The notes under the pieces are model-generated. The model was not told the origin of the DNA, searched no databases, and was given only the letters and a program-made list of their open reading frames with translations. Of a stretch of 64,000 nt of DNA, positions 1-64,000 are shown piece after piece. Each line of letters opens with the position of its first letter. Within the stretch, counting starts at the first letter, position 1. The stretch lies in NCBI RefSeq assembly GCF_002286735.1, contig NZ_NRTA01000002.1, positions 1 through 64,000 on the forward strand, read 5' to 3'. A program made the position numbers and the translations under genes. Source of the DNA: Leptolyngbya sp. BC1307 (lineage in GTDB: Bacteria > Cyanobacteriota > Cyanobacteriia > Phormidesmidales > Phormidesmidaceae).

Positions 1-454
1 CCACGTTTTGCACAAACGAGCGGGTCACTTGACGACCATGATTCTCCTTCAGATCGCTCACCACCCGAGGCCCGCTCATTTCGGCATACTTATGACTAAT
101 CTGTTTGGCAAACCGGGGCGTTGAGGTCAATACGATGCGACTATTTACCTCTAGCGGGCAAAACGTGGCCCCGCCTTTAGCACTTTGGTAGACATGACGC
201 TCTATCGATACCTTGCCATACGGGCTCTGGTAGCTCTTTGGTTGCTGTCCTTTGCTCGTCCAACGTACACCTTCAATCTCTAGCGGCGAACCATCGGTAT
301 CGAACTGCTCTAGGGCTTTGCCACTCGCTAGCACGCCTGCTTCATTCAGCTCCGATTGAATGCTCTCTTCGGTCGATAGCATTGTGCTCTCGTAGGGAAT
401 CGTGATTTGAATAGTGACTGAATTCGCATCACTCTCTACTATCAATGCACCCAT
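1..454 (-). mobile_element. ISKra4-family transposase, N-terminal part (cut by window edge)
   Basis: The frame is open from an ATG at 454 to the left edge, giving about 151 residues. It begins MGALIVESDANSV and carries blocks I associate with cyanobacterial ISKra4-family transposases: FDTDGSPLEIEG, WTSKGQQPKSY, SPYGKVSIERHVYQ, PRFAKQISHKYAEM and DLKENHGRQVTRSF. The catalytic region would lie off the window, so intactness cannot be judged. The coding start lies only 72 bases from the end of the next gene (stop at 527), so the element boundary must fall in or near 455-560. Confident on transposase, slightly less so on the family. Confidence 0.85.
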
Positions 455-526
455 ATTCGCTACACTCCAATAAAATAAAGCTTTACAGTCTCTCGATTCT
501 CCTGAGAATATAACATCATATTTAGG

Positions 527-943
527 TCACACCCCCGTATAGTCGCAAAAAGTCCGCAATCCCAGCTTTAGCACCCACAGTACGGCAATGGTGGCGATCA
601 CAGGATTAATCGGCAGCGTCACCAAATTAATTAAGTACACGATCAACCCAGTCACCAGCGCCGCCTTTCCTAGATTTTTATTGTATTCCTCCACCTTCGC
701 TCGAAAGCTGTCATCCCCGCAGACCTCGCGCCGCAGATTCTTCAAAAATACCTGCCCCAGACTTCTCTGCGCATCGCCATAGACGGCAGTTCCCGCCTCG
801 GCAGCGACTAGCACGCTCAGGCTAGCTTCCAGGTCGCCGTCATATTTGTGGAGGAGTGTAGAGATCGCCCTTTCAGCAGGTTCATACGTTTGCAAAAGCG
901 CATCAGCCTCTCGCAGTTCAGCAGGCGATAGCTGAGCAGTCAT
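527..943 (-). CDS. small protein with C-terminal membrane segments, unknown function
   Basis: I do not recognise this 138-residue protein. The start at 943 (MTAQLSPAELREAD) is preferred because the possible upstream extension to 1069 is Cys/Gly-rich and does not look like coding sequence. The N-terminal two-thirds is helical and acidic, with EPAERAISTLLHKYDGDLEA and an Ala-rich stretch. The last 45 residues hold two hydrophobic stretches, ALVTGLIVYLINLVTLP and VIATIAVLWVLKLGL, so it is probably anchored in a membrane by its C terminus. The final residues (CDYTGV) are encoded close to the presumed end of the neighbouring insertion sequence, so the natural C terminus may have been altered by the insertion. 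Confidence 0.55.
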   Translation of the reverse strand: MTAQLSPAELREADALLQTYEPAERAISTLLHKYDGDLEASLSVLVAAEAGTAVYGDAQRSLGQVFLKNLRREVCGDDSFRAKVEEYNKNLGKAALVTGLIVYLINLVTLPINPVIATIAVLWVLKLGLRTFCDYTGV

Positions 944-1087
944 GGCAATATCCACCGAACAAGTGACCTCAGCAGTGTAGCGCGATCGCTCATCCACCCA
1001 CTGCATTTGATACCGACCCCACAACCTTCCGCAACCTTCCACAACCACGCTGCAACCCCTCACGACCACACTGCGATCGCAAAGGCA

Positions 1088-1579
1088 TCACGAATTAAGC
1101 TGCCAATCACTATCGCTCTCGTCTATTGAATCGCAACGCTCTATCAAAACGGGCCAACTATCAGGCATGTCGCCTTTCTCTAGGAGCTTGGCAAACACAA
1201 CGTAAGGATCTCGCTTGCTACCCGCTGTTCTAAGTTGCTTTAGCCCATTGATCCAAACGTAGACAATAGCTCTACTCTGAGCGTCATAGCGAAAAAATAG
1301 TCGATGGCGGTTGGCAGGTTTGGCTCTAAACCAATGTCTGTAAGCCTTTCCCAACGTATTTCCCTGACGATATCGACTATCCGATGGATCATTGGGTATC
1401 TCCACCAGGCAACAGCGAGCGATCGCTTTATACAGCGAGACAATATTATTGCGCTCCCAGCTCTCGGGGTTGCGCTCTTTTATCTTTCTGACAGCGATCG
1501 CCAGCTTTCGCATATATTCTTTGAAAGCCGAATGCGTATAAAGATTCCAGCCGTTAACAACGATGGGCCTGGGCTTCAC
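1088..1579 (-). CDS. yhaV: YhaV-family toxin of a type II toxin-antitoxin pair
   Basis: A 163-residue basic protein resembling the YhaV toxin family, whose characterised members are ribosome-dependent mRNA endonucleases. Family features are the opening VVNGWNLYTHSAFKEYMRKL and the block HRLFFRYDAQSRAIVYVWIN, followed by DPYVVFAKLLEKGDMPDSW. It starts at GTG and shares four bases (GTGA, 1576-1579) with the stop of the upstream antitoxin gene, the usual arrangement for translationally coupled toxin-antitoxin pairs. Length fits the family. The C-terminal tail is acidic and Ser/Asp-rich. Whether the toxin is active cannot be read from sequence. Confidence 0.85.
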   Translation of the reverse strand: MKPRPIVVNGWNLYTHSAFKEYMRKLAIAVRKIKERNPESWERNNIVSLYKAIARCCLVEIPNDPSDSRYRQGNTLGKAYRHWFRAKPANRHRLFFRYDAQSRAIVYVWINGLKQLRTAGSKRDPYVVFAKLLEKGDMPDSWPVLIERCDSIDESDSDWQLNS

Positions 1580-1986
1580 GTGCCTGCCTCTTCAGCTTCT
1601 ATCTCAGCAAACAAATCGGAGAGTTCAGCCGCATCATCATCAGTAAAATCAAAGCTGTTAGGGTCAAACTCGACGAGATTTTGCCAACTGCCCGCGATCG
1701 CGATCGCCACCGCTACAAAATCAGACGCCATCGGCTCAAGTCGCGTAGGACTTTGCTCAATATCCTGCTCCAGCAAGGACAGAAAAGGTCGCAAAGCAGG
1801 ATCGGCCTCATCGCTAACAGGAACAGCAGCTTCAGGCTTTGGCCTGATAACTACCTGGCCCGCTTCGTCAATTTCGTACTCTATTTTTCCGCCGCCTTCT
1901 AAACCCAGATGCTTGCGAATACTGCTAGGGATTGCCGTCTGACCGCGATCGCTCAAAGTAGACTCTGCTCTATATCGATCAGCCAT
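1576..1986 (-). CDS. prlF: PrlF (SohA)-type antitoxin, AbrB-like
   Basis: A 136-residue acidic protein. Residues 8-30 form a swapped-hairpin AbrB/SpoVT DNA-binding motif (TLSDRGQTAIPSSIRKHLGL), followed by a beta strand pair (KIEYEIDEAGQVVIRPKP). The C-terminal half (ALRPFLSLLEQDIEQSP and a very acidic end) is the likely toxin-binding part, as in PrlF. It lies directly upstream of the YhaV-like toxin with a four-base overlap. Such antitoxins normally repress their own promoter with the toxin as co-repressor; the promoter would lie in 1987-2105. The gene overlaps no other convincing frame. Confidence 0.85.
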   Translation of the reverse strand: MADRYRAESTLSDRGQTAIPSSIRKHLGLEGGGKIEYEIDEAGQVVIRPKPEAAVPVSDEADPALRPFLSLLEQDIEQSPTRLEPMASDFVAVAIAIAGSWQNLVEFDPNSFDFTDDDAAELSDLFAEIEAEEAGT

Positions 1987-2105
1987 TTGAAAGAAAGCCT
2001 CAGCAACCCCAGCATCATAACGGCATTACAAGGTAAATACAAGTCATTTGCAGGTCAAATACAAGTCATGAGCCTTTACAATTATGTTGCACAGCTACAG
2101 AAAAT

Positions 2106-3242
2106 TTACACCAGACTCCACCGAATGGTGAACAGCCTCTCCAGCTCGCTCTTCTGCTCTAACTGCTTTTCCATATCGTCAATAATATTGTCCCTGCGTG
2201 CATCCACATCGTCCTGCGCCTCAAAGAGCGACCTTCGCCTCTGAGTGCGCGATCGCTCTAACTCCCTCACCCGCTTTTGTCCCACCAGCTTTGCCTGCAA
2301 ATCCAGTGCCCCCGTCGCCGCCCGCTTCGCCTCCCGAATTTGCCGATCAAAGTCTTTAATATTGTCCCGCTGCAAATAATCCGAAACCAGCTCGTACAGC
2401 ACCTCTTTAGAATCATCTGGATCAAACTTTTCCAACAGCGGCAGCCGCGCCGTAAAAGACACATAAGCATCCACCTGGCGGCGCAGCGTCCGATGGCAAA
2501 TAGGCTTCAGCCGACGCTTCAGCGTTTCAAACACATCGCTCGAACCTTGCCGACCCGTAAACTGCTCTTTGAAGCTCTTCACATCCCCAAACGTCAGCTC
2601 ATCGATAAAGCTCACTAAGCCATACAGCTCCAGCAGCGAATTTTGTAGCGGCGTCGCCGTCAGCAGCAGCTTATTCCGCTTCTGCAAAATTTCTCTCAGC
2701 TTCTTAGCAATCTTATTAGAAGACTTATACACGTTGCGAAGCCGGTGAGCCTCATCAATCACTACCAAATCCCACTGTGTGCTTTCTACCTCTCCTGCTT
2801 TGTTGCGGGCAAACTGATAAGAGCAAAAGATAATGTGCTCCGTATCGTCGAAAGGATTGTACGAGCCATCCTTTTTTGCCTTGTTATAAGACTTTGTTTC
2901 TAAAATTTTCCCTGGCAAAAAGAACTTATCTTTTAGCTCCAGCAGCCACTGCTTGCGCAAGCTAGCAGGCGTAACCACTAAAATTCGCCTTTTTCTTTCT
3001 GCCCACTTCTGGGCAATTACAAGCCCCGCTTCAATCGTCTTTCCTAAGCCCACCTCGTCAGCCAGCAAAGCGCCCTTCGACAGAGGTGAACGAAACGCAA
3101 ACAGCGCCGCCTCTACCTGATGCGGATTGAGATCAACTCGCGCCCCGGCAAACGTACTCGCCAGCTTCTCTAACTTGTCCGAAGAGCACCGCTTAGTCAG
3201 CTCATGAGCAAAATATTGAGCGTGATAATCAGTTAGCGGCAT
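2106..3242 (-). pseudogene. SNF2-type helicase lacking its second RecA lobe (in-frame internal deletion)
   Basis: A 378-residue frame whose first 290 residues are a normal SNF2/RapA-like N-terminal motor lobe: Q-region around VDLNPHQVEAALFAF, Walker A DEVGLGKT (62-69), DEAH (163-166) and LLLTATPLQN (193-202). Near residue 294 (about base 2360) the text jumps from DYLQRDN to IKDFDRQIREAKRAATGAL, which I recognise as the C-terminal coiled coil of the same helicase family, including the normal ending LFTIRW. The whole helicase C-terminal lobe with motifs IV-VI is absent, and full-length relatives are roughly 900-1100 residues. The frame is kept, so a short protein could be made, but it cannot be a working translocase by itself. 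Confidence 0.8.
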
Positions 3243-3328
3243 AGGTCGCCAGTCAAAAGCTAATAGCAGTATGGCTTATCTTACCGTTCCTGACTTCCAC
3301 TGGAGCGAAGATAGCCTGTGACCCACCG

Positions 3329-3949
3329 CTATACCAAATTTTGCTCGCAGAATCCGAAGAAGGCTCTCAATATCCCTAGTAGCGTGGGCATCCCGCCAGT
3401 GCTGTATAAAGGCGACTCACTTACCTTGCCGTTGATCGTCAGACGGTAAAATTGCCAGCCATCACCATTCGTGACAATGCCATAAATATCAATCACCTTG
3501 CCTAGCTGCTGATTTATCCACTGGCAAGCCTGCATTTCCACTAAACATTGAGCGGCTCCCTGCTCGAAGTCATCCTTTTTCGCTTCGATGACGCATACAA
3601 AAGGGGCTTCTAAGTAACCTCTCCGCTCAGCGACGAGATAGTCTGCATTCCCACAGACATCTTCACCCTCTAAATAAGCGCCTTTCCACACTTTCAGCCG
3701 TTGAAATCCTTCCAAGCCTTCTTCGCAGATGGCGTCGATCAGTAGCGTCTTTGAAACCTCAAAGCTTCTTAAGTCAAACCGCTGTAGCCGCGCTAGCCTC
3801 TGCCGAAAAAAATCGCTGATAGGAACCGGCTCTGCCGCTAATGTCCAAAGTTCCAGCTCTTCGATACCCAAATACTTAAAAGCCTCTTTGAGAGTAAAGC
3901 TAGAGAAGCTTTTCTTCCGTTCTTTCGTAGCTTGTACCATAGCTTTCAA
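3329..3949 (-). CDS. predicted PD-(D/E)XK-type protein, function unknown
   Basis: A 206-residue protein. Residues 103-134 give the likely PD-(D/E)XK pattern: D103 in CGNADYLVAE, E122-A-K124 in CVIEAKKDDFEQG and Q134 in AAQCLVEM, similar to the N-terminal nuclease domains of type I restriction subunits and to many stand-alone cyanobacterial proteins. The remainder (QFYRLTINGKV, YSTGGMPTLLGILRAFF) shows a strand-rich end. It lies 87 bases upstream of the truncated helicase on the same strand, so the two may once have been an operon. The nuclease assignment is inference from motif spacing; no methyltransferase partner is visible. Confidence 0.65.
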   Translation of the reverse strand: MKAMVQATKERKKSFSSFTLKEAFKYLGIEELELWTLAAEPVPISDFFRQRLARLQRFDLRSFEVSKTLLIDAICEEGLEGFQRLKVWKGAYLEGEDVCGNADYLVAERRGYLEAPFVCVIEAKKDDFEQGAAQCLVEMQACQWINQQLGKVIDIYGIVTNGDGWQFYRLTINGKVSESPLYSTGGMPTLLGILRAFFGFCEQNLV

Positions 3950-3964
3950 CCCAAAGAATCAAGT

Positions 3965-4609
3965 CTATAAGCCAATTTTAGGGCACATATCAACTAGCGG
4001 GCAGCTTGTACACTGCGGATACTGCCCCTTACACACATTCTTGCCAAACGGCATCAGCAGCCGGTTTGTCTCTACCCAATAGTCCTTGGGCAGCTTGTCC
4101 TCTAACGCCTTTGTCGTTTTCTCAGGTGTCTTCGTCTCTACATAGCCCCAGCGGTTGATCACCCGGTGCACATGCACATCGACGCTGATGTAGGGCTGCT
4201 TGCAGGCAATGCCCAGCGCTAAGTGGGCGCACTTGGGGCCGATGCCTTTGAAACCCAGCATCACCGCCTCGTCGCAGGGGAGTTCGCCATTGTGCTCTTG
4301 AACGATGGTTTGCGCGATCACCCAAATCTGCCCCGCCTTCCGCTCCGCATACGTGCTTTTCGCAATCAACTGCTCAATTTCCGCTACTGACAGCTCGCTC
4401 ATGGCCTGCGGCGTATTCGCCCTGGCAAACAGCCGCCGCGACACTGGCAAACTCACCTCGTCGTAAGTGCGAATCGAAATCATGCAGGACACGAGCTGCT
4501 CAAACGGTGAGCGGTAGCCTTCTTCAGCGAGCTGAAACATCGCCGCACGCGGATAGCCCGGCATAAAACTGGTCAGGCGGGCAAAGGCCACGTCAATATC
4601 AAAAGGCAT
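3965..4609 (-). CDS. nth: endonuclease III (HhH-GPD DNA glycosylase/AP lyase)
   Basis: A 214-residue enzyme that removes oxidised pyrimidines from DNA and cleaves at the resulting abasic site. The helix-hairpin-helix is LGFKGIGPKCAHLALG with the catalytic Lys, the catalytic Asp lies in SVDVHVHRV, and the C terminus carries the 4Fe-4S ligands spaced C-X6-C-X2-C-X5-C (CKGQYPQCTSCPLVDMC). The ATG at 4609 (MPFDIDVAF) is chosen because the longer frame runs back into the tRNA-Tyr gene. It ends 15 bases before the PD-(D/E)XK gene. Length is standard for the family. Confidence 0.93.
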   Translation of the reverse strand: MPFDIDVAFARLTSFMPGYPRAAMFQLAEEGYRSPFEQLVSCMISIRTYDEVSLPVSRRLFARANTPQAMSELSVAEIEQLIAKSTYAERKAGQIWVIAQTIVQEHNGELPCDEAVMLGFKGIGPKCAHLALGIACKQPYISVDVHVHRVINRWGYVETKTPEKTTKALEDKLPKDYWVETNRLLMPFGKNVCKGQYPQCTSCPLVDMCPKIGL

Positions 4610-4808
4610 AGCGGATTGGGAGTTTTCAGCATTGCTAGCGTAAACAGCATCGCTAGTGCCGACATCGCTCTGAAGCTTAATTTTGGGCGATCGCTGAGGT
4701 GAAAAGGCCCGAAGAACCCTGCACAAAATTTGTCCTAAATATTCTGTAAAGCAACCCCTGCCCACCCGTGCGCATCGTATGCTACATTTTATAAGCCGTA
4801 GATGGCGG

Positions 4809-4893
4809 GGGTCAGTGCCCGAGTGGTTAATGGGGGTGGACTGTAAATCCACTAGCTATGCTTACGCTGGTTCGAATCCAGCCTGGCCCACCA
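4809..4893 (+). tRNA. tRNA-Tyr (GTA)
   Basis: A class II tRNA with acceptor strands GGGTCAG (4809-4815) and CTGGCCC (4883-4889), discriminator A and a CCA in the genomic sequence. The anticodon stem-loop is GTGGA-CTGTAAA-TCCAC with anticodon GTA, followed by a long variable arm (TAGCTATGCTTACG) as expected for bacterial tRNA-Tyr, and a T-loop GGTTCGAATCC. It is followed 19 bases later by tRNA-Thr on the same strand, probably in one transcript. Confidence 0.95.
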
Positions 4894-4912
4894 TCTTCGC
4901 ATTCAATCTTTT

Positions 4913-4984
4913 GCCCATGTGGCTCAGTGGTAGAGCACACCCTTGGTAAGGGTGAGGTCACGAGTTCAATCCTCGTCATGGGCT
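4913..4984 (+). tRNA. tRNA-Thr (GGT)
   Basis: Acceptor strands GCCCATG (4913-4919) and CATGGGC (4977-4983) pair fully, and the discriminator is T. The D-arm is GGCTCAGTGGTAGAGC, the anticodon stem is CACCC/GGGTG with loop TTGGTAA giving anticodon GGT, and the T-arm is ACGAGTTCAATCCTCGT. CCA is not encoded. A short T-run follows at once (CTTTTTG), which may help end the transcript. Confidence 0.95.
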
Positions 4985-5155
4985 TTTTGATCAAGGTTGG
5001 GGAAACGGGCGATCGCCGCCCAGCAACCACCTGATAGCAAAAAGGCCGCCGCCTTTAGAGAAGACCCAGGATCCTCCCTAAAAGCTAACGGCCCAGCGAT
5101 CGCCTGGAGCCCCCGCCCCCGACTTATTCCTCAGAGGCGGGCAATAATTCAGCCG

Positions 5156-5863
5156 CTACACAGCCGCCAATTCAGGCGCAGGCCGCTTGCTGTTACGAAT
5201 ATCGCTAATCGCCTCAGCGTAGTCGTCTGCCTTAAAGACGGCAGAACCTGCCACGATCGCATTGGCACCCGCTTCTAGCACCTGCCACGCATTGTGCGAT
5301 TTCAAGCCGCCATCGACTTCGATCCAGGGATCGAGGCCACGCTCGTCGCACATTGCTCTGAGCTTGCGAATTTTGGGGATGACACCGGGGATGAAGCTCT
5401 GCCCGCCAAAGCCGGGGTTCACACTCATAATCAGCACCAGATCGCACAGATCGAGAGAGTATTCGATTAGGTCCAGGCTGGTGCCAGGGTTGAGCACGAC
5501 GCCCGCCTGCTTGCCGCACTCTTTAATCTGCCCCAGGGTGCGGTGGAGGTGGGGCGACGCATTGTGCTCGCAATGGACAGAGATAATATCAGCGCCTGCT
5601 TTGGCAAAGTCTTCGACGTACTTTTCCGGCTCTACAATCATCAGGTGAACGTCGAGCGGCTTATCGGTCAGCGGGCGCACCGCCTCTACGATCATCGGGC
5701 CAATGGTGATATTGGGCACAAAGCGGCCATCCATCACATCGATATGAATCCAGTCGGCACCGGCTTTGTCTACCGCGCGAATTTCCTCACCCAAACGGCT
5801 AAAGTCAGCGGACAAAATCGACGGTGAGATAACAACAGATTTATTGGACTGAGTCGTTGCCAT
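5156..5863 (-). CDS. rpe: ribulose-phosphate 3-epimerase
   Basis: A 235-residue TIM-barrel enzyme interconverting ribulose 5-phosphate and xylulose 5-phosphate in the Calvin cycle and the oxidative pentose phosphate pathway. Signature blocks are [16 protein letters not shown] at the N terminus, [16 protein letters not shown] with metal-binding His/Asp, [26 protein letters not shown] and [12 protein letters not shown]. Length is typical. It stands alone, with the tRNA pair downstream on the opposite strand and a 216-base gap to the divergent protease-like gene. Confidence 0.97.
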
Positions 5864-6079
5864 AGGGGAGTGGCCTCTCGCTAAGGGATATTTGCTATAG
5901 AGAAAGATCTATATAGGTGTGTCTATTGTAACAAAATATTTATCCGGCTCATAGCGCTAAAGCTCTATCAAGATTTCTGAGTTGCAGCATTCGCTGACAG
6001 GTCGCTGCTGTAACCCTACCGTCGCCTCTGCAATTGAGTTAAAGTTGCTCTGTCGTCTCGTATCCAGCTTGGTCGTTAT

Positions 6080-7702
6080 ATGGGCAGCTTTTTTTGGCAT
6101 TGGCAGCGGCGTTCGGTTAAGCGATCGCTCGGCAGTTTGGGTTTGGGTTTGGGTGCGCTAGCCGCCGTGGGTGTGCCAGCCGTAGCGCTGACCAGCTCTA
6201 TTGGCGCTGATGGCATCGATGCTCGCCGCTTGCAAGAAGCGCCCTACAATTTGACCGGTCGAAAGATTGCGATTGGGCAGGTAGAAATTGGTCGCCCGAG
6301 TCAGTTTGGCATTGATAAAATTGCCACTGAAAATCCGCCTGTGCAGGTGGGTCGAATTTTTGAGCTAGATGCACCAGCGATCGCCAATGAGTCAGTCGAT
6401 CCGCACGCGGCCAACGTCGCCAGCGTCATGATCAGCCGTGACAAGATGCTCAGAGGCGTCGCCCCCAACGCCTTTCTTTACTCAGCGGCGATCGGCACCC
6501 TGACCGAATTTATTGGTCAGCAGGAAGAATGCCTGGCCTCTCAGCATGTTGCCCTACAAAATAGCGGTGACGTAAGAGCCACCAACTTCAGCTTTGGTGA
6601 ACCTCTCAGCCGTGACGTACGGCCCAATGCCAGTTTGGACGGCAATGCCCTGCTTACCCAATGCATCGACTGGTCGGCGCGAGTGCATAAGCTGCTTTAT
6701 GTGGTTGCGGGCAACCAGGGGCGGGGCGGCATTCCCATTCCTACCGATAATTTCAACGGCATCAATGTGGCCTACTCCACCCGGGTCGATGGCAGATTTA
6801 TGCGGGTAGACAGTGCTAACTTAGGCAGCGAGCCCACGTTCAACGCCCCCAATAGCTCGCGCCCTGAGGCTAATGAGGGCCGCCGCCGCTCGATTAATCT
6901 GGTAGCGCCAGGCAGTGAAATTGAGATGTTTCAGCCCAATGGGGCGCGCACAGTCAGCAGCGGCACTAGCTTTGCTGCGCCGCATGTGGTGGCGACGATC
7001 GCGCTCTTGCAGGAATTTGGCGATCGCCAGCTACGCGCCGGGGCCAACCACTGGAGCCTCGACTCTAGAGAGCCCCAGGTGATGAAATCAGTCATTCTCA
7101 ACGCCGCCGATAAGATAGAAGACCCCGGCGATGGCTCGCTGTTGGGCATGAGCCGCACCTTACTAGATGAAAGCGGACGCAACTGGATCGAATCCGATGC
7201 GTATACCAATCAGCAAATTCCGCTCAATGCCGAACTGGGCACCGGGCACCTTAATGCCTTTAGAGCTTACGAGCAGCTCGCAGGCGGACAGTGGACACCG
7301 GGCAACATTCCAGCTATCGGCTGGAGCTATAGCAGCCTGGCAGAGACTGGCAGCGCTGAAGACTACCTCTTTGAGCAGCCGTTGAAAGGCGGTAGCTATG
7401 TCAGTGCGACCCTTGCCTGGGAACGCCTGGTCAAGCTAAATTCAGCCGACGAATACTACGACATTGGCGAAGACTTTACCGGTCAGCCCTTAAGCGACCT
7501 GGATCTGTATCTGATGCCCGCCGATACCGATGACATCAGCCAAAGCGTATGGTCATCGGTCAGCCGGGAAGACAGCCTGGAGCACGTATTTATTCCAGTT
7601 CCGGCAGACGGTCGCTATAAGCTGAGAGTCGTGCAGCAGCAGGCCAACAGCGGCGAAGCTCAGCCCTATGCCCTCGCCTGGTGGTCACAGACTGTCCAAT
7701 AA
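6080..7702 (+). CDS. secreted S8 (subtilisin-like) family protein with altered catalytic Asp
   Basis: A 540-residue protein with an N-terminal signal-like segment (GSLGLGLGALAAVGVPAVA). The subtilase core is recognisable: His109 in DPHAANVASVMI, Asn212 in VVAGNQGRGG and Ser297 in SSGTSFAAPHVVATIALL. At the position of the usual catalytic Asp (first strand, normally DTG-like) the text is AIGQVEIGRP, so Glu69 seems to replace it. The C-terminal 150 residues look like a beta-sandwich (GGSYVSATLAWERLV, DLDLYLMPADTDD, PADGRYKLRVV), as in pre-peptidase or P-type domains. It may be a divergent protease or an inactive relative. It is monocistronic, with a perfect hairpin 40 bases downstream. Confidence 0.8.
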   Translation: MGSFFWHWQRRSVKRSLGSLGLGLGALAAVGVPAVALTSSIGADGIDARRLQEAPYNLTGRKIAIGQVEIGRPSQFGIDKIATENPPVQVGRIFELDAPAIANESVDPHAANVASVMISRDKMLRGVAPNAFLYSAAIGTLTEFIGQQEECLASQHVALQNSGDVRATNFSFGEPLSRDVRPNASLDGNALLTQCIDWSARVHKLLYVVAGNQGRGGIPIPTDNFNGINVAYSTRVDGRFMRVDSANLGSEPTFNAPNSSRPEANEGRRRSINLVAPGSEIEMFQPNGARTVSSGTSFAAPHVVATIALLQEFGDRQLRAGANHWSLDSREPQVMKSVILNAADKIEDPGDGSLLGMSRTLLDESGRNWIESDAYTNQQIPLNAELGTGHLNAFRAYEQLAGGQWTPGNIPAIGWSYSSLAETGSAEDYLFEQPLKGGSYVSATLAWERLVKLNSADEYYDIGEDFTGQPLSDLDLYLMPADTDDISQSVWSSVSREDSLEHVFIPVPADGRYKLRVVQQQANSGEAQPYALAWWSQTVQ

Positions 7703-7741
7703 TGGAGGCATTTAGACAGACGTATTTCGACCTGTGTCTCC

Positions 7742-7787
7742 TCATGGGCAGATTAGAGAGAAACAATTCAGCCTAATCTGCCCATGA
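7742..7787. repeat. perfect 15-bp inverted repeat (hairpin)
   Basis: TCATGGGCAGATTAG (7742-7756) and CTAATCTGCCCATGA (7773-7787) are exact reverse complements separated by 16 bases. It lies 40 bases after the subtilase-like gene and could end its transcript. The following run is only ATTGGATTTT, not a proper T-tract, and a stem of this length is also typical of small palindromic repeats, so its role is open. Confidence 0.7.
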
Positions 7788-7832
7788 ATTGGATTTTCTG
7801 TAACAACAAGTTAGGCCTATATTTCTAAAATA

Positions 7833-8003
7833 ATGAAACGTGAAACTGGAGAACTTTCGGCAGGAAGCCTTACTGGGAATAAGCGCTATGAACAGCGTGC
7901 TCGTAAAGCATTGCCAATTCTTGTTCGGCAAGCAACTGCTGGAAATACGATGTTGTATAGTGCTCTTGCTGAAGAATTAGGAAGGCCTAATCCAAGGAAG
8001 TAG
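7833..8003 (+). pseudogene. truncated small reading frame (N-terminal fragment)
   Basis: A 56-residue frame beginning MKRETGELSAGSLTGNKRY and ending EELGRPNPRK. The text looks like real coding sequence (KALPILVRQATAGNTMLYSALAEELG). I remember similar N termini on longer uncharacterised bacterial proteins that continue well beyond the PNPR motif, so this is probably a gene cut off at 8003. The DNA right after the stop (from 8011) is a copied piece of the XPB-like helicase gene, which supports truncation by rearrangement. Family is not assigned. Confidence 0.45.
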
Positions 8004-8010
8004 GGCTGTC

Positions 8011-8174
8011 CGCGCTTTTTCTGGCTGGTTTTGCCAGTGATGAGGGGGGTGTAGCGGGTCTCGGATGCATTCGGGAATCGCGAGTCGCTTTGCCCGTTTC
8101 AGCACCAGGCTTTCAGCCGGTGTGATATACCGCAGCAAAGCGACCAACGCGATAAATCTACCTGTTGGGCGATC
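8011..8174 (-). pseudogene. split partial duplicate of the XPB-like helicase gene
   Basis: Bases 8011-8046 match 9087-9122 inside the XPB-like gene with a few mismatches (shared core GCTTTTTCTGGCTGGTTTTG), and 8153-8174 match 9124-9145 exactly (TAAATCTACCTGTTGGGCGATC). In the parent gene the two pieces are contiguous; here about 105 unrelated bases (8048-8152) separate them. This is a short, dead copy in the same orientation as the parent. Confidence 0.75.
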
Positions 8175-8197
8175 AGATTTGCTTTGTTCCTAAAATC

Positions 8198-8669
8198 TTA
8201 CGACGTTTTCTCTTGCCTCTGCTCAAACTCGACCGCCTCGTATAAATCAGCCAACGTAATCTCGACCCCAACAGAAGACAACGTCAAGATTGCTTCCAAC
8301 CCGCTGTACTCCGTAAACAACCATTGGTTCGCTGCCTGCTTTTCGTAACGCTCCACATGGGGCCGATACTGATCGATCAGCACATATTCCTAAAACGTCT
8401 CAATTGTTCGGAAGTGTTCAAACTTCTTATTGCGGTCGTAGGCTTCTGTAGACTCAGAAAGCACCTCCGCAATCAAAATAGGGTTTGTGACGGTATCTTT
8501 GCGTCCTGGTTTTAGCTCCACTGGATCAGCCATGATCATAAGATCCGGATATGTGTAGAGATCCATCGCGAAACTCGCTACGAGTATCCGATTTTATCTC
8601 TAGCGCCAGATATTCCTCAACCGTGTAGGTCGCCGTATGAGTTTTGTTGTTTACTGCCGCTGCTGTCAT
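8198..8669 (-). pseudogene. broken Uma2-family (DUF820) endonuclease-like gene
   Basis: Pieces of a Uma2 protein are spread over two frames. From the ATG at 8669 the text reads MTAAAVNNKTHTATYTVEEY and LALEIKSDTRSEFRDG, then shifts frame and loses the usual middle section before YTYPDLMIMADPVELKPGRK and DTVTNPILIAEVLSESTEAY. A TAG stop falls after FRTIETF, just before EYVLIDQYRPHVERYEKQ and a normal C-terminal end. So there is at least one deletion/frameshift removing the expected catalytic region plus a nonsense codon. Uma2 families are very large in cyanobacteria and decayed copies are common. Confidence 0.85.
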
Positions 8670-8784
8670 ACACTGATTCCTCCAAGCTGCCTTAATTCTA
8701 TCGCTGATCGCATTGGCTGTTTGTCACTGTTGCTTTCTTCCTCGTTTATTTCTCATTTGGAGTATACGATTGGAGCCCCAGGCA

Positions 8785-10527
8785 TCAATCGTCCCACTGC
8801 TGGATGTGATAGCGGTAGCCTTGTTCTGTCAAAAACAACTGGCGGTGCTGGGCAAACTCTTCCTCACAGGTGCGCAATGACACCAGCGTATAGAACTGAG
8901 CGCTATGGCCATCTTTTTTAGGCCGGAGAATGCGACCTAACCGCTGGGCTTCTTCCTGGCGCGAGCCATATTTCCCAGAGACCTGAATTAGTACGTCGGC
9001 ATCGGGGAGATCGAGAGCAAAGTTGCCTACCCGAGAGAGAATGAGACCTGCAACTTCGCCGCTGCGAAAGTCAGTATAGAGCTGGTCGCGCTTTTTCTGG
9101 CTGGTTTTGCCGGTAATAAGGGGTAAATCTACCTGTTGGGCGATCGCACTCAACTGATCCAAATACTCCCCAATAATCAACACCCGATGCCCCGCTTCTT
9201 TCTTCAGTAAATTTTGAACGACATGTAGCTTGAGCGGATTCTCCGCTGCAATCCGAAACTGATAGCGGCGCGCAGCCGTGGCGTATTCCATCTGCCTCTC
9301 TTCAGTTTGTAGCACCCGAATTTCCGTGCAGTGGGCAGCCGCGATAAAGCCTTCTCCTTCTAGCTCGCGCCAGGGCACGTCATACCGCTTTGGGCCAATT
9401 AGGGTAAACACATCCCCTTCGCGGCCATCTTCTCGGATCAGCGTAGCGGTAAGCCCCAGACGCCGCCGGGCCTGGAGTTGCGCGGTGATGCGAAAGACGG
9501 GGGCCGGTAACAGATGAACTTCGTCGTAAATAATTAGCCCCCACCCCTGCGCGTCAAATAGCCCGAGATGGAGAAAGTCATCATCCTGGCTGGGTCGGTA
9601 GGTGAGAATTTGGTAGGTGGCCAGCGTCACCGGGCCAGTAGCCTTTTGTTTGCCGCTGTATTCCGCAAGTTGTGCTTCGGTGAGGTTGGTTTTATCCAAC
9701 AACTCTCGCTGCCATTGGCGCACGGAGGTTAAGCTGCTGGTGAGAATGAGAGTTTTCTGTTGGACTTGGGCCATCGCTGCCATGCCGACCATGGTTTTAC
9801 CCGCCCCACAAGGAAGCACAATCACGCCGCTGCCACCTTTGGCCTGCCCCGATTGGTAAAACAGATCAGCCGCCGTTTGTTGATAAGGGCGCAGGTGAAA
9901 CGGCTCGCCGCTAACAGCTGTGACTCGTAGCGCTACCGGCAGTTCATCCCCTTTCAGGTAGCCTGCGAGATCTTCGGCAGGATAGCCTGCGGCGAGGAGT
10001 GCTTGCTTAAGGAGGCCGCGATCGCCCAAAGCAATCGCAAAGGTTGTTGGAGAAAGGCGATTCCCCTCCGGAGAGGCTTCGCCAACGCCCAAAAGCGGCC
10101 CCACCTGCTCATGACGTTTCAACAGTTCTGCTAAGGGTTTGTCTTCTACCTGCAACAGCAAGCCAGAAAGATGATCAGAAAGCGAGCCGCCATCATCCTG
10201 ATCGGCTTTTGGGGTATCTGCTTTGATTGTTGTGAGACCATAGCGATCGCCCAGGGCAACCAGTTCCTGAGCCACAGATTCGGGCATAGGATATTTGGCA
10301 TTTTCTTGTAGGGCCGTGACCATGTCAGCAACGGGCATTCCCGCAGCGCGAGCGTTCCAAATGCTCAACGGACTGAGGCGGTAGGTGTGGATATGTTCGG
10401 GGCTTTTGATCAGTTCGGCAAAGGGAGCGATCGCACTCTGCGCGTCCTCAGCTTTGGGGGCATGGACATCGAGTAAAACGGTGCGATCGCTTTGAATAAT
10501 CAGCGCGTTGTCAGGAGAATAGCTCAT
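8785..10527 (-). CDS. XPB/ERCC3-like superfamily 2 DNA helicase
   Basis: A 580-residue helicase. The N-terminal ~200 residues hold the XPB-type damage-recognition-like part (IHTYRLSPLSIWNARAAG). The motor follows: FHLRPYQQTAADLF, Walker A PCGAGKT (239-245), DEVH (335-338), LGLTATLIREDGREG with the RED tripeptide typical of XPB, and the second lobe ending in QVSGKYGSRQEEAQRLGRIL. Bacterial XPB proteins unwind DNA 3' to 5' and are presumed to act in repair. The partner gene lies 34 bases upstream on the same strand. A DUF790/Bax1-like gene, the archaeal XPB nuclease partner family, lies at 48.3 kb. Confidence 0.92.
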   Translation of the reverse strand: MSYSPDNALIIQSDRTVLLDVHAPKAEDAQSAIAPFAELIKSPEHIHTYRLSPLSIWNARAAGMPVADMVTALQENAKYPMPESVAQELVALGDRYGLTTIKADTPKADQDDGGSLSDHLSGLLLQVEDKPLAELLKRHEQVGPLLGVGEASPEGNRLSPTTFAIALGDRGLLKQALLAAGYPAEDLAGYLKGDELPVALRVTAVSGEPFHLRPYQQTAADLFYQSGQAKGGSGVIVLPCGAGKTMVGMAAMAQVQQKTLILTSSLTSVRQWQRELLDKTNLTEAQLAEYSGKQKATGPVTLATYQILTYRPSQDDDFLHLGLFDAQGWGLIIYDEVHLLPAPVFRITAQLQARRRLGLTATLIREDGREGDVFTLIGPKRYDVPWRELEGEGFIAAAHCTEIRVLQTEERQMEYATAARRYQFRIAAENPLKLHVVQNLLKKEAGHRVLIIGEYLDQLSAIAQQVDLPLITGKTSQKKRDQLYTDFRSGEVAGLILSRVGNFALDLPDADVLIQVSGKYGSRQEEAQRLGRILRPKKDGHSAQFYTLVSLRTCEEEFAQHRQLFLTEQGYRYHIQQWDD

Positions 10528-10561
10528 CGGTAGTTAGCTGAATCTTGTACTTATTACTGAG

Positions 10562-12427
10562 CTACTGCTGGCTGAGCGGCAGGCTATAGCCAAGTTTGCG
10601 CAGACCATTGCGAAAGCGAGTTTCTTGATCGAGCAACACGACCAAATGTTTCTCTCCGGCTAGCTGACAATATTTTTTCGTCCGCGAGTCGTGGGCAATG
10701 AGTGCCGCCAAGGTGGCATCTGCGCATTCAATCAATCGAGCGATGCCTTTATCCTGCAAGCTCTCTGAGCGACTGCGACAGTCTTTAAAGAACTGTTCTA
10801 CGGTTTTGGGAAAGGCCTCAGCGCTAGCCCGACTCAGAAAGTCTTGAAACTCTGATAGGGCATGGCCAGCTTCTGCTGCCTTCAGGGCCGTTTCTCGATC
10901 TAGTTTCCAGACGGCATCAGAAGTTTGGCTGGTAAAGGTCTCCATCATCAACGCTTCTGCTGGGCTGAGCGGTGGCCCCGTCATCACAATATCCAGATTG
11001 GGCAACACGCGCAGGGTACTCTCCACGGTTACAGGCGCGGCGGTATAGCTATCGGCAAGGCCCATGCAAAAGGCACCCAGTGGGTTAATCCGAAAGGCCA
11101 GCAACCCATCATAGCGGCTGAGAAAACTATAGTCGTCTGCGCCCCAAAGCTGATGAAATTCACTCTGAGGCACTTCATAGGGGGCAGCATACGCCACATC
11201 AATCAGGCCCAGCGTAGCCGCATATTCAAACAGAAAGCATCTGAGGTAGGCATCTTGCAAAATACTCCAACTGCTGGTGTCGTAAAGATAGCCATAGCCC
11301 GGTTCACTAATGTATAGATTTTCGGGAGAACGGCTTATCTCGAAGCCTTGCCCGCTGGCAATCAAGTACTGCTTAAGATCTTCGTATGTAATCCATCGTT
11401 CTGTCGGGCATTGGCTGAGGACATCCACAATGTGCTTACGTCGTCCGCCCACGGCGGTGAGTCCCCGTTTCCCTTTCCCGGTTTGCCCTTTAATGGTCTC
11501 AGTGCGGCGCAGCTCATCGAGCAGTGTGGTTTTGAGCCACTTTTTCCAAATGACCTGGATGGTTTTAGCGGGGTCTGCGCCCATGGCTTTTTGGCCAGCT
11601 CTGGTGAGCTCCAGCTTTTTGCCCTTGAGCTGAGCTAGCCCACCGCCCTGCAAGAGCATCACCCAGGCAAAGGGTTTGATATCGCCAATGGCATCGGTAT
11701 CTTTGGGTTGATCGGTTTCACTATAGTAATCGCCGCCTTGGAGCAGGGGTGCGATCGCCTTCAGGGCAGCCTTCCCCGGCATGAGCGTTTTATCACTGAC
11801 GCTCACTTTACCCAAGTGCACCAACCGTAAAACGGCCAGCAAATCCTGCTGAGCAGCTTGTTCGGTAGGGCAGCGCACAACAGAAACCGCTTCTACGGTC
11901 CTAACCCGTTTGCGTGTTGGGTAGTCATAGGACAAGTATTTGACCTGAATGCTCTCAGGCGGCTGGTCGGTACTCTTTAAGGTCAACGCTTGGGGCTCTG
12001 GCACAAAGGCTTTGAGCTTGAGCCGCAGATCTTCTGGGAGAACATCACCCACGCCGTAATAATTGCTGAGGGGATAGAAAAACAAATCGAGGAGTTCAGC
12101 CGAGCGACCGTACCGATAGAAAGACGAGCGGGTATCCCATTCGGGCAGTTGGCCATATTTTGCCTGAAACTGCTCAGGCAAATAGCGCCCTCCGGTCACA
12201 TAGACGGCTTCGGCAACGGCGGACTGCTGAAGTTCGTTGAGGTCTTTCCACAGTTTTTTCAGGTTGGGCGATCGCAGATATTGAGCGATCGCATCGACTA
12301 GCTCTGCCTTGCGCGTAGGCTTGTCCCTGATAGGCAAGCGTTGGAGCAGTTTTTTTAGCTCGTCTACGGTGTGAAAGGTCAGACCTTCTTCAAGAGTTTT
12401 GAGAGCGGGGTGTTGAGGGGCTGTCAT
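10562..12427 (-). CDS. helicase-associated protein paired with the XPB-like helicase
   Basis: A 621-residue protein with no visible ATPase motifs. It resembles helicase-associated (Helicase_C_3-type) proteins that sit beside XPB genes in other bacteria, including the mycobacterial XPB locus as I recall it. The N terminus has a SAP-like helix pair (TVDELKKLLQRLPIRDKPTRKAEL), the middle is winged-helix-like (ERWITYEDLKQYLIASGQGF), and the C-terminal third carries ESTLRVLPNLDIVMTGPPLS. Its stop is 34 bases before the helicase start, so the two are probably cotranscribed and form a complex. The role is inferred from pairing only. Confidence 0.75.
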   Translation of the reverse strand: MTAPQHPALKTLEEGLTFHTVDELKKLLQRLPIRDKPTRKAELVDAIAQYLRSPNLKKLWKDLNELQQSAVAEAVYVTGGRYLPEQFQAKYGQLPEWDTRSSFYRYGRSAELLDLFFYPLSNYYGVGDVLPEDLRLKLKAFVPEPQALTLKSTDQPPESIQVKYLSYDYPTRKRVRTVEAVSVVRCPTEQAAQQDLLAVLRLVHLGKVSVSDKTLMPGKAALKAIAPLLQGGDYYSETDQPKDTDAIGDIKPFAWVMLLQGGGLAQLKGKKLELTRAGQKAMGADPAKTIQVIWKKWLKTTLLDELRRTETIKGQTGKGKRGLTAVGGRRKHIVDVLSQCPTERWITYEDLKQYLIASGQGFEISRSPENLYISEPGYGYLYDTSSWSILQDAYLRCFLFEYAATLGLIDVAYAAPYEVPQSEFHQLWGADDYSFLSRYDGLLAFRINPLGAFCMGLADSYTAAPVTVESTLRVLPNLDIVMTGPPLSPAEALMMETFTSQTSDAVWKLDRETALKAAEAGHALSEFQDFLSRASAEAFPKTVEQFFKDCRSRSESLQDKGIARLIECADATLAALIAHDSRTKKYCQLAGEKHLVVLLDQETRFRNGLRKLGYSLPLSQQ

Positions 12428-12509
12428 TTATGAACCTACTTCTGCAATCGCTTTCCACAAGTTACTCCGACGATGGTGCTTAGTTTTTCACTGCGCCCAC
12501 TATGGTTAA

Positions 12510-12929
12510 CTATTGCAAATACACCGATGAGGTCTCAAACGCTTCTTCTGGCGTGCCGAAAAAAGTGCCGTTTTTAAACACAGAAGGCTCGTACTTTTCG
12601 TTGCTGTAGGTATAAAACGCCATTGCCCACTTGTCCGCATCGCCGCTGTAGCGCAATCGGCACAGATGGGTCGGCACCGTTCTTAAAAACTCAATCCGCT
12701 CTTCCCGCGTGCAGCCGTAGAGTTCTTTATTAAAATTTTTCTCTGGCACATAGGGCTCTATGTAAGCATCGATATAGCAAAACTTATCCCGAAAGCGCAC
12801 ATCGATCCGATTAAATTTGCCCGCATAATGCGCCTCGGCATAGGTCAATATGCGCTGTGTAATCGGCTCTTTTAGCCGCGCAGGAATTTTAATGCCGCCC
12901 GAGTGAGGATCGTAAACCCAAGGTGCCAT
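12510..12929 (-). CDS. conserved hypothetical protein
   Basis: A 139-residue soluble protein starting at 12929 (MAPWVYDPHSGGIKIP); the longer frame upstream runs toward the tRNA-His gene and is not convincing. Visible features are RILTYAEAHYAGKFNRIDVR, RFRDKFCYIDAYIEPYVP, LCRLRYSGDADKWAMAFYTY and FGTPEEAFETSSVYL. The composition is aromatic and charged, with alternating strands, and there is no signal or membrane segment. The pattern 'pass through IPARLKEPI, then DVRFRDKFCYIDAY' recurs in uncharacterised cyanobacterial proteins as I recall. No function can be given. It is 82 bases upstream of the helicase-associated gene on the same strand. Confidence 0.75.
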   Translation of the reverse strand: MAPWVYDPHSGGIKIPARLKEPITQRILTYAEAHYAGKFNRIDVRFRDKFCYIDAYIEPYVPEKNFNKELYGCTREERIEFLRTVPTHLCRLRYSGDADKWAMAFYTYSNEKYEPSVFKNGTFFGTPEEAFETSSVYLQ

Positions 12930-13066
12930 CGTCAAAACTCCGTAACATAGGTACCTAAAGATATAGGATATCGCTTCTAGCGTTACGCCCGGAAATGATC
13001 CCACTTACGAAGCTAGAGACTAAGCTAACCACTTTGAAAATTGCTGATTGAAAATTGCTGAAAGAA

Positions 13067-13141
13067 GGGCGAACGACGGGACTTGAACCCGCGAATGGTG
13101 GAATCACAATCCACTGCCTTAACCACTTGGCCACGCTCGCC
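13067..13141 (-). tRNA. tRNA-His (GTG)
   Basis: Read on the minus strand from 13141: acceptor GGCGAGC pairs with GTTCGCC, discriminator C (13067). The anticodon stem is GTGGA/TCCAC with loop TTGTGAT giving GTG, and the T-arm is CGGGTTCAAGTCCCG. The base before position 1 is not an encoded G in this reading (it is T), so the extra G(-1) would need to be added after transcription. CCA is not encoded. Confidence 0.93.
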
Positions 13142-13515
13142 ATATCGAGTAACTAGTATAGCACCGCTGTTTTACTGAATGCTAATTCTTCAGTGATTTT
13201 TCAGCTAAAAATGATCCTATTGAGCCCCTTTAGGCTCGCGGATTACCTTTATTGCTTAGGGCTGATGAGTTAATAGCTCTCTCGGGTTTACTGAGACAAG
13301 TGCATCTTGCTGGGTTTCTATGAACCTTATTGAGATTAATTGATGATTAGCCACAACCTGATGTCAGAGGCTGGTCACAGAGCAAGGGCAAACTGCAACT
13401 TCCGATACAGCCTTTTGTTGATGAAATCTTGAATAATGAAAATTAATATTCCAAAGTTTTTGAGATCCGCTATCAATAGAAGCAGTGCTCTTACCGTTCA
13501 TACAAGAGGTATCCT
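13142..13515. other. intergenic region with no gene seen
   Basis: About 370 bases between tRNA-His and the chelatase gene. Both strands are stop-rich, AT content is higher than in neighbouring genes, and I find no B12-box-like conserved element that would indicate a cobalamin riboswitch. It presumably holds the promoters for both flanking genes. Confidence 0.5.
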
Positions 13516-14418
13516 TTGAAACCCGTGGTCGCTTCAACTGCCTATTTACTGATTTCGCACGGTAGCCGAGACCCTCGCCCTCAGGTGGCTATGGACCGAC
13601 TCGCAGACCTGGTGCGCAAACATTTAGAAGCTACGCCACAGCAGGCAGCAGCGGGCAACGACACGCCCCGCTCCCAGACCCGACCGCTAACTGAGCGCAC
13701 TTTTTTTAACAGCGCCATTCCCCATAGAGCAGCCGAGCGACATAAAGCAGCCGACCGAACCGCCTTACTTGCCAAGCCCCACTTAGAGAAAGCTCCTACT
13801 GCTAGCTCGAAGGTGATCGTCGGCACAGCCTGCCTGGAGCTTTCACCTATCGCCTTGAGTGAGCAGATCTACGAGTTTGGGCGACGGCTACAGGCGGCAG
13901 GCGTGCGTGAGCTGAAGCTACTGCCCGTATTTTTGATGCCGGGCGTTCACGTTACCGAAGACATTCCCGACGAGGTCGAGGTAGCCAGAGCGCTACTAGG
14001 CGACTCACTCCAGCTAACGCTGTGTCCGCATTTGGGCAGTCATACCAAAATTAGTGAGGTGTTGGCCAGTCGGCTGGCGGCTGTGCCCGCTGAAGGGTCG
14101 CTTTTGGTAGCGCACGGTAGCCGCAAACCCCGAGGCAATCAGGCGATTAAGGGTCTGGCCAAACGGCTTGATACGGCGGTGGCCTACTGGTCCACTCCGC
14201 CAGATATTGAAACGCAAGTGATTGACCTGATGCAGCAGGGCTGCCAACGGCTAGCCATTTTGCCCTATTTCTTATTCGCCGGGGGCATTACCGATGCGAT
14301 TACTCACCGCACCGAAGAGCTAGCTGAGCGCTTCCCTAAAGTTAGCTTTCGGCTACTGCCTACCCTGGGGGCAACTGACGAAATTGCTAGCCTCGCGGTA
14401 GAGCTGGTAAATGAGTGA
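13516..14418 (+). CDS. CbiX/SirB-type sirohydrochlorin chelatase
   Basis: A 300-residue protein with two CbiX-like halves, each opening with a chelatase motif: ISHGSRDPRPQ at residue 13 and LVAHGSRKPRGN about 180 residues later. These enzymes insert Co or Fe into sirohydrochlorin for cobalamin or siroheme. Start TTG at 13516 is required because the first ATG comes after the first HGSR motif; a purine-rich AGAGG lies just upstream. Residues about 40-95 are a low-complexity Pro/Thr/Ala insert between the two active-site halves and look poorly conserved. The product of cobA, 170 bases downstream, makes the substrate precursor. Confidence 0.85.
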   Translation: MKPVVASTAYLLISHGSRDPRPQVAMDRLADLVRKHLEATPQQAAAGNDTPRSQTRPLTERTFFNSAIPHRAAERHKAADRTALLAKPHLEKAPTASSKVIVGTACLELSPIALSEQIYEFGRRLQAAGVRELKLLPVFLMPGVHVTEDIPDEVEVARALLGDSLQLTLCPHLGSHTKISEVLASRLAAVPAEGSLLVAHGSRKPRGNQAIKGLAKRLDTAVAYWSTPPDIETQVIDLMQQGCQRLAILPYFLFAGGITDAITHRTEELAERFPKVSFRLLPTLGATDEIASLAVELVNE

Positions 14419-14584
14419 GCTGTCAAGGTGACGCCTGCGCCGTATCGTAGTTGGCAAATTGTCTGCGGTGGTTTTGCTTGAATTAAGTTAGCTGCTTCAC
14501 ATTTAGCTTTGTAACAATTTAGCTGATGACCTGGCTATAGTTTATGGGAGTGGTTACTTGTTCTGATGACCCTGTCATTTACTT

Positions 14585-15460
14585 ATGCCGTCTAACTTTT
14601 CTGTGGATGATGTGTCGCGCTCACCAGAGTCGCTGTCGGGGCTTGCTGCTATGGGCAAGGTCTATCTGGTAGGGGCCGGGCCAGGAGATCCTGGACTGCT
14701 GACTGTAAAGGCGAAAGCGCTGATAGAGTCGGCTGATCTGGTCGTGTTCGACGCGCTGGTGAGCGATCCGATTTTGAGCCTGATTAACGTGCGAGCCGAG
14801 CAGATTCATGCGGGTAAGCGGCGGGGCAGGCATTCGATGTCTCAAGAGGAGATCACCCGGCTACTGTGTCAGAAAGCACATGAGCATGCGGTCGTTGTTC
14901 GACTGAAGGGCGGTGACCCGTTCGTTTTTGGCCGGGGCGGAGAGGAGATGAGCGGGCTGATGGCAGCGGGGATAGCGGTCGAGGTGGTGCCAGGGATTAC
15001 GGCGGGCATTGCGGCTCCGGCTTATGCAGGGATTCCGGTTACGCATCGGGGCTACAGCTCTTCGGTTATCTTCGTCACAGGGCACGAGTCAGCAGGTAAG
15101 TACCGGCCTCAGGTAAACTGGAAGGCTGTCGCCCAGGCTGCGGAGACTATCGTGGTCTATATGGGCGTGCATAATTTACCCAACATTACGCAGTCGCTGA
15201 TGGCAGCTGGGCTACCGGCGACTACGCCAGTGGCGCTGATTCGCTGGGGCACCCGACCTGAGCAGTCGGAACTGTTAGGAACGTTGGGGACGATTGTAGA
15301 TCAGGTCGCAGTGACTGGCTTTACAGCACCCGCGATCGCCGTCATTGGCCAAGTGGTTGATCTGCGATCGCAGCTAGCACTAGCATCACCGGTATATGGT
15401 GAGCATTGGGCGGCTGTCAGTGGGCTAGGGAGCGAAGGAGCAGGGGACACAACGGATTGA
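14585..15460 (+). CDS. cobA: uroporphyrinogen-III C-methyltransferase
   Basis: A 291-residue SAM-dependent methyltransferase converting uroporphyrinogen III to precorrin-2, the branch point to siroheme and cobalamin. Motifs are VYLVGAGPGDPGLLT, VVRLKGGDPFVFGRGGEE, EVVPGITAGIAAPAYAGIP and VYMGVHNLP. Two starts are possible: 14585, or 14648 (MGKVYLVGAG), which is closer to family length. Its TGA overlaps the TTG of rluD, so the two are translationally coupled. Together with the chelatase upstream it makes a tetrapyrrole pair. Confidence 0.95.
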   Translation: MPSNFSVDDVSRSPESLSGLAAMGKVYLVGAGPGDPGLLTVKAKALIESADLVVFDALVSDPILSLINVRAEQIHAGKRRGRHSMSQEEITRLLCQKAHEHAVVVRLKGGDPFVFGRGGEEMSGLMAAGIAVEVVPGITAGIAAPAYAGIPVTHRGYSSSVIFVTGHESAGKYRPQVNWKAVAQAAETIVVYMGVHNLPNITQSLMAAGLPATTPVALIRWGTRPEQSELLGTLGTIVDQVAVTGFTAPAIAVIGQVVDLRSQLALASPVYGEHWAAVSGLGSEGAGDTTD

Positions 15461-16404
15461 CGCAGGCGGCTGAGCAGACAGTTAAGCAGACGGTGGAAAC
15501 GCTGAGGCCAGTGCGATTAGACCGCTGGCTAGCGGAGCATGTAGAAACGCTTTCTCGCAATCGGGCGCAGCAGCTCATAGAGCAGGGCGCGGTGCAGGTA
15601 AATGGGGCAGTCTGCGACAGCAAAAAAGAGCAGGTGAGTCAGGGCGATCGCATTGAAATTACTATTCCTGAAGCCAGCCCCTACGAGCTTCAGCCTGAAA
15701 ATATACCGCTCGATGTCTTGTACGAAGACGACCAGCTCCTGATGGTGAATAAACCGGCAGGCATGGTGGTGCATCCGGCTCCCGGCCACGATACGGGCAC
15801 TCTAGTTCACGCGCTGCTGTTTCACTGCGGCACTCAGCTTACCGGAGTAGGCGGCGTTCAGCGCCCCGGCATCGTCCACCGACTCGACAAAAATACGACT
15901 GGCGTCATGGTCGTCGCCAAAACCGAAACGGCGTTGCGCAGACTGCAACAGCAAATCCAAGCCAAAACTGCCCGGCGCGAATACATCGGCTTGGTCAACG
16001 GCGTTCCTAAAGGGGAGCAGGGCACCATCGATCAGCCCATCGGTCGTCACCCCAAGCATCGCAAAAAAATGGCCATCGTCCCGGTTGATCAGGGCGGACG
16101 CGAAGCCGTCACCCACTGGAAAACCCTGGAACGACTCGGTAACTACACCCTGGTTCAGTTTCAGCTACAGACCGGACGCACCCATCAGATTAGAGTCCAC
16201 AGTACCTATTTGGGGCATCCCATTGTCGGCGACCCGGAGTACGGCTCGGGCCGGTCACCGGGGATAAAGCTGCCCGGACAGGCACTCCATGCCTTTCGCC
16301 TAACGCTAGAGCATCCGGTCACTCAGGTCACCATTACCGGAGAAGCACCGCTGCCCGAGCGGATGGCAAAGTTGTTAGATAGACTGCGATCGCAGCATCA
16401 CTAG
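15457..16404 (+). CDS. rluD: RluA/RluD-family 23S rRNA pseudouridine synthase
   Basis: An approximately 315-residue enzyme. The S4 RNA-binding domain is first (VRLDRWLAEHVETLSRNRAQ), then the catalytic domain with GIVHRLDKNTTGVMVVAK, where the Asp is the catalytic nucleophile, and the C-terminal block QLQTGRTHQIRVHSTYLGHP. I place the start at TTG 15457, sharing TTGA with the cobA stop; an in-frame TTG at 15406 would add 17 residues of unconvincing Arg-rich text. The specific rRNA target (RluD versus other RluA-family members) is inferred from overall similarity. Confidence 0.9.
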   Translation: MTQAAEQTVKQTVETLRPVRLDRWLAEHVETLSRNRAQQLIEQGAVQVNGAVCDSKKEQVSQGDRIEITIPEASPYELQPENIPLDVLYEDDQLLMVNKPAGMVVHPAPGHDTGTLVHALLFHCGTQLTGVGGVQRPGIVHRLDKNTTGVMVVAKTETALRRLQQQIQAKTARREYIGLVNGVPKGEQGTIDQPIGRHPKHRKKMAIVPVDQGGREAVTHWKTLERLGNYTLVQFQLQTGRTHQIRVHSTYLGHPIVGDPEYGSGRSPGIKLPGQALHAFRLTLEHPVTQVTITGEAPLPERMAKLLDRLRSQHH

Positions 16405-16521
16405 GCAGATGTCGTATCTTCCGATAGCGTCACAGCATGAAGATCAACCGGCGGTATAAGTCCGAGGCATCCCTAATCATTACGGGAGATAGGCAGAATG
16501 ATGATCAGTAAAACTGATCGC

Positions 16522-16551
16522 AAAAAAGCCGGGATAGAAAACTACCCCGGC
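16522..16551 (-). terminator. Rho-independent terminator of cpcG
   Basis: On the minus strand, 33 bases after the cpcG stop, GCCGGG...CCCGGC form a GC stem around a loop of about 12 bases, followed at once by TTTTTT. This is a textbook intrinsic terminator in the orientation of cpcG. Confidence 0.85.
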
Positions 16552-16583
16552 GATAACCTTTTGAGGAAAGAACAAATCAGTCG

Positions 16584-17363
16584 TTAGCCGTTGCCGTTGA
16601 TCGGCACGTTCAGCTTACGGAAGGGCACAGATGCACCAATGTTGATATTGGCGGTGCTTACCCGAGGCGCTGCAGCCGGACGAGCGGCGACGCTGCGAGC
16701 CATATCGAGGTAGAGCGAGGGATTGCCTGCAGTTGCGTTCTGCTCTTGTGGCTTGAAGCGACGGACCTCTTCCTGCCAGCTGATTTGAGGGAAGCCCAAG
16801 ATAGAGCGATAGTACTCGTCGTAGCGAGGTGACTTGATATTGACAGGACGCTCGCCAATCTCACGACCCGGTAAAACCCGACGACGCTGGAAGGGTACGA
16901 TGTCGTAGCCAAAGTTCTTCATGTACTCGTCGGTATCGAGCAACTCATCAATGAAGCCCTGCAGCCCCTTAGTCGCAATCTTAATTGACCAGGCAATTTT
17001 TTCGCGCTCATTGTAAGGATCGCGGCCTAGCGCTCGCTGAATGCACTGCTCAACAAAGCGATAGTTGCTATTTTTGTCGTAAAAGCTGCTGCGATACGTC
17101 TCTGAAAGCAACAGACCCCGAATGAAGTCACGCACGGTGATCTGGTTGTTGCGCAGCTGAGATTCTAAAAAGATCTCACGGTCGGCCTTAAAGGCATAAA
17201 AGAAAATTTGACGGTAGGCTGCGTCAATCAGCTCAGTCATTTCGCTGGGCTCTAGAAGAGACTCAGCGCTATAAATTCTGGGCTGGTCGTCGCCCTGTAT
17301 GGTGTACCCCTCAACCCGTTGGTTCTGGCTTTTGGGCGGGTAATTCAACAACGGAAGAGCCAC
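16584..17363 (-). CDS. cpcG: phycobilisome rod-core linker polypeptide
   Basis: A 259-residue linker attaching phycocyanin rods to the allophycocyanin core. The N terminus [20 protein letters not shown] is typical of CpcG, and the phycobilisome linker domain follows at about 20-160 ([57 protein letters not shown]). The C-terminal part ([31 protein letters not shown]) is the CpcG-specific core-binding region; no long membrane helix is seen, so it is more like the rod-core CpcG1 type than the membrane CpcG2/CpcL type. It is monocistronic with its own terminator; 340 bases of upstream sequence may carry light or nitrogen control. Confidence 0.96.
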
Positions 17364-17702
17364 GCTTGAATCTCCAACACTTGTGTAAACATCTGCAATT
17401 AATATCTTCCAATCATAGAGGAGGCTGGTCGCTCAACCTGGAGAATCTGAGGAAATCATTACACAGCTTAACATTACATACAAGTGCTATGGATTAAGGC
17501 TTTAGCTATTGAGCACTGCGGCTAAACAGGCACAGATTGACCAGGCTGACCAGCGGCAATGACCCAAAAACTCATATTTTGCAACATATGGCCATCGTCG
17601 GATGCACTCATGCGACGGCTAGCCATTTAGCCCTCAGTACATAACGGTTCTAGCGATCGCTAATGCAGGTCAAAGCTATAGTTTTTACCTGACAGCGCGG
17701 CG
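17364..17702. other. intergenic region upstream of cpcG
   Basis: Around 340 bases between mobA and cpcG, both on the minus strand. It must hold the cpcG promoter. No open frame of note, RNA gene or strong hairpin is visible. Confidence 0.5.
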
Positions 17703-18359
17703 TCAGTTGAGGCTGCCATCGCCCTGTTGGACCGCCTGCCAGTCACTGGGCGTATTGCAATTAAACAGCATGGAACGCGGGACAGCGCTGTAGGCTGCGA
17801 TGGGCACCGTGGTTAGCCAGGATTGAAAAGAGCGATCGCCGCTAGCCAACCGCCGCAATAGCCCCGGCAAACAGCGACGATGGTAGTAGCCACAAAGCGG
17901 CTCCCAGCCTTTGATGCCAGGCGTTAATGAAGCCACCGGAAGAGGGGCAGGCGGTTCGGCAAGGCGTTGCCAATGCTCAGTCTGCGCCAGTAGCCAACGC
18001 CACCAGCGCTGCAAGATAGCACTCTCTAGATACGGCAGGTCACAGGCCAGCAGCAAACACCAGTCCGAGCTGATATGCGTCCATCCCTGGGCAAATCCGC
18101 TCAACGGTCCGAGAGGAGAATCGCCCCTTGCCTGATCTTCTGGCAATAGCCGCACCGTCGGTGGTACGACCTGTTGGTAGCGCTCGGGCCAGGGCGTCAC
18201 GACGACGACCTCGGCAGTCAACTGCTGGGCAATCTGGGCGGTTTGAGCCAGTAGAGGCTGGCCGCTGGGAGTCGTCAGCAGCGCTTTATCTTGGCCCATG
18301 CGACGGCTACGACCGCCTGCCAAAATAACTGCCGATAGAGCCGGAGATACGGTCATCAT
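17703..18359 (-). CDS. mobA: molybdenum cofactor guanylyltransferase
   Basis: An approximately 218-residue nucleotidyltransferase that attaches GMP to molybdopterin. The signature is VILAGGRSRRMGQDKALL, with LLPEDQARGDSPLGPLSG and CLLLACDLPYLES supplying the metal-binding Asp. Two adjacent ATGs (18359 and 18356) overlap the stop of the upstream membrane-protein gene in ATGATGA, so translation is coupled; I take 18359. The longer frame to 18416 lies inside that upstream gene and is rejected. In cyanobacteria the cofactor is needed for nitrate reductase. Confidence 0.9.
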   Translation of the reverse strand: MMTVSPALSAVILAGGRSRRMGQDKALLTTPSGQPLLAQTAQIAQQLTAEVVVVTPWPERYQQVVPPTVRLLPEDQARGDSPLGPLSGFAQGWTHISSDWCLLLACDLPYLESAILQRWWRWLLAQTEHWQRLAEPPAPLPVASLTPGIKGWEPLCGYYHRRCLPGLLRRLASGDRSFQSWLTTVPIAAYSAVPRSMLFNCNTPSDWQAVQQGDGSLN

Positions 18360-19075
18360 CCCGGTTTGCGCTGAGATGAACCCGCCTCGCTGGCCTGGCG
18401 CTGCCGCTCGGCCCACTCGTGCCCCTTGAAGTAATAGATCAGCGCTGTCAGTGCCGCCAGCGCCATATACATTAGCCGCATCAGCCAGCCTACCCGTTCA
18501 AATACATAGGCGATCGCATCTGCTCTAGGGTCGTCATAACTAGCTAGCTCTTCACTCAGCGCCTGAGTAGGATTCGTCAGCCGTTGACCTTCTAACTCTT
18601 CACGGCGAGTCGGCAGATCGGTAAATTGCGTGCTGAAAGGATAAAAGCCAAAAAAGCCGCCGCTATCCCCCTCTCGCCTGAGAAAGTCATTAGTCAGATC
18701 GCGGGCTTCGCCATAGGAAAGGCTGCTTTGGTTAGCAACTTCTCGAATCCACAGATTCTGCTGCATCATGTAGCTAGCGCTAAAGACAAAGGGGCTGACG
18801 ACGACCAGCAGCGCCATTTTAGCCGGGTGTTTCCAGCGGCGAGGCAGCAAAACTGTAGCCGCGCCAATGCCTGCACCCAAAATCGCAAACACCACCAGAT
18901 TGAATAGCTCAATGAGTTCGATGCTCTTAAGAAAACCGCCGATCCAGGGCACTGAGTAGAGAAACACATCAGCCAACCAGGCCGCGATCGCCTTCAGCGC
19001 TGCCAATAGCAAACTCAGCCCAATACCGATGGCAAAGAATACGGGAATGCGCGATCGCTTTGAATCAATGGGCAT
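18356..19075 (-). CDS. conserved integral membrane protein, unknown function
   Basis: A 239-residue protein with hydrophobic segments at about residues 10-38 (IPVFFAIGIGLSLLLAALKA), 55-78 (NLVVFAILGAGIGAATVLL), 87-105 (ALLVVVSPFVFSASYMM) and 198-217 (LMRLMYMALAALTALIYYF). A hydrophilic loop of about 90 residues (LTNDFLRREGDSGGFFGFYP) lies before the last segment. The C terminus is charged. It overlaps mobA by four bases, but nothing in it suggests a molybdenum role. I do not recognise a family. Confidence 0.8.
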   Translation of the reverse strand: MPIDSKRSRIPVFFAIGIGLSLLLAALKAIAAWLADVFLYSVPWIGGFLKSIELIELFNLVVFAILGAGIGAATVLLPRRWKHPAKMALLVVVSPFVFSASYMMQQNLWIREVANQSSLSYGEARDLTNDFLRREGDSGGFFGFYPFSTQFTDLPTRREELEGQRLTNPTQALSEELASYDDPRADAIAYVFERVGWLMRLMYMALAALTALIYYFKGHEWAERQRQASEAGSSQRKPG

Positions 19076-19213
19076 GAGAGAGGCAAGAAGTGGAGGCGCT
19101 ACACCTCTTCATTAAAGCCTGTGATTGCGAAATGCAAAATAGGGTTTGAGTTTTACGGGGTTCTCTAGTACATTTGAACCAGTCTTTGTGTTTAGCCGTA
19201 ACCCTCTCTGCTT

Positions 19214-19789
19214 ATGAGTATCGAACAGACTAACCAGCTCATTTTGCTCATTCTAAATTCGGTGCTAATGACTCTGCTGTCAGCAGCTTTACTGGGGGGA
19301 GCCTGGCTGCGGCAAAACATGCTCTCTCAGCAGCTTAGCCAGGTGCAGCGGCGCTACCAGCAAATGACCCATCGCCCGGCTATTGGCACAGCCGAAGCCC
19401 AACCAATACTGGAGAAGGCTCAGCTCAGAGCTAATCTCAAGCGGATGCGAGACCAAAGGCAGCGACTGAGAAATCAGTACCTCTGGAGCCATCTGGGAAT
19501 GCTGACACTGCATATCGCACTGCTGATCTTTGGCGTCAGTCTGTTTGCGCTAGCGCTGCGATCGCTCCTATCGTTTGACGGGCTAATTTCTGCCGCTCTG
19601 TTTCTATTTACCCTGGGTTCAGCCGGGCTGCTAGCGGGCGCAGGCTGTATTTTGATCGATTTGGTACAGGGTAACAGCGGCGGCGATTCGCTTGGGCAGT
19701 CTCTCGGTAAAGTAATAGCCCAATTTGCCCGCTGGTGGCAGCGTCGCAAAAGCGTCCCCTTGATCGAGCCCGTGGGAGAGAGCCGGTAA
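19214..19789 (+). CDS. membrane protein with coiled-coil-like segment, unknown function
   Basis: A 191-residue protein. A first membrane segment (LILLILNSVLMTLLSAALLG, residues 9-28) is followed by a basic, Gln/Arg-rich helical stretch (QQLSQVQRRYQQM, RANLKRMRDQRQRLRNQYLW), then two more hydrophobic segments (LHIALLIFGVSLFALALRSL and ISAALFLFTLGSAGLLAGAG). The tail is basic. The pattern suggests an inner-membrane protein with a cytoplasmic helical loop. It is divergent from the membrane protein gene at 18356-19075. No family recognised. Confidence 0.75.
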   Translation: MSIEQTNQLILLILNSVLMTLLSAALLGGAWLRQNMLSQQLSQVQRRYQQMTHRPAIGTAEAQPILEKAQLRANLKRMRDQRQRLRNQYLWSHLGMLTLHIALLIFGVSLFALALRSLLSFDGLISAALFLFTLGSAGLLAGAGCILIDLVQGNSGGDSLGQSLGKVIAQFARWWQRRKSVPLIEPVGESR

Positions 19790-19814
19790 GAGAAGACAGA
19801 AGTCGGCCCGCTTA

Positions 19815-19849
19815 CTGTCTCCTGTCTCCTGTCTCCTGCCTCCCGTCTT
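19815..19849. repeat. degenerate heptamer repeat (CTGTCTC)
   Basis: Three exact copies of CTGTCTC (19815-19835) are followed by CTGCCTC and CCGTCTT, about five units in all. It sits between two convergent genes. Short tandem heptamers of this kind are scattered through many cyanobacterial genomes. Confidence 0.75.
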
Positions 19850-19889
19850 CCCCTCCAACCAGCTCCCCTCAGCTCAATCGCCCGACAAA

Positions 19890-21803
19890 CTACCGCTGCT
19901 CAGCCAACTCACGGCTAGTTTCCCTCAAGTCAAACCGTTTGAGAATGCGCTCAGCCATCTGCGCCGGCATCAGCCCTAGCGCAGCCTTTGACTGATCTGG
20001 AGAGGCATGATCTACTAGCTGGTCGGGCACGCCTAAGCGCAACAGCGTTGGTGAGAACCCGCGATCGCTCAATTCCTCAGCCAGAGCCGAACCAAAGCCA
20101 CCCATTAAGCAGCCGTCTTCTAGAGTCACGACCCGGCTAATCTTATTTGCCAGCGGCAGCATCAACTCAGTATCTAACGGCTTGGCAAAGCGGGCGTTAA
20201 CCACCGTTGCCTCTACCCCGTGCTCACTGAGAATTTCAGCAGTTTGCATAGCCGGATAGACCATCGCCCCGTAGCCTATGAGCAAAACGTCGTCGCCCTG
20301 GCGCAGCACTTCCGCCTTGCCAATCGGTAGCGCCTCCCAGCCTTCTTCCATCAGCGGCACGCCATAGCCATCGCCACGCGGGTAGCGCACGGCAATTGGC
20401 CCATCGTATTCAATACCAGTAACGACCATGCGCTGTAGCTCGGCTTCGTCTTTGGGAGCCATCAGCACCATATTCGGAATGCAGCGCATATAGGCAATGT
20501 CATACATGCCCTGGTGAGTAGGGCCATCGACCCCGACAATGCCCGCCCGGTCTAACGCAAAGAAAACCGGCAGCTTTTGGATGCAAACGTCATGAATAAT
20601 CTGGTCAAAGGCTCGCTGTAAGAAAGTGGAGTAGATCACCGGTACGGGCTTCATGCCCTCGCAAGCTAGGCCCGCCGCTAGGGTTACCGCGTGCTGCTCG
20701 GCAATACCCACGTCAATATACTGCTTGGGTAGTTTGGCTTGGAGCAAGTCTAGCCGGGTGCCCGTCGCCATCGCAGCGGTAATCCCGATGATGGTGGGAT
20801 CGTTTTCAGCCAGGCTGACCAGCGTCTCGGCAAAGACTTTAGAGTAGCCGGGCGGCTTGGGCTTACCGCTGGGATTTTTTTTGCCGGTTTCCAGGTTAAA
20901 GGGTGACTGAGCGTGGTAGCCTACCTGATCTTTTTCGGCGATTTCGTAGCCTTTGCCTTTGACGGTCGCGACATGCACTAGCACCGGGCCGCCGTGCTTA
21001 TGGGCTTCTTTAAAGGCGCTGATTAGCTCTGAGATATTATGCCCGTCTACCGGCCCCATATAGGTGAAGCCGAGTTCTTCAAAGACCGCACCGACTTTAG
21101 AAACAGCTAGCCGTTTCATGCCTTCTTTAACGCGGCTCAGCTCAGGCGTGAGCGACTCGCTAAAAGGTAGCTGCTTAAGCTGCTCTTCGAGGTTGTCAGT
21201 GAGGAACTGCACGGGCGGGCTCAGGCGCATTTTGTTGAGATAGCGCGGAATCGCCCCGACGTTGGGGGAAATCGACATTTCGTTGTCATTGAGCACTACG
21301 ACCAGGTTGGTTTTGGGCAGGTGACCGGCGTGGTTAATGGCTTCTAGCGCCATACCGCCCGTGAGCGCACCGTCGCCGATGACGGCGGCGACTTTGTGCT
21401 TTTCACCTTTGAGATCACGGGCGATCGCCATTCCTAAAGCTGCCGAAATACTGGTAGAAGCATGGCCCGCGCCAAAGTGGTCAAACCGGCTCTCGGAGCG
21501 CTTCAGGTATCCGGCTACGCCATTTTGCTGACGTAAAGTGTGAAAGTCTGGGTAGCGTCCGGTGATCAGTTTGTGGGGATAAGCCTGGTGACCTACGTCC
21601 CAAACGATTTTGTCATAGTCAAGGTCGAGGGTTTGATAGAGCCCTAGTGTCAGTTCGACCACCCCTAGTCCGGGGCCTAAGTGCCCGCCACTGGCGGCAA
21701 TCGTCTGCAAATGTTTATCGCGAATCTGCTGAGCAATTTGCTCTAGCTGCTTAACTGAAAGACCATGCAACTGGTTAGGGTGGGTGATTTCACTCAGATG
21801 CAT
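19890..21803 (-). CDS. dxs: 1-deoxy-D-xylulose-5-phosphate synthase
   Basis: A 637-residue thiamine-diphosphate enzyme, first step of the MEP pathway to isoprenoids (carotenoids, phytol, quinone tails). The N terminus [20 protein letters not shown], the motif [20 protein letters not shown] with [16 protein letters not shown] (cofactor and Mg binding), the middle [14 protein letters not shown] and [18 protein letters not shown] with the catalytic Glu, and the C-terminal [20 protein letters not shown] are all present. Length is standard. It is monocistronic and convergent with the small membrane protein gene downstream. Confidence 0.98.
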
Positions 21804-21896
21804 ATCAAATCCTCTCTTAATCGGCGTATACGTATCGTTATCGTCACTCTATTCACTGTAGATTAGATCAGAGCGCAAGCAAGCAATGAGGCTCCT

Positions 21897-22463
21897 ATGA
21901 AAATGTTCACGACTCTTGAGCTACCCGTCACCCGCCTGACAGCCAGTGTAAAAAACCATCTCCGTAGAGGGTCTCGGCTATCGGCTGGGGCCGCGTTTGG
22001 AGCGGTTTCGCTAGGTACAGTTGGCCTCAGTGCCTTAGGGGCAACAGCGGCAGCAGCGGCGAATCCGGATTATTTTGGTTGCGCCACAGGCATGACTAAC
22101 TCAGGCATTTCAGAGACAGCGGCGATCGCCGCCTGCGCTGCGGCCCGCTATCCAGAAGAATTGGGGGCCTGCGTAGTCGATGTTAACGAATTTACCGGGC
22201 TAACGGCTGACAATGCGCTGCTGGTTTGTCAGCGATCACGCCGCCCTATAGAGGTCGCCAACTGCACCATCGACATCCATACCTCCTTGCTCGACAGCCC
22301 TTCGACCAAGGTATTGGAAAACTGTGGCCGCAGCCTATTGCCTGCCCGCTATGGCACCTGCGTCATTGACCTGGTCGATGCTACCGAGGTGGCTGTAGAC
22401 GAAGCACTCACCCAGTGCATTCGCACAGGCTATCGCCCCTGGAGAATTCAACCGCGTCTGTAG
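21897..22463 (+). CDS. secreted protein with four Cys-pair repeats, unknown function
   Basis: A 188-residue protein. The N-terminal ~60 residues are basic, then hydrophobic and Ala-rich (GAAFGAVSLGTVGLSALGAT, ending AAAAANPDY), like a signal peptide. The mature part consists of about four imperfect repeats of 30-36 residues, each opening with Cys and holding a second Cys about 17-19 residues on: CATGMTN..CAAARYP, CVVDVNE..CQRSRRP, CTIDIHT..CGRSLLP, CVIDLVD..CIRTGYRP. Eight Cys in regular register suggest repeated disulphide-bonded units. It diverges from dxs with a 93-base gap. I know no named family. Confidence 0.75.
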   Translation: MKMFTTLELPVTRLTASVKNHLRRGSRLSAGAAFGAVSLGTVGLSALGATAAAAANPDYFGCATGMTNSGISETAAIAACAAARYPEELGACVVDVNEFTGLTADNALLVCQRSRRPIEVANCTIDIHTSLLDSPSTKVLENCGRSLLPARYGTCVIDLVDATEVAVDEALTQCIRTGYRPWRIQPRL

Positions 22464-22564
22464 GGTTAAATCGCCTTAGGTTCCTGCCCAAGACAAATCC
22501 CCCGTAGACGCTTTAAACCTTGTCTGCGGGGAATCAATTTGAACGGAACTGATTTCAGATTGCT

Positions 22565-23833
22565 CTAGCTCAGTACCTCTAAATAGTCGCGGACCCGGTT
22601 GCGTCGCTTCGGCTGGCGCAGTTTCTGCAGTGCCTTGGATTCAATCTGTCGCACTCGCTCACGAGAAAGCTCCAGCGTCCGGCCAATTTCGGCTAGGGAG
22701 TAGGGCACCCCGTCACCCAGGCCAAAGCGCAGAGTGATCACCTCCTGCTCGCGGGTCGTCAGGTCAGTGAGCAACTGCTGTAGGTCGCGCTTGAGCGATT
22801 CGCGCATCAGCAGCTCTTCGGGCGAAATATCGTCGGTTTCTAATAGGTCGCCCAGCTCAGTATCGCGATCTTTGCCAACCTTGGTATCTAAAGACACCGA
22901 GCGAGGCACCTTCAGCAGCACTTCGCGAATTTGGGCAACGGTCATGTCTAGCTCGCGAGCAATGTCTTCGACTTTGGCGGTGCGGCCTTCAGACTGAGAG
23001 ATTTTGCGCTGGGCTTTTTTAATTTTGTTGAGCTTCTCGGTAATGTGAACCGGCAGGCGAATGGTGCGGCTTTGGGTGGCGATCGCCCGCGTAATCCCCT
23101 GACGAATCCACCAATAGGCATACGTACTAAAACGATAGCCCTTAGTCGGGTCAAACTTCTCGACCGCCCGCTCTAGACCCAATGTGCCTTCTTGAATCAA
23201 GTCCAGCAGCTCTAGCCCCCGGTTTTGATACTTCTTCGCCACCGATACCACCAGGCGCAAATTGGCTTTGATCATGTGCTCTTTGGCCCGGATACCTTCG
23301 GTCTGTACCGCTTTTAGCTCGTCTATACTGAGCCCAGCTAGCTCTGCCCAGAGACGCTTACCCTCTATCAAAGTTGGTTTGAGGTCAGCCGCCAGAATAC
23401 CGGCAACGGTCGCCCAACGCTCTAATGAAGGCCGATGGCTGAGCTGCGCGGTTAGCTGATCGCGAGTGTGCAAAAGATTTACATAGGTTGCCAGCGTTCC
23501 GCCCACCTGCTCAGCCGCCTGGTCGCGCAGTGCTAGCAGTTCCATATGCTGCTGCACTCGCTGAGCTTCTGCCACCTCTTCATCGCGCTCTAGCAGGCTC
23601 ACCCGGCCAATTTCTTGTAGGTATAGCCGCACCAAGTCAGTCGTGCGCTGAACTCGGGGCTTGCTATGCGTTTCCACATCCAGCCCTTCGACATGCACAT
23701 CGGCACTTTCATCAGAAGCCGCTAGCGAAAGATCGTAGTCAGACGGCTCGCGCAGGTCGTCTACTCTGTCATCACTATCATCTAGTGAATTGCTAGCGGT
23801 GCGCTGGTCAACGTAGTCAGACGTAGCTTTCAT
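22565..23833 (-). CDS. sigC: group 2 sigma-70 factor, SigC-like
   Basis: A 422-residue sigma factor. After an acidic, non-conserved N terminus come region 1.2 (TTDLVRLYLQEIGRVSLLER), a spacer with HRPSLERWA, region 2 (ANLRLVVSVAKKYQNRGLEL, FSTYAYWWIRQGITRAIA), region 3 (VHITEKLNKIKKAQRKIS) and region 4 with the helix-turn-helix (LAEIGRTLELSRERVRQIE). The ending KLRQPKRRNRVRDYLEVLS and the RPSLERWA block match cyanobacterial SigC as I remember it, rather than primary SigA. SigC is linked to carbon/nitrogen and stationary-phase or heat responses in model strains. Confidence 0.93.
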   Translation of the reverse strand: MKATSDYVDQRTASNSLDDSDDRVDDLREPSDYDLSLAASDESADVHVEGLDVETHSKPRVQRTTDLVRLYLQEIGRVSLLERDEEVAEAQRVQQHMELLALRDQAAEQVGGTLATYVNLLHTRDQLTAQLSHRPSLERWATVAGILAADLKPTLIEGKRLWAELAGLSIDELKAVQTEGIRAKEHMIKANLRLVVSVAKKYQNRGLELLDLIQEGTLGLERAVEKFDPTKGYRFSTYAYWWIRQGITRAIATQSRTIRLPVHITEKLNKIKKAQRKISQSEGRTAKVEDIARELDMTVAQIREVLLKVPRSVSLDTKVGKDRDTELGDLLETDDISPEELLMRESLKRDLQQLLTDLTTREQEVITLRFGLGDGVPYSLAEIGRTLELSRERVRQIESKALQKLRQPKRRNRVRDYLEVLS

Positions 23834-24617
23834 GATGGTAGGAAGTAGCGGGACAAAGTTGAGAATCGGCGTAGCTCACCTCTTGAAAAATAGTGTGCCC
23901 AGCCGATGGGGGCCGCACAGCAAAAGCCGCTTTTAGCAGAGGTGCGCCTCAGTAGAGCTATCAGGCCTAGATATTTTTTTTTGCCAAACAGTTTGAGCCA
24001 GTTGCTATTTATTGGGTGTTGACCTGATTGCATTAGTAGAGCAATCAATAGAGAAAAAATCGGGATCTCGATACTTCAGTATTCACAGATAGCAAGGCCC
24101 ATTCCCGGAACCCTTCAAAAAACGTCTCTAAAAAAATTGTCTTAGAGACAGTGCCCAGCTGTGTGAATCAGCCAAACTGCTTTAATAAAGAAATATCAGC
24201 TCAGCTTGTTCTCTTCATACGGAGCTAGTACAGGTTCGCCAGTGGCACAAAGGCCGCATCTGCCGGCAGGGAGCAATCGGACGACGGCAGGCAGGCTATG
24301 GCGAGGGCTAGCGCATGCCTTGCAGACAGCGCTAAAACCCTTGACAGCTATGAGGTTTAGCATTCTCAAGCTAGCTGACACGCCGATCTATTTGTGGTTC
24401 CATCGGTAAAACCAAATAGCAAAACCACTTCTTTTTCTAGCTAAATAGCCGCATATTAAGGAACCACTATGAGCCACTGGCACAAAGGGCTGGTACTGAA
24501 AGCAGACATCGGTTTTGTTAGGTAGGATCTTGCTGCTTCATAGGCATGTCTTGAAGCTCCTCGGCGCTGTGAGGCTCTTTGCGATGCGCTACAGCGTGGC
24601 AATTTAGACAAAATCTA
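23834..24617. other. long intergenic region upstream of sigC
   Basis: About 780 bases between a DUF4926-like remnant and sigC. No convincing gene is seen; short frames on both strands have atypical composition. It contains an 8-bp inverted repeat GTCTCTAA (24124-24131)/TTAGAGAC (24142-24149). The size of the region suggests that sigC may have extended control sequences, or that genes have been lost here. Confidence 0.5.
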
Positions 24618-24764
24618 TCAGCTGACCGCACTCAGTTCGTAATGTAGTGCCAAGATTTCATCTATCTGTAGTATTGCCATTGCGTACTCACGACCCTGTA
24701 AATCTGCAAATTCAATCAAATAGCGGCGAACAGCTCCCTCGTAGATCTCCACAATAGTTCCTAC
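24618..24764 (-). pseudogene. DUF4926-like fragment
   Basis: A minus-strand frame of about 48 codons reads VGTIVEIYEGAVRRYLIEFA, then DLQGREYAMAILQIDEIL, which resembles the C-terminal part of DUF4926 proteins (GTVVEVY...YEVEF...L). The N-terminal ~20 residues and a usable ATG are missing: a TAA precedes it in frame, only seven bases after the stop of the SNF2 helicase. Probably a remnant, though a GTG start inside it could give a very short product. Confidence 0.45.
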
Positions 24765-24770
24765 TTAACG

Positions 24771-27700
24771 CTAGCTCTCATCAATCACAGCATCACGGTC
24801 TAGTAACAACAAATTACGCAGCTGATCGGTATCGAGTTCGGTGAGCCACTGTTCGCCCGCGCCGACGACTTGCTCAGCCAGGGCTTTTTTACTGTTGATC
24901 ATGTCGTTGATGCGCTCTTCTAAGGTGCCGGTGGTCACAAACTTATGCACCTGCACGTTTTTAGTTTGGCCGATGCGGAAGGCGCGGTCTGTAGCCTGGT
25001 TTTCGACGGCAGGATTCCACCAGCGGTCGAAGTGGAAAACGTGATTGGCGCGAGTAAGGTTGAGGCCGACACCGCCTGCTTTGAGCGAGAGAATGAAGAT
25101 TTTGGGGCCGTTGGGATCGAGCTGGAAGCGATCTACCATTTCTTCTCGTTTGGCTTGGGAGGTGCTGCCGTAGAGAAACTGGGTGTCTGTGCCTAAGCGG
25201 TGCTCTAAGTGGCGGCTGAGGAGTTTGCCCCATTCGGCAAACTGGGTGAAAATGAGGGCGCGATCGCCTTCTGCAATCACCTCTTCTAACATCTCATCTA
25301 GTCGCTGCAACTTACCGGATCGCCGATATTTACCCAGACTGTCCTGCTTGAGGAACTGAGCGGGATGGTTGCAAATTTGCTTGAGCTTTACTAACAATCC
25401 CAAGATCATGCCGCGTCGCTTGACGCCTGTAGCCTCATCGATCTCTCCTAGCGTCTCATCTACCAGCTTCTGATAGAGGCGGGCCTGCTCAGCGGTGAGG
25501 CCGCAAAAGACGGTCATTTCTTGCTTGTCGGGCAGGTCTTGAATGATCGAACGGTCGGTTTTGAGACGGCGGAGGATAAAGGGTTGAACAAGCGATCGCA
25601 ATGTCTTTAAAGAATCGGTATCGCCATACCGCTCAATCGGCGTCGCAAATCTACGCTTAAAGAAATTCAGCGGGCCCAAATATCCCGGATTGAGAAAGTC
25701 CATGATTGCCCACAGCTCAGAGAGTCGGTTCTCAACGGGCGTACCGGTCAGCGCAATCCGAAACTCACTTTCGACCTCTCGCACAGCTAGCGACTGCTTC
25801 GCCGCCGGATTTTTGATATTCTGCGCTTCATCGAGCACCATGCCTCGCCACTCAACTTTCTTGAGATCTTTGAGGTCTCGCTGCACTAGCGTATAGCTCG
25901 TGATAATCAGATCCAGCTTTCCAGCCGCCTTCACCAGCGCTGCGCCCCTAGGCCGTTTATCACCGTGGTAAATCAAAGTTTTTAGCTCCGGCCCAAACTT
26001 TTGTGTCTCACGCTGCCAGTTGGTCAGCACCGAAGTTGGGCACACCAGCAACACCGGCCCGCCTAGCGCCTGTTCCTGCTTAAGATAGAGCAAAAAGGCA
26101 ATCAGTTGAATGGTCTTGCCCAGACCCATGTCATCAGCCAGGCAGGCTCCTAGGCCCCACTGCTCTAAGAAAGAGAGCCACGAAACGCCCTTGGCCTGAT
26201 AAGGTCGCAGTTGCCCTTCAAAGCCATCCGGCTCTGTCATGGGTTCCAGACTCTGATTACCTGTCGTCATCGTGGTAATCAGCTCATCGAGCTTGCCCGA
26301 AGCGTCAAATTTTACGACAGGCAGCTTGTCAATCAGCTGATTGTCGCCAGTGCTAATGCGCAGCGCTTCTTCTACCGAAAGCTTGGTCTGGCCCTTACGC
26401 TTTTCAAAAAACTCTTTAGCGGCCCGTACATCTTGAGGGCGCAGCTCTATCCACTGGCCGTTGATTTCTACCAGGGGCGTACCCTGCGTAATCAGTTCGT
26501 CAAATTCTGCTTTAGAAAGCACCTGACCACCGACAGAGAGATCCCATTTGAAATTCAGCAGGCTTTGCAGCCCAAGGCGTTGCTGCTTGGGCGGAGCGGT
26601 GGCACTAATTTGCAGACCCAAGCGACTGGCCCCGACCTTATTGGGGTCTACCAGATTGTCGGGCATGATTACCCCAAAGCCGCTGTCTTGCAGTCGCCAG
26701 GCTGCTGCCTTAATAAACTGATAAGCCTCAATCGGGTCGAGCGTGCACTGGCTGGGGCTCTGCTCGCTCAGGGTCTGCTTAATCGGCTCATACAGCCGAG
26801 TAGATCGGCCTAAGCCGCCGAGCAGCGTTTCTTGCGGAGCTTCTATCGTTCTCCCCTGGTAGGTCAGCTGGTCGGTAGGATGCTGCCAGATGGTCTCCGC
26901 ATCGATTTTGTAGTCGCCGTTGTCAATGGCTTGCAGACCATAGCGCAGCGTCCAGTCGAGGGTGCCAGTGGCCGGGGGCGTCAGAGAAAAGCAGGTGCGA
27001 AAGCCGCTAGCGGTATCGGTCAGGTTTTGCAGCGGCGAGGTCCAGGTATTGAGCGCATCGTTCAGGCGGACGACGCCGACAGGCGTTGATTCAAAGTGAG
27101 GATCGGGCATGCCGAGGGCATCGATCCACTCGCGCAGGGGTAGGTCTTTACTGAGGGGCGCACTAGCGGGCAGTCCATTGTCTTGGGCAACGCGGCGCAC
27201 CTGGGCATCTAGCAGCGTTTCTAGAAAGTGGCGCACCATCGGATCGGCGGCGGCAGGCAGATCGATTCGGAGGGGGGAGGCTTTTTTGGGCAGCGGGGCC
27301 AGATAGCTGCGGCAGCTAAGGGGGGCGCGATCGCAAAATTCCTTTAGCCGGTTCTGGTCTACGGCGCTGTCGAGCAGCAGTTGCCAGGTGGCGATCGCCC
27401 CTTTCTTATCAGCGCTAACCACCGGCACAAACTTACCTCGGGCTAGCAGATCCAAACACCAGCGAGTGAGGTGCGACCAGTAGCGTAAGTCGGCTCCGAC
27501 AAAAGCGCTGGCCTCTGAATGACCCAAAGGGAGGGCGCTGAGAAATTTGACGGTAGTCGTCGCCTCCAAGAGAGCACCTGAGACTTGCCAGGGATAAAGC
27601 TCTGTAGCGTCTTGAGCCTCTGCTGAAAGCGCTGGCAGCAGACCGTCGGCTTCTCGCTTGGTTGGCAGGACAACGACCCGCGACTGCCAATTGCTGGATT

Positions 27701-27956
27701 TAGCTTTGGATTTTTTATGAGTGGCAGTCGGTGCCACCAGCGGCTGCATCCAAGAGAGATCGAGATCCGGGTCGGCTGGCTGAAATACAGCGACTAAGGC
27801 TGACTGGCTAAGCTGATAGGGCTGATCGGCCAGGGTAGGGGGTGAATCAGTCTTTTGCAGATCGAGCGGGGCGATTACCTCTACTTTTCGCCAGGTTTCA
27901 CCCCATAAGAAAAAACGCTGGAGGTCGGGTAACCAGTTTCCATGTAAAGTCGCCAT
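24771..27956 (-). CDS. SNF2/RapA-family DEAD/DEAH-type helicase, full length
   Basis: A 1061-residue ATPase. The first ~570 residues are the SNF2 helicase-associated region (for example QSPSQCTLDPIEAYQFIKAA and WDLSVGGQVLSKAEFDELIT). The motor starts at LRPYQAKGVSWLSFL, with Walker A DDMGLGKT (608-615), DEAQ (709-712), IALTGTPVENRLSELW, and a complete second lobe (ALIFTQFAEWGKLLSRHLE, LSLKAGGVGLNLTRANHVF, QATDRAFRIGQTKNVQVH). It probably remodels protein-DNA or RNA polymerase complexes. In contrast to the 2.1 kb helicase it has all motifs. Monocistronic or heading the short remnant downstream. Confidence 0.92.
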   Translation of the reverse strand: MATLHGNWLPDLQRFFLWGETWRKVEVIAPLDLQKTDSPPTLADQPYQLSQSALVAVFQPADPDLDLSWMQPLVAPTATHKKSKAKSSNWQSRVVVLPTKREADGLLPALSAEAQDATELYPWQVSGALLEATTTVKFLSALPLGHSEASAFVGADLRYWSHLTRWCLDLLARGKFVPVVSADKKGAIATWQLLLDSAVDQNRLKEFCDRAPLSCRSYLAPLPKKASPLRIDLPAAADPMVRHFLETLLDAQVRRVAQDNGLPASAPLSKDLPLREWIDALGMPDPHFESTPVGVVRLNDALNTWTSPLQNLTDTASGFRTCFSLTPPATGTLDWTLRYGLQAIDNGDYKIDAETIWQHPTDQLTYQGRTIEAPQETLLGGLGRSTRLYEPIKQTLSEQSPSQCTLDPIEAYQFIKAAAWRLQDSGFGVIMPDNLVDPNKVGASRLGLQISATAPPKQQRLGLQSLLNFKWDLSVGGQVLSKAEFDELITQGTPLVEINGQWIELRPQDVRAAKEFFEKRKGQTKLSVEEALRISTGDNQLIDKLPVVKFDASGKLDELITTMTTGNQSLEPMTEPDGFEGQLRPYQAKGVSWLSFLEQWGLGACLADDMGLGKTIQLIAFLLYLKQEQALGGPVLLVCPTSVLTNWQRETQKFGPELKTLIYHGDKRPRGAALVKAAGKLDLIITSYTLVQRDLKDLKKVEWRGMVLDEAQNIKNPAAKQSLAVREVESEFRIALTGTPVENRLSELWAIMDFLNPGYLGPLNFFKRRFATPIERYGDTDSLKTLRSLVQPFILRRLKTDRSIIQDLPDKQEMTVFCGLTAEQARLYQKLVDETLGEIDEATGVKRRGMILGLLVKLKQICNHPAQFLKQDSLGKYRRSGKLQRLDEMLEEVIAEGDRALIFTQFAEWGKLLSRHLEHRLGTDTQFLYGSTSQAKREEMVDRFQLDPNGPKIFILSLKAGGVGLNLTRANHVFHFDRWWNPAVENQATDRAFRIGQTKNVQVHKFVTTGTLEERINDMINSKKALAEQVVGAGEQWLTELDTDQLRNLLLLDRDAVIDES

Positions 27957-28045
27957 GGGGCAAAAAAGCTCGTAACCGAACGGCTAAATGTTATCTCAGA
28001 TCGAAATCAATTAACTCAAGTATCAGGTAGACTCTACGCTGGCAC

Positions 28046-28999
28046 CTATGCCTCAAACTGCTCATAGGCAGCGACAATTCTCTGCACCAGCGCGTGACGC
28101 ACGACATCGGCCTTAGTCAGCTCACAAAACGTAATGCCTTCTACTTTGGCCAGTATCTTGGTGGCGATCGCCAGCCCAGACTCCTGATAGCGAGGCAGGT
28201 CAGTTTGCGTGACATCGCCTGTGACCACCATGCGCGAGTTAAAGCCCAGTCGGGTCAGCATCATCTTCATCTGTGCTGGCGTCGTATTTTGCGCTTCGTC
28301 CAAAATCACAAAGGCATTGCTCAGCGTACGGCCACGCATATAGGCTAGCGGCGCTACCTCAATCACCCCCCGCTCCATCAGATGGGGAATGCGCTCCGGA
28401 TCGAGTAGTTCGTGCAGAGCGTCGTACAGGGGCCGCAGGTAAGGGTTCACCTTTTGCTGCAGGTCACCCGGCAAAAAGCCGAGGCGCTCCCCAGCTTCTA
28501 CGGCTGGGCGGGTAAGAATCAGCCGCTCGTACTCCTCGTTCATCAGCGCCTTGACAGCGACCATCGCCGCCAAAAAGGTTTTACCCGTTCCGGCAGGGCC
28601 CGTACAAAAGGTCAGATCGCTGGTGCGCAGGGCCTTGACGTACTGCTGCTGGCGAAAGGTTTTGGCCCGGATGACCTGCCCCCGGCGGGTGCGCGCCACC
28701 ACATCTTTTTGAATGGCCTGTAGCTCGTCTTCACGATGCGTATCCAGAGCCTGAATGGCAGTCATCACGTCGGTAATGGCGATCGCCTGACCCTGGCTCC
28801 AGGTTGGCTCTAGCGTCTGCACAATCCGCCGAGTGCGATCCACCTGACTTTCAGTGCCCGCAATGCTCAGCTCACTGCCTCGCAAGACAACAGTAGCCCC
28901 TGTCTGCTGGGCAATACGCTTGATATTCTCCTCATGCGGACCGGCCAGGGCCATGGCATTTTCAGAACTCATCAAGCCTAGTTTGTAATGATTTCCCAT
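28046..28999 (-). CDS. PhoH-family ATPase
   Basis: A 317-residue protein. The N-terminal ~90 residues hold a KH-like segment (HEENIKRIAQQTGATVVLRG), followed by the PhoH ATPase domain with Walker A TGPAGTGKTFLAAMVAV, Walker B FVILDEAQNTTPAQMKMML and sensor RMVVTGDVTQTDLP. PhoH proteins are linked to RNA metabolism and in some bacteria to phosphate starvation. It is the third gene of an apparent operon rpsP - KH protein - phoH on the minus strand, an arrangement common in cyanobacteria as I recall, consistent with a ribosome or RNA role. Confidence 0.93.
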   Translation of the reverse strand: MGNHYKLGLMSSENAMALAGPHEENIKRIAQQTGATVVLRGSELSIAGTESQVDRTRRIVQTLEPTWSQGQAIAITDVMTAIQALDTHREDELQAIQKDVVARTRRGQVIRAKTFRQQQYVKALRTSDLTFCTGPAGTGKTFLAAMVAVKALMNEEYERLILTRPAVEAGERLGFLPGDLQQKVNPYLRPLYDALHELLDPERIPHLMERGVIEVAPLAYMRGRTLSNAFVILDEAQNTTPAQMKMMLTRLGFNSRMVVTGDVTQTDLPRYQESGLAIATKILAKVEGITFCELTKADVVRHALVQRIVAAYEQFEA

Positions 29000-29049
29000 G
29001 CAGTTATCAGTACACCTTGGTTGGCAGGGTGCCGACAGATACCTTTAAT

Positions 29050-29505
29050 CTAACTTTTCTTTTTAGGTGGGGCTGGGTTTGTGCTGGGCCGAGACGGTCT
29101 TCTATCGCCGCCGCGGTCGCTCTCTCGCCCGCCAGAACGACCCCGCGTGCGATCATCGCCGCCCCGGTCACCCCGGTCTTCTCGTTCTGGCACAGGTTCG
29201 CCAAACACGCTGAGGTTGACGACTTTGCCAGCCATTTGAGCGGCTGCCCCAATCACCTGGCGCATTGCTTTAATATTGCGCCCGCCCCGGCCAAATATCC
29301 GGCCTTTATCTTCGGCCTCGTCAAAGGCAGCCCGCAACCACAGCTTTTTGCCACCTGCCAGCGTTTCAGCATGAAACTTGAGCGCTTCGGGCCGGTCTAA
29401 AAACGGCTCGAACAAAAAGCGAGCGATCGCCTCAAAATCAGTTGAAGACTCAGTGGAGCCATCAGCCTGATTGGCCATCTCTGGGTTAGTCGGGTCGGGA
29501 CTCAT
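29050..29505 (-). CDS. KH-domain RNA-binding protein (KhpA-like) with Arg/Gly-rich tail
   Basis: A 151-residue protein. Residues 23-100 are a KH domain of the KhpA type, including the GXXG loop in GRIFGRGGRNIKAMRQVIG. Plain KhpA proteins are about 75-80 residues; this one adds a disordered RG/RD/GG-rich tail (DRGDRGGDDRTRGRSGGRE) that may add RNA affinity or drive assembly. It lies three bases after the rpsP stop, so it is translated from the same message, and is followed by phoH. Confidence 0.9.
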   Translation of the reverse strand: MSPDPTNPEMANQADGSTESSTDFEAIARFLFEPFLDRPEALKFHAETLAGGKKLWLRAAFDEAEDKGRIFGRGGRNIKAMRQVIGAAAQMAGKVVNLSVFGEPVPEREDRGDRGGDDRTRGRSGGRESDRGGDRRPSRPSTNPAPPKKKS

Positions 29506-29507
29506 AG

Positions 29508-29756
29508 CTAGCTACTCAGCTGGTCGTACACATTCGCTTTCTTCAACATGTGCTCAACCGTCTTAGTCGGCTGGGCACCTTCTTTTAGCCATTTAACGAT
29601 AGCAGGCACGTTCAAGCGAGTTTCGTCCGTTCTCGGATTGTAGAAGCCCACTTCTTCGAGCGGACGGCCATCGCGGCGGTCTTGGGAACGCATCGCGACG
29701 ATACGGTAGCTAACTTCGCGCTTTTTACCGAAGCGCTTGAGTCGAATCTTGATCAT
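29508..29756 (-). CDS. rpsP: 30S ribosomal protein S16
   Basis: An 82-residue ribosomal protein. [40 protein letters not shown] and the ending region [20 protein letters not shown] are standard S16 signatures. It is first in the rpsP-KH-phoH group. Confidence 0.98.
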
Positions 29757-29973
29757 GGGCAGTAGTAATGACGGCTAAGCCGAATAGAGAATAAAGGTCA
29801 TGGTGCTATAAAGCCAGGCTAAAAAATAGCTAGCTACGCAAGAGCTTCTGATTCTAACACTCGCTGCGAAGGTCAGGCAAAGCGTCAGGCGATGCCAGAG
29901 GGTCTAATGGCTGTTTGATGGCTGAATCAGGAGCGCGAACCTGCCCAAAAATGAGCAGACCCGGCAGGGAATT

Positions 29974-30114
29974 TTAGTCTTCGTGGTCTTCAAACGGATC
30001 GCTGAGCTGCTTTCCCGGGGGGCCAAACGCTGTATACACCGCATAGCCAGTAAAAGCGAAGACAATCGCCGCCACCGAAACAATAAGAACTGTTGCAGAA
30101 TCGAAATTTTCCAT
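29974..30114 (-). CDS. psbN: photosystem II protein PsbN
   Basis: A 46-residue single-span protein reading MENFDSATVLIVSVAAIVFA, then FTGYAVYTAFGPPGKQLSDP and ending FEDHED. The hydrophobic helix followed by GPPxKxLxDPFxDHED is the PsbN signature. PsbN helps assembly of the photosystem II reaction centre and is not a stable subunit. It is divergent from psbH with 68 bases between the start codons, the usual antisense layout near psbH in cyanobacteria and plastids. Confidence 0.96.
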   Translation of the reverse strand: MENFDSATVLIVSVAAIVFAFTGYAVYTAFGPPGKQLSDPFEDHED

Positions 30115-30182
30115 AGAGCTTTGACCGTTAATTACCCTATGATATTACAGAATATAAAGTAAATTAATCCCCCTATCTCTCC

Positions 30183-30386
30183 ATGGCACAGCGCACGAAG
30201 TTAGGCAACCTCCTACGGCCCCTAAATTCCGAGTACGGAAAGGTCTCGCCCGGCTGGGGAACCACCCCAGTAATGGGTGTGTTTATGGTTCTTTTTCTTG
30301 TGTTCTTGCTGATCATTCTTCAGCTTTACAACTCGTCTCTCATTATCAATAATGTCGATGTGGACTGGCGTAGCCTGGGTAGTTAG
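30183..30386 (+). CDS. psbH: photosystem II protein PsbH
   Basis: A 67-residue thylakoid protein of photosystem [22 protein letters not shown] and [20 protein letters not shown] with one membrane helix are family hallmarks. No strong Shine-Dalgarno sequence precedes the ATG. It diverges from psbN, and tatA follows 75 bases later on the same strand. Confidence 0.97.
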
Positions 30387-30460
30387 CTTCTAAGAAATAG
30401 GGGGTGGGTGTGTTTGCGCCTGCCCCTTATACTCTTAAACAGCGTTGCTGGATATTACAG

Positions 30461-30835
30461 ATGAACATCTTTGGAATTGGCCTGCCCGAGATGGGCTTAA
30501 TCATGATTGTGGCCTTGCTAGTGTTTGGGCCCAAGAAGCTGCCCGAGATTGGCCGCAGCATGGGCAAAGCGCTCAAAGGCTTCCAAGATGCCTCTAAAGA
30601 ATTTGAAACCGAGTTTAAAAAAGAAGCCGACCGCATTGAAAAGTCAGTTGCTGAGCCGATGAAGGCCACGCTAGAAAAGCCACGGGCCTTAGCGCCTGAT
30701 GCCGACAGCGCGCCTACCGAAGCAAAGGTGGTCAAGACGACGACCAACGGTGAGGCCGCTCAGGGTGAGACGGATGAGAAGGTCAGCCCTGAAGCCAGTG
30801 CTGAGACCGAAAGCAGCAGCGAACAAGCGGCTTGA
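30461..30835 (+). CDS. tatA: TatA/TatB-family Sec-independent translocase subunit
   Basis: A 124-residue protein starting at 30461 (MNIFGIGLPEMGLIMIVALL). It has the short N-terminal membrane helix, the FGPKKLPEIGRSMGKALKGF hinge and amphipathic helix, then an acidic, Ala/Glu-rich tail. TatA multimers form the pore for folded twin-arginine substrates in thylakoid and plasma membranes. Cyanobacterial TatA- and TatB-like proteins are hard to separate by sequence. The stop overlaps a possible TTG start for pth. Confidence 0.93.
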   Translation: MNIFGIGLPEMGLIMIVALLVFGPKKLPEIGRSMGKALKGFQDASKEFETEFKKEADRIEKSVAEPMKATLEKPRALAPDADSAPTEAKVVKTTTNGEAAQGETDEKVSPEASAETESSSEQAA

Positions 30836-30837
30836 CG

Positions 30838-31476
30838 ATGGCAGGGACACCGCTGGCCGAGACGCCTGTAGGATGGGTGCTGCCACGCCTGATCGTAGGC
30901 TTGGGCAATCCGGGAGCAAAGTATGATCGCACCCGTCACAATATCGGCTTTGAAGTTATTGATGCCTTAGCGAAAAGCTATCCGGACATTTCGCTAGTCG
31001 AAAACAAGCGGTTCCAAGGCGTAGCCGGAGAATTTCGCAGTGCAGGAGAACGCACCATCCTGCTCAAGCCCACTACGTTTATGAACATATCCGGACAGGC
31101 AGTGCGGGCCGTCTTGGACTGGTACAAGCTAGATCCCGCTTCAGTGCTAGTGGTCTACGACGATATGGACTTGCCTACTGGCAAGCTGCGCCTGCGATTA
31201 TCGGGCGGCGCGGGCGGTCACAACGGCATGAAGTCGATTATTGCTCACCTGGGCACCCAAGAGTTTCCTCGGCTGCGCATCGGCATTGGTAGCACAGATA
31301 AATCAGGCGATAAAGACAGCGCGGTCGTCTCACACGTATTAGGCCGCTTCGCTCCAGGGGATAGAAAGATTGTAGATGCGGTGATTCCGATGGCTGTAGA
31401 TGCCATTGATTTGAGTCTGCGCAAAGGCGTCGAGCGCTCAATGAGCCTCTACAACGGGCGAGAAGTAGAGCTTTAG
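30838..31476 (+). CDS. pth: peptidyl-tRNA hydrolase
   Basis: An approximately 212-residue enzyme recycling peptidyl-tRNA. LIVGLGNPGAKYDRTRHNIG carries the catalytic His, with LLKPTTFMNISGQAV, VVYDDMDLPTGKLRLR and GGAGGHNGMKSIIAHLGTQ. The start could be TTG at 30832, which overlaps the tatA stop as TTGA, or ATG at 30838. It shares four bases at its end with the convergent MNT gene. Confidence 0.96.
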   Translation: MAGTPLAETPVGWVLPRLIVGLGNPGAKYDRTRHNIGFEVIDALAKSYPDISLVENKRFQGVAGEFRSAGERTILLKPTTFMNISGQAVRAVLDWYKLDPASVLVVYDDMDLPTGKLRLRLSGGAGGHNGMKSIIAHLGTQEFPRLRIGIGSTDKSGDKDSAVVSHVLGRFAPGDRKIVDAVIPMAVDAIDLSLRKGVERSMSLYNGREVEL

Positions 31477-31820
31477 GCATCCGTCTCTAAATGCTCTGAC
31501 TTTCGCTGGTAGAAAGGTATGCCGACTCGACGAATATGGGCTAATACATCGGAATTGTCAATGTAACTAAGTATGGAGATGTCAAATAGATAAGGGAGCA
31601 GCAGGTCGTCAATCTCATCTTCAATCCGAGCCACAGTCCTGTAGGTGAGACCTTCTCCAGTCAGCGTGAGGTCAATATCTGAACCCTTTCGATAGTTCCC
31701 TTTCGCCCGAGAGCCGTAGAGAATGGCAGACTCGACTGCAGGATGACTAGAGAAGACACCCGTAATTTGTTCGATGGTGGTTTCCTTGAGACCAAACCGC
31801 AAAGGCGTCTCATTGTTCAT
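31473..31820 (-). CDS. MNT-type minimal nucleotidyltransferase (antitoxin-like)
   Basis: A 115-residue protein with the minimal nucleotidyltransferase motif LYGSRAKGNYRKGSDIDLTL, including the GSRAKG and DID metal-binding residues, so the catalytic core appears intact. In characterised HEPN/MNT systems the MNT protein modifies a conserved Tyr of the HEPN toxin by adding AMP. It overlaps the upstream HEPN gene by 11 bases. The order HEPN then MNT on one strand is typical. Confidence 0.9.
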   Translation of the reverse strand: MNNETPLRFGLKETTIEQITGVFSSHPAVESAILYGSRAKGNYRKGSDIDLTLTGEGLTYRTVARIEDEIDDLLLPYLFDISILSYIDNSDVLAHIRRVGIPFYQRKSEHLETDA

Positions 31821-32220
31821 CCTCTATGGCCTGCATCTTAGTTTGCAGAGCAGTAAATAGATCAAAAAAGTGCTTAGTAATATTGGCAGCAATTTCCTTA
31901 GCTACGTCTCGATTGTAGGTGTCGCTAGTTCGGTTGCGGTCTTTGATCATATTCATCCAGCTTTCACCATCTTCAATCAATCCTAGGCCAAAAGCCATAC
32001 GGGTAGCGTCTCTAGAGCCATAGATATCTTGAGTCCCTTGATAGCTGAGGAACTCCTTCAGTAGTTTCCAGGCCAGCTCGTGAGTGTATTCAAATGCCTG
32101 AATTAGGCCCTGCTCCTCTAACTCGTTTAAATCGCCTTTCTCAATGAATTTAGTGAGCTGCGCTAGCGCTCTTTTGTAGCTAGAAAACCGCTGTTTCCAG
32201 CGAATATCCAAATTATCCAT
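31810..32220 (-). CDS. HEPN-domain protein (HI0074-like) with altered catalytic His
   Basis: A 136-residue protein of the nucleotidyltransferase substrate-binding/HEPN family. Family blocks are LDIRWKQRFSSYKRALAQL, QAFEYTHELAWKLLKEFL and SWMNMIKDRNRTSDTYNRD. The RX4HXY motif of HEPN RNases reads R95-NRTS-D100-T-Y102: His is replaced by Asp (codon GAC at 31921-31923, minus strand), while the Tyr that MNT modifies is kept. It overlaps the MNT gene by 11 bases. Confidence 0.88.
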   Translation of the reverse strand: MDNLDIRWKQRFSSYKRALAQLTKFIEKGDLNELEEQGLIQAFEYTHELAWKLLKEFLSYQGTQDIYGSRDATRMAFGLGLIEDGESWMNMIKDRNRTSDTYNRDVAKEIAANITKHFFDLFTALQTKMQAIEDEQ

Positions 32221-32249
32221 GTGTTTATTGTCGCGTGCTCTAGCCGATC

Positions 32250-32453
32250 CTAGCGAAGCAGTACAAACCCGGCCTGGTTGAGCAGACGCTGCGCTTCGTC
32301 GGTTTGCAGGAGCCGGGCGTAGGCTGTGCTTGCCTGCTGAGACGGCTGGCCATTTTCAGCACTGGTGAGAAGGATGTACCGATGATCAAAACTATCAAAC
32401 GTTAAGAAATGGGGCAGGGGGTAGGGTAAATCTGAGGAGGTAAAGGCGATCGC
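32250..32453 (-). pseudogene. C-terminal fragment of an unidentified protein
   Basis: A minus-strand frame of 67 codons without a start codon. It reads like a conserved protein end: AFTSSDLPYPLPHFLTFDSF, HRYILLTSAENGQPSQQA and RLLQTDEAQRLLNQAGFVLL. A TGA precedes it in frame. The ending suggests a periplasmic substrate-binding-like domain, but this is a weak impression. Probably the leftover of a gene whose 5' part was lost between the HEPN gene and the hydrolase gene. Confidence 0.4.
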
Positions 32454-32466
32454 TCAAACAAGCAAT

Positions 32467-33339
32467 CTAGGCAGCAAAAAAATCGAGCAGCGCTTGAACG
32501 GTTTCAGTCGGCGCTTCTTCAGGCAGAAAGTGTCCACAAGGCAGCGCTTTACCCCAAATCTGAACGGCGTAATCGCGCCAGACCTGCAAAACATCGTAGT
32601 GTTTCTCCATCGCCCCTTTTTTGCCCCAGAGCACTAACAGCGGGCATTCTACTTTTTGATTCAGACTAGCGCTATCGGTTTCCAGATCGATGCTGGCAGC
32701 GGCGCGGTAGTCTTCGCAGGTGCCGTGAATTACTGCCGGGCGACGAAAGCAGCGCAGATATTCGGCCATAGCCGCCGGGGTAAAAGCAGAGGGATCAGCA
32801 CTCCAACGATGCAGCTTGGTCTTGAGGTAATAGTCAGAATCGTTACCAATCAGGCGCTCGGGAAACCCGTCTGGCTGAATCAAAAAGAACCAGTGCTCGT
32901 AGATCGTCGCCATCTGTTGATTGATCGTCTCAAAAATATGACGAGTAGGCACAATGTCTAGCACCGCCGCGCGGCTAACCCGGTCAGGATGATCGAGCAA
33001 AAGACGATGCAGCACGCGGCCACCGCGATCGTGGCCAGCCGCCATAAAATTATCAAACCCCAATTGACCCATCAGCGCGACCAGCTCTTGAGCGACCGTG
33101 CGCTTGGCATAGGGCAGGTGCAGCGAATCCGAAGCGGGCGCGTCGCTATCGCCGTAGCCTCGCATATCTGGGCAGACCACGGTAAAGTGTGACGCCAGAT
33201 CGGGGGCAACTTTGTGCCACATCACATGGGTTTGGGGGTAGCCATGCAGTAATAGCAGCGGTGGCCCACTGCCGCCAATGCGGGTATGAAGGGCGACATC
33301 GGCCAGTTTTATTTTTTGAGCAATGAAGTTTGGAAACAT
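32467..33339 (-). CDS. alpha/beta hydrolase, haloacetate dehalogenase-like
   Basis: A 290-residue alpha/beta hydrolase. The oxyanion region is LLLLHGYPQTHVMWHKVAP, followed by VVCPDMRGYGDSDAP. The nucleophile elbow is AAGHDRGGRVLHRLLLDHPD with Asp as nucleophile, followed by AVLDIVPTRHIFETIN; this combination is characteristic of fluoroacetate/haloacetate dehalogenases and some epoxide hydrolases. The catalytic His is probably in CGHFLPEEAPTETV. Substrate is unknown. Its start is 42 bases from the divergent PRC-barrel gene, so the two share a promoter region. Confidence 0.88.
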   Translation of the reverse strand: MFPNFIAQKIKLADVALHTRIGGSGPPLLLLHGYPQTHVMWHKVAPDLASHFTVVCPDMRGYGDSDAPASDSLHLPYAKRTVAQELVALMGQLGFDNFMAAGHDRGGRVLHRLLLDHPDRVSRAAVLDIVPTRHIFETINQQMATIYEHWFFLIQPDGFPERLIGNDSDYYLKTKLHRWSADPSAFTPAAMAEYLRCFRRPAVIHGTCEDYRAAASIDLETDSASLNQKVECPLLVLWGKKGAMEKHYDVLQVWRDYAVQIWGKALPCGHFLPEEAPTETVQALLDFFAA

Positions 33340-33381
33340 CGTAAACCACCGTAAAGCGCTAGATCGAGTAAAACAGAGATA

Positions 33382-34392
33382 GTGAAGTTTGAGAGGTCTC
33401 AGGTGGACGCAGCAACTATTCGCCAGGGTGAGCTAGTGGGCCGAGAGGTGATGGCCTACGAGACGGCTGAAGCCGTCGGCACCGTAGAGCACCTGCTGGT
33501 TGATGTTAAGCAGTCTCAGGTCGTGGGCCTGATGTGCAAAACGGCTGGTTTGCTCGGTCGCAAACAGTCTCTTAGCTGGTCTCAGCTGGTGAATATCGGG
33601 CGCGACTGTCTGGTCATTCACAGTGAAATAAGTGCAGAATTTGCCGCTGCCGAAGATCGGCTAGCCGCCGCCCAGGATATGACGGGTCTGGAAGTCTGGA
33701 CGGATGGCGGTGACCAGCTTGGCCAGGTGGTAGACCTCTGCCTGGACTTGGAGACGGGCGTAGTGCAGCAATACCTTTTCACGCTTAATCATAGCGATCA
33801 GCCAGCCGAGGCCGATTTAGACGATGACTTTGAGGCTGACGAGCCAGCCGTTGCGACTGTCAGCACTTATGCGATCGCTCCCCAAGCCATTATCAGTGCC
33901 GGTCGCAGACGGATGATGGTCGCAGAAGAAGACGCTCGGCGCGCTCAGCCCTATGAGCAGCCGCTAAATTTGAGGGCAGCGGCCAACAGTCGTTCAACAG
34001 ACTGGCGACCAGAGCCGCTTGAGATGCCCGCCGATCTGGGCGAGCTTTTGCAAAAGGGACAGTCCTTTGCTGAGAAGATGACCGAGCGAGTAAAGCAGCA
34101 GGCCAAACGGTTTAATGATGATCGGGTGGCTCACCAAGACCGGCCCGATGCAGACGCGCTACCCGAGATTACAGAGCAACTGCAGGCCAAGACAGATCAG
34201 GTTAGGCAGCAGATGCAGCAGCGATTTACTAAAGCTAAGGGCCAGCTAGACCACCAGCTCGAAGATCGCCTGAGCAAGACGCCTCTAGGCCGATCGCTGA
34301 GTGAAAGGCTCAACAAATTAGGTCGATCTCAAGAGACACCCACGGATCCGATTGATGTGGAAGCGTTTGAAGTTTGGGAAGACGATGACTGA
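33382..34392 (+). CDS. PRC-barrel domain protein with helical C-terminal region
   Basis: A 336-residue protein with a GTG start. The first ~170 residues hold two PRC-barrel-like units (GREVMAYETAEAVGTVEHLL and GLEVWTDGGDQLGQVVDLCL), beta-barrel modules found in RNA-processing and photosynthetic proteins. The C-terminal half is hydrophilic and rich in Gln/Lys/Asp (EITEQLQAKTDQVRQQMQQR), likely coiled coil. No membrane segment. Function is unknown; related cyanobacterial proteins are common. Confidence 0.8.
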   Translation: MKFERSQVDAATIRQGELVGREVMAYETAEAVGTVEHLLVDVKQSQVVGLMCKTAGLLGRKQSLSWSQLVNIGRDCLVIHSEISAEFAAAEDRLAAAQDMTGLEVWTDGGDQLGQVVDLCLDLETGVVQQYLFTLNHSDQPAEADLDDDFEADEPAVATVSTYAIAPQAIISAGRRRMMVAEEDARRAQPYEQPLNLRAAANSRSTDWRPEPLEMPADLGELLQKGQSFAEKMTERVKQQAKRFNDDRVAHQDRPDADALPEITEQLQAKTDQVRQQMQQRFTKAKGQLDHQLEDRLSKTPLGRSLSERLNKLGRSQETPTDPIDVEAFEVWEDDD

Positions 34393-34558
34393 GCCAGGGC
34401 GAATCGAGCAGGTCTTGGGTAAAGCTCCCCTCAGTTTGCAGCTCAGAAAAGTCAGCAGCATTAGCGGCAAGTGAAACAAATAGTGACACCTTAGTCAAAG
34501 TCTGCTCACCGCCAGGTTATCTGTATTAAAGAGTATTCGATATCAGTGTGAGTCTGCT

Positions 34559-36664
34559 GTGAGTCAAGTTAGTCAGCGCAATGGCATTTTTGCCGAGAAT
34601 GTATTTATCCGACCTCGTGATGGTAGTACCCTCAGCTGCTCAATATTGGTCGCAGGCGGTTCTACAGCGGCGTATTCAGCCACGCTCGCGGCCCTACGAA
34701 TGAATGTGGATGTCTGCCTGGTTCAGCCTTTGAAGATGGTTGGCGGACAGTTTACCGCTCAAGGGCTACCCGCTTCAGACGATGGCGATCTGCTGAAGCA
34801 GGAAGTGAGCTTTAGCACGGTAGACGGTGAGCGGCTTGCGATTTCGAAAAGCCAGCGATGGTTTCGCCAGCGCCAGCGCCAGTTACAGCCGGTGGCGGGC
34901 AGGTTTCAGCAAAATCCGGGTGGAGCCTGGGTGTGCCCAATGACGGCAACGCCTGTGGTCGCGGCGATCGCCCTGAATGAGCCGCTAATCCCCTATTTAG
35001 AATCTGGCAAACTACGGCTGGTACCAGATAGCGACCCGATTGAGGTGATACTGGCGGCAGCAGAAACGAGCGGCGGGCGGCAGCGGGTGAGCGGGGTCAA
35101 GTTTCGCGATCGCACCACCGGCAACCAGTTCACCGTAACCGCGCCAGTCACCTTAGAAGCGACCGACTTTGGCGATTTGCTAGAGCTGGCAAATCTGCCC
35201 TCGCGAGTGGGGCAGGAGTCACGCCTCGACACGGGCGAGGCGATTTTGCCAGACCAGGCTATTCCGGCCTGTCAGCAGTCATTTACCTTCAATGTGGCGG
35301 TAGAGTACACCGCGCCGGGTCAGGGGCGGCTGGTGTCAAAGCCCGCTGGCTATGGCCGTGATTTTTGGCTAAACCCTTACGAATTTACTGGCGACTTTTG
35401 GATCCGAAAAGACCAGCAGTGGAGCAAGAAAAACTTCTTTGAGCCCTTCGGCATTTTTCGCTATCGGCGGGTGATGCGACAGGCAATCAGCGAAAAGGCG
35501 GTCAGCATTGGCGATGTGTCAGTTATTAACTGGGGCACCTCTGACCATCCTGATAAGGGTCAGTGCTGTGGCAATGACTTTCGCTGGGGGCAGCTGATTG
35601 GCAACAGCCGGGCAGAGCGAGCGACCTTGATTAATCGGGCACGCGATCGCGCTCAAGCCTACATCTATTACTTACAAACCCACGGCACTGCCGACCTCAA
35701 GCCCCGAGGCGACCTCACCTGGAGCGCGGACGGTATTGCCCTAGAGCCCTACGTCCGCGAAGCTCGCCGGGGGATTGCTGTGACCACTATCCGCCACGAA
35801 GATGTCGCCGAAAGCTTTTTCCCAGGTCAGGCCCGCGCCCGCTGCTTCGACGACAGCGTCGGCATTGGTCAATATCACTACTTAGATCTGCATGGCAACC
35901 TGGTACCTGGCCATGTGTCACCCAAAGGAAAAGATGTCGCCGCCCTGCCCTTCTCTCTGCCAGCTAAGTCACTCGTCCCGATGACGACAGACGGTTTGGT
36001 GCTTTCGGCCAAAAGCCTGGGTACCACCCACATTACCAATGCCGCCTACCGCATGCATCCAATGGAGTGGGCAATCGGCGAAGCCAGCGGATTTTTGGCG
36101 GTGTTTGCTATCTGGACTGGCGAAAGCCCCCGTCGCATCGTCGAAGCAGTTCCTCTCCTACGAAAGCTTCAGGGCTTTATGGCGCGCAACGGCGTTCCCA
36201 TTTTCTGGTTTGACGATGTGCCCCACGACGATCCAGATTTTGAGGCCATTCAGGTGATGGCGGCGACCGGTATCATCCGCAGTGAAAATGCCGATAATCT
36301 ACATTTTCGGCCCTATGCCAATGTCTCCAGGGCAGTAGTTTCAACGGCCTTAGTGAGCTTGCTGGCACTGGAGAAAATCAGCCCCCCTCGACCTAGCTTT
36401 TCGGACGTGCAGCCGGGTAAACACTGGGCCTATAGCAATATCGAAACGCTCAAAGCCCAGGGGATAATTGCCGGGATTGGCGGCGATCGCTTTGCACCCG
36501 ATGCCATGATCACCCGCCGGCAGCTTTCCTATTTGATTAAGGCAGCGATGCCTCAAGCCTACGGTCAAGCCTTTGAGCGCATTTCCCCAGACAATACGCC
36601 GCTCACCCGGCGCGAGCTGTCCCGGGCATTTTACGCTTTGCTAAAAGCTCAACTGGCGATCTAA
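34559..36664 (+). CDS. FAD-dependent oxidoreductase with SLH-like C-terminal domain
   Basis: A 701-residue protein with a GTG start. The nucleotide-binding motif is at residues ~25-60 (SCSILVAGGSTAAYSATLAA, VCLVQPLKMVGGQFTAQGLP), typical of FAD-dependent oxidoreductases annotated as xanthan lyase-like. The flavoprotein part extends to about residue 520 (TNAAYRMHPMEWAIGEASG). The last ~150 residues resemble S-layer homology repeats (FSDVQPGKHWAYSNIETLKA, QGIIAGIGGDRFAPD, ITRRQLSYLIKAAM). SLH repeats normally bind peptidoglycan-linked polymers outside the cytoplasm, yet no classical signal peptide is visible at the N terminus. Substrate is unknown. Confidence 0.8.
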   Translation: MSQVSQRNGIFAENVFIRPRDGSTLSCSILVAGGSTAAYSATLAALRMNVDVCLVQPLKMVGGQFTAQGLPASDDGDLLKQEVSFSTVDGERLAISKSQRWFRQRQRQLQPVAGRFQQNPGGAWVCPMTATPVVAAIALNEPLIPYLESGKLRLVPDSDPIEVILAAAETSGGRQRVSGVKFRDRTTGNQFTVTAPVTLEATDFGDLLELANLPSRVGQESRLDTGEAILPDQAIPACQQSFTFNVAVEYTAPGQGRLVSKPAGYGRDFWLNPYEFTGDFWIRKDQQWSKKNFFEPFGIFRYRRVMRQAISEKAVSIGDVSVINWGTSDHPDKGQCCGNDFRWGQLIGNSRAERATLINRARDRAQAYIYYLQTHGTADLKPRGDLTWSADGIALEPYVREARRGIAVTTIRHEDVAESFFPGQARARCFDDSVGIGQYHYLDLHGNLVPGHVSPKGKDVAALPFSLPAKSLVPMTTDGLVLSAKSLGTTHITNAAYRMHPMEWAIGEASGFLAVFAIWTGESPRRIVEAVPLLRKLQGFMARNGVPIFWFDDVPHDDPDFEAIQVMAATGIIRSENADNLHFRPYANVSRAVVSTALVSLLALEKISPPRPSFSDVQPGKHWAYSNIETLKAQGIIAGIGGDRFAPDAMITRRQLSYLIKAAMPQAYGQAFERISPDNTPLTRRELSRAFYALLKAQLAI

Positions 36665-36822
36665 ATCTTTCAACAGCCGGGCCTTCACAATCGCAAACGC
36701 ATCGCTAGCAGGCGAGTCACGAGTCCGTGATGTTGCGCCTTGTGCTGGCACAAGCCTGCTGACAATCTATGAAGTAATGGGTGCATTCACCCACGAAATT
36801 TTGCTGGTAGATTATCTCTAAA

Positions 36823-37437
36823 ATGCTGTCAATCGTACCGTCAATCTTCAAATCTGCGCTGCCGCTGACTGTGACAGTAGCGCCGCTGCTGCTGGCTGCT
36901 GCTGCGCCACCCACTTTTGATGCCGTTGGCGCATGTGGCTTAGATGAAACCAGCAGTTTGGCAACTGGCGTTCAGCCTCTGGTAGATTTCAGTGCGATTC
37001 CGATTGTTCAGCCTGTCGATACGGTCACTCGCGTGCTGGTCACTTCTGAGCAAGAGATGGCGCCTTTTTTGAGCGATCGCCAGCCTACTAGGTCTCAGAT
37101 CAGGCTAGACAATGCTTACGAGCCGAACCCGGTCAGCGGCGATCGCTCAGCCACAGCCCAGCAGCGCTGTAGTGCCGAGAAAATCGCCCCCCCGCTAGAA
37201 GTAACCCAGCGATCAGTAACACTATCTCAAGCAGAGATTGCTCAGATGACAGACGAGGAAGCTGAGGCGGCTCCCCCGGTTAACCCCGTCCCACCTGAAC
37301 TCTCACTCCCTAATATCGATGCTGGGCCAGCACTAGCTACTTTGCCCGATGGGAACTATCGCTATGTCTCTGGAGAAACCGAAGACAGCGTCTATACAGA
37401 TCAAGAACTACGCCAGCGCGGTATTAGATCTCTCTAA
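36823..37437 (+). CDS. hypothetical secreted protein
   Basis: A 204-residue protein whose N terminus looks like a signal peptide (SALPLTVTVAPLLLAAAAPP). The mature part is low in Lys, rich in Pro/Glu/Ala and without recognisable domain; CGLDETSSLATGVQPLVDFS and PPVNPVPPELSLPNIDAGPA are examples. It ends DGNYRYVSGETEDSVYTDQE. Mostly disordered in appearance. No family recognised. Its 3' end converges on the EamA gene region. Confidence 0.6.
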   Translation: MLSIVPSIFKSALPLTVTVAPLLLAAAAPPTFDAVGACGLDETSSLATGVQPLVDFSAIPIVQPVDTVTRVLVTSEQEMAPFLSDRQPTRSQIRLDNAYEPNPVSGDRSATAQQRCSAEKIAPPLEVTQRSVTLSQAEIAQMTDEEAEAAPPVNPVPPELSLPNIDAGPALATLPDGNYRYVSGETEDSVYTDQELRQRGIRSL

Positions 37438-37633
37438 TTTTTCGAGGATCAACGCGGGAACTAGCCTGCCACCGTCTCGCTGTGGCGCAAGTCGCACGGG
37501 TTTTAGAGATCAGCGTTGATGTCAGCACCACCGTGAAATCAGATTTGTGGCACATGCTCAAAGCCCCGATCAGGTCGGGAACGATAAAGAACAGCACGGC
37601 GGCTAAAGAAAAGACGGACAAGAACGTTCTCAC
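37424..37633 (-). CDS. possible small protein (uncertain)
   Basis: A 69-codon frame starting at GTG two bases after the stop of the EamA transporter gene. It has one hydrophobic N-terminal segment (FLSVFSLAAVLFFIVPDLIG). The rest has an Arg/Thr/Ala-rich composition unlike neighbouring proteins. It overlaps the end of the convergent gene by 14 bases. It may be chance; listed because the spacing would allow coupled translation. Confidence 0.25.
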   Translation of the reverse strand: MRTFLSVFSLAAVLFFIVPDLIGALSMCHKSDFTVVLTSTLISKTRATCATARRWQASSRVDPRKIREI

Positions 37634-37634
37634 G

Positions 37635-38549
37635 TCAAGAGACTTTCGCAGGCTGTAAAACCGTTCGCAGCCCTAGTAAAATCAGCCCCATACTGACAAT
37701 CATCCAGGGCGTCACTGGCTCTGCGAAAAACAACCAGGCCAGCAGCGCCACCCAAACGGGCACCCCGCTATGGACAATACTCGTAGACTTGGTCGGCCCA
37801 ATCCGCTGCGTGCTGAGCGTAAACAACAAATAGCCAATCCCCGAAGCCCCAATCCCCATATAAAACACGCCCGCAACCGATTCCCACGATAGGCTCGGCC
37901 ACCCTGTTTGCGATAGCTCAGGCACCACCAACAGCAAGAGCTGAGCCACTCCAAACAACGCGCCATAATAGCTCATCGCCAATCCGCTGTAGCGCCGACC
38001 CAAATAGCGCAGCAAAATAGAGTAGCAGGCCCAGCACAGCACCGCGCACAGCATCAGCAAATCGCCCTGGTTAAACTGAAGCTGCAATAGAGCCGCCAGA
38101 TTGCCGTTAGTGAGTAAAACCAGTACGCCGAAGACGGCGATCGCGCCTCCTGCATAATTTCGCAGCGCCAGTTTCTCCTTCAGCAGCACCGCCGCCAAAA
38201 AGCCCGTCACCACCGGATTAAACGCATTGATAATGGCCGAATTTGCCACTGCCGTATAGCGCAGACTAGAGAAGAAAAAGAAGTGATAGCCCACCACCCC
38301 GAAAGTACCCAGCAGAAAGAAACATACTTTGTCCGAGCGAGAAGCCTCCCCAATACGCAGGCCAATGTCTTGCCGCTGCCATACTAAAATTCCTAAGAAA
38401 GCAGCCGCAATAATGTATCGCAGCAAAGTAATCAGCAGCGGCCCCATTTCGCCCGTTGTATACTTACCTGCGACGAAGCTCCCCGCAAATAGTAAGCTAG
38501 TCAGCACAGCCAGCAGGCTTTGACGCCAAATGTTGCTCTGATTCGTCAT
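37635..38549 (-). CDS. EamA/DMT-superfamily transporter
   Basis: A 304-residue membrane protein with about ten hydrophobic helices arranged as two EamA repeats: the first begins LAVLTSLLFAGSFVAGKYTT with MGPLLITLLRYIIAAAFLG, the second begins DLLMLCAVLCWACYSILLRY and ends VSMGLILLGLRTVL. Family members export amino acids, nucleobases or other metabolites; the substrate cannot be read here. It is divergent from the HAD hydrolase gene. Confidence 0.92.
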   Translation of the reverse strand: MTNQSNIWRQSLLAVLTSLLFAGSFVAGKYTTGEMGPLLITLLRYIIAAAFLGILVWQRQDIGLRIGEASRSDKVCFFLLGTFGVVGYHFFFFSSLRYTAVANSAIINAFNPVVTGFLAAVLLKEKLALRNYAGGAIAVFGVLVLLTNGNLAALLQLQFNQGDLLMLCAVLCWACYSILLRYLGRRYSGLAMSYYGALFGVAQLLLLVVPELSQTGWPSLSWESVAGVFYMGIGASGIGYLLFTLSTQRIGPTKSTSIVHSGVPVWVALLAWLFFAEPVTPWMIVSMGLILLGLRTVLQPAKVS

Positions 38550-38601
38550 AAGGCTGTCCGTCCTTGCGATGGATCTTGTGTTGTTTAGTCATCTTAGAAG
38601 A

Positions 38602-39399
38602 ATGAATCCGATTGCCATAGCTGTGTTTGATATCGATGGAGTGGTGCGAGATGTGGGGGGGTCTTACCGCAGGGCGATCGCTGACACCGTAGAGCACTAT
38701 ACCAATGGCAGCTATCGGCCTACCGTAGAGGATATTGACCAGCTTAAAAGCGAAGGCATTTGGAACAACGATTGGAAAGCATCTGAGGAAATGATTTTCC
38801 GGTATTACAACACTTCGGCTCAGAGCGAGCAAACTCAAAGCCAAGTACCTTATGGAGAGATCGTTGATTTTTTTCAAAAGCGCTACCGTGGCCCCGATAC
38901 TGAAGATCCTGATCAGTGGACAGGCTACATTTCGAGTGAGCCGCTGCTATTAGATGAGCTATATTTACAAACTCTGGATCGATCAGGTGTTCCCTATGCT
39001 TTTTTTAGCGGGGCAACTCGTGGCTCTGCCGGCTTTGTTCTACAGCGGCGAATTGGTTTACAAGAACCAGTGCTGATCGCGATGGAAGATGCGCCGGGCA
39101 AACCTGACCCTAGCGGTTTGATGCTAGCAGTCCGACAGATTGAAGAGCGACAGGGCGTGGCTCAAAACCTGCCGGTGATTTATGCAGGTGATACTGCTGC
39201 CGACATGAAAACGATTACCGCTGCCAGGGCTCAGTTTCCGCAGCGACAGTGGCTAGCCGTCGGAATTTTACCGCCTCACGCTCAGCAAACGGCAACCTAC
39301 CAACTTCAGTACGCCGACAGGCTCAAAACTGCTGGAGCCACCCTTGTCCTAGAGAACGTTCGACAGTTGACTGCAGCCTTGATTGCACAGTTGCTATAG
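38602..39399 (+). CDS. HAD-superfamily hydrolase (TIGR01548-like)
   Basis: A 265-residue phosphatase-like protein when started at 38602 (MNPIAIAVFDIDGVVRDVGG). Motif I is FDIDGVVRD, motif II is in YAFFSGATRGSAGF and the final acidic motif is VIYAGDTAADMKTI. The sequence GSYRRAIADTVEHYT after motif I and the length match the TIGR01548 group of HAD-IA hydrolases shared by cyanobacteria and archaea. A start at 38569 adds 11 residues of poor quality. Substrate is unknown. It lies 65 bases upstream of the membrane Fe-S protein. Confidence 0.85.
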   Translation: MNPIAIAVFDIDGVVRDVGGSYRRAIADTVEHYTNGSYRPTVEDIDQLKSEGIWNNDWKASEEMIFRYYNTSAQSEQTQSQVPYGEIVDFFQKRYRGPDTEDPDQWTGYISSEPLLLDELYLQTLDRSGVPYAFFSGATRGSAGFVLQRRIGLQEPVLIAMEDAPGKPDPSGLMLAVRQIEERQGVAQNLPVIYAGDTAADMKTITAARAQFPQRQWLAVGILPPHAQQTATYQLQYADRLKTAGATLVLENVRQLTAALIAQLL

Positions 39400-39464
39400 C
39401 TCAGCTTTGCAGAAGGCTAAGAGATTTTACCGATAGATACATAGCAAGCACAAGTGATAAACCA

Positions 39465-40991
39465 ATGCTATCTACCCTATCGGAAAAGAAAATGCACGTC
39501 GTGCGCTGGGGCGTTTTCCTGGCCTGGTGCCTACTGATTGTCTCTTTGTTTTACGATCCGGTTTCGGCGGTGTTGACTCAGCCTGAGAATGATTGGAGCT
39601 GGCTAGCCGATCCGACGCTTGCTGTGGCCACTGACCCCGCTCAATGTGTTAGCGCCCAGGGTTACTGTGTTTCGCTCAAACCCTACGCTATTGGCACCCG
39701 GGTATTTTGGGGAATGGTGGTGCCCAGCGCAATCTTTGTAGTGCTGGTGTTTGGCCACGAGTTTTGGCGGCGGATTTGTCCGCTGTATTTTTTCTCTCAG
39801 TTGCCGAGAGCGCTGGGTATGAAGCCGCTGTTGAATATTGAGCGTAACACCTGGCTGCAGAACAATCACTTTTATGTCCAGTTTGTTCTATTTTTTCTAG
39901 GGATCACCGCGCGAATTTTGCTGATAAATTCGGTAAGATCTGCTGTCGGCGTGTTTTTTATCCTAACGCTGCTGTCGGCAGCGGGCGTGGTGGCGCTTTA
40001 CGGCGGTAGAAGCTGGTGTCACTATGTATGCCCGTTTGGCATGGTGCAAACTGTTTTCACCGGACCGCGCGGTCTGTTAGATAGTCAGGCTCATCAGGCG
40101 GCACCCTACAGCCTGACTCAGTCAATGTGTCGTTCTGTCGATAGTCAACAACAAGAGCAAAGCGCCTGTATCTCTTGCAAGTCGGCCTGTATGGATATTG
40201 ACTCAGAGCGGGCCTACTGGGAGCAATTGCGTAAACCAGGACGGAGACTGGTGCAGTATGGCTATCTAGGACTGGTGATTGGCTATTTCTGTTACTACGC
40301 TCTATATGCGGGCAACTTTGACTACTACTTTTCGGGCGTATGGAGCCACGAATCGCGGACGGTAGCGGCGCTGATAGATCCTGGGTTTTACGTGCTAGGG
40401 CCGTTGAATGCCATTCCTAAGCTCATTGCTGCGCCGCTAACCCTGGCTGCTTTTGCCGCTGCTAGCTGCTGGCTATGTACTCGCTTTGAGCGCCACTATC
40501 GGGGCTATCTCAAAAAGAAACAGTCGCTTGCTGCTACTGAACTTAGCCTGCACCGCATGTTTTCGGTTTGTACCTTTCTGGCTTTCAACATCTTCTTTAT
40601 CTACGGCGGTCGTCCTGAAATTAATCATTGGCCAGTGGCCGCTCAGTTTGGCTTTCAGGCGCTAATAGCGATCGTCAGCAGTCTATGGCTATATCGCACC
40701 TGGGGCCGCAGTCAGCGCCAGTATCAAAAAGAGAGTTTGGCTGACAAGCTGCGCCGCCAGTTGAAAAAGCTACCGGTCAATGTAGCTGAACTGCTGGGCA
40801 ACCGGCCATTAGAGCAGCTTAGCCCCGAAGAACTCGACATTTTGGCTCAAATTCTGCCCCAGGTAACCGCCGTTTCTGAAACACCCGCCTATAGTCATCA
40901 GTCTTTGCCTCGAACCGTCTTGAAGCGTCGCCCACCTGACACTACGCTGCGTAAGACAACCCTGCCATCGACTCAAATTCGCCAGCGCTGA
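39465..40991 (+). CDS. polytopic membrane Fe-S protein (NapH/NosR-like)
   Basis: A 508-residue protein with about eight membrane segments (for example VVRWGVFLAWCLLIVSLFYD, VFWGMVVPSAIFVVLVFGHE, FVLFFLGITARILL). Cys motifs face one side: WRRICPLYF, SWCHYVCPFGMVQ and ACISCKSACMDIDSE, the pattern of membrane polyferredoxins that relay electrons (NapH/NosR/RdxA-like). The soluble C-terminal tail contains LGNRPLEQLSPEELDILAQI and ends in a Thr-rich basic stretch (TVLKRRPPDTTLRKTTLPST). The next gene, 110 bases on, encodes an FHA-flavin-ferredoxin fusion, a plausible redox partner. The start at 39465 is chosen since earlier text overlaps the HAD gene. Confidence 0.85.
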   Translation: MLSTLSEKKMHVVRWGVFLAWCLLIVSLFYDPVSAVLTQPENDWSWLADPTLAVATDPAQCVSAQGYCVSLKPYAIGTRVFWGMVVPSAIFVVLVFGHEFWRRICPLYFFSQLPRALGMKPLLNIERNTWLQNNHFYVQFVLFFLGITARILLINSVRSAVGVFFILTLLSAAGVVALYGGRSWCHYVCPFGMVQTVFTGPRGLLDSQAHQAAPYSLTQSMCRSVDSQQQEQSACISCKSACMDIDSERAYWEQLRKPGRRLVQYGYLGLVIGYFCYYALYAGNFDYYFSGVWSHESRTVAALIDPGFYVLGPLNAIPKLIAAPLTLAAFAAASCWLCTRFERHYRGYLKKKQSLAATELSLHRMFSVCTFLAFNIFFIYGGRPEINHWPVAAQFGFQALIAIVSSLWLYRTWGRSQRQYQKESLADKLRRQLKKLPVNVAELLGNRPLEQLSPEELDILAQILPQVTAVSETPAYSHQSLPRTVLKRRPPDTTLRKTTLPSTQIRQR

Positions 40992-41101
40992 AGGCTGTGC
41001 AATCTCTCTTTCGATCTAGTTCTCTTTGATTTCGACTGTTACGCTACAGCCCTTGCCTTTCTTAAAAAGACAAACCAATCAACCTGGAAATCTCTTAGAC
41101 T

Positions 41102-42562
41102 ATGCTAAAAACAAAAGTCATAAACTACAACAACAACGACGTTTATGAGGCCGAGATAGCGCCTCGTTCAGCTCAGCAGGCTGAATGTTTGATCGGTCGC
41201 CATCCCAATTGCGATCTGGTGTTAGAAGGGCCAGCCGTGAGCCGGGTACATGGACGCGTGTTGTTTGAATCGGGACAGTGTTTTTTCACCGATTTGGGCA
41301 GTACCGATGGCTCCCGGCTAAACAACGAAGAGGCCCGGGTGAATCAGGCTTATGAGATTGTCCCTGACGACGTGATCCGCATTGGCGAATTTGCACTGAT
41401 TGTCGAAGCCCTGACGCCTTTACAGAGTGCGATCGCCCCCCAAACCTGGTCAGGAGAAATCACCGCCCGCTGCGTACAGATTATTCAAGAGACGTGCGAT
41501 GTCAAAACGTTTCGCTTTGTTGCCGAGCCCGAGCAACTGTTTGACTTCAAACCCGGCCAATTTGTCACCCTCAAGTTACCAATCGAGAGCGCCAAAAGCG
41601 CTTTCGTCATGCGCTCTTACTCCATTTCATCCAGTCCGTCGCGCCCTCACACGCTAGACATCACCGTAAAAAGAGTCGCCGCCGCCAGCCCCGACCTGCC
41701 GCCGGGTATAGCCTCTAACTGGCTGCACGGCAACCTGATAGTAGGCCAAACGCTTCAAGTACAAGGACCATTTGGCCAATTTAACTGTGTCGATCATCCC
41801 GCTGACAAGCTGCTGCTAATTTCGGCAGGCAGCGGCATTACACCCATGATGTCCATCGCCCAGTGGCTCAGCGACCGCGCCGCCAACACCGACATCACCT
41901 TCATTCACGCTGCCCGCACCCCGCACGACATCATCTTCCGTCAGCGACTAGAGCTGCTTGCCGCCCAGCACCCTCATTTCAACCTGGCCTTCACCCTGAC
42001 CAAAAATACGCCCGCCGTTCCCTGGTCGGGCTACCGGGGCCGGCTCAACCTGGCTCTACTAACCGCTATCTGCCCTGACTTCGCCGAACGCACCGCCTTT
42101 ACCTGCGGGCCCGCAGGCTTCATGAGCAGCACCAAAGCCCTTCTCACCGCCGCCGGTTTCCCTATGGCAAACTACTTCGAAGAAAGCTTCGGCGGCCTAA
42201 AATCCTCCCCTTCTCCCGTTCTTTCTTTCCCCGTTCTTCCTTTCCCCGTTCTTTCTTTCCCCGTTTCCCCTTCCCCCGTTTCCCCTTCCACAACAGATGA
42301 ACCCTCTGTAGAATTCTCCGCCTCCGGCAAAGCGATCGCCTGCGACTCAGCCGACACCCTCTTAGACGCCGCTGAACAAGCCGGCCTCTCGCTCACCAGC
42401 GGCTGTCGCATGGGCAGTTGCGGGGTCTGCAAGCAGCAGCTAGCAGCAGGTGAAGTCTGCTACGACGTTGAGCCGAGGGGGTTGAGTGAGGGCGATCGCG
42501 CTACCGGACAGGTACTAGCCTGCGTTGCTAAGCCCGTCGGTCGAGTGGTATTGGCCCTCTAG
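41102..42562 (+). CDS. FHA domain - FAD/NAD(P)H reductase - 2Fe-2S ferredoxin fusion
   Basis: A 486-residue three-part protein. Residues 1-103: FHA phosphothreonine-binding domain (LIGRHPNCDLVL, SRVHG, DLGSTDGSRLN). Residues 115-365: ferredoxin-NADP reductase-like domain with flavin motif RSYSISSSP (171-179), SAGSGITPM (241-249) and TCGPAGF. Residues 368-397: a Ser/Pro/Phe-rich linker encoded by repeated pyrimidine-rich DNA. Residues 400-486: plant-type 2Fe-2S domain with C435, C440, C443 and C474. The reductase plus ferredoxin halves resemble hybrid-cluster-protein reductases or oxygenase reductases; the FHA start is unusual. It likely passes electrons from NAD(P)H through FAD to the 2Fe-2S centre, perhaps to the membrane Fe-S protein encoded just upstream. 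Confidence 0.9.
   Translation: MLKTKVINYNNNDVYEAEIAPRSAQQAECLIGRHPNCDLVLEGPAVSRVHGRVLFESGQCFFTDLGSTDGSRLNNEEARVNQAYEIVPDDVIRIGEFALIVEALTPLQSAIAPQTWSGEITARCVQIIQETCDVKTFRFVAEPEQLFDFKPGQFVTLKLPIESAKSAFVMRSYSISSSPSRPHTLDITVKRVAAASPDLPPGIASNWLHGNLIVGQTLQVQGPFGQFNCVDHPADKLLLISAGSGITPMMSIAQWLSDRAANTDITFIHAARTPHDIIFRQRLELLAAQHPHFNLAFTLTKNTPAVPWSGYRGRLNLALLTAICPDFAERTAFTCGPAGFMSSTKALLTAAGFPMANYFEESFGGLKSSPSPVLSFPVLPFPVLSFPVSPSPVSPSTTDEPSVEFSASGKAIACDSADTLLDAAEQAGLSLTSGCRMGSCGVCKQQLAAGEVCYDVEPRGLSEGDRATGQVLACVAKPVGRVVLAL
42203..42292. repeat. in-frame pyrimidine-rich repeats encoding a Ser/Pro/Phe linker
   Basis: Inside the FHA fusion gene, units such as CCCGTTCTTTC and TTCCCCGTTCTTCC recur in tandem and encode S-F-P-V-L and S-P-V steps. 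The tract sits exactly between the reductase and ferredoxin domains, so copy-number changes in multiples of three would alter only the linker length. Confidence 0.75.
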
Positions 42563-42713
42563 AAGAAAAAATCACTTCTAAAAAGTTGTGTATAGAAAGC
42601 TACATCTTTATCGGGTGGGCGTTGGCGTAGCCTTTCAGGGTGAAAATCGCTAAACCTTAGGAAGTCGTGAGACACTTAAAGGCAGTGATAGAAGCCTAGG
42701 GCTGCTCTACCCA

Positions 42714-44456
42714 ATGCAACATCTCCCCAAGATAACTAACCGAATTCACTTTAGAAACGTTCGTGGTGATTTGTTTGGTGGCCTCACAGCGGCGGTGATT
42801 GCCCTGCCGATGGCGCTAGCTTTTGGGATTGCTTCTGGCGCAGGCCCAACTGCCGGGCTCTACGGTGCGATTATCGTCGGCTTTTTTGCGGCTTTGTTTG
42901 GTGGCACCCCCACGCTGATTTCTGAACCGACTGGCCCGATGACCGTGGTGATTACCGGCGTCATTGCCACTCTGGTCGCAGCCGATCCTGAAAACGGGAT
43001 GGCGATGGCCTTTACCGTGGTGATGATGGCGGGCCTGTTACAGATCGCCATTGGGATGCTCAAGTTGGGCAAATATGTCACGCTGATGCCCTACAACGTC
43101 GTCTCTGGCTTTATGTCAGGCATCGGCCTCATTTTAATTATTCTACAAATTGGCCCGGCGCTGGGCCAGATCAGTCCTAAAGGCGGCGTCTTGGGCACCC
43201 TGCAAAATCTGCCAGGGCTGCTGTCTAACATCCAGCTCAGCGACGCTGTTCTAGCGCTGCTGACGGTACTGATGATTGTCTACTTTCCCAAAAACTTAAG
43301 ACGCTTTGCGCCGCCGCAGCTAGTCGCTATGGTAATCGGCACGGTGATCTCGCTAACCGTGTTTGGCAGCGTCGATATGCGCCGCATTGGAGAAATTCCG
43401 CTGGCGATACCCACTTTGCATCTGCCGGTGTTTAGCAGCTCTCAGATGCGGAATATGCTAGTCGATTCGATTGTGCTGGGCATATTGGGCTGTATTGACG
43501 CGCTGCTCACCTCGGTAGTAGCCGATAGCCTGACTCGCAGCGAGCACGATTCTAATAAGGAGCTGATTGGTCAGGGCATTGGCAACATCGCCTCGGGGCT
43601 GTTTGGCGGACTGCCAGGGGCGGGGGCGACGATGGGCACCGTCGTCAATATTAAGGCGGGCGGACGCACGGCGCTGTCGGGGCTGTTTCGAGCGGCAATT
43701 TTATTGGTTGTGGTGCTGGGGGCTAGCGGTCTGACGCAAAGCATTCCGCTATCGGTGCTAGCAGGCATCATCATCAAAGTCGGTATTGACATTATTGACT
43801 GGGGCTTTTTGAAGCGGGCTCACTACATTTCGCGCAAGTCAGCGGCGATTATGTACGGGGTGATTTTTCTCACTGTTTTTGTCGATCTGGTGGTGGCGGT
43901 TGGCGTCGGCATCTTCGTGGCGAATATTCTCACTATTGATAAGCTCAGTCAGCTGCGCTCAGAGAAAGGGGTGACTGCGATTACCGATGATGACGACACG
44001 ATTTTCCTGAGCCCCGAAGAAAAATCACTGCTGGAGCAGGGGCAAGATCAAATTTTGCTCTTTAGCTTGAGCGGGCCCATGATTTTTGGGGTAGCGAAGG
44101 CGATCGCTCGTCAGCGTGAGGCCGTACAAAACTGCAAAGCAATGATTTTAGACCTGAGCGAAGTGCCGCATTTGGGCGTGACCACTTCACTGTCGATTGA
44201 AAACGCTGTGCAAGAAGCTGTAGAGGGCGGTCGCGATGTCTACATCGTCGGCGCAAAAGACCAGACCTACAAACGATTGACCAAGCTAGGCCTACTCAAC
44301 ACTGTCCCCGCCGAGCGTTTTCTAGACAGTCGCACCGAAGCCCTCAGGCAGGCACTAGTGGCTGTGAATATGCGAGAAACCAGCAGTCAGGCCGAAGCGG
44401 CTACAGCCATGCCTCGCCTGGACAATGCGCTAGAAGTCGGTGTCGAGCCCAGCTAG
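42714..44456 (+). CDS. bicA: SulP-family sodium-dependent bicarbonate transporter BicA
   Basis: A 580-residue transporter. Its N-terminal text (TNRIHFRNVRGDLFGG, TAAVIALPMALAFGIASGAG, TPTLISEPTGPMTVV) and later blocks (DALLTSVVADSLTRSEHDSN, ATMGTVVNIKAGGRTALSGL) closely follow Synechococcus BicA as I remember it, beyond general SulP similarity. About 12-14 membrane segments are followed by a C-terminal STAS domain from about residue 430 (ILLFSLSGPMIFGVAKAIAR, VPHLGVTTSLSIENAV). BicA supplies bicarbonate to the carbon-concentrating mechanism. Monocistronic, convergent with the aminotransferase gene. Other SulP substrates such as sulphate remain possible. Confidence 0.9.
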   Translation: MQHLPKITNRIHFRNVRGDLFGGLTAAVIALPMALAFGIASGAGPTAGLYGAIIVGFFAALFGGTPTLISEPTGPMTVVITGVIATLVAADPENGMAMAFTVVMMAGLLQIAIGMLKLGKYVTLMPYNVVSGFMSGIGLILIILQIGPALGQISPKGGVLGTLQNLPGLLSNIQLSDAVLALLTVLMIVYFPKNLRRFAPPQLVAMVIGTVISLTVFGSVDMRRIGEIPLAIPTLHLPVFSSSQMRNMLVDSIVLGILGCIDALLTSVVADSLTRSEHDSNKELIGQGIGNIASGLFGGLPGAGATMGTVVNIKAGGRTALSGLFRAAILLVVVLGASGLTQSIPLSVLAGIIIKVGIDIIDWGFLKRAHYISRKSAAIMYGVIFLTVFVDLVVAVGVGIFVANILTIDKLSQLRSEKGVTAITDDDDTIFLSPEEKSLLEQGQDQILLFSLSGPMIFGVAKAIARQREAVQNCKAMILDLSEVPHLGVTTSLSIENAVQEAVEGGRDVYIVGAKDQTYKRLTKLGLLNTVPAERFLDSRTEALRQALVAVNMRETSSQAEAATAMPRLDNALEVGVEPS

Positions 44457-44489
44457 TTTAAGCCGTTAGCGCTGATGCGATTTGACCCG

Positions 44490-45659
44490 TCAACGCTGGC
44501 GCGATCGCACAAACCCGCCCAGTCGATCCATACCGCGCTCAATCGTATCGAGATCAGTCGCGTAAGAAATACGAATCGTGCCCTCCGTGCCAAAGGCTGC
44601 ACCCGGGATAATCGCGACGTGCTTTTCATCTAGCAGCTTTTCGCAAAACTCAGCAGAGCCCAGGCCCAGTTGAGAAATATCAACTAGCAGATAAAACGCA
44701 CCGTCCGGCTTGACGCAGCTCAGTCCGTCAATGCCATTCACCATGTCCATGATAGCCAGGCGGCGCTTGGCAAAGGCTTGTAGCATTGTGCCGATGCTGT
44801 CGGTAGGGCCAGTGAGGGCAGCGATCGCCCCATACTGAGCAAATGTACACACGTTAGAAGTACTGTGGCTTTGCAAGATATTGGCCGCTGCGATCAGTTC
44901 TACCGGCGCAGCCAAATAGCCTAACCGCCAGCCGGTCATCGCATAGGCTTTGGCAAATCCGTTGCTGATAATCGTGCGCTTAAAGATCTCTGGCCCGACC
45001 GCACCAATGCTCAAATGCTCGGCCCCGTCGTAGAGAATTTTTTCGTAAATTTCATCAGAAACCACCCAGATATCGGCCTCAACCACCACTGCTGCCAGCG
45101 CCCGGATTTCGTCGGGGGTATACACCATGCCCGTCGGATTAGAGGGTGAATTGAGCACAAATAGGCGGGTGTTAGGCGTGATCGCCTGGCGTAGCTGCTC
45201 AGCAGTGATTTTGTAGCTGGTTTCCGCCGTGGTTGGCACAATGACCGGGGTGCCCCCCGCCAATTTGACCATTTCTGGGTAGCTCACCCAGTAGGGCGAC
45301 GGAATAATCACCTCGTCGCCCGGCTCAATCATCGCCATGATCAGGTTAAATAGCGATTGTTTGCCGCCGTTGGTCACCATCACATTTTCGGGGCCAAAGG
45401 GAAGCTGGTTGTCTTGCTGCAGCTTTTGGGCGATCGCTTCTCTCAGAGCCGGTTCACCTGCCGCTGGGCCGTAGCGAGTCTTGCCCTGGTCGAGCGCGGT
45501 TTTAGCAGCTTCGCAGATGTGCGCGGGCGTATCGAAGTCGGGCTCGCCTGCGCTAAAACTACAGACATCTAGCCCGTCCGCTTTCATAGCCTTGGCCTTG
45601 GCAGAAATTACCAGGGTCATAGAGGGGTCGACCTGACGGATACGGGAGGCGAGCTTCAT
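44490..45659 (-). CDS. aspC: aspartate-type PLP-dependent aminotransferase
   Basis: A 389-residue class I aminotransferase. The start at 45659 ([20 protein letters not shown]) matches family N termini; ten further upstream residues are unlikely. Motifs: [52 protein letters not shown], the PLP Lys in [19 protein letters not shown], and the C-terminal [20 protein letters not shown] with the substrate-binding Arg. It likely makes aspartate or, in the prephenate-aminotransferase subgroup, arogenate; sequence alone does not decide. Confidence 0.94.
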
Positions 45660-45807
45660 GGCGATCGCAGGAACCTGTGGCCTGCACAAAATATCGAATA
45701 GGACTACTAAAGTAGATCGATTTCGAGGTGTCTTAACAGCTAAGTTGCTAGATAAGTCAAACTTTTCGGATATTTCATAGAGTGCTTACCGAGCGACTGC
45801 CCAGGGA

Positions 45808-48198
45808 TCAAGCTGACAGCTTGGCAATGGTGACGCCTGTGCCCCCATCAGCCTGTTCTGCCGCTTCAAAGCTTTTAACTTGCGGATGCTGCTTGAGATA
45901 TTCCTGCACGCCGCGCCGCAGTTTACCAGTGCCATGACCGTGAATCAGCCAAAGCGGGCCGTAGGCTTCGGCGATCGCGGCGTCTAAAGCGATCTCTGCC
46001 TCTGCCACCCGCATACCGCGCAAATCTACCGTATTGCTTTCCGTCCTGATCTCTGGCGCTACGGGCTGCGCCACAACTACGGGCTGCGCTTGAACTTTCG
46101 GTGGCTTCTCAATCGGCTCGGCTTTCTCTCCTTTGAGCGACTCAATATCCGCCAGGTCAACGGTCATCTTCATCATGCCAAAGCGCACAGCTACTTTGCT
46201 GTCGTCATCGGCTTCTTCGAGCACTTCAGCAATTTGCCCGCCCAGGTTGGGGAGCCGCACGCGCTCGCTGACCTTAGGCCGGTAACCAGTGGATTTCACC
46301 TTGGCTGGATGGGTGCCTGTCGGCAGCCGTTTTTCGGCGATCTGGTCGAGCGTTTCAGTGGCTTTTTGAGCGTCTTTAGCAGTGCCGCCCTGCTGCAGGT
46401 CGCGGATTACCTTAGCAATCTCAGCGCGGGCATGGAGCAAAGCTGTCTCTACGTCTTTCTCCTGCTGACGTTTCATGGTTTGCTCGCGATCGCGCAGTCG
46501 TTTAGCCCGCTCTTCTACCTCCTGGTAAAACTTTTCCGCCTGCGCCACCAGCTTTTCGGCCTCTTCAGCCCGCTTTTCCTGCCGCCGCCGCTGCGCCTCT
46601 AGCCCTTCAATCACCTGATTGACATCTTCATTAGCGTCGCCCATGCGCGCTCTAGCCTGCTCCAGCACGCTTTTTCTCAGACCCAATCGCTGCGCAATGG
46701 AGAGCGCATTGGAGCGGCCCGGGATGCCCCACAGCAGGCGATAGGTGGGCGCAAGCTGCACGTCGTCAAATTCTACTGAGGCGTTTTCAAAGCGCTCGTC
46801 TTCATACTTAAGCGATTTGAGTTCGCCATAGTGGGTGGTGGCAACCGTGAGCCGGGCGTGGTCAGCTAAGTATTTGAGCAGGGCGATCGCCAGCGCACTT
46901 CCTTCTGAGGGATCAGTGCCCGCCCCGACTTCATCAAGTAATACCAGCGCGTTTGCGAAGTCGTCTTCTGTCTCTATTTCATCTAAAATTCGGCCAATTC
47001 GCTTGACATGTCCCGAAAAAGTCGAAAGGCTCTGCTCAATCGACTGCTCATCGCCAATATCGGCCAATACAGCGTCAAACCAGGGTAGCTCTACGGGCTC
47101 GCGGGCCGGAATAAACATGCCCGCTTTGGCCATCAGCGCAGTCAGTCCCAGCGTTTTTAGCGCGACCGTTTTGCCGCCCGTATTGGGGCCAGTAATCGCC
47201 ACCACCCGCAGATCGGGCCGCATCACTAAGTCAGTAGGGACGACTGCCGCCCCCTGTTCTTTTTTTTGCTGCCACAGCAGCAGCGGATGCTTGAGTTGAC
47301 GCAGCGTAATCTGCTCGTCGTCGACAAATCGCGGGGCATTGCCCGCCATCCACAGGCCATAGCGAGCCCGCGCCGTTGCCAGGTCTAGCTTGACGACTGT
47401 GATCACCAAATGCTCCAGCTCAGGCAGCACTTCTGCTACCTGGTAGGTGAGCTTTTGGCGAATGGCTTCTTCTTCAATTTCTTCTTCTTTGCGCAGGGCA
47501 CGGCGCTTGTTGCCATTGTCTACTACGCTGTGCGGCTCCACGTACAGGGTGGCTCCACTGGTCGAAACGTCGTGAACAATGCCTGGAATAGCGTCTTTTT
47601 GAGCTGCTTTGACCGGGATGACGAAGCGATCGCTCCTTTGCGTAATCAAAGTCTCCTGCACGGCCCCGCTCTGCCGCTGAATAATCTGCTGCAGTTTTGA
47701 ATAAATGCGATCGCGCACCACTTTAAGCTGCCGACGTACGCCCGCTAGCCGGTCACTCGCCCGATCTGCCACCTGACCGCGATCATCAATACAGCGGTGA
47801 ATTTCCTGCTCTAGCTCTGGAAACGTCCGTAGATCCGCCACGAGCACCTGAAGGACTGGCAAATCCTCGTTTGCATCAATTTGCCTGCGCAGGCGGCGAG
47901 CCCCCGCTAGCGTGGTGGCAATATCGAGCAGTTCATCACCTGAAAGGATGCCCTGCACCTGCGCCCGCTCTAGCGCCACGCCAATATCGCGAATGCCGCC
48001 AAACTGAAGTCCGCCCACGGTAGATTCCAACTGGGCTGCTTCTACCGTTTGGGCTAGCAACGCCTCACTTTCAGCGCGGCGGGTCGGTAATTGAAGCTGT
48101 TGAGCGGCGACGGTGCCGATATTAGTTGCAGTAAAGGTCGCCAAATGACGGCACAGCCGGGGCCATTCCAGCAGATTTAGAGTTTCAGCTTGGATCAA
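45808..48198 (-). CDS. mutS2: MutS2 protein with C-terminal Smr domain
   Basis: A 796-residue protein of the MutS2 family. The clamp/core part comes first, then the ABC-type ATPase (VVAITGPNTGGKTVALKTLG, DEQSIEQSLSTFSGHVKRIG, ALVLLDEVGAGTDPSEGSAL), a long charged coiled coil (QRRRQEKRAEEAEKLVAQAE) and the Smr nuclease domain at the end (VDLRGMRVAEAEIALDAAIA, LWLIHGHGTGKLRRGVQEYL). MutS2 acts on recombination intermediates and, in other bacteria, on collided ribosomes. Divergent from the DUF790 gene; the start codons are 85 bases apart. Confidence 0.96.
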   Translation of the reverse strand: MIQAETLNLLEWPRLCRHLATFTATNIGTVAAQQLQLPTRRAESEALLAQTVEAAQLESTVGGLQFGGIRDIGVALERAQVQGILSGDELLDIATTLAGARRLRRQIDANEDLPVLQVLVADLRTFPELEQEIHRCIDDRGQVADRASDRLAGVRRQLKVVRDRIYSKLQQIIQRQSGAVQETLITQRSDRFVIPVKAAQKDAIPGIVHDVSTSGATLYVEPHSVVDNGNKRRALRKEEEIEEEAIRQKLTYQVAEVLPELEHLVITVVKLDLATARARYGLWMAGNAPRFVDDEQITLRQLKHPLLLWQQKKEQGAAVVPTDLVMRPDLRVVAITGPNTGGKTVALKTLGLTALMAKAGMFIPAREPVELPWFDAVLADIGDEQSIEQSLSTFSGHVKRIGRILDEIETEDDFANALVLLDEVGAGTDPSEGSALAIALLKYLADHARLTVATTHYGELKSLKYEDERFENASVEFDDVQLAPTYRLLWGIPGRSNALSIAQRLGLRKSVLEQARARMGDANEDVNQVIEGLEAQRRRQEKRAEEAEKLVAQAEKFYQEVEERAKRLRDREQTMKRQQEKDVETALLHARAEIAKVIRDLQQGGTAKDAQKATETLDQIAEKRLPTGTHPAKVKSTGYRPKVSERVRLPNLGGQIAEVLEEADDDSKVAVRFGMMKMTVDLADIESLKGEKAEPIEKPPKVQAQPVVVAQPVAPEIRTESNTVDLRGMRVAEAEIALDAAIAEAYGPLWLIHGHGTGKLRRGVQEYLKQHPQVKSFEAAEQADGGTGVTIAKLSA

Positions 48199-48270
48199 AG
48201 GGAAATAGACAAATTCTAAGTTTATTCCTCTTTATTATAGAGAAGAGAACCTGGCCCACGCACGCTATTC

Positions 48271-48286
48271 GGAGGAACTGGCCACG
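48271..48286 (+). promoter_or_regulatory. Shine-Dalgarno sequence in front of a non-standard ACG start
   Basis: GGAGG at 48271-48275, an 8-base spacer, then ACG at 48284-48286 at the place where DUF790 homologues begin with Met. The downstream GTG at 48332 has no comparable Shine-Dalgarno sequence. Confidence 0.55.
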
Positions 48287-49507
48287 CTACCTTCACCCCT
48301 GCTGATTCACAAATACAGCGGCGACTCGCTGGTGCCTAAAAAGCTGGCAATTAAGCCTCAAAATCTATCCGCTGCTCAAACGCTGATTGATATTTTTCAG
48401 AACGCTGTCGGTCAAACTCAAGGCAATCTTGATCGGCAGTTGCAGGCGCTCGAAGGTGAAGACACCGACTATCGGGTGAAGCGCGGACTCGCCCATATTT
48501 TGCGCAATAGCTTCGGCAATTTTGAAATTGTCAGCCCTTTGGAGCCTGAGTTATTGCGCGATCGCATCTTCACCCTCGCCGCCACCGCCATTCCCAGCCC
48601 GACCGCTGCCCAGCGTCACCGTGCCACCCTGGCCGCTCAGCTCACCCAAGAACTCGACCGCGAGGTAGAGCCCGTTCACATCCAACAAGGGCTCTACGCC
48701 GATCTCAAAGAAAACCGCATTCTCACCAGCTTCGATGCGCCCACTCCAGAAGCGCTGCTGCATCGCTACAACCTCTCTCAGGTGCAGGGCATTTTTTACA
48801 AAGCTAGCCACGTCGTCCTCAATCTGCACCGCAACGATCCGGGCGAATATAAGCTGATGTTCCGCTACCTGAAGCTGTTCCGCCTGATGACCTACATTGA
48901 GGGCGAAGCCGACCAGGGCTTTACCGTCACCATCGATGGCCCGGCCAGCTTGTTTAAAGCTAGCACTCGCTACGGCGTCGATATTGCCAAGCTAGTCCCC
49001 GCCATTTTGCACGTCACCCGCTGGCAGCTCACCGCCACCCTACAGTGGAAAAATCCCTATACCAAAACCGCCCAAGAAAAGCATTTTAGCCTGGGCGATA
49101 CGTGCGATTTGGTCAGCCACTATCCGCCGGGCAAACCCTACGACAGTATGCTAGAGCAGGCATTTGCCGAAAAATGGGCGAAGACTAAAACCGAATGGCA
49201 GCTAGAGCGCGAAGTCGATCTGGTGCCGATTCCTGGTAGCGTCATGATTCCAGACTTTCGCCTGGTGCACCCAGACGGTCGCACTTATCTGCTAGAAATT
49301 GTTGGCTACTGGCGACCCGAATACCTGCGTAAAAAGTTTTATCAAGTACGACAGGCAAGTCACGAAAACTTGATTTTAGCGATCTCAGAGCGCCTGAACC
49401 TAGAAAAAGCAGGCGTCGACACCCGAAACACGCCCGCAACGCTCGTCTGGTTTAAAGATAAATTGCAGCCTAAAGCCGTTCTCAAAGCCATAGAGGGGAA
49501 TGCTTAA
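48284..49507 (+). CDS. DUF790 (Bax1-like) nuclease-family protein, apparent ACG start
   Basis: A DUF790 protein of about 407 residues. DUF790 includes archaeal Bax1, a nuclease binding XPB. The C-terminal part has PDFRLVHPDGRTYLLEIVGY and WRPEYLRKKF, the likely metal-dependent nuclease core. The first standard start is GTG at 48332 (MPKKLAIKP), but sequence upstream in the same frame reads LPSPLLIHKYSGDSL, which matches the usual DUF790 N terminus (M-L-P-x-x-L-L). The codon where Met is expected is ACG at 48284, and GGAGG lies eight bases before it (48271-48275). No ATG, GTG or TTG occurs in frame between there and 48218. Divergent from mutS2. Confidence 0.85.
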   Translation, partial: TLPSPLLIHKYSGDSLVPKKLAIKPQNLSAAQTLIDIFQNAVGQTQGNLDRQLQALEGEDTDYRVKRGLAHILRNSFGNFEIVSPLEPELLRDRIFTLAATAIPSPTAAQRHRATLAAQLTQELDREVEPVHIQQGLYADLKENRILTSFDAPTPEALLHRYNLSQVQGIFYKASHVVLNLHRNDPGEYKLMFRYLKLFRLMTYIEGEADQGFTVTIDGPASLFKASTRYGVDIAKLVPAILHVTRWQLTATLQWKNPYTKTAQEKHFSLGDTCDLVSHYPPGKPYDSMLEQAFAEKWAKTKTEWQLEREVDLVPIPGSVMIPDFRLVHPDGRTYLLEIVGYWRPEYLRKKFYQVRQASHENLILAISERLNLEKAGVDTRNTPATLVWFKDKLQPKAVLKAIEGNA

Positions 49508-49617
49508 AACGTTGGGCTTATTTTTATCTTTACTATAAGTTCCGATTCCTTAAACAGGCTCAGGGCATTCTATTAAGCATGCCGCGTAGCTGCCCAGCCG
49601 TTGAATCGACCGAAATT

Positions 49618-49992
49618 ATGAGCACAGTACTCGTCGTAGATGATAGCCCCATGCTTCGAGAGATGATCGCCAGTCTTTTGAATAAAACGGGCCTGACTAT
49701 TTCAGTGGCTCAAGATGGTCAAGAAGCTAAAGCCCTCATTGCCGCCAATCCGCCCGACCTGGTCGTGCTTGATGTGGTGATGCCCAATATGAACGGCTAT
49801 GAGCTGTGCCGCTGGGTAAAAAATAACGCCGAAACTCAAGACGTGCTGGTGGTGCTGTGCTCATCTAAGGGCGAAGAATTTGACCGCTATTGGGGCATTA
49901 AGCAAGGGGCTGATGCCTACGTAATTAAGCCCTTTCGCCCGGGTGAGCTGCTGGGTACGGTCAAAACGCTGCTAGCCAGTAAGTGCCCCTGA
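49618..49992 (+). CDS. CheY-like response regulator receiver protein
   Basis: A 124-residue single-domain receiver when started at 49618 (MSTVLVVDDSPMLREMIASL). The acidic pocket is VDDS, the phospho-acceptor Asp is in LVVLDVVMPNMNGYELC, the conserved Ser is in VVLCSSKGEEFDRYWG and the Lys is in DAYVIKPFRPGEL. The RYWGxKQGA text resembles cyanobacterial PixH/PilH-type regulators used in phototaxis and pilus motility. No kinase gene is next to it. An ATG at 49579 would add 13 residues. Confidence 0.9.
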   Translation: MSTVLVVDDSPMLREMIASLLNKTGLTISVAQDGQEAKALIAANPPDLVVLDVVMPNMNGYELCRWVKNNAETQDVLVVLCSSKGEEFDRYWGIKQGADAYVIKPFRPGELLGTVKTLLASKCP

Positions 49993-50094
49993 GCGACGAG
50001 CCTACGCACAACCGTAGCACCCACGGTCTAACATTTAGGCTGTGGGCTTTTTTATGGCCCTACTTTTGCTCGGCCTTTTTGCCCCCGGTTTTCT

Positions 50095-51078
50095 ATGCCT
50101 ACCAAACGCGCTACCCTGCCCCCTGGCCTGATTGTTCGCACTGGCAAATTTGTGTGGAATACGCTGTGGCACACCATGATGTCGCAAATGGCTCCTCGCA
50201 GTCAGTCAGGAGCCTATGTGCGGCCCCAAAGCGAATTTCGGGGAAGAGAAATTAGCGCAGAGCCTGACCGTTATCGGCTGATTGTGGGCATGAGCTGCCC
50301 CTGGGCTCACCGAACATTGGTAACGCGAGTACTCAAAGGGCTAGAAGATGCGGTAGGGGTGACGACGGTCTACCCTTCGACGAACGAGGGCCGATGGCTG
50401 TTTGAGGGTCATCAGTCAGAAATTCCTGCGGACTGCCGATCGCTGCCCGACTTCTACAGCCACTGTCACCCTGGCTACAAGGGCCGAGCAACGGTGCCGG
50501 TACTCTGGGACAGCCAGACTCAGACCATTGTCAATAACGAAAGCGCCGAAATTATTGAGCTGCTCAACAGCGAGTTTGATCACCTGGCGACGGGGCCAGA
50601 TCTCTACCCAGAGGCGCTGCGCCCTCAGATCGACCAGCTCAATGACAGAATCTATGCGACTGTCAACAATGGGGTGTATCGCTGCGGCTTTGCCCAAACT
50701 CAACCGGCTTACGATCAGGCCGTAGGTAAGCTGTTTGCCACCCTCGATCAGCTAGATGACGCTTTGGCCAATCAGCGGTATCTATGCGGTCGCGATTTGA
50801 CCCTGGCTGATGTACGTCTGTTTACCACGCTGATCCGGTTTGATGTGGCCTATCACGGCATTTTTAAGTGCGATCGCCGCCGCATAGCCGACTACCCCCA
50901 CCTCAGCGGCTACCTGCGCGACCTCTACCAGCTTCCAGGCATTGCCGATACCTGCGACATCGATGCTGTCAAGCGCGACTATTACGGCAATCTATTTCCG
51001 CTGAATCCGGGCGGTATCATTCCCACTGGGCCAGGATGGGAACGTCTGAAAGAGCCGCACAATAGAGAAAATCTGTAG
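50095..51078 (+). CDS. glutathione S-transferase-like protein (glutathionyl-hydroquinone reductase type)
   Basis: A 327-residue protein of the Xi-class GST/ECM4 group. The active-site block is VGMSCPWAHRTLVTRVLKG with the reactive Cys in CPWA, followed by the thioredoxin-fold half (GRATVPVLWDSQTQTIVNNE, SAEIIELLNSEFD) and the helical half (CGRDLTLADVRLFTTLIRFD, YHGIFKCDRRRIADYPHLSG). Such enzymes reduce glutathionyl-hydroquinones. Length fits. It follows the response regulator on the same strand with a 102-base gap; no functional link is seen. Confidence 0.9.
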   Translation: MPTKRATLPPGLIVRTGKFVWNTLWHTMMSQMAPRSQSGAYVRPQSEFRGREISAEPDRYRLIVGMSCPWAHRTLVTRVLKGLEDAVGVTTVYPSTNEGRWLFEGHQSEIPADCRSLPDFYSHCHPGYKGRATVPVLWDSQTQTIVNNESAEIIELLNSEFDHLATGPDLYPEALRPQIDQLNDRIYATVNNGVYRCGFAQTQPAYDQAVGKLFATLDQLDDALANQRYLCGRDLTLADVRLFTTLIRFDVAYHGIFKCDRRRIADYPHLSGYLRDLYQLPGIADTCDIDAVKRDYYGNLFPLNPGGIIPTGPGWERLKEPHNRENL

Positions 51079-51110
51079 TTGGGTTAAAGCAGTTGGCTTG
51101 AGGAGATCGC

Positions 51111-52355
51111 CTAGTCACCCGGCTGACAGCAGATGCCAAACACCGACGTAAATCCGTGCAAAAAAGTAGTCGCCCCGACCTGCCCAATTTCACCATTACA
51201 AAAGAAGCCGCCAATCGGCAAAGGCCCCAGGTACTTTTCAAACAGGTCTGAGTCAAAGTTTGGTTCGTCATAGAGCCCTTGCCCCCGACCCGTACAGGCA
51301 AACAGCAGCGCCCCCATCGGCGAAGACCCCTGACTGTCTAGCTTGTCTTCTAAGCGCTCTACCCGGTAGCGGCGCAGCCTATTCTCTAGGTCTTCAGCAG
51401 AAGTCTGAGCGTCGCGCATATGAAACTGAATGCGCATGCCTGGGCGAATTTTGTCGGCTACGGCGATCGCCCCATTGCGCGGATCTACCCCTACCAGGTT
51501 GCGGATCAAAAAATCTCGCTGGGTCAGGCTGGGCTTAAAGCCGCTCTGGGCAACGCCAATAAACAGCGCGCTTTGAGCCAGTTCGCGGTCAGCTTCATCC
51601 AGTCCCTGAAAAATATCTTGCAGCACTTCTAAAGGCGTTTGCGAGGGGCCGTTGTCCGCTAGCTCATCTGGCGATAGCTTCAGCATGATGTTGCGATCGC
51701 CCTCACTCACCCGGTACAGATCGCCAATCGGCCGACAGCCCTGCGCCACAATCGATTCCAACACAATCTCACCGGACAGCGCTACCCCGACAATACCCTC
51801 CCGATGCAGGCTGCCATCACAAAACAAGCCACTGCTGCGGCTAAAGCTCTCAACCCCAGCGAGCCCGCCCACTTTCGCCGCCCCCGGATAGGCAAAATCC
51901 ATCCCTTGAAGCAGCTCACTGGTGCCTGACGAAAAAGGGTCAGCCATCAAGATAAAGCTCGGATTGCGTTCAGGAGCTACCCCAATCAGATCGCTCCACT
52001 GAGCGGGCGGACTGTCAAGATCAGGCAGGTCAAGCTCGGTGAAGTGAAAGCTCTGAATCTCTACATTGGGTAAGTAGGCCAGGGTCAAACTGAGCGCTGG
52101 CCCTTTCTCGACTTCCTCTGGGAAGCCGTCCGCCATGCCAATCACCCCGCTACCGCTACAGCCGACAATCCGGGCAGTCGGCAGCTCTTCTTTGAGCAAA
52201 GGCAGCAGCCGCGCATACTCACTGGCAAACGCCGTCGAGACAAAGACCAAAGCCAGATCGGGCGCTTTTCCGAGCTGCTCCGTAGCCTGCTGAGCCACCT
52301 CTTTGACCGCAGTTTCTAGCGAGGCCCTGGTCGAAATTGCGCTAGCCCACTTCAT
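51111..52355 (-). CDS. FIST sensory domain protein
   Basis: A 414-residue soluble protein made of FIST N and C domains. N-terminal: KWASAISTRASLETAVKEVA, VFVSTAFASEYARLLPLL, RIVGCSGSGVIG. C-terminal: FIGVAQSGFKPSLTQRDFLI, IRFHMRDAQTS-type text (MRIQFHMRDAQTSAEDLENR), GALLFACTGRGQGLYDEPNF and PIGGFFCNGEIGQVGATTFL. FIST domains are thought to bind small ligands such as amino acids in signal transduction; here the domain stands alone without kinase or methyl-acceptor part. Convergent with the GST gene. Confidence 0.92.
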   Translation of the reverse strand: MKWASAISTRASLETAVKEVAQQATEQLGKAPDLALVFVSTAFASEYARLLPLLKEELPTARIVGCSGSGVIGMADGFPEEVEKGPALSLTLAYLPNVEIQSFHFTELDLPDLDSPPAQWSDLIGVAPERNPSFILMADPFSSGTSELLQGMDFAYPGAAKVGGLAGVESFSRSSGLFCDGSLHREGIVGVALSGEIVLESIVAQGCRPIGDLYRVSEGDRNIMLKLSPDELADNGPSQTPLEVLQDIFQGLDEADRELAQSALFIGVAQSGFKPSLTQRDFLIRNLVGVDPRNGAIAVADKIRPGMRIQFHMRDAQTSAEDLENRLRRYRVERLEDKLDSQGSSPMGALLFACTGRGQGLYDEPNFDSDLFEKYLGPLPIGGFFCNGEIGQVGATTFLHGFTSVFGICCQPGD

Positions 52356-52671
52356 AACTTGTCCTGCCTTATAACTTGGAGATTCCTTAAGACAATTCTA
52401 CGGGTAGAGCATTTTTCTAGGGCGCTCTGGCATACTATTGACAGCAATAAGCTTAAGCTTGAATGGCTAGAAACGTTAAGCACCTGAGGCAGAGCGATCG
52501 CGCTTGCTTTCTGCTGCCTGCTCAGTTGAAGCCTTTTGCCAATGCCCCTTGTGGCTCCTCTATTCTAAGCAGCTGTCAAACTGACATCTATGATACGGCA
52601 GTTTGACTTTTATCCAGGCTAGAATGAGGGAGAATCATACCTCATCACAATTTACTTAATTACGGTTTGCT
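52356..52671. other. intergenic region upstream of cp12
   Basis: About 315 bases between the divergent FIST and cp12 genes. A TAGAAT hexamer lies at about 52620-52625, 47 bases before the cp12 ATG, and could be a -10 element, but no well-spaced -35 is seen. No gene or RNA recognised. Confidence 0.4.
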
Positions 52672-52896
52672 ATGAGCGATATCAAAGAAAAAATTCAGAG
52701 CGAAATCGAAGCGGCCCGCGAAGCTTGCTCCACCGATGGCAGCAACTCCGATACTTGCGCTGCTGCTTGGGACGCCGTTGAAGAACTTCAGGCCGAAGCT
52801 TCTCATCAGCGCGAGAAAACGTCTGTGAAGTCTTCTTTTGACAAGTACTGCGACGATAATCCCGAAGCGGATGAGTGCCGGGTCTACGACAACTAG
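52672..52896 (+). CDS. cp12: Calvin-cycle regulatory protein CP12
   Basis: A 74-residue, mostly disordered protein that links phosphoribulokinase and glyceraldehyde-3-phosphate dehydrogenase into an inactive complex in the dark under thioredoxin control. Both redox Cys pairs are present: C-X8-C in REACSTDGSNSDTCAAAWD and C-X8-C in KYCDDNPEADECRVYDN. The core motif AAAWDAVEELQAEASHQ is standard. Monocistronic. Confidence 0.97.
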   Translation: MSDIKEKIQSEIEAAREACSTDGSNSDTCAAAWDAVEELQAEASHQREKTSVKSSFDKYCDDNPEADECRVYDN

Positions 52897-53183
52897 GCCG
52901 TAGAGATAGGCTCCGCCGTAGGGATAGACCCTAGGAAGGCCGCGCTACAAATATAGATAGGCTCGTAATCAGGTCATTATCAAGACTGGTTCAAGGCACT
53001 ATCTCAATCAGTATGGGGAGGGAGCTGCCTGAAAGGGCATGGTTCTTCCCCGACTTAGCGTTTGGCCACCTTCTCGCATCGACCTTGTCAGTTAGCGAAG
53101 CGGCTCTTCGGGCTTGACAAAATGGCTCTACATCGCGCGGTAGGTGCTACATTAATGAATGCTCATTTATCTTTCGGTGCTAC

Positions 53184-53783
53184 GTGCTAATAGATTCATT
53201 AGCGGTGCGTCCCCTGGTTTGGACAGACTACCGACTGGCGCTGCTGTTTGCCGTGTTTATTCCGCTGACGCTGCTGGTCTGGTCATGGATGCAAAAGTCT
53301 GAGCCGATCAGTCTGCTGCTGACGATTTACTGGCGGGTTGCGAGCTTACTAGCGATCACTGTCTACTTGCTGATTGGTGGGTTGCCCATCGGCTTTATCA
53401 CCGCTCTTTTGGCTAAAGTACTGATTCCGATAGGGCTATGGTTTTGGGTAGATCTCAATGAAGAGATTAGAGAGCAGCCCAAGCGATCGCTCAATCTAGG
53501 CTTTAATGCCTGGCGCTGGGCAATCAGTGTCTACTGCGCTGTAGGCGTAATCGTGCAGCTACTGTTTATCCGCTGCGCTTTTTCGAGCGTTCTCTTTAAT
53601 AGCGATGCTTGTCAGCCCTGGTTAGAGCCTTCGCTGATGTTTAAAGACTATTTCCATGCCGGTCTCACCAGAGGCTTTTTGGGCTTTTGGGGAATTGTGG
53701 GCCTGGTGATCTATGCCGCTTATCTCGGCTACTTCTTATTTGTTAAGCTAGGTCGCCGAGGCCGCTCAGCGCTTCATCAGTAG
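53184..53783 (+). CDS. DUF3177-family membrane protein
   Basis: A 199-residue integral membrane protein with a GTG start, conserved in cyanobacteria. The N terminus (SLAVRPLVWTDYRLALLFAV) and helices (LLLTIYWRVASLLAITVYLL, GFITALLAKVLIPIGLWFWV, YAAYLGYFLFVKLG) fit DUF3177 as I remember it. About five membrane segments. Function is unknown. Followed 47 bases later by another cyanobacterial conserved gene on the same strand. Confidence 0.85.
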   Translation: MLIDSLAVRPLVWTDYRLALLFAVFIPLTLLVWSWMQKSEPISLLLTIYWRVASLLAITVYLLIGGLPIGFITALLAKVLIPIGLWFWVDLNEEIREQPKRSLNLGFNAWRWAISVYCAVGVIVQLLFIRCAFSSVLFNSDACQPWLEPSLMFKDYFHAGLTRGFLGFWGIVGLVIYAAYLGYFLFVKLGRRGRSALHQ

Positions 53784-53830
53784 GTTTAAGCAGATAGGTT
53801 TAAGCAGATAGATTTGAGCATAGACGTTAA

Positions 53831-54142
53831 GTGACGATGAGCGATTCGGCAATATTGGCCACTCGGCTAGAAAACTACACGATCAAGCATCCTGAAGAAG
53901 TGCTGTTGGTACATGCTCAAATTGAGGGCGAAGCCGATCAGGTGATTGTCTTTAGAGGATTTTCCAGTTCTCTGGTACGCCCCACCGCGTTCGATCCAGA
54001 AGTGCCGGCCCTACCCGCAGATGCGGTTATTCAGCAGATTGACCGGATGAAAAGTCCCTATCAGCCGCAGTCACCGCAGTATTTGGAGCAGGGTCTCACC
54101 CCGGCAGACTTTATCGCTAAGCTAGAAGCGCAGGGTTTTTAG
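53831..54142 (+). CDS. small conserved protein of unknown function
   Basis: A 103-residue (or 101, from ATG 53837) soluble protein. ARLENYTIKHPEEVLLVHAQ, QVIVFRGFSSSLVRPTAFDP and PQYLEQGLTPADFIAKLEAQ are its main blocks. It reads like a compact alpha/beta domain that I associate with conserved cyanobacterial/plastid proteins of unknown role. It probably shares a transcript with the DUF3177 gene. Confidence 0.75.
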   Translation: MTMSDSAILATRLENYTIKHPEEVLLVHAQIEGEADQVIVFRGFSSSLVRPTAFDPEVPALPADAVIQQIDRMKSPYQPQSPQYLEQGLTPADFIAKLEAQGF

Positions 54143-54261
54143 CGTCTAGTCTTAATAAAAGATGATATGGAGGGCTATACCCTGACCAAAGGGGCACACT
54201 CTAAATTTATCTATCAGAATCTGGATACCCCTGTTCCACATTTAGCCAGTGACCTGTCACA

Positions 54262-55380
54262 ATGATGAGGTCTTCATCTGTATTGGTAGACACCTCAGCT
54301 ATAGCTATGTATAAGACTCAAGACCTTCACGTGGTCGAAAACCGCCCCTTGCTTGCTCCTAATCAGATCCTCGAAAGGTTGCCTCTCACCGAAACTGCCG
54401 CTGCTCTTGTAGCGCAGACGCGCGATCACATTCGCAATATTATGCACAACGAAGATCGCCGCTTGCTGGTGATCGTCGGCCCTTGCTCTGTGCATGATGT
54501 GAAGGCTGCTTACGAATACGCTAAGCAGCTAGTCAAGCTAAGAGAGCGATTTGCCGACCAGATCGAGGTGGTGATGCGGGTGTATTTTGAGAAACCTCGT
54601 ACTAGCATTGGCTGGAAAGGATTGATCAACGATCCTCATCTGGACGGTAGCTATGACATTAACGAAGGGCTACAGCTAGCCCGTAAGCTACTGCTCGACT
54701 TAGCTGAATTAGGTCTGCCAGCGGCAACTGAGCTGCTCGATCCGATTACGCCTCAGTACATTGCCGATGTCATCGCCTGGACGGCCATTGGCGCTCGCAC
54801 GACTGAAAGTCAGACCCACCGGGAGATGGCTTCAGGGCTGTCGATGCCGATAGGCTTCAAAAACAATACCAATGGCAACCTGCAGGCTGCGACTAATGCC
54901 ATGCTGGCCGCTAGTCAGCCTCACCATTTCTTAGGGATTAATACCAGCGGTCACGCCAGCATCGTTTCTACAACGGGTAATGCTGACGGTCACTTGGTGC
55001 TGCGAGGCGGTAAGCAGGGGCCAAACTATGAGGCTGCACACGTCGAGAGCGCTGCTAAAGTGCTGGCGGCTGAAAATCTCAATCCTCGGATCATGGTGGA
55101 CTGTAGCCACGCGAATGCCAACAAAGACCACAGCCGTCAGGTGGCGGTAGCCGAAAACATTGCTGAGCAGATCGCTGGCGGGTCGCAACACCTGATGGGC
55201 ATTATGATTGAGAGCCATCTGGTAGCTGGGAAGCAGCCCATTCCTAAGCAGCTAGGTGACTTGGTATACGGCCAGAGCATTACCGATGCCTGTGTAGACA
55301 TTGACACGACGGCTACTATGCTCGAAAAGCTATCGGCTGCGGTAAAACAGTCCGGTGCTACCAAAGTCGGTCGTCTCTAG
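54262..55380 (+). CDS. 3-deoxy-7-phosphoheptulonate synthase (class I)
   Basis: A 372-residue class I DAHP synthase (AroF/AroG/AroH type), first step of the shikimate pathway. Motifs: LLVIVGPCSVHDVKAAYEYA, VVMRVYFEKPRTSIGWKGL, ATELLDPITPQYIADVIAW, IGARTTESQTHREMASGLS, FKNNTNGNL, VDCSHANANKDHSRQ and GIMIESHLVAGKQP, with metal and substrate ligands in place. The true start may be the ATG at 54307 (MYKTQDLHVVENRP), since earlier residues are not conserved-looking. Which aromatic amino acid inhibits it cannot be told. Its 3' end overlaps the convergent barrel gene by four bases. Confidence 0.95.
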   Translation: MMRSSSVLVDTSAIAMYKTQDLHVVENRPLLAPNQILERLPLTETAAALVAQTRDHIRNIMHNEDRRLLVIVGPCSVHDVKAAYEYAKQLVKLRERFADQIEVVMRVYFEKPRTSIGWKGLINDPHLDGSYDINEGLQLARKLLLDLAELGLPAATELLDPITPQYIADVIAWTAIGARTTESQTHREMASGLSMPIGFKNNTNGNLQAATNAMLAASQPHHFLGINTSGHASIVSTTGNADGHLVLRGGKQGPNYEAAHVESAAKVLAAENLNPRIMVDCSHANANKDHSRQVAVAENIAEQIAGGSQHLMGIMIESHLVAGKQPIPKQLGDLVYGQSITDACVDIDTTATMLEKLSAAVKQSGATKVGRL

Positions 55381-56930
55381 AAGAGCGGCACGCTGACATT
55401 GAGCCCTGCGCCGTAAAAGGTGTCGTCTAAACTGACACCCGGACTGGACGAGCGACCAAACCGGGTGCCGCCGAACACACTAATGCGGCTCTCGGGCGTG
55501 ATGCCGTAGCTAACGATGCCCAGCACCTGCTGATAGGTATCGAATCGAGATACCTGAGTGTAGTCGTCAAAATCTAGCTGATAGAGCAGGCCAGTGCGTA
55601 GGCTGCGGCTGATGCCATAGTTGAGCGACAGGGTCAGGGTTTGACGAAAGCGGCTGGCTGAATCAGGGTTGGCAAATCCTAGTCGAACCTGATAAAAACT
55701 GTCTAGCCACATTCTTGAATTTAGGATGCTGCGGTGACTAATCAGCGTATCGATGGCGTTGACGCTGAAGAGTTTGTCTCCAAATCCGGGAGAGTAGAGC
55801 CGCTGGTTTCGCCAGCCGATTTGGGCAAAAGTGCGCGGTAGCAGACGCTGGCGTATACCTAGCTGTAGCTCTAACTCGTTGTAATTAACGCTGTCAAAGT
55901 TTTCGTAGCGGGCCAGGTTGGTTTCGGCGATCGCATACAAATTAGTATTGCTCGACAGCTTAGGAAAGAAATACAGCGACAGCCCCGACTGGTAAATCTG
56001 CTCATCTAGTCTGGGATTAGAGCGGAAGGCATTCTCAGAGTCGAACAGACCCAGGCGACCCGTGAGAAAAACCGTTGGCTGTCTGGGCGGCGGCGGTGGC
56101 GATGGCGGTGTGGCCTGGGCCGTTTGCAGCAGGCGGAGAATGCCAAGCTCTTCGTTAGCGCGCGATCGCAGCGGGCGAACTCGTAAGATACCGAGTTCCT
56201 CATCTAGCTTCTCACCGCTGCTTTGCTCTATGTCAGCTTGGGCGAGTACCTCAGAAAGCAAATCCGGTATTTCACTGTCAACCGTCGCTTGAGCTTCTAT
56301 CAGGTCTTTTCCAGTCTTTGCTTGAGTTCTGCCAGAAATAACCTCATCTGAGTTATCTGCAGCCGATGCGCTGATCACCACTGGCTGCTCTAGATGAGCA
56401 AAAGCCATATCGGCAGCACTATAGAGCAAGCCAAAATCGGCTGCAGTGGCCTCGTTATTTAGACTGCCCTTAGAGTAGTAGCCAGAGTAGTAGCCAGGCG
56501 CGTTCGTATCAAAACGACTGTTCAGCGCTGTACCTGGCTCAGCGGCAACTAAGGCAGGCGCTGCGACCGGCTCTTGATTATGAAGATCGAGTGCTGACAA
56601 ACAGCTCTGAAAGTCGCAGAGCATCAGTAAGGAGGGATGGCTTTGGCCCGCTATGGTAGCGCGGCCCGACCTAGCTTCTTCTAGAGCAGCCGGACTGCGG
56701 TCAAATCTGGGCAAATGAGCGTCGCTGAACGCCCCTGCAGACGGCGGATTTGCAGACGTTGGGTTCGCCAGGGCAGGAGCGCTAAAAGCATGAAAGAGAC
56801 CGCTGAGCCCTAGCCCTAATGGGAGCAACCGTCGCCAAACAGAGGCAGGTGGCAGTGTGAGTAGAGCTGACTGTGTGGATAGCAGCAGCGCTGTTTCTTT
56901 GGTTGGAGGCAGGAACATGAAAAACCACAT
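55377..56930 (-). CDS. putative outer-membrane beta-barrel protein
   Basis: A 517-residue protein with an N-terminal signal-like segment (LLPLGLGLSGLFHAFSAPAL ending ALANP). Residues about 60-270 are low-complexity and include a twice-repeated motif EELGILR before and after RVRPLRSRA. A Pro run (SPPPPPRQP) leads to a ~240-residue C-terminal domain with alternating strands and aromatic girdles (GLSLYFFPKLSSNTNLYAIA, TFAQIGWRNQRLY, LTLSLNYGISRSLRTGLLYQ) ending in a terminal Phe (LNVSVPLF), as in outer-membrane barrels. It is divergent from the FecR gene. Confidence 0.75.
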   Translation of the reverse strand: MWFFMFLPPTKETALLLSTQSALLTLPPASVWRRLLPLGLGLSGLFHAFSAPALANPTSANPPSAGAFSDAHLPRFDRSPAALEEARSGRATIAGQSHPSLLMLCDFQSCLSALDLHNQEPVAAPALVAAEPGTALNSRFDTNAPGYYSGYYSKGSLNNEATAADFGLLYSAADMAFAHLEQPVVISASAADNSDEVISGRTQAKTGKDLIEAQATVDSEIPDLLSEVLAQADIEQSSGEKLDEELGILRVRPLRSRANEELGILRLLQTAQATPPSPPPPPRQPTVFLTGRLGLFDSENAFRSNPRLDEQIYQSGLSLYFFPKLSSNTNLYAIAETNLARYENFDSVNYNELELQLGIRQRLLPRTFAQIGWRNQRLYSPGFGDKLFSVNAIDTLISHRSILNSRMWLDSFYQVRLGFANPDSASRFRQTLTLSLNYGISRSLRTGLLYQLDFDDYTQVSRFDTYQQVLGIVSYGITPESRISVFGGTRFGRSSSPGVSLDDTFYGAGLNVSVPLF

Positions 56931-57524
56931 GGGCCAATGCTATCTATATCAAGTCGTCTCAACGCCAATCTAGGGGACGGCCAGGTAGCCGGGTTGCCAG
57001 GCACCCTGATCGCTCTAACAAGCTAGTCAATGGAGTACTGAGTCAATGGAGTACTGCTGCATGCCGTACTGAAATTAGCCCTTTTGAGCCGCTTTTGGCG
57101 TCTTATACTGAGCGCTGTTTTCACTGGAATAGTGAGAGGCTTGACAACGAAGCCTTAGACGAAGCCTTGAAGTTAAGTAAATATGAGTAAGCCAACACCA
57201 GACTAGGCTATTACCGCTGGTTTTGGCTTGCTTCATGCCCGCTTTAATTACCGGCCTCAATTTGTCAGTTTTGTTTTTATTGCCGTTGTGAAAGGCTAAA
57301 ATATGGCAGAGAACAGTCGCATAGACCGGTATGTCACGGTGTATCGCTCCAGCTATCTTCGCATCTGCTCTCTGCAATCAGGGGAAATCCGGCAAAATTA
57401 GGCAGATCAGCCTGAGAATACAGAACACACTTATCTAACGCTAGTCAGACGTTAATTCTTAAGGTGCAGTTATCCTATCTGATAAGTACACCTCTCTAGC
57501 TAAACTTTTTTACGTACGGGACTT
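56931..57524. other. divergent intergenic region with a 16-bp tandem duplication
   Basis: About 590 bases between the barrel and FecR genes. It contains two adjacent copies of AGTCAATGGAGTACTG (57025-57040, 57041-57056). A 100-codon frame at 57075-57377 on the minus strand is basic and unconvincing. No RNA gene is recognised. The region should hold the promoters of both envelope genes. Confidence 0.55.
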
Positions 57525-59336
57525 ATGAACGGGTATCATTCCAAACGAACACGCTCTCTACGAGCGCTGTCGGCCGTATTTGGTTTAGTAGGCGTTCTCC
57601 TGCTGCCTCGCTCAGCAAGTGCCCAAGAGGTCTTATCTTGGGCGCGGATAGATTTCTTGAGCAATCGGGTGCAGCTAGTCCCCCGCGCCGCAGACGCGCG
57701 CCGCGCTAGCATTAACGATGTATTGGGAATTGGAGACGCACTGAGAACCGCCCGGTCGTCTCGGGCTGAGCTACGCTTCAATGACGGTTCGCTCGCGCGA
57801 ATTGGTGAGCGGGCGACCTTTCGCTTTACACCTGATACTCGTAATTTTCAGCTAAATAATGGCACCGTGCTGCTGCTAATTCCACCGGGCAGAGGCCGTA
57901 GCACTATTCAAACACCCAACGCTGTCACTGGGATTCAGGGGTCCGCGCTGTTTGTCCGTTACATTCCTGAGACGGACACCACGATCGTAGGCGCACTGAC
58001 TAATAATCCCGATGGCCCAATGGTTTTATTCAATCGGGATGGAACTGAGCAGCAGGCTCTTCGCGCTAACGAAATTGGGGTGATTGAGGGCGGGCAAATC
58101 ACTCAGATCTACCAGTTTGACGGGGCGCTTTTCTGGCAGAGCAGCGGCCTAGCAGAAGGGTTTAACTATCTGACTGACTCTCCTTCAACCGGATCTGACG
58201 CACTAGATGCGGTGCGCCAGGAAATTAGAGAGGCGATCGCCGGTCAAAAACCACTCAATGGCGAAGGCGTCATTGAGAATCCTGACTCTTTTCGTCGGCC
58301 TGCGCCGGATGAATCAGCCACCCCGCCTGTGACAGCTGCGCCTGCGCCAGCTACGGGCATTCAGGTAGACAGTCAGGTAGAGAGTGGTGATGTAGAAGCT
58401 GCCGCTGAAAATGTTCCTGAACTTGACCAGCCCGATGAAATCGATGGCGTCGAGGAGGAAATCAGTGTTCCCGAGTTTCAGGGCTCTCCTGCTGAGTCTT
58501 ACTTGAGCGGCTCAGCGGCAGAGAGACAGCCGGCAACCGGTAGAAACAACTCACTGACGCCGACGGTATCACCAGAAGACTCAGAAGGAGAGGAAAGTGA
58601 AACACCAGCGGCTGTAAGACCGACTGAGACAGAGAAGTTTCGGCCCTCTAACGATGTTCCAGCTACGCCGTCTCGGCAATCTACCGGCGCTGGCGGTGGC
58701 GATTCGGATGCGACTGCTTCGGGTTCAGGTGATGAGCCAACTAATTCCATCGATCCGCTACGGCCTTCTGCACTAACAGCGCCTCCTGACGGAACTGAGA
58801 CTGAAGACAATCCATCACAAGGAGAGGGAGAAACCGGCAACGTGGATAGTGGTGCAGTCGGTTCAGGGACAACAGGCGGTGCTAACGGCAGCAGCGGCGG
58901 CGCTGGTCATGGTGCCGGCAGCAGCGGCGGCGCTGGTGATGGTGCCGGCGGTACGGACGGCGGTGTTGGCGCTGGTACTGACACTCCGATTGTAGATATG
59001 GAAGTGATTATTCCTGTCGAAGACACAGCCCCTGAGGGCTCCGTAGTAGTTCCGCCTCCTAATACAGCTGTCGTAGTGCCCCCGCCTAGCGAGGCTATTG
59101 TTGTCGAGCCTCCGGCTGACGAAGGTTTTATCGCCCCAGTATCGCCAACAGAGGTAGCGCCAATTACCGATGAGCTGCTCATCGATGAATCGGCAGCCCC
59201 TATTATCTCTGAAGAGATGGCTCCGCCTGTTATGCCTGAAGAGATGGCCCCGCCTGTTATGCCTGAAGAGACGACACCACCTGAAGTCGTCGAGCCAGCT
59301 CCCGCTGAGGGTGGCCCATCGGGTTTGTTGCTGTAA
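57525..59336 (+). CDS. secreted FecR-domain protein with long acidic/Pro-rich tail
   Basis: A 603-residue protein with signal peptide (ALSAVFGLVGVLLLPRSASA). Residues ~60-190 form a FecR domain (INDVLGIGDALRTARSSRAE, LRFNDGSLARIGERATFRFT, NGTVLLLIPPGRGRSTIQTP, VTGIQGSALFVRYIPETDTT). The remaining ~400 residues are low-complexity: Glu/Pro/Thr-rich, then Gly/Ser/Ala repeats (SSGGAGHGAG, SSGGAGDGAG), then near-repeats of PPVMPEEMA. FecR proteins of this stand-alone type sit in the periplasm or cell envelope; the tail could reach toward the wall or outer membrane. Divergent from the barrel gene and convergent with the CHASE2-kinase gene. Confidence 0.88.
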   Translation: MNGYHSKRTRSLRALSAVFGLVGVLLLPRSASAQEVLSWARIDFLSNRVQLVPRAADARRASINDVLGIGDALRTARSSRAELRFNDGSLARIGERATFRFTPDTRNFQLNNGTVLLLIPPGRGRSTIQTPNAVTGIQGSALFVRYIPETDTTIVGALTNNPDGPMVLFNRDGTEQQALRANEIGVIEGGQITQIYQFDGALFWQSSGLAEGFNYLTDSPSTGSDALDAVRQEIREAIAGQKPLNGEGVIENPDSFRRPAPDESATPPVTAAPAPATGIQVDSQVESGDVEAAAENVPELDQPDEIDGVEEEISVPEFQGSPAESYLSGSAAERQPATGRNNSLTPTVSPEDSEGEESETPAAVRPTETEKFRPSNDVPATPSRQSTGAGGGDSDATASGSGDEPTNSIDPLRPSALTAPPDGTETEDNPSQGEGETGNVDSGAVGSGTTGGANGSSGGAGHGAGSSGGAGDGAGGTDGGVGAGTDTPIVDMEVIIPVEDTAPEGSVVVPPPNTAVVVPPPSEAIVVEPPADEGFIAPVSPTEVAPITDELLIDESAAPIISEEMAPPVMPEEMAPPVMPEETTPPEVVEPAPAEGGPSGLLL

Positions 59337-59424
59337 CCAGCCGGAAGACTGGCAGCAGTAGGCTTAACGGAGCCCCCTAAGGCTTGGCCCTATAAGCTTA
59401 GAGCCGATTGCCCTGGCTACCGCC

Positions 59425-61917
59425 CTAGTCACTGCTAGCCTCTGGGCTAGAATCAGGTTCTGCAGATTCCTCTGCTTTGTTTGGCCAGTCAGTAGGCCAG
59501 ATTTGTGTCTCTTCTAGCTCCGAATTGGTATCAATTACGCCGGGGCGCGTGCCCTGATTGTGGGTTGCCTCGGGATCAGGCCAAAACTCTGGAGCGGTGA
59601 CAGTCAGGTCATCGGTTAACTGCTCATAGTCAAGCTGCTCAAGGTCATGCAGTACACTCTGCACTGAGTCGTAACGCTGATTAAAGTCGTAGCGCACCAT
59701 TTTGTTGATAATGCTACAGAGCGCTGGCGAAATATCTTTGACTGTGTGAGACCAGATAATCTCGCCGTTTTCACTCCGCTTGAACGCATGGGGTGATTTA
59801 CCGGTCAAAGATTCGATGGCGGTAACGCCCAGGGCGTAAATATCGCTGCGAACAGTCGGCATACCCGCAGATTGCTCGCTAGGCATGTACCCTTGAGTGC
59901 CAATACCCACGGTCGATGTCACCTGTGCGCCAGCATCCGCTAGCTTGTTTGAAATGGTTTTGACCGCGCCAAAATCAATAAGGACATAGTGGCCGTCGGA
60001 CTGACGATGAATGATGTTTGACGGCTTAATGTCGCGGTGGATAACGCCGCGTGAATGAACAAAGCTGATGACGGGCAGCAGGTCGCGCAGCAGCCTGACA
60101 ACAGCGCGTTGGGAGAGCGGCTGACGGCGAGACAAGAGATCGCGCAGTAATTTCCCCTCTACCATTTCTTGAACGAGATAAAAGCATTCTTGCAACTCAA
60201 AGTAGGCCAGCAGACGAGGAATCTGACTGTGTTCGCCTAGCTCTCCAAGCACGGTGGCTTCGGCTTCAAATAGCCGCTGCGCTAGCTGGTGGGCCTTAGG
60301 ATTGTCGCTGATGATCTTGAGCTGTTTGACGACACAGACGGGGCTGCCCGGACGGAGCGTGTCTTCAGCTCTGTAGGTTTCACCAAAGCCGCCTGCGCCT
60401 AAGACTTCTATAATGCGATAGCGATCGCTCAGCAAGCTACCAATCAGGTCTGTCCGGTTGATCGCCAGCAGATCTTGAAAATCGTCTTGCTGACTGATAA
60501 TTTCTTGAACCAGAGGTGAGGTCGCATAGCGAGCCAGCGTCGTGCGCAGCCGCTTACGCTTCAGCCGGTCGGCTGTAAACCCAGCGCCAAAATCTAACAA
60601 GCCGATAGCGGCGATCATAATCATCGGCGTGCCGGCAGTCAAAATGCTGCCTGCTGCTACAAATGCGCTATAGCCAATCGCTGTCCACAGGCTGAGTGCG
60701 CCTCCGGCAATGAGAACTCGTCTCAATGGTCTTTGCGTGCGGTTCATGAGCGCGGCGACTGTCAGCCCTAAAGCTAAGACAACCAGCGCGTTTAAAGCTG
60801 GCTGCCGAATCAATCGGACAGGCGATCGATCTTGTTTTAAGGTCGCGACCGTATTGGCGAGCACTTCTACTCCCGCCATCGGCTGCGGATAAAGCAGGCT
60901 CTCAGAAAAAGGCGTTTTATGAAAGTCCTGATGCACAGCTGCGGTCGTCCCAATGATGACGATTTTGCCTTCGAAGAAGCTGCCTGAACCGAGCTGATTT
61001 CGCCAGGGGTCATCATCTAGCACGTACCAAAATGGCGTTTGCTCAAATGTGCCACCAGGGCCGTAAAAAAAGATGTTTTCCTGACGGTCAGTAGGATAGC
61101 TCTCTCTAGCCGCTTGCAGAGTCGCTTGGGCAAAGCTCAAAGGCCGGGACTCACCGGCCTCAGCCCAATCTTGAAACACATCGGGGTCAGTGATTTCCAG
61201 CTCAGCTAGAAACTCTTGACCCAGGCGGTGAATTTGGCCGTTGTTCTCTTTACGAAAATTGATAGTACCCACTTCGGCCCCAGCGTCGCGAAACTGGCTG
61301 AGTGGCAGAAAAGGCTGATACAAATTGCCCTGTCGGATATCGATGTTGTCATAGTTAGCGGCGAGGACGATGCGATCGCCGTATCGCTTCAACACATCCG
61401 TAAAGGCATCATCATCGGCCTGGCCGTAGGTACTCGGGCCGGTAAACAGCACGTCTAGAGCCACTGCTTTAGCACCAGCATCCATCAATCGGGTAATCAC
61501 CTGAGCGTAGGCTTGCCTTTGCCATGGCCAAGACTCAATCGGCTGTAGCGCAGCATACCGCGCCGGGTCTTCTGAGTAGTACTGCCCTTGAGAGAGCGAA
61601 TCTTGGTCAATCGCCAAAATTACGATGTCTGCTGGAGGGTCTACCGGGCCTCTAAGCTCAAAAAATAAACCCTGTATCTGCCGCTCCCAAAGATTGACAA
61701 TGCCTAGATTAAGACCCACTGCGCCAGCGGCGATCGCCGTGCAAGCCGCAGATAGCGTAAATCGCCAGTGCTTAGAAATGGCCTGATGCGGCCAGGCCAT
61801 TAAGCGATCTTTGGCATTGAGCGCTGCTGTCGCCTCATTGGCAGAGGGCGGATAGGTGGATCGCAATTGAGCAGGTTTGGACATGTCTATATCAGGGTTT
61901 TGTCTGCCAACTATCAT
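59425..61917 (-). CDS. CHASE2-domain serine/threonine protein kinase
   Basis: An 830-residue transmembrane kinase. An N-terminal membrane helix (~53-75) precedes the extracytoplasmic CHASE2 domain (ADIVILAIDQDSLSQGQYYS, ESWPWQRQAYAQVITRLMDA, AKAVALDVLFTGPS, GKIVIIGTTAAVHQDFHKTP). Three helices follow (residues ~375-445), then a Hanks-type kinase: GAGGFGETY (507-515), Lys531, HRDIKPSN (627-634), DFG (648-650), GTQGYMPSEQ. All catalytic residues look intact. An ATG at 61884 (MSKPAQLRS) is an alternative start. The acidic C terminus holds Thr-rich sites. Signal is unknown; the neighbouring FecR and barrel genes suggest envelope sensing. Confidence 0.95.
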   Translation of the reverse strand: MIVGRQNPDIDMSKPAQLRSTYPPSANEATAALNAKDRLMAWPHQAISKHWRFTLSAACTAIAAGAVGLNLGIVNLWERQIQGLFFELRGPVDPPADIVILAIDQDSLSQGQYYSEDPARYAALQPIESWPWQRQAYAQVITRLMDAGAKAVALDVLFTGPSTYGQADDDAFTDVLKRYGDRIVLAANYDNIDIRQGNLYQPFLPLSQFRDAGAEVGTINFRKENNGQIHRLGQEFLAELEITDPDVFQDWAEAGESRPLSFAQATLQAARESYPTDRQENIFFYGPGGTFEQTPFWYVLDDDPWRNQLGSGSFFEGKIVIIGTTAAVHQDFHKTPFSESLLYPQPMAGVEVLANTVATLKQDRSPVRLIRQPALNALVVLALGLTVAALMNRTQRPLRRVLIAGGALSLWTAIGYSAFVAAGSILTAGTPMIMIAAIGLLDFGAGFTADRLKRKRLRTTLARYATSPLVQEIISQQDDFQDLLAINRTDLIGSLLSDRYRIIEVLGAGGFGETYRAEDTLRPGSPVCVVKQLKIISDNPKAHQLAQRLFEAEATVLGELGEHSQIPRLLAYFELQECFYLVQEMVEGKLLRDLLSRRQPLSQRAVVRLLRDLLPVISFVHSRGVIHRDIKPSNIIHRQSDGHYVLIDFGAVKTISNKLADAGAQVTSTVGIGTQGYMPSEQSAGMPTVRSDIYALGVTAIESLTGKSPHAFKRSENGEIIWSHTVKDISPALCSIINKMVRYDFNQRYDSVQSVLHDLEQLDYEQLTDDLTVTAPEFWPDPEATHNQGTRPGVIDTNSELEETQIWPTDWPNKAEESAEPDSSPEASSD

Positions 61918-62491
61918 CTTCTACAGCCAAGCGCCGTTACCCCAAAAGCGTTGTGCCACTAAAAGTTTCACGCTGCGATCACCGGGCATGAGCGGAAGGT
62001 CGGTATCAAAACGTACCTGCTTCTAAAAAAGAGCCTATAATATTCAAGTATACAAATGATTTATACCGCTTAATTCTAATCATTGCTTCTACCTTGATCT
62101 ACCTGTATCCTTACTTCGCCAGCACATTTTATTTACAGATAATCCTTTAAACGCCCCCCTAATATTTGGCCCTAATATTTGGCCCTAATATTTGGCCCTA
62201 ATATTTGGCCCTAATATTTGGCTATGGCTGCCGGCATATCAGTTGCCCTGAGCCCGATTGCAAACCGGTCTCGCTCCAAAGTCCTCATTCCACAGACAAG
62301 CGCCAATCGCTAAGACTTTGGGACGGGCGATTGTTCTTAGCGAGTAGCAGGCGAGCGATCGCGCTAGCTTCAATGCCGGGTCTTCAACTAAACCGGACTT
62401 AGGGCAATTCAATAAGCCCCGATAGTTTCCTTATCAGATTGGGGGTTACCCCTTTAATCAAGCACGTATCTTACTATCTTATTTAACTGCT
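61918..62491. other. intergenic region with a 13-bp satellite
   Basis: About 570 bases between the divergent kinase and NYN genes. The left 240 bases are AT-rich and featureless to me, the middle carries the 13-bp tandem array, and the right 270 bases show no convincing gene. Confidence 0.5.
62157..62221. repeat. five tandem copies of a 13-bp unit
   Basis: The unit CCCTAATATTTGG is repeated five times exactly without spacers, with TAATATTT starting at 62160, 62173, 62186, 62199 and 62212. The unit has one more base than one helical turn plus two, so copies rotate around the helix. AT-rich cores alternate with GG/CCC junctions. Confidence 0.95.
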
Positions 62492-63013
62492 ATGGTCTCA
62501 ACTCCACTAAATCGAATTTCTATTTTTGTAGATGGCAATAACATGTTTTATGCCCAGCAGAAAAACGGCTGGTTTTTTGATCCTAAGCGGGTACTAGAAC
62601 ATTTTGTTAGCGAGACAGACGGGCTATCTTTAGTCAATGCCTTTTGGTACACCGGTCTAAAAGATCCGCAGGATCAGCGCGGATTTCGAGATGCGCTGAT
62701 CAGCCTGGGCTACACCGTGCGCACTAAGGTGCTTAAAGAATATTACGACGACACCTCAGGCCGCTATTCTCAAAAAGCCAATTTGGATATTGAAATCGTT
62801 GTAGACATGTTTAACACGGTTGAGCAGTATGACCGGGTGGTTTTGCTGAGTGGCGACGGTGATTTCGAGCGCGCCATTGAGCTGCTGCGCTCGAAAAATA
62901 CCCACATCACCGTGGTCTCAACAGAAGGCATGATCGCCCGCGAACTGCGTAACGTCACTGACCGCTATATCGATCTCAATAAGATTCGTCAGGCCATCGA
63001 AAAATCGGAATGA
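62492..63013 (+). CDS. NYN-domain (LabA/DUF88-like) putative ribonuclease
   Basis: A 173-residue single-domain protein. The acidic residues of the PIN-like NYN fold are in ISIFVDGNNMFYAQQ, NLDIEIVVDMFNTVEQYD and VVLLSGDGDFERAIELL, followed by VVSTEGMIARELRNVTDRYI. Related cyanobacterial proteins include LabA, which affects circadian output, but most are uncharacterised. The acidic triad looks intact, so it may cleave RNA. Monocistronic. Confidence 0.92.
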   Translation: MVSTPLNRISIFVDGNNMFYAQQKNGWFFDPKRVLEHFVSETDGLSLVNAFWYTGLKDPQDQRGFRDALISLGYTVRTKVLKEYYDDTSGRYSQKANLDIEIVVDMFNTVEQYDRVVLLSGDGDFERAIELLRSKNTHITVVSTEGMIARELRNVTDRYIDLNKIRQAIEKSE

Positions 63014-63038
63014 TAGCCTGCACTCAGGTGTCTACTGC

Positions 63039-63440
63039 CTACTGTCTATTCCCAATAGGCGATGAGCGCCGACCGGCACGCAGCGCCCGTCGGATTTTAT
63101 TTTGCGCTTGATACTGCTGCTGTATCTGCGCATCGGACGATAGCCACTGCTCTACCAGACAGCGCTCTTGCTCAGAAACTTCGTCGTCAAGATAGGCGCT
63201 GAGGAGATTAAATTTTTCGTCGGCTGCAAGGCTGTCCCCATTAGAGTGCTGTTGCACAGGGGCAGACGATGGCGGTGTGAGCTGCCAAACATTTTCTGAG
63301 CTAGGCGTGTAACCCGGCTTAATAGCGAGATCCGGCTGGTAGGATCTGCCGGCGGCGGCATGGGCAGGTTGGCTGGCTCTGGCCGCCGCTAAAGGTTGCA
63401 AAGCCGAAGCTTGCAAATCGAGGTTTAAATTAGATGTCAT
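63039..63440 (-). CDS. anti-sigma factor-like protein
   Basis: A 133-residue protein. The C-terminal half (FNLLSAYLDDEVSEQERCLV, EQWLSSDAQIQQQYQAQNKI) has the 'L-S-A-Y-L-D-x-E-V' helix pair seen at the N terminus of many cyanobacterial anti-sigma factors, but only one Cys, so it lacks a zinc centre. The N-terminal ~65 residues are Ala/Pro/Gln-rich and disordered. No membrane segment. A paired sigma gene is not visible within the window; it might lie beyond the right edge on the same strand. Confidence 0.6.
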   Translation of the reverse strand: MTSNLNLDLQASALQPLAAARASQPAHAAAGRSYQPDLAIKPGYTPSSENVWQLTPPSSAPVQQHSNGDSLAADEKFNLLSAYLDDEVSEQERCLVEQWLSSDAQIQQQYQAQNKIRRALRAGRRSSPIGNRQ

Positions 63441-63795
63441 GATATGCGTAAAACTGTTGCGGTACTTGAAAGAAATTAGAAGTGACGCTTCAGGCGATCG
63501 CAGTAGAAAACACTAAAGACTGCGGAAACGTAGCTGCAGCAGCACCTTGATAAGCTTCATAGTCTTTGTATGGCAACCTGTACCGTAGGCAGTTCGAACT
63601 GTCTACAGCAAAGGTAAGCAAAAGCAGCTGGTAAAAGCGATCTTGTTAAGCCTGAGCATCCTCGGTCGTCTGTTCCCTTAGACGAGCAAACCTCAAAATA
63701 GGTTCGCCACCTTCAGGAAGCATCAATACTACCGATAACAGGGTGGTCACTTCAGAGGTAGTATTTTTACAATATTTTTTAGAGACGGCAGGCTT
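63441..63795. other. region without a clear gene
   Basis: About 355 bases upstream of the anti-sigma-like gene. A short minus-strand frame ending at about 63640 (reading SVVLMLPEGGEPILRFARLR) has coding-like composition but no clear start or match. No RNA or hairpin recognised. Confidence 0.35.
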
Positions 63796-64000
63796 TTAAC
63801 AGCGTCTCATCACATTTCTCACTGACCATAGAGTTCTCTTTGGGTTGCAACTCAAGGCATCTAAGGCAATTTTTCTAACGGCGAGACGAAGCTCTTGGGG
63901 GATTGGCTCAGGTGATTCGTGGTTTTTGAGGGATAATAAAATTAGGCGGTCGGGTGCTATCTGCTTCTGAGACAGTTTGCTTCTAGGACGGTTTGATTCT
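63796..64000 (-). CDS. possible C-terminal part of a gene running off the right edge
   Basis: The minus strand is open for 67 codons from the right edge to a TAA at 63796. The text (QKQIAPDRLILLSLKNHESP, EPIPQELRLAVRKIALDAL) has an ordinary helical composition and could be a protein end. No family recognised and no start available, so this is tentative. Confidence 0.3.
   Translation of the reverse strand, partial: ESNRPRSKLSQKQIAPDRLILLSLKNHESPEPIPQELRLAVRKIALDALSCNPKRTLWSVRNVMRRC

Follow-up and report, generated by a model that had tools for sequence, protein, structure and literature searches.

A membrane Fe–S protein and an FHA–reductase fusion are encoded side by side

The window, that is, the whole 64,000-nucleotide stretch analysed here (contig NZ_NRTA01000002.1 of Leptolyngbya sp. 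BC1307, positions 1 to 64,000), contains two neighboring ORFs on the + strand, which we call P1 and P2; P1 lies upstream, and the gap between them is 110 bp. P1 (39465..40991) encodes a membrane Fe–S protein of 508 residues, and P2 (41102..42562) encodes a 486-residue fusion of an FHA domain, a FAD/NAD reductase and a [2Fe–2S] domain. A preliminary description of this DNA had placed the membrane Fe–S gene 110 bases upstream of the FHA fusion, and both ORFs and the gap were confirmed. The P1 ORF was taken from ATG 39465 to the stop codon ending at 40991; GTG 39249 is an unlikely start, since relatives align from the MLS..SE..MH segment. The genome carries a single P1 and a single P2. Scans of the pair region for internal promoters and terminators gave nothing above shuffled sequences and so are silent on whether the pair is an operon.

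P1 scored 27.9 bits against Fer4_5 (PF12801; Pfam cut-off, 22) and, with this score and its invariant Cys ligands, falls within the Fer4_5 membrane ferredoxin superfamily; relatives were present in 173 of 390 cyanobacterial genomes. AlphaFold2 models of both proteins were built from family alignments (A1 for P1 and A2 for P2). The P1 model (pLDDT 83, pTM 0.83) displayed eight transmembrane-length helices, as claimed previously, and a disordered segment at residues 475–508. Seven Cys residues (C105, C185, C189, C222, C235, C238, and C242; 39777..40190, + strand), predicted to be cytoplasmic, were invariant in 86/86 relatives and are probable Fe–S ligands. Another pair, C61 and C68 (39645..39668, + strand), was near-invariant (84/86) and is in a loop that is poor in positive charges and predicted to be outside. 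The loop charges are consistent with a topology in which the N terminus, the C terminus with its tail, and the seven invariant Cys residues would be cytoplasmic and C61/C68 external; clusters on the cytoplasmic face would be of the 4Fe–4S type.

The earlier label "NapH/NosR-like" holds loosely. P1 shares with NapH, CcoG and NosR the Fer4_5 domain, a CX3CP motif and several transmembrane helices, but its scores were far below the curated family cut-offs (CcoG, 16 vs 316.7 bits; NapH, 12.3 vs 213 bits), so that it was not assigned to either family. It was not assigned to NosR either, as Pfam found no FMN-binding family in P1. Unlike those proteins, the P1 family has eight helices, lacks the NosR FMN domain and carries extra tails (Thr-rich, cyclic nucleotide–binding, EF-hand or FHA). 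A PDB fold search with P1 returned no Foldseek match at E ≤ 0.001 and no VIA-align hit at Z ≥ 5, and a profile search against PDB sequences returned nothing credible; the lack of a PDB match does not make this a new fold.

All domains claimed for P2 scored above the Pfam cut-offs, and its model was well folded (pLDDT 86) except for a disordered linker at residues 367–397. The FHA domain (residues 30–95; 41189..41386, + strand; PF00498, 51.6 bits vs a cut-off of 20.7) is followed by FAD_binding_6 (130–228) and NAD_binding_1 (239–344) domains (41489..42133, + strand), whose best fold matches were NqrF, flavohaemoglobin and P450-reductase domains. In-frame 15-bp tandem repeats detected by TRF (42205..42288, + strand) encode the low-complexity linker (pLDDT < 50 at 367–397) before the plant-type [2Fe–2S] domain (Fer2, 408–478; 42323..42535, + strand), in which the four Cys residues C435, C440, C443, and C474 are invariant; the FNR and Fer2 motifs are conserved among the aligned P2 proteins. 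Reductases with FAD, NAD and [2Fe–2S] domains hand electrons from NAD(P)H singly to a partner. The best NCBIfam scores of P2 were for GbcB and Hcr, which, like BenC-class reductases, share these three domains but are without an FHA domain; P2 was assigned to neither family (340 bits vs a cut-off of 500, and 192.9 vs 383, respectively).

The gene pair recurs and is often accompanied by a Ser/Thr kinase gene

We examined P2 ORFs from stretches around 60 cyanobacterial loci together with the window and locus L001 (63 ORFs in total). Loci from the contig search beyond L001–L003 mostly matched the reductase part alone (from about residue 95 onward) and were excluded from the module. A P1 relative was encoded directly upstream on the same strand for 60 of the 63 P2 ORFs, with a median gap of 58 bp, which bears out the co-occurrence that the preliminary description had proposed as a check and indicates that the pairing is not due to chance. 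P2 relatives (E ≤ 1e-40) were present in 78 of the 390 genomes.

In many loci, a protein of about 630 residues with an N-terminal Hanks-type kinase domain followed by a WD40 propeller is encoded upstream of P1. Its gene lay directly upstream on the same strand at 29 of the 57 full-length P1 loci (binomial, 2e-53, a nominal value as the loci are related); the 4.9-Mb genome of the window has only about 20 genes for such kinases. In the P1 tree, the kinase-adjacent proteins nearly all belong to one clade of 33, hereafter the kinase clade. Most of the adjacency in this large clade goes back to a single inherited event, and the counts are not independent trials. Around the P1 genes of a second clade (11 rows), a kinase of a different WD40-kinase subfamily is encoded within a few genes, and at L172 the order is P1–P2–WD40-kinase. 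Since the kinases of this second clade match different kinases of the window's genome than those of the kinase clade do, two kinase lineages are associated with P1–P2.

The clustered kinases that were scanned scored above the Pfam cut-offs for Pkinase (PF00069) and WD40; that of L166, for instance, has 109.3 bits for PF00069, HRDIKPSN and DFG. The catalytic Asp, the Asn and DFG are retained in most of the clustered kinases. In several, HRDIK is replaced by HRDIT or HCDIT, and those at L203 and L212 look degenerate. In the clade of the window itself, no kinase gene lies beside the pair, and the nearest in the window is a CHASE2-kinase gene 17 kb away. When orthologs of the clustered kinases were sought in the window's genome, the matches were paralogues of similar score and none was named; the roughly 20 kinases elsewhere in this genome are candidates for a tail kinase.

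A Thr motif recurs in the divergent C-terminal tails of P1

The C-terminal segment of P1 (residues 475–508; 40887..40988, + strand) contains six Thr and eight Lys/Arg among its 34 residues and is predicted to be disordered (AlphaFold2 pLDDT 38–46), in agreement with the basic, Thr-rich C terminus described for it earlier. Two Thr positions stand out among the nine members of the window's clade: T484 (in RTVLK; 40914-40916, + strand) is a Thr in 9/9, and T503 (in TQIR; 40971-40973, + strand) is part of a T-x-[ILM]-R sequence in 8/9. Further Thr residues in the tail are T493, T494, T498, and T499. The window's P1 and the two proteins nearest to it have lost ~50 residues just before the tail, with the first Thr site retained.

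Short P1 tails vary in length and sequence yet repeat T-[VIL]-x-[KR], in forms such as TVLKRR in the window, TVVRP, TVYRP and TVIKP in the second clade, and TLAKTIAKP in the kinase clade. T[VILT]x[KR] occurred within the last 45–60 residues of 38/43 tails vs 7.5 in shuffles. The strict motif T[VI][AVLIY][KR] was present in 39/51 short P1 tails vs 13/665 C termini of unrelated neighboring ORFs, which served as the background (Fisher, 2e-42, nominal because the tails are related by descent). The segment of 50 residues that follows the membrane domain was unsuited as a control, since TL[VA]K occurs in a conserved helix of that segment. The strict motif was found in 1/15 long P1 proteins without P2 and was absent from the C termini of P2 (0/63). 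When the kinase clade was aligned without anchoring on the motif, two Thr columns (27/29 and 24/29) appeared between variable stretches. Conservation of the tail Thr residues, on which the earlier reading depended, is thus seen despite the divergence of the tails. Six long P1 proteins (about 980–1100 residues) that are paired with P2 had no motif in their last 60 residues.

The FHA phosphate site is invariant in 39 aligned P2 proteins and lost in a few other copies

FHA domains bind phosphothreonine. The FHA domain of P2 has what is expected of phosphothreonine readers: the fold score, Arg and Ser at the phosphate site (R33 and S47), and a structural His (H50). In alignment A2, G32, R33 (41198-41200, + strand), S47 (41240-41242, + strand), H50, S67, G70, and N74 were invariant across 39 P2 proteins, and T68 was mostly conserved; a lack of the phosphate-binding residues, which would have undermined the earlier proposal, was thus not observed. 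Position 69, the usual Asn of the TNG motif, is Asp in the window, Ser in many relatives and Asn in others. This Asn contacts the peptide backbone, and the peptide preference of the P2 FHA domain may therefore differ. The four P2 partners of motif-less long P1 proteins at L177, L178, L205, and L207 have canonical FHA sequences (GR, SR-H, and STNG); at the motif-less pairs, the target of the FHA domain must be a different one or an internal site.

Three P2 copies among the 63 lack a P1 gene directly upstream. In two of them (L193 and L199), both R33 and S47 have been lost; the third (L173, 7145-8692) has an intact phosphate site, with a kinase gene two genes away. In a second P2 at L173, encoded next to P1, the losses are R33, S47, and H50, and the tail of that P1 (TIAKKISRS) has lost one of the two Thr residues. 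These few cases point one way, suggesting that loss of the FHA site accompanies loss of the P1 neighbor or of the tail Thr; the pairs with motif-less long P1 proteins point the opposite way.

P1 and P2 may form an electron-transfer unit set by phosphorylation

Hanks kinases phosphorylate Thr residues in disordered segments. We propose that a Hanks-type Ser/Thr kinase phosphorylates Thr residues of the T-x-x-[KR] motifs in the disordered cytoplasmic tail of P1 and that the P2 FHA domain binds the resulting phosphothreonine, which would bring P2, a soluble reductase, to P1 in the membrane. Electrons would pass from NAD(P)H through FAD and [2Fe–2S] in P2 to the 4Fe–4S clusters on the cytoplasmic face of P1, and from P1 to an acceptor, which may be a quinone or else C61/C68 on the outer side. 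As FHA docking would recruit P2 to P1, phosphorylation would therefore set the electron flux. On sequence and comparative evidence, the kinase, Thr tail and FHA reader probably belong to a single module controlling NAD(P)H electron flow into the membrane Fe–S protein, and we regard it as reasonably likely that P1 and P2 act as a single unit in which a kinase marks the tail, the FHA domain docks and the flux is thereby set. The pairing, the clustered kinases, the tail motif, the invariant FHA site, the correlated loss and the nine invariant or near-invariant Cys residues of P1 count for the module; the kinase-less clade of the window, the six motif-less long P1 proteins, the variable position 69 and the HRDIT or degenerate kinases count against it.

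The preliminary description had gone further, proposing that electron flow is switched on by phosphorylation. The kinase gene that directly precedes the pair in about half of the relatives is a stronger line of evidence, which that description had not anticipated. Comparative genomics gives good support to the wiring from kinase to Thr tail to FHA domain, with phosphorylation and docking themselves being putative steps, but switching off is just as possible as switching on, no kinase gene lies beside the window pair, and six paired long P1 proteins are without the motif. We infer that docking raises rather than lowers the flux. It is unlikely, but worth weighing, that the contact between the phosphorylated tail and the FHA domain is real and that the effect of phosphorylation is to turn the pair off or to move it elsewhere, the docked state being an unproductive pose: the sequence evidence for the contact is silent on its sign, and GarA/OdhI, in which an FHA domain and a phosphorylated N-terminal motif make up a metabolic switch, is turned off by phosphorylation. 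Against this, recruitment is most simply arranged by giving the substrate the tail and the donor the reader.

There is a similarly small chance that the FHA domain docks P2 to an autophosphorylated kinase or another phosphoprotein, with the tail Thr motif being a kinase substrate, a lipid contact or something with another role. PknG does use the sites at which it autophosphorylates to recruit its FHA substrates (PMC8546545), and the six long P1 proteins without the C-terminal motif are still paired with P2. However, the strict tail motif occurred in 1/40 kinase linkers and 0/40 kinase C termini, P2 copies without a P1 neighbor tend to lose the phosphate site, and the clade of the window retains the tail and the FHA domain without an adjacent kinase gene. 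A constitutive pair in which the FHA domain and Thr tail are decorations without a regulatory link is very improbable: the FNR–Fer2 part does resemble housekeeping reductases, but Thr residues are conserved in a variable disordered tail, the FHA phosphate residues are invariant, and kinase genes are in the cluster.

Comparison with known phosphorylation-controlled systems

The nearest solved relatives of the P2 FHA domain include GarA and OdhI, the small FHA proteins that work with PknG or PknB in Actinobacteria. In that system, a Hanks kinase phosphorylates a Thr in the ETTSVFR motif, its substrate being the FHA protein (PMC8546545). This motif resembles ETTVIRR and TTVVRP, which occur in some P1 tails. 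Unlike GarA/OdhI, where the motif is in the same protein and the targets are soluble TCA-cycle enzymes, the motif here is in the membrane partner and the FHA domain is fused to an electron-transfer enzyme. P2 is thus not a GarA/OdhI protein proper; it starts with MLKTKVIN and has no N-terminal ETT extension. In Synechocystis, the Ser/Thr kinase SpkG has been linked to phosphorylation of ferredoxin 5 (Fd5), as reported in two recent papers on cyanobacterial Ser/Thr kinases (PMC11863333, PMC10651672); there, the substrate is a soluble ferredoxin, and these papers do not mention FHA domains.

Searches of the open-access literature for the module, its families and its kinases turned up no description of a flavin reductase fused to an FHA domain or of this gene cluster, an absence that is not proof. 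The parts are of known kinds and, as far as could be seen, the wiring is new. If the proposal is right, a membrane electron-transfer chain in photosynthetic bacteria would contain a docking switch controlled by phosphorylation. A large family of cyanobacterial membrane Fe–S proteins, so far uncharacterised, would then have a function, and a group of orphan WD40 Ser/Thr kinases would have a target. As the kinase, target and reader are often encoded side by side, the whole pathway could be tested from one gene cluster.

P1 relatives carry other sensor domains

In eukaryotic NADPH oxidases and ferric reductases, a flavoprotein module feeds a membrane redox protein under the control of EF-hands or phosphorylation. 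The proposed unit would work alike, with a flavoprotein donor and a regulated membrane redox protein, but P1 uses Fe–S ligands; since H98 is the sole invariant His in the P1 family, P1 lacks paired b-haem ligands and is not of this type. Long P1 proteins without an adjacent P2 carry a cyclic nucleotide–binding domain (L106 and L152), EF-hands (L111, L116, and L119) or an FHA domain (L115), and no P2 was found in the 15/15 neighborhoods examined around unpaired long P1 genes. Because one redox core is joined to different regulatory tails, we read the Thr tail as a regulatory part as well. More tentatively, and as a possibility we hold below even chance, P1 may be the core of a group of cyanobacterial signal-gated membrane Fe–S carriers with interchangeable tails (a phosphothreonine tail with an FHA reader, an FHA domain of their own, a cyclic-nucleotide domain or EF-hands), which would parallel regulated NADPH oxidases without using haem and might deliver electrons across the membrane to C61/C68. 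The paired P1 proteins of L176 and L105/L198 also carry an FHA domain.

Kinases and the P1/P2 pair

An 830-residue CHASE2-domain Ser/Thr kinase is encoded on the reverse strand of the window (59425-61917), 17 kb from the pair formed by the membrane Fe-S protein (P1) and the FHA-reductase-[2Fe-2S] fusion (P2). BLAST searches with the Hanks-type kinase-WD40 proteins clustered with the pair in relatives found this protein to carry the nearest kinase domain in the genome of the window, narrowly above other paralogues; its identity to the clustered kinase of L166, one of the related cyanobacterial loci, was 44% over the kinase domain. The clustered kinases of two other loci (L203, 5656-7497; L212, 10684-12588) have a degenerate catalytic loop (YQDLKLNH), and the motif in the adjoining P1 tails is altered too, to T-[IM]-PYR, possibly representing a decaying or altered form of the proposed switch, in which a kinase would modify the P1 tail Thr motif for docking of the P2 FHA domain.

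Variation in P1, P2, and their neighborhood

The P1-family membrane Fe-S proteins of L111, L116, and L119 contain EF-hand pairs in their C-terminal part, suggesting that the same redox core is under calcium control there. In L159 (8592-10358), repeats (DIRQQDIRQQ...) lengthen the P1 tail immediately past the first Thr motif. In L001, a metagenome-assembled genome, an in-frame stop interrupts P1 (112-1719) and the adjoining P2 is open. Within the window, in-frame 15-bp tandem repeats (42205-42288) encode the P2 linker SFPVLPFPVLSFPV and may alter its length between the reductase and ferredoxin domains.

The next gene after the pair (42714-44456, forward strand) encodes a SulP-family anion transporter with a STAS domain, found at this place in the window and Phormidesmis relatives (neighbor cluster c7) and absent there in other clades. 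Some loci have caspase-like proteins, assigned by sequence motif only, in the vicinity of the kinase or of the pair (L164, 2769-5102, fused to WD40 repeats; L002, 6550-7356).
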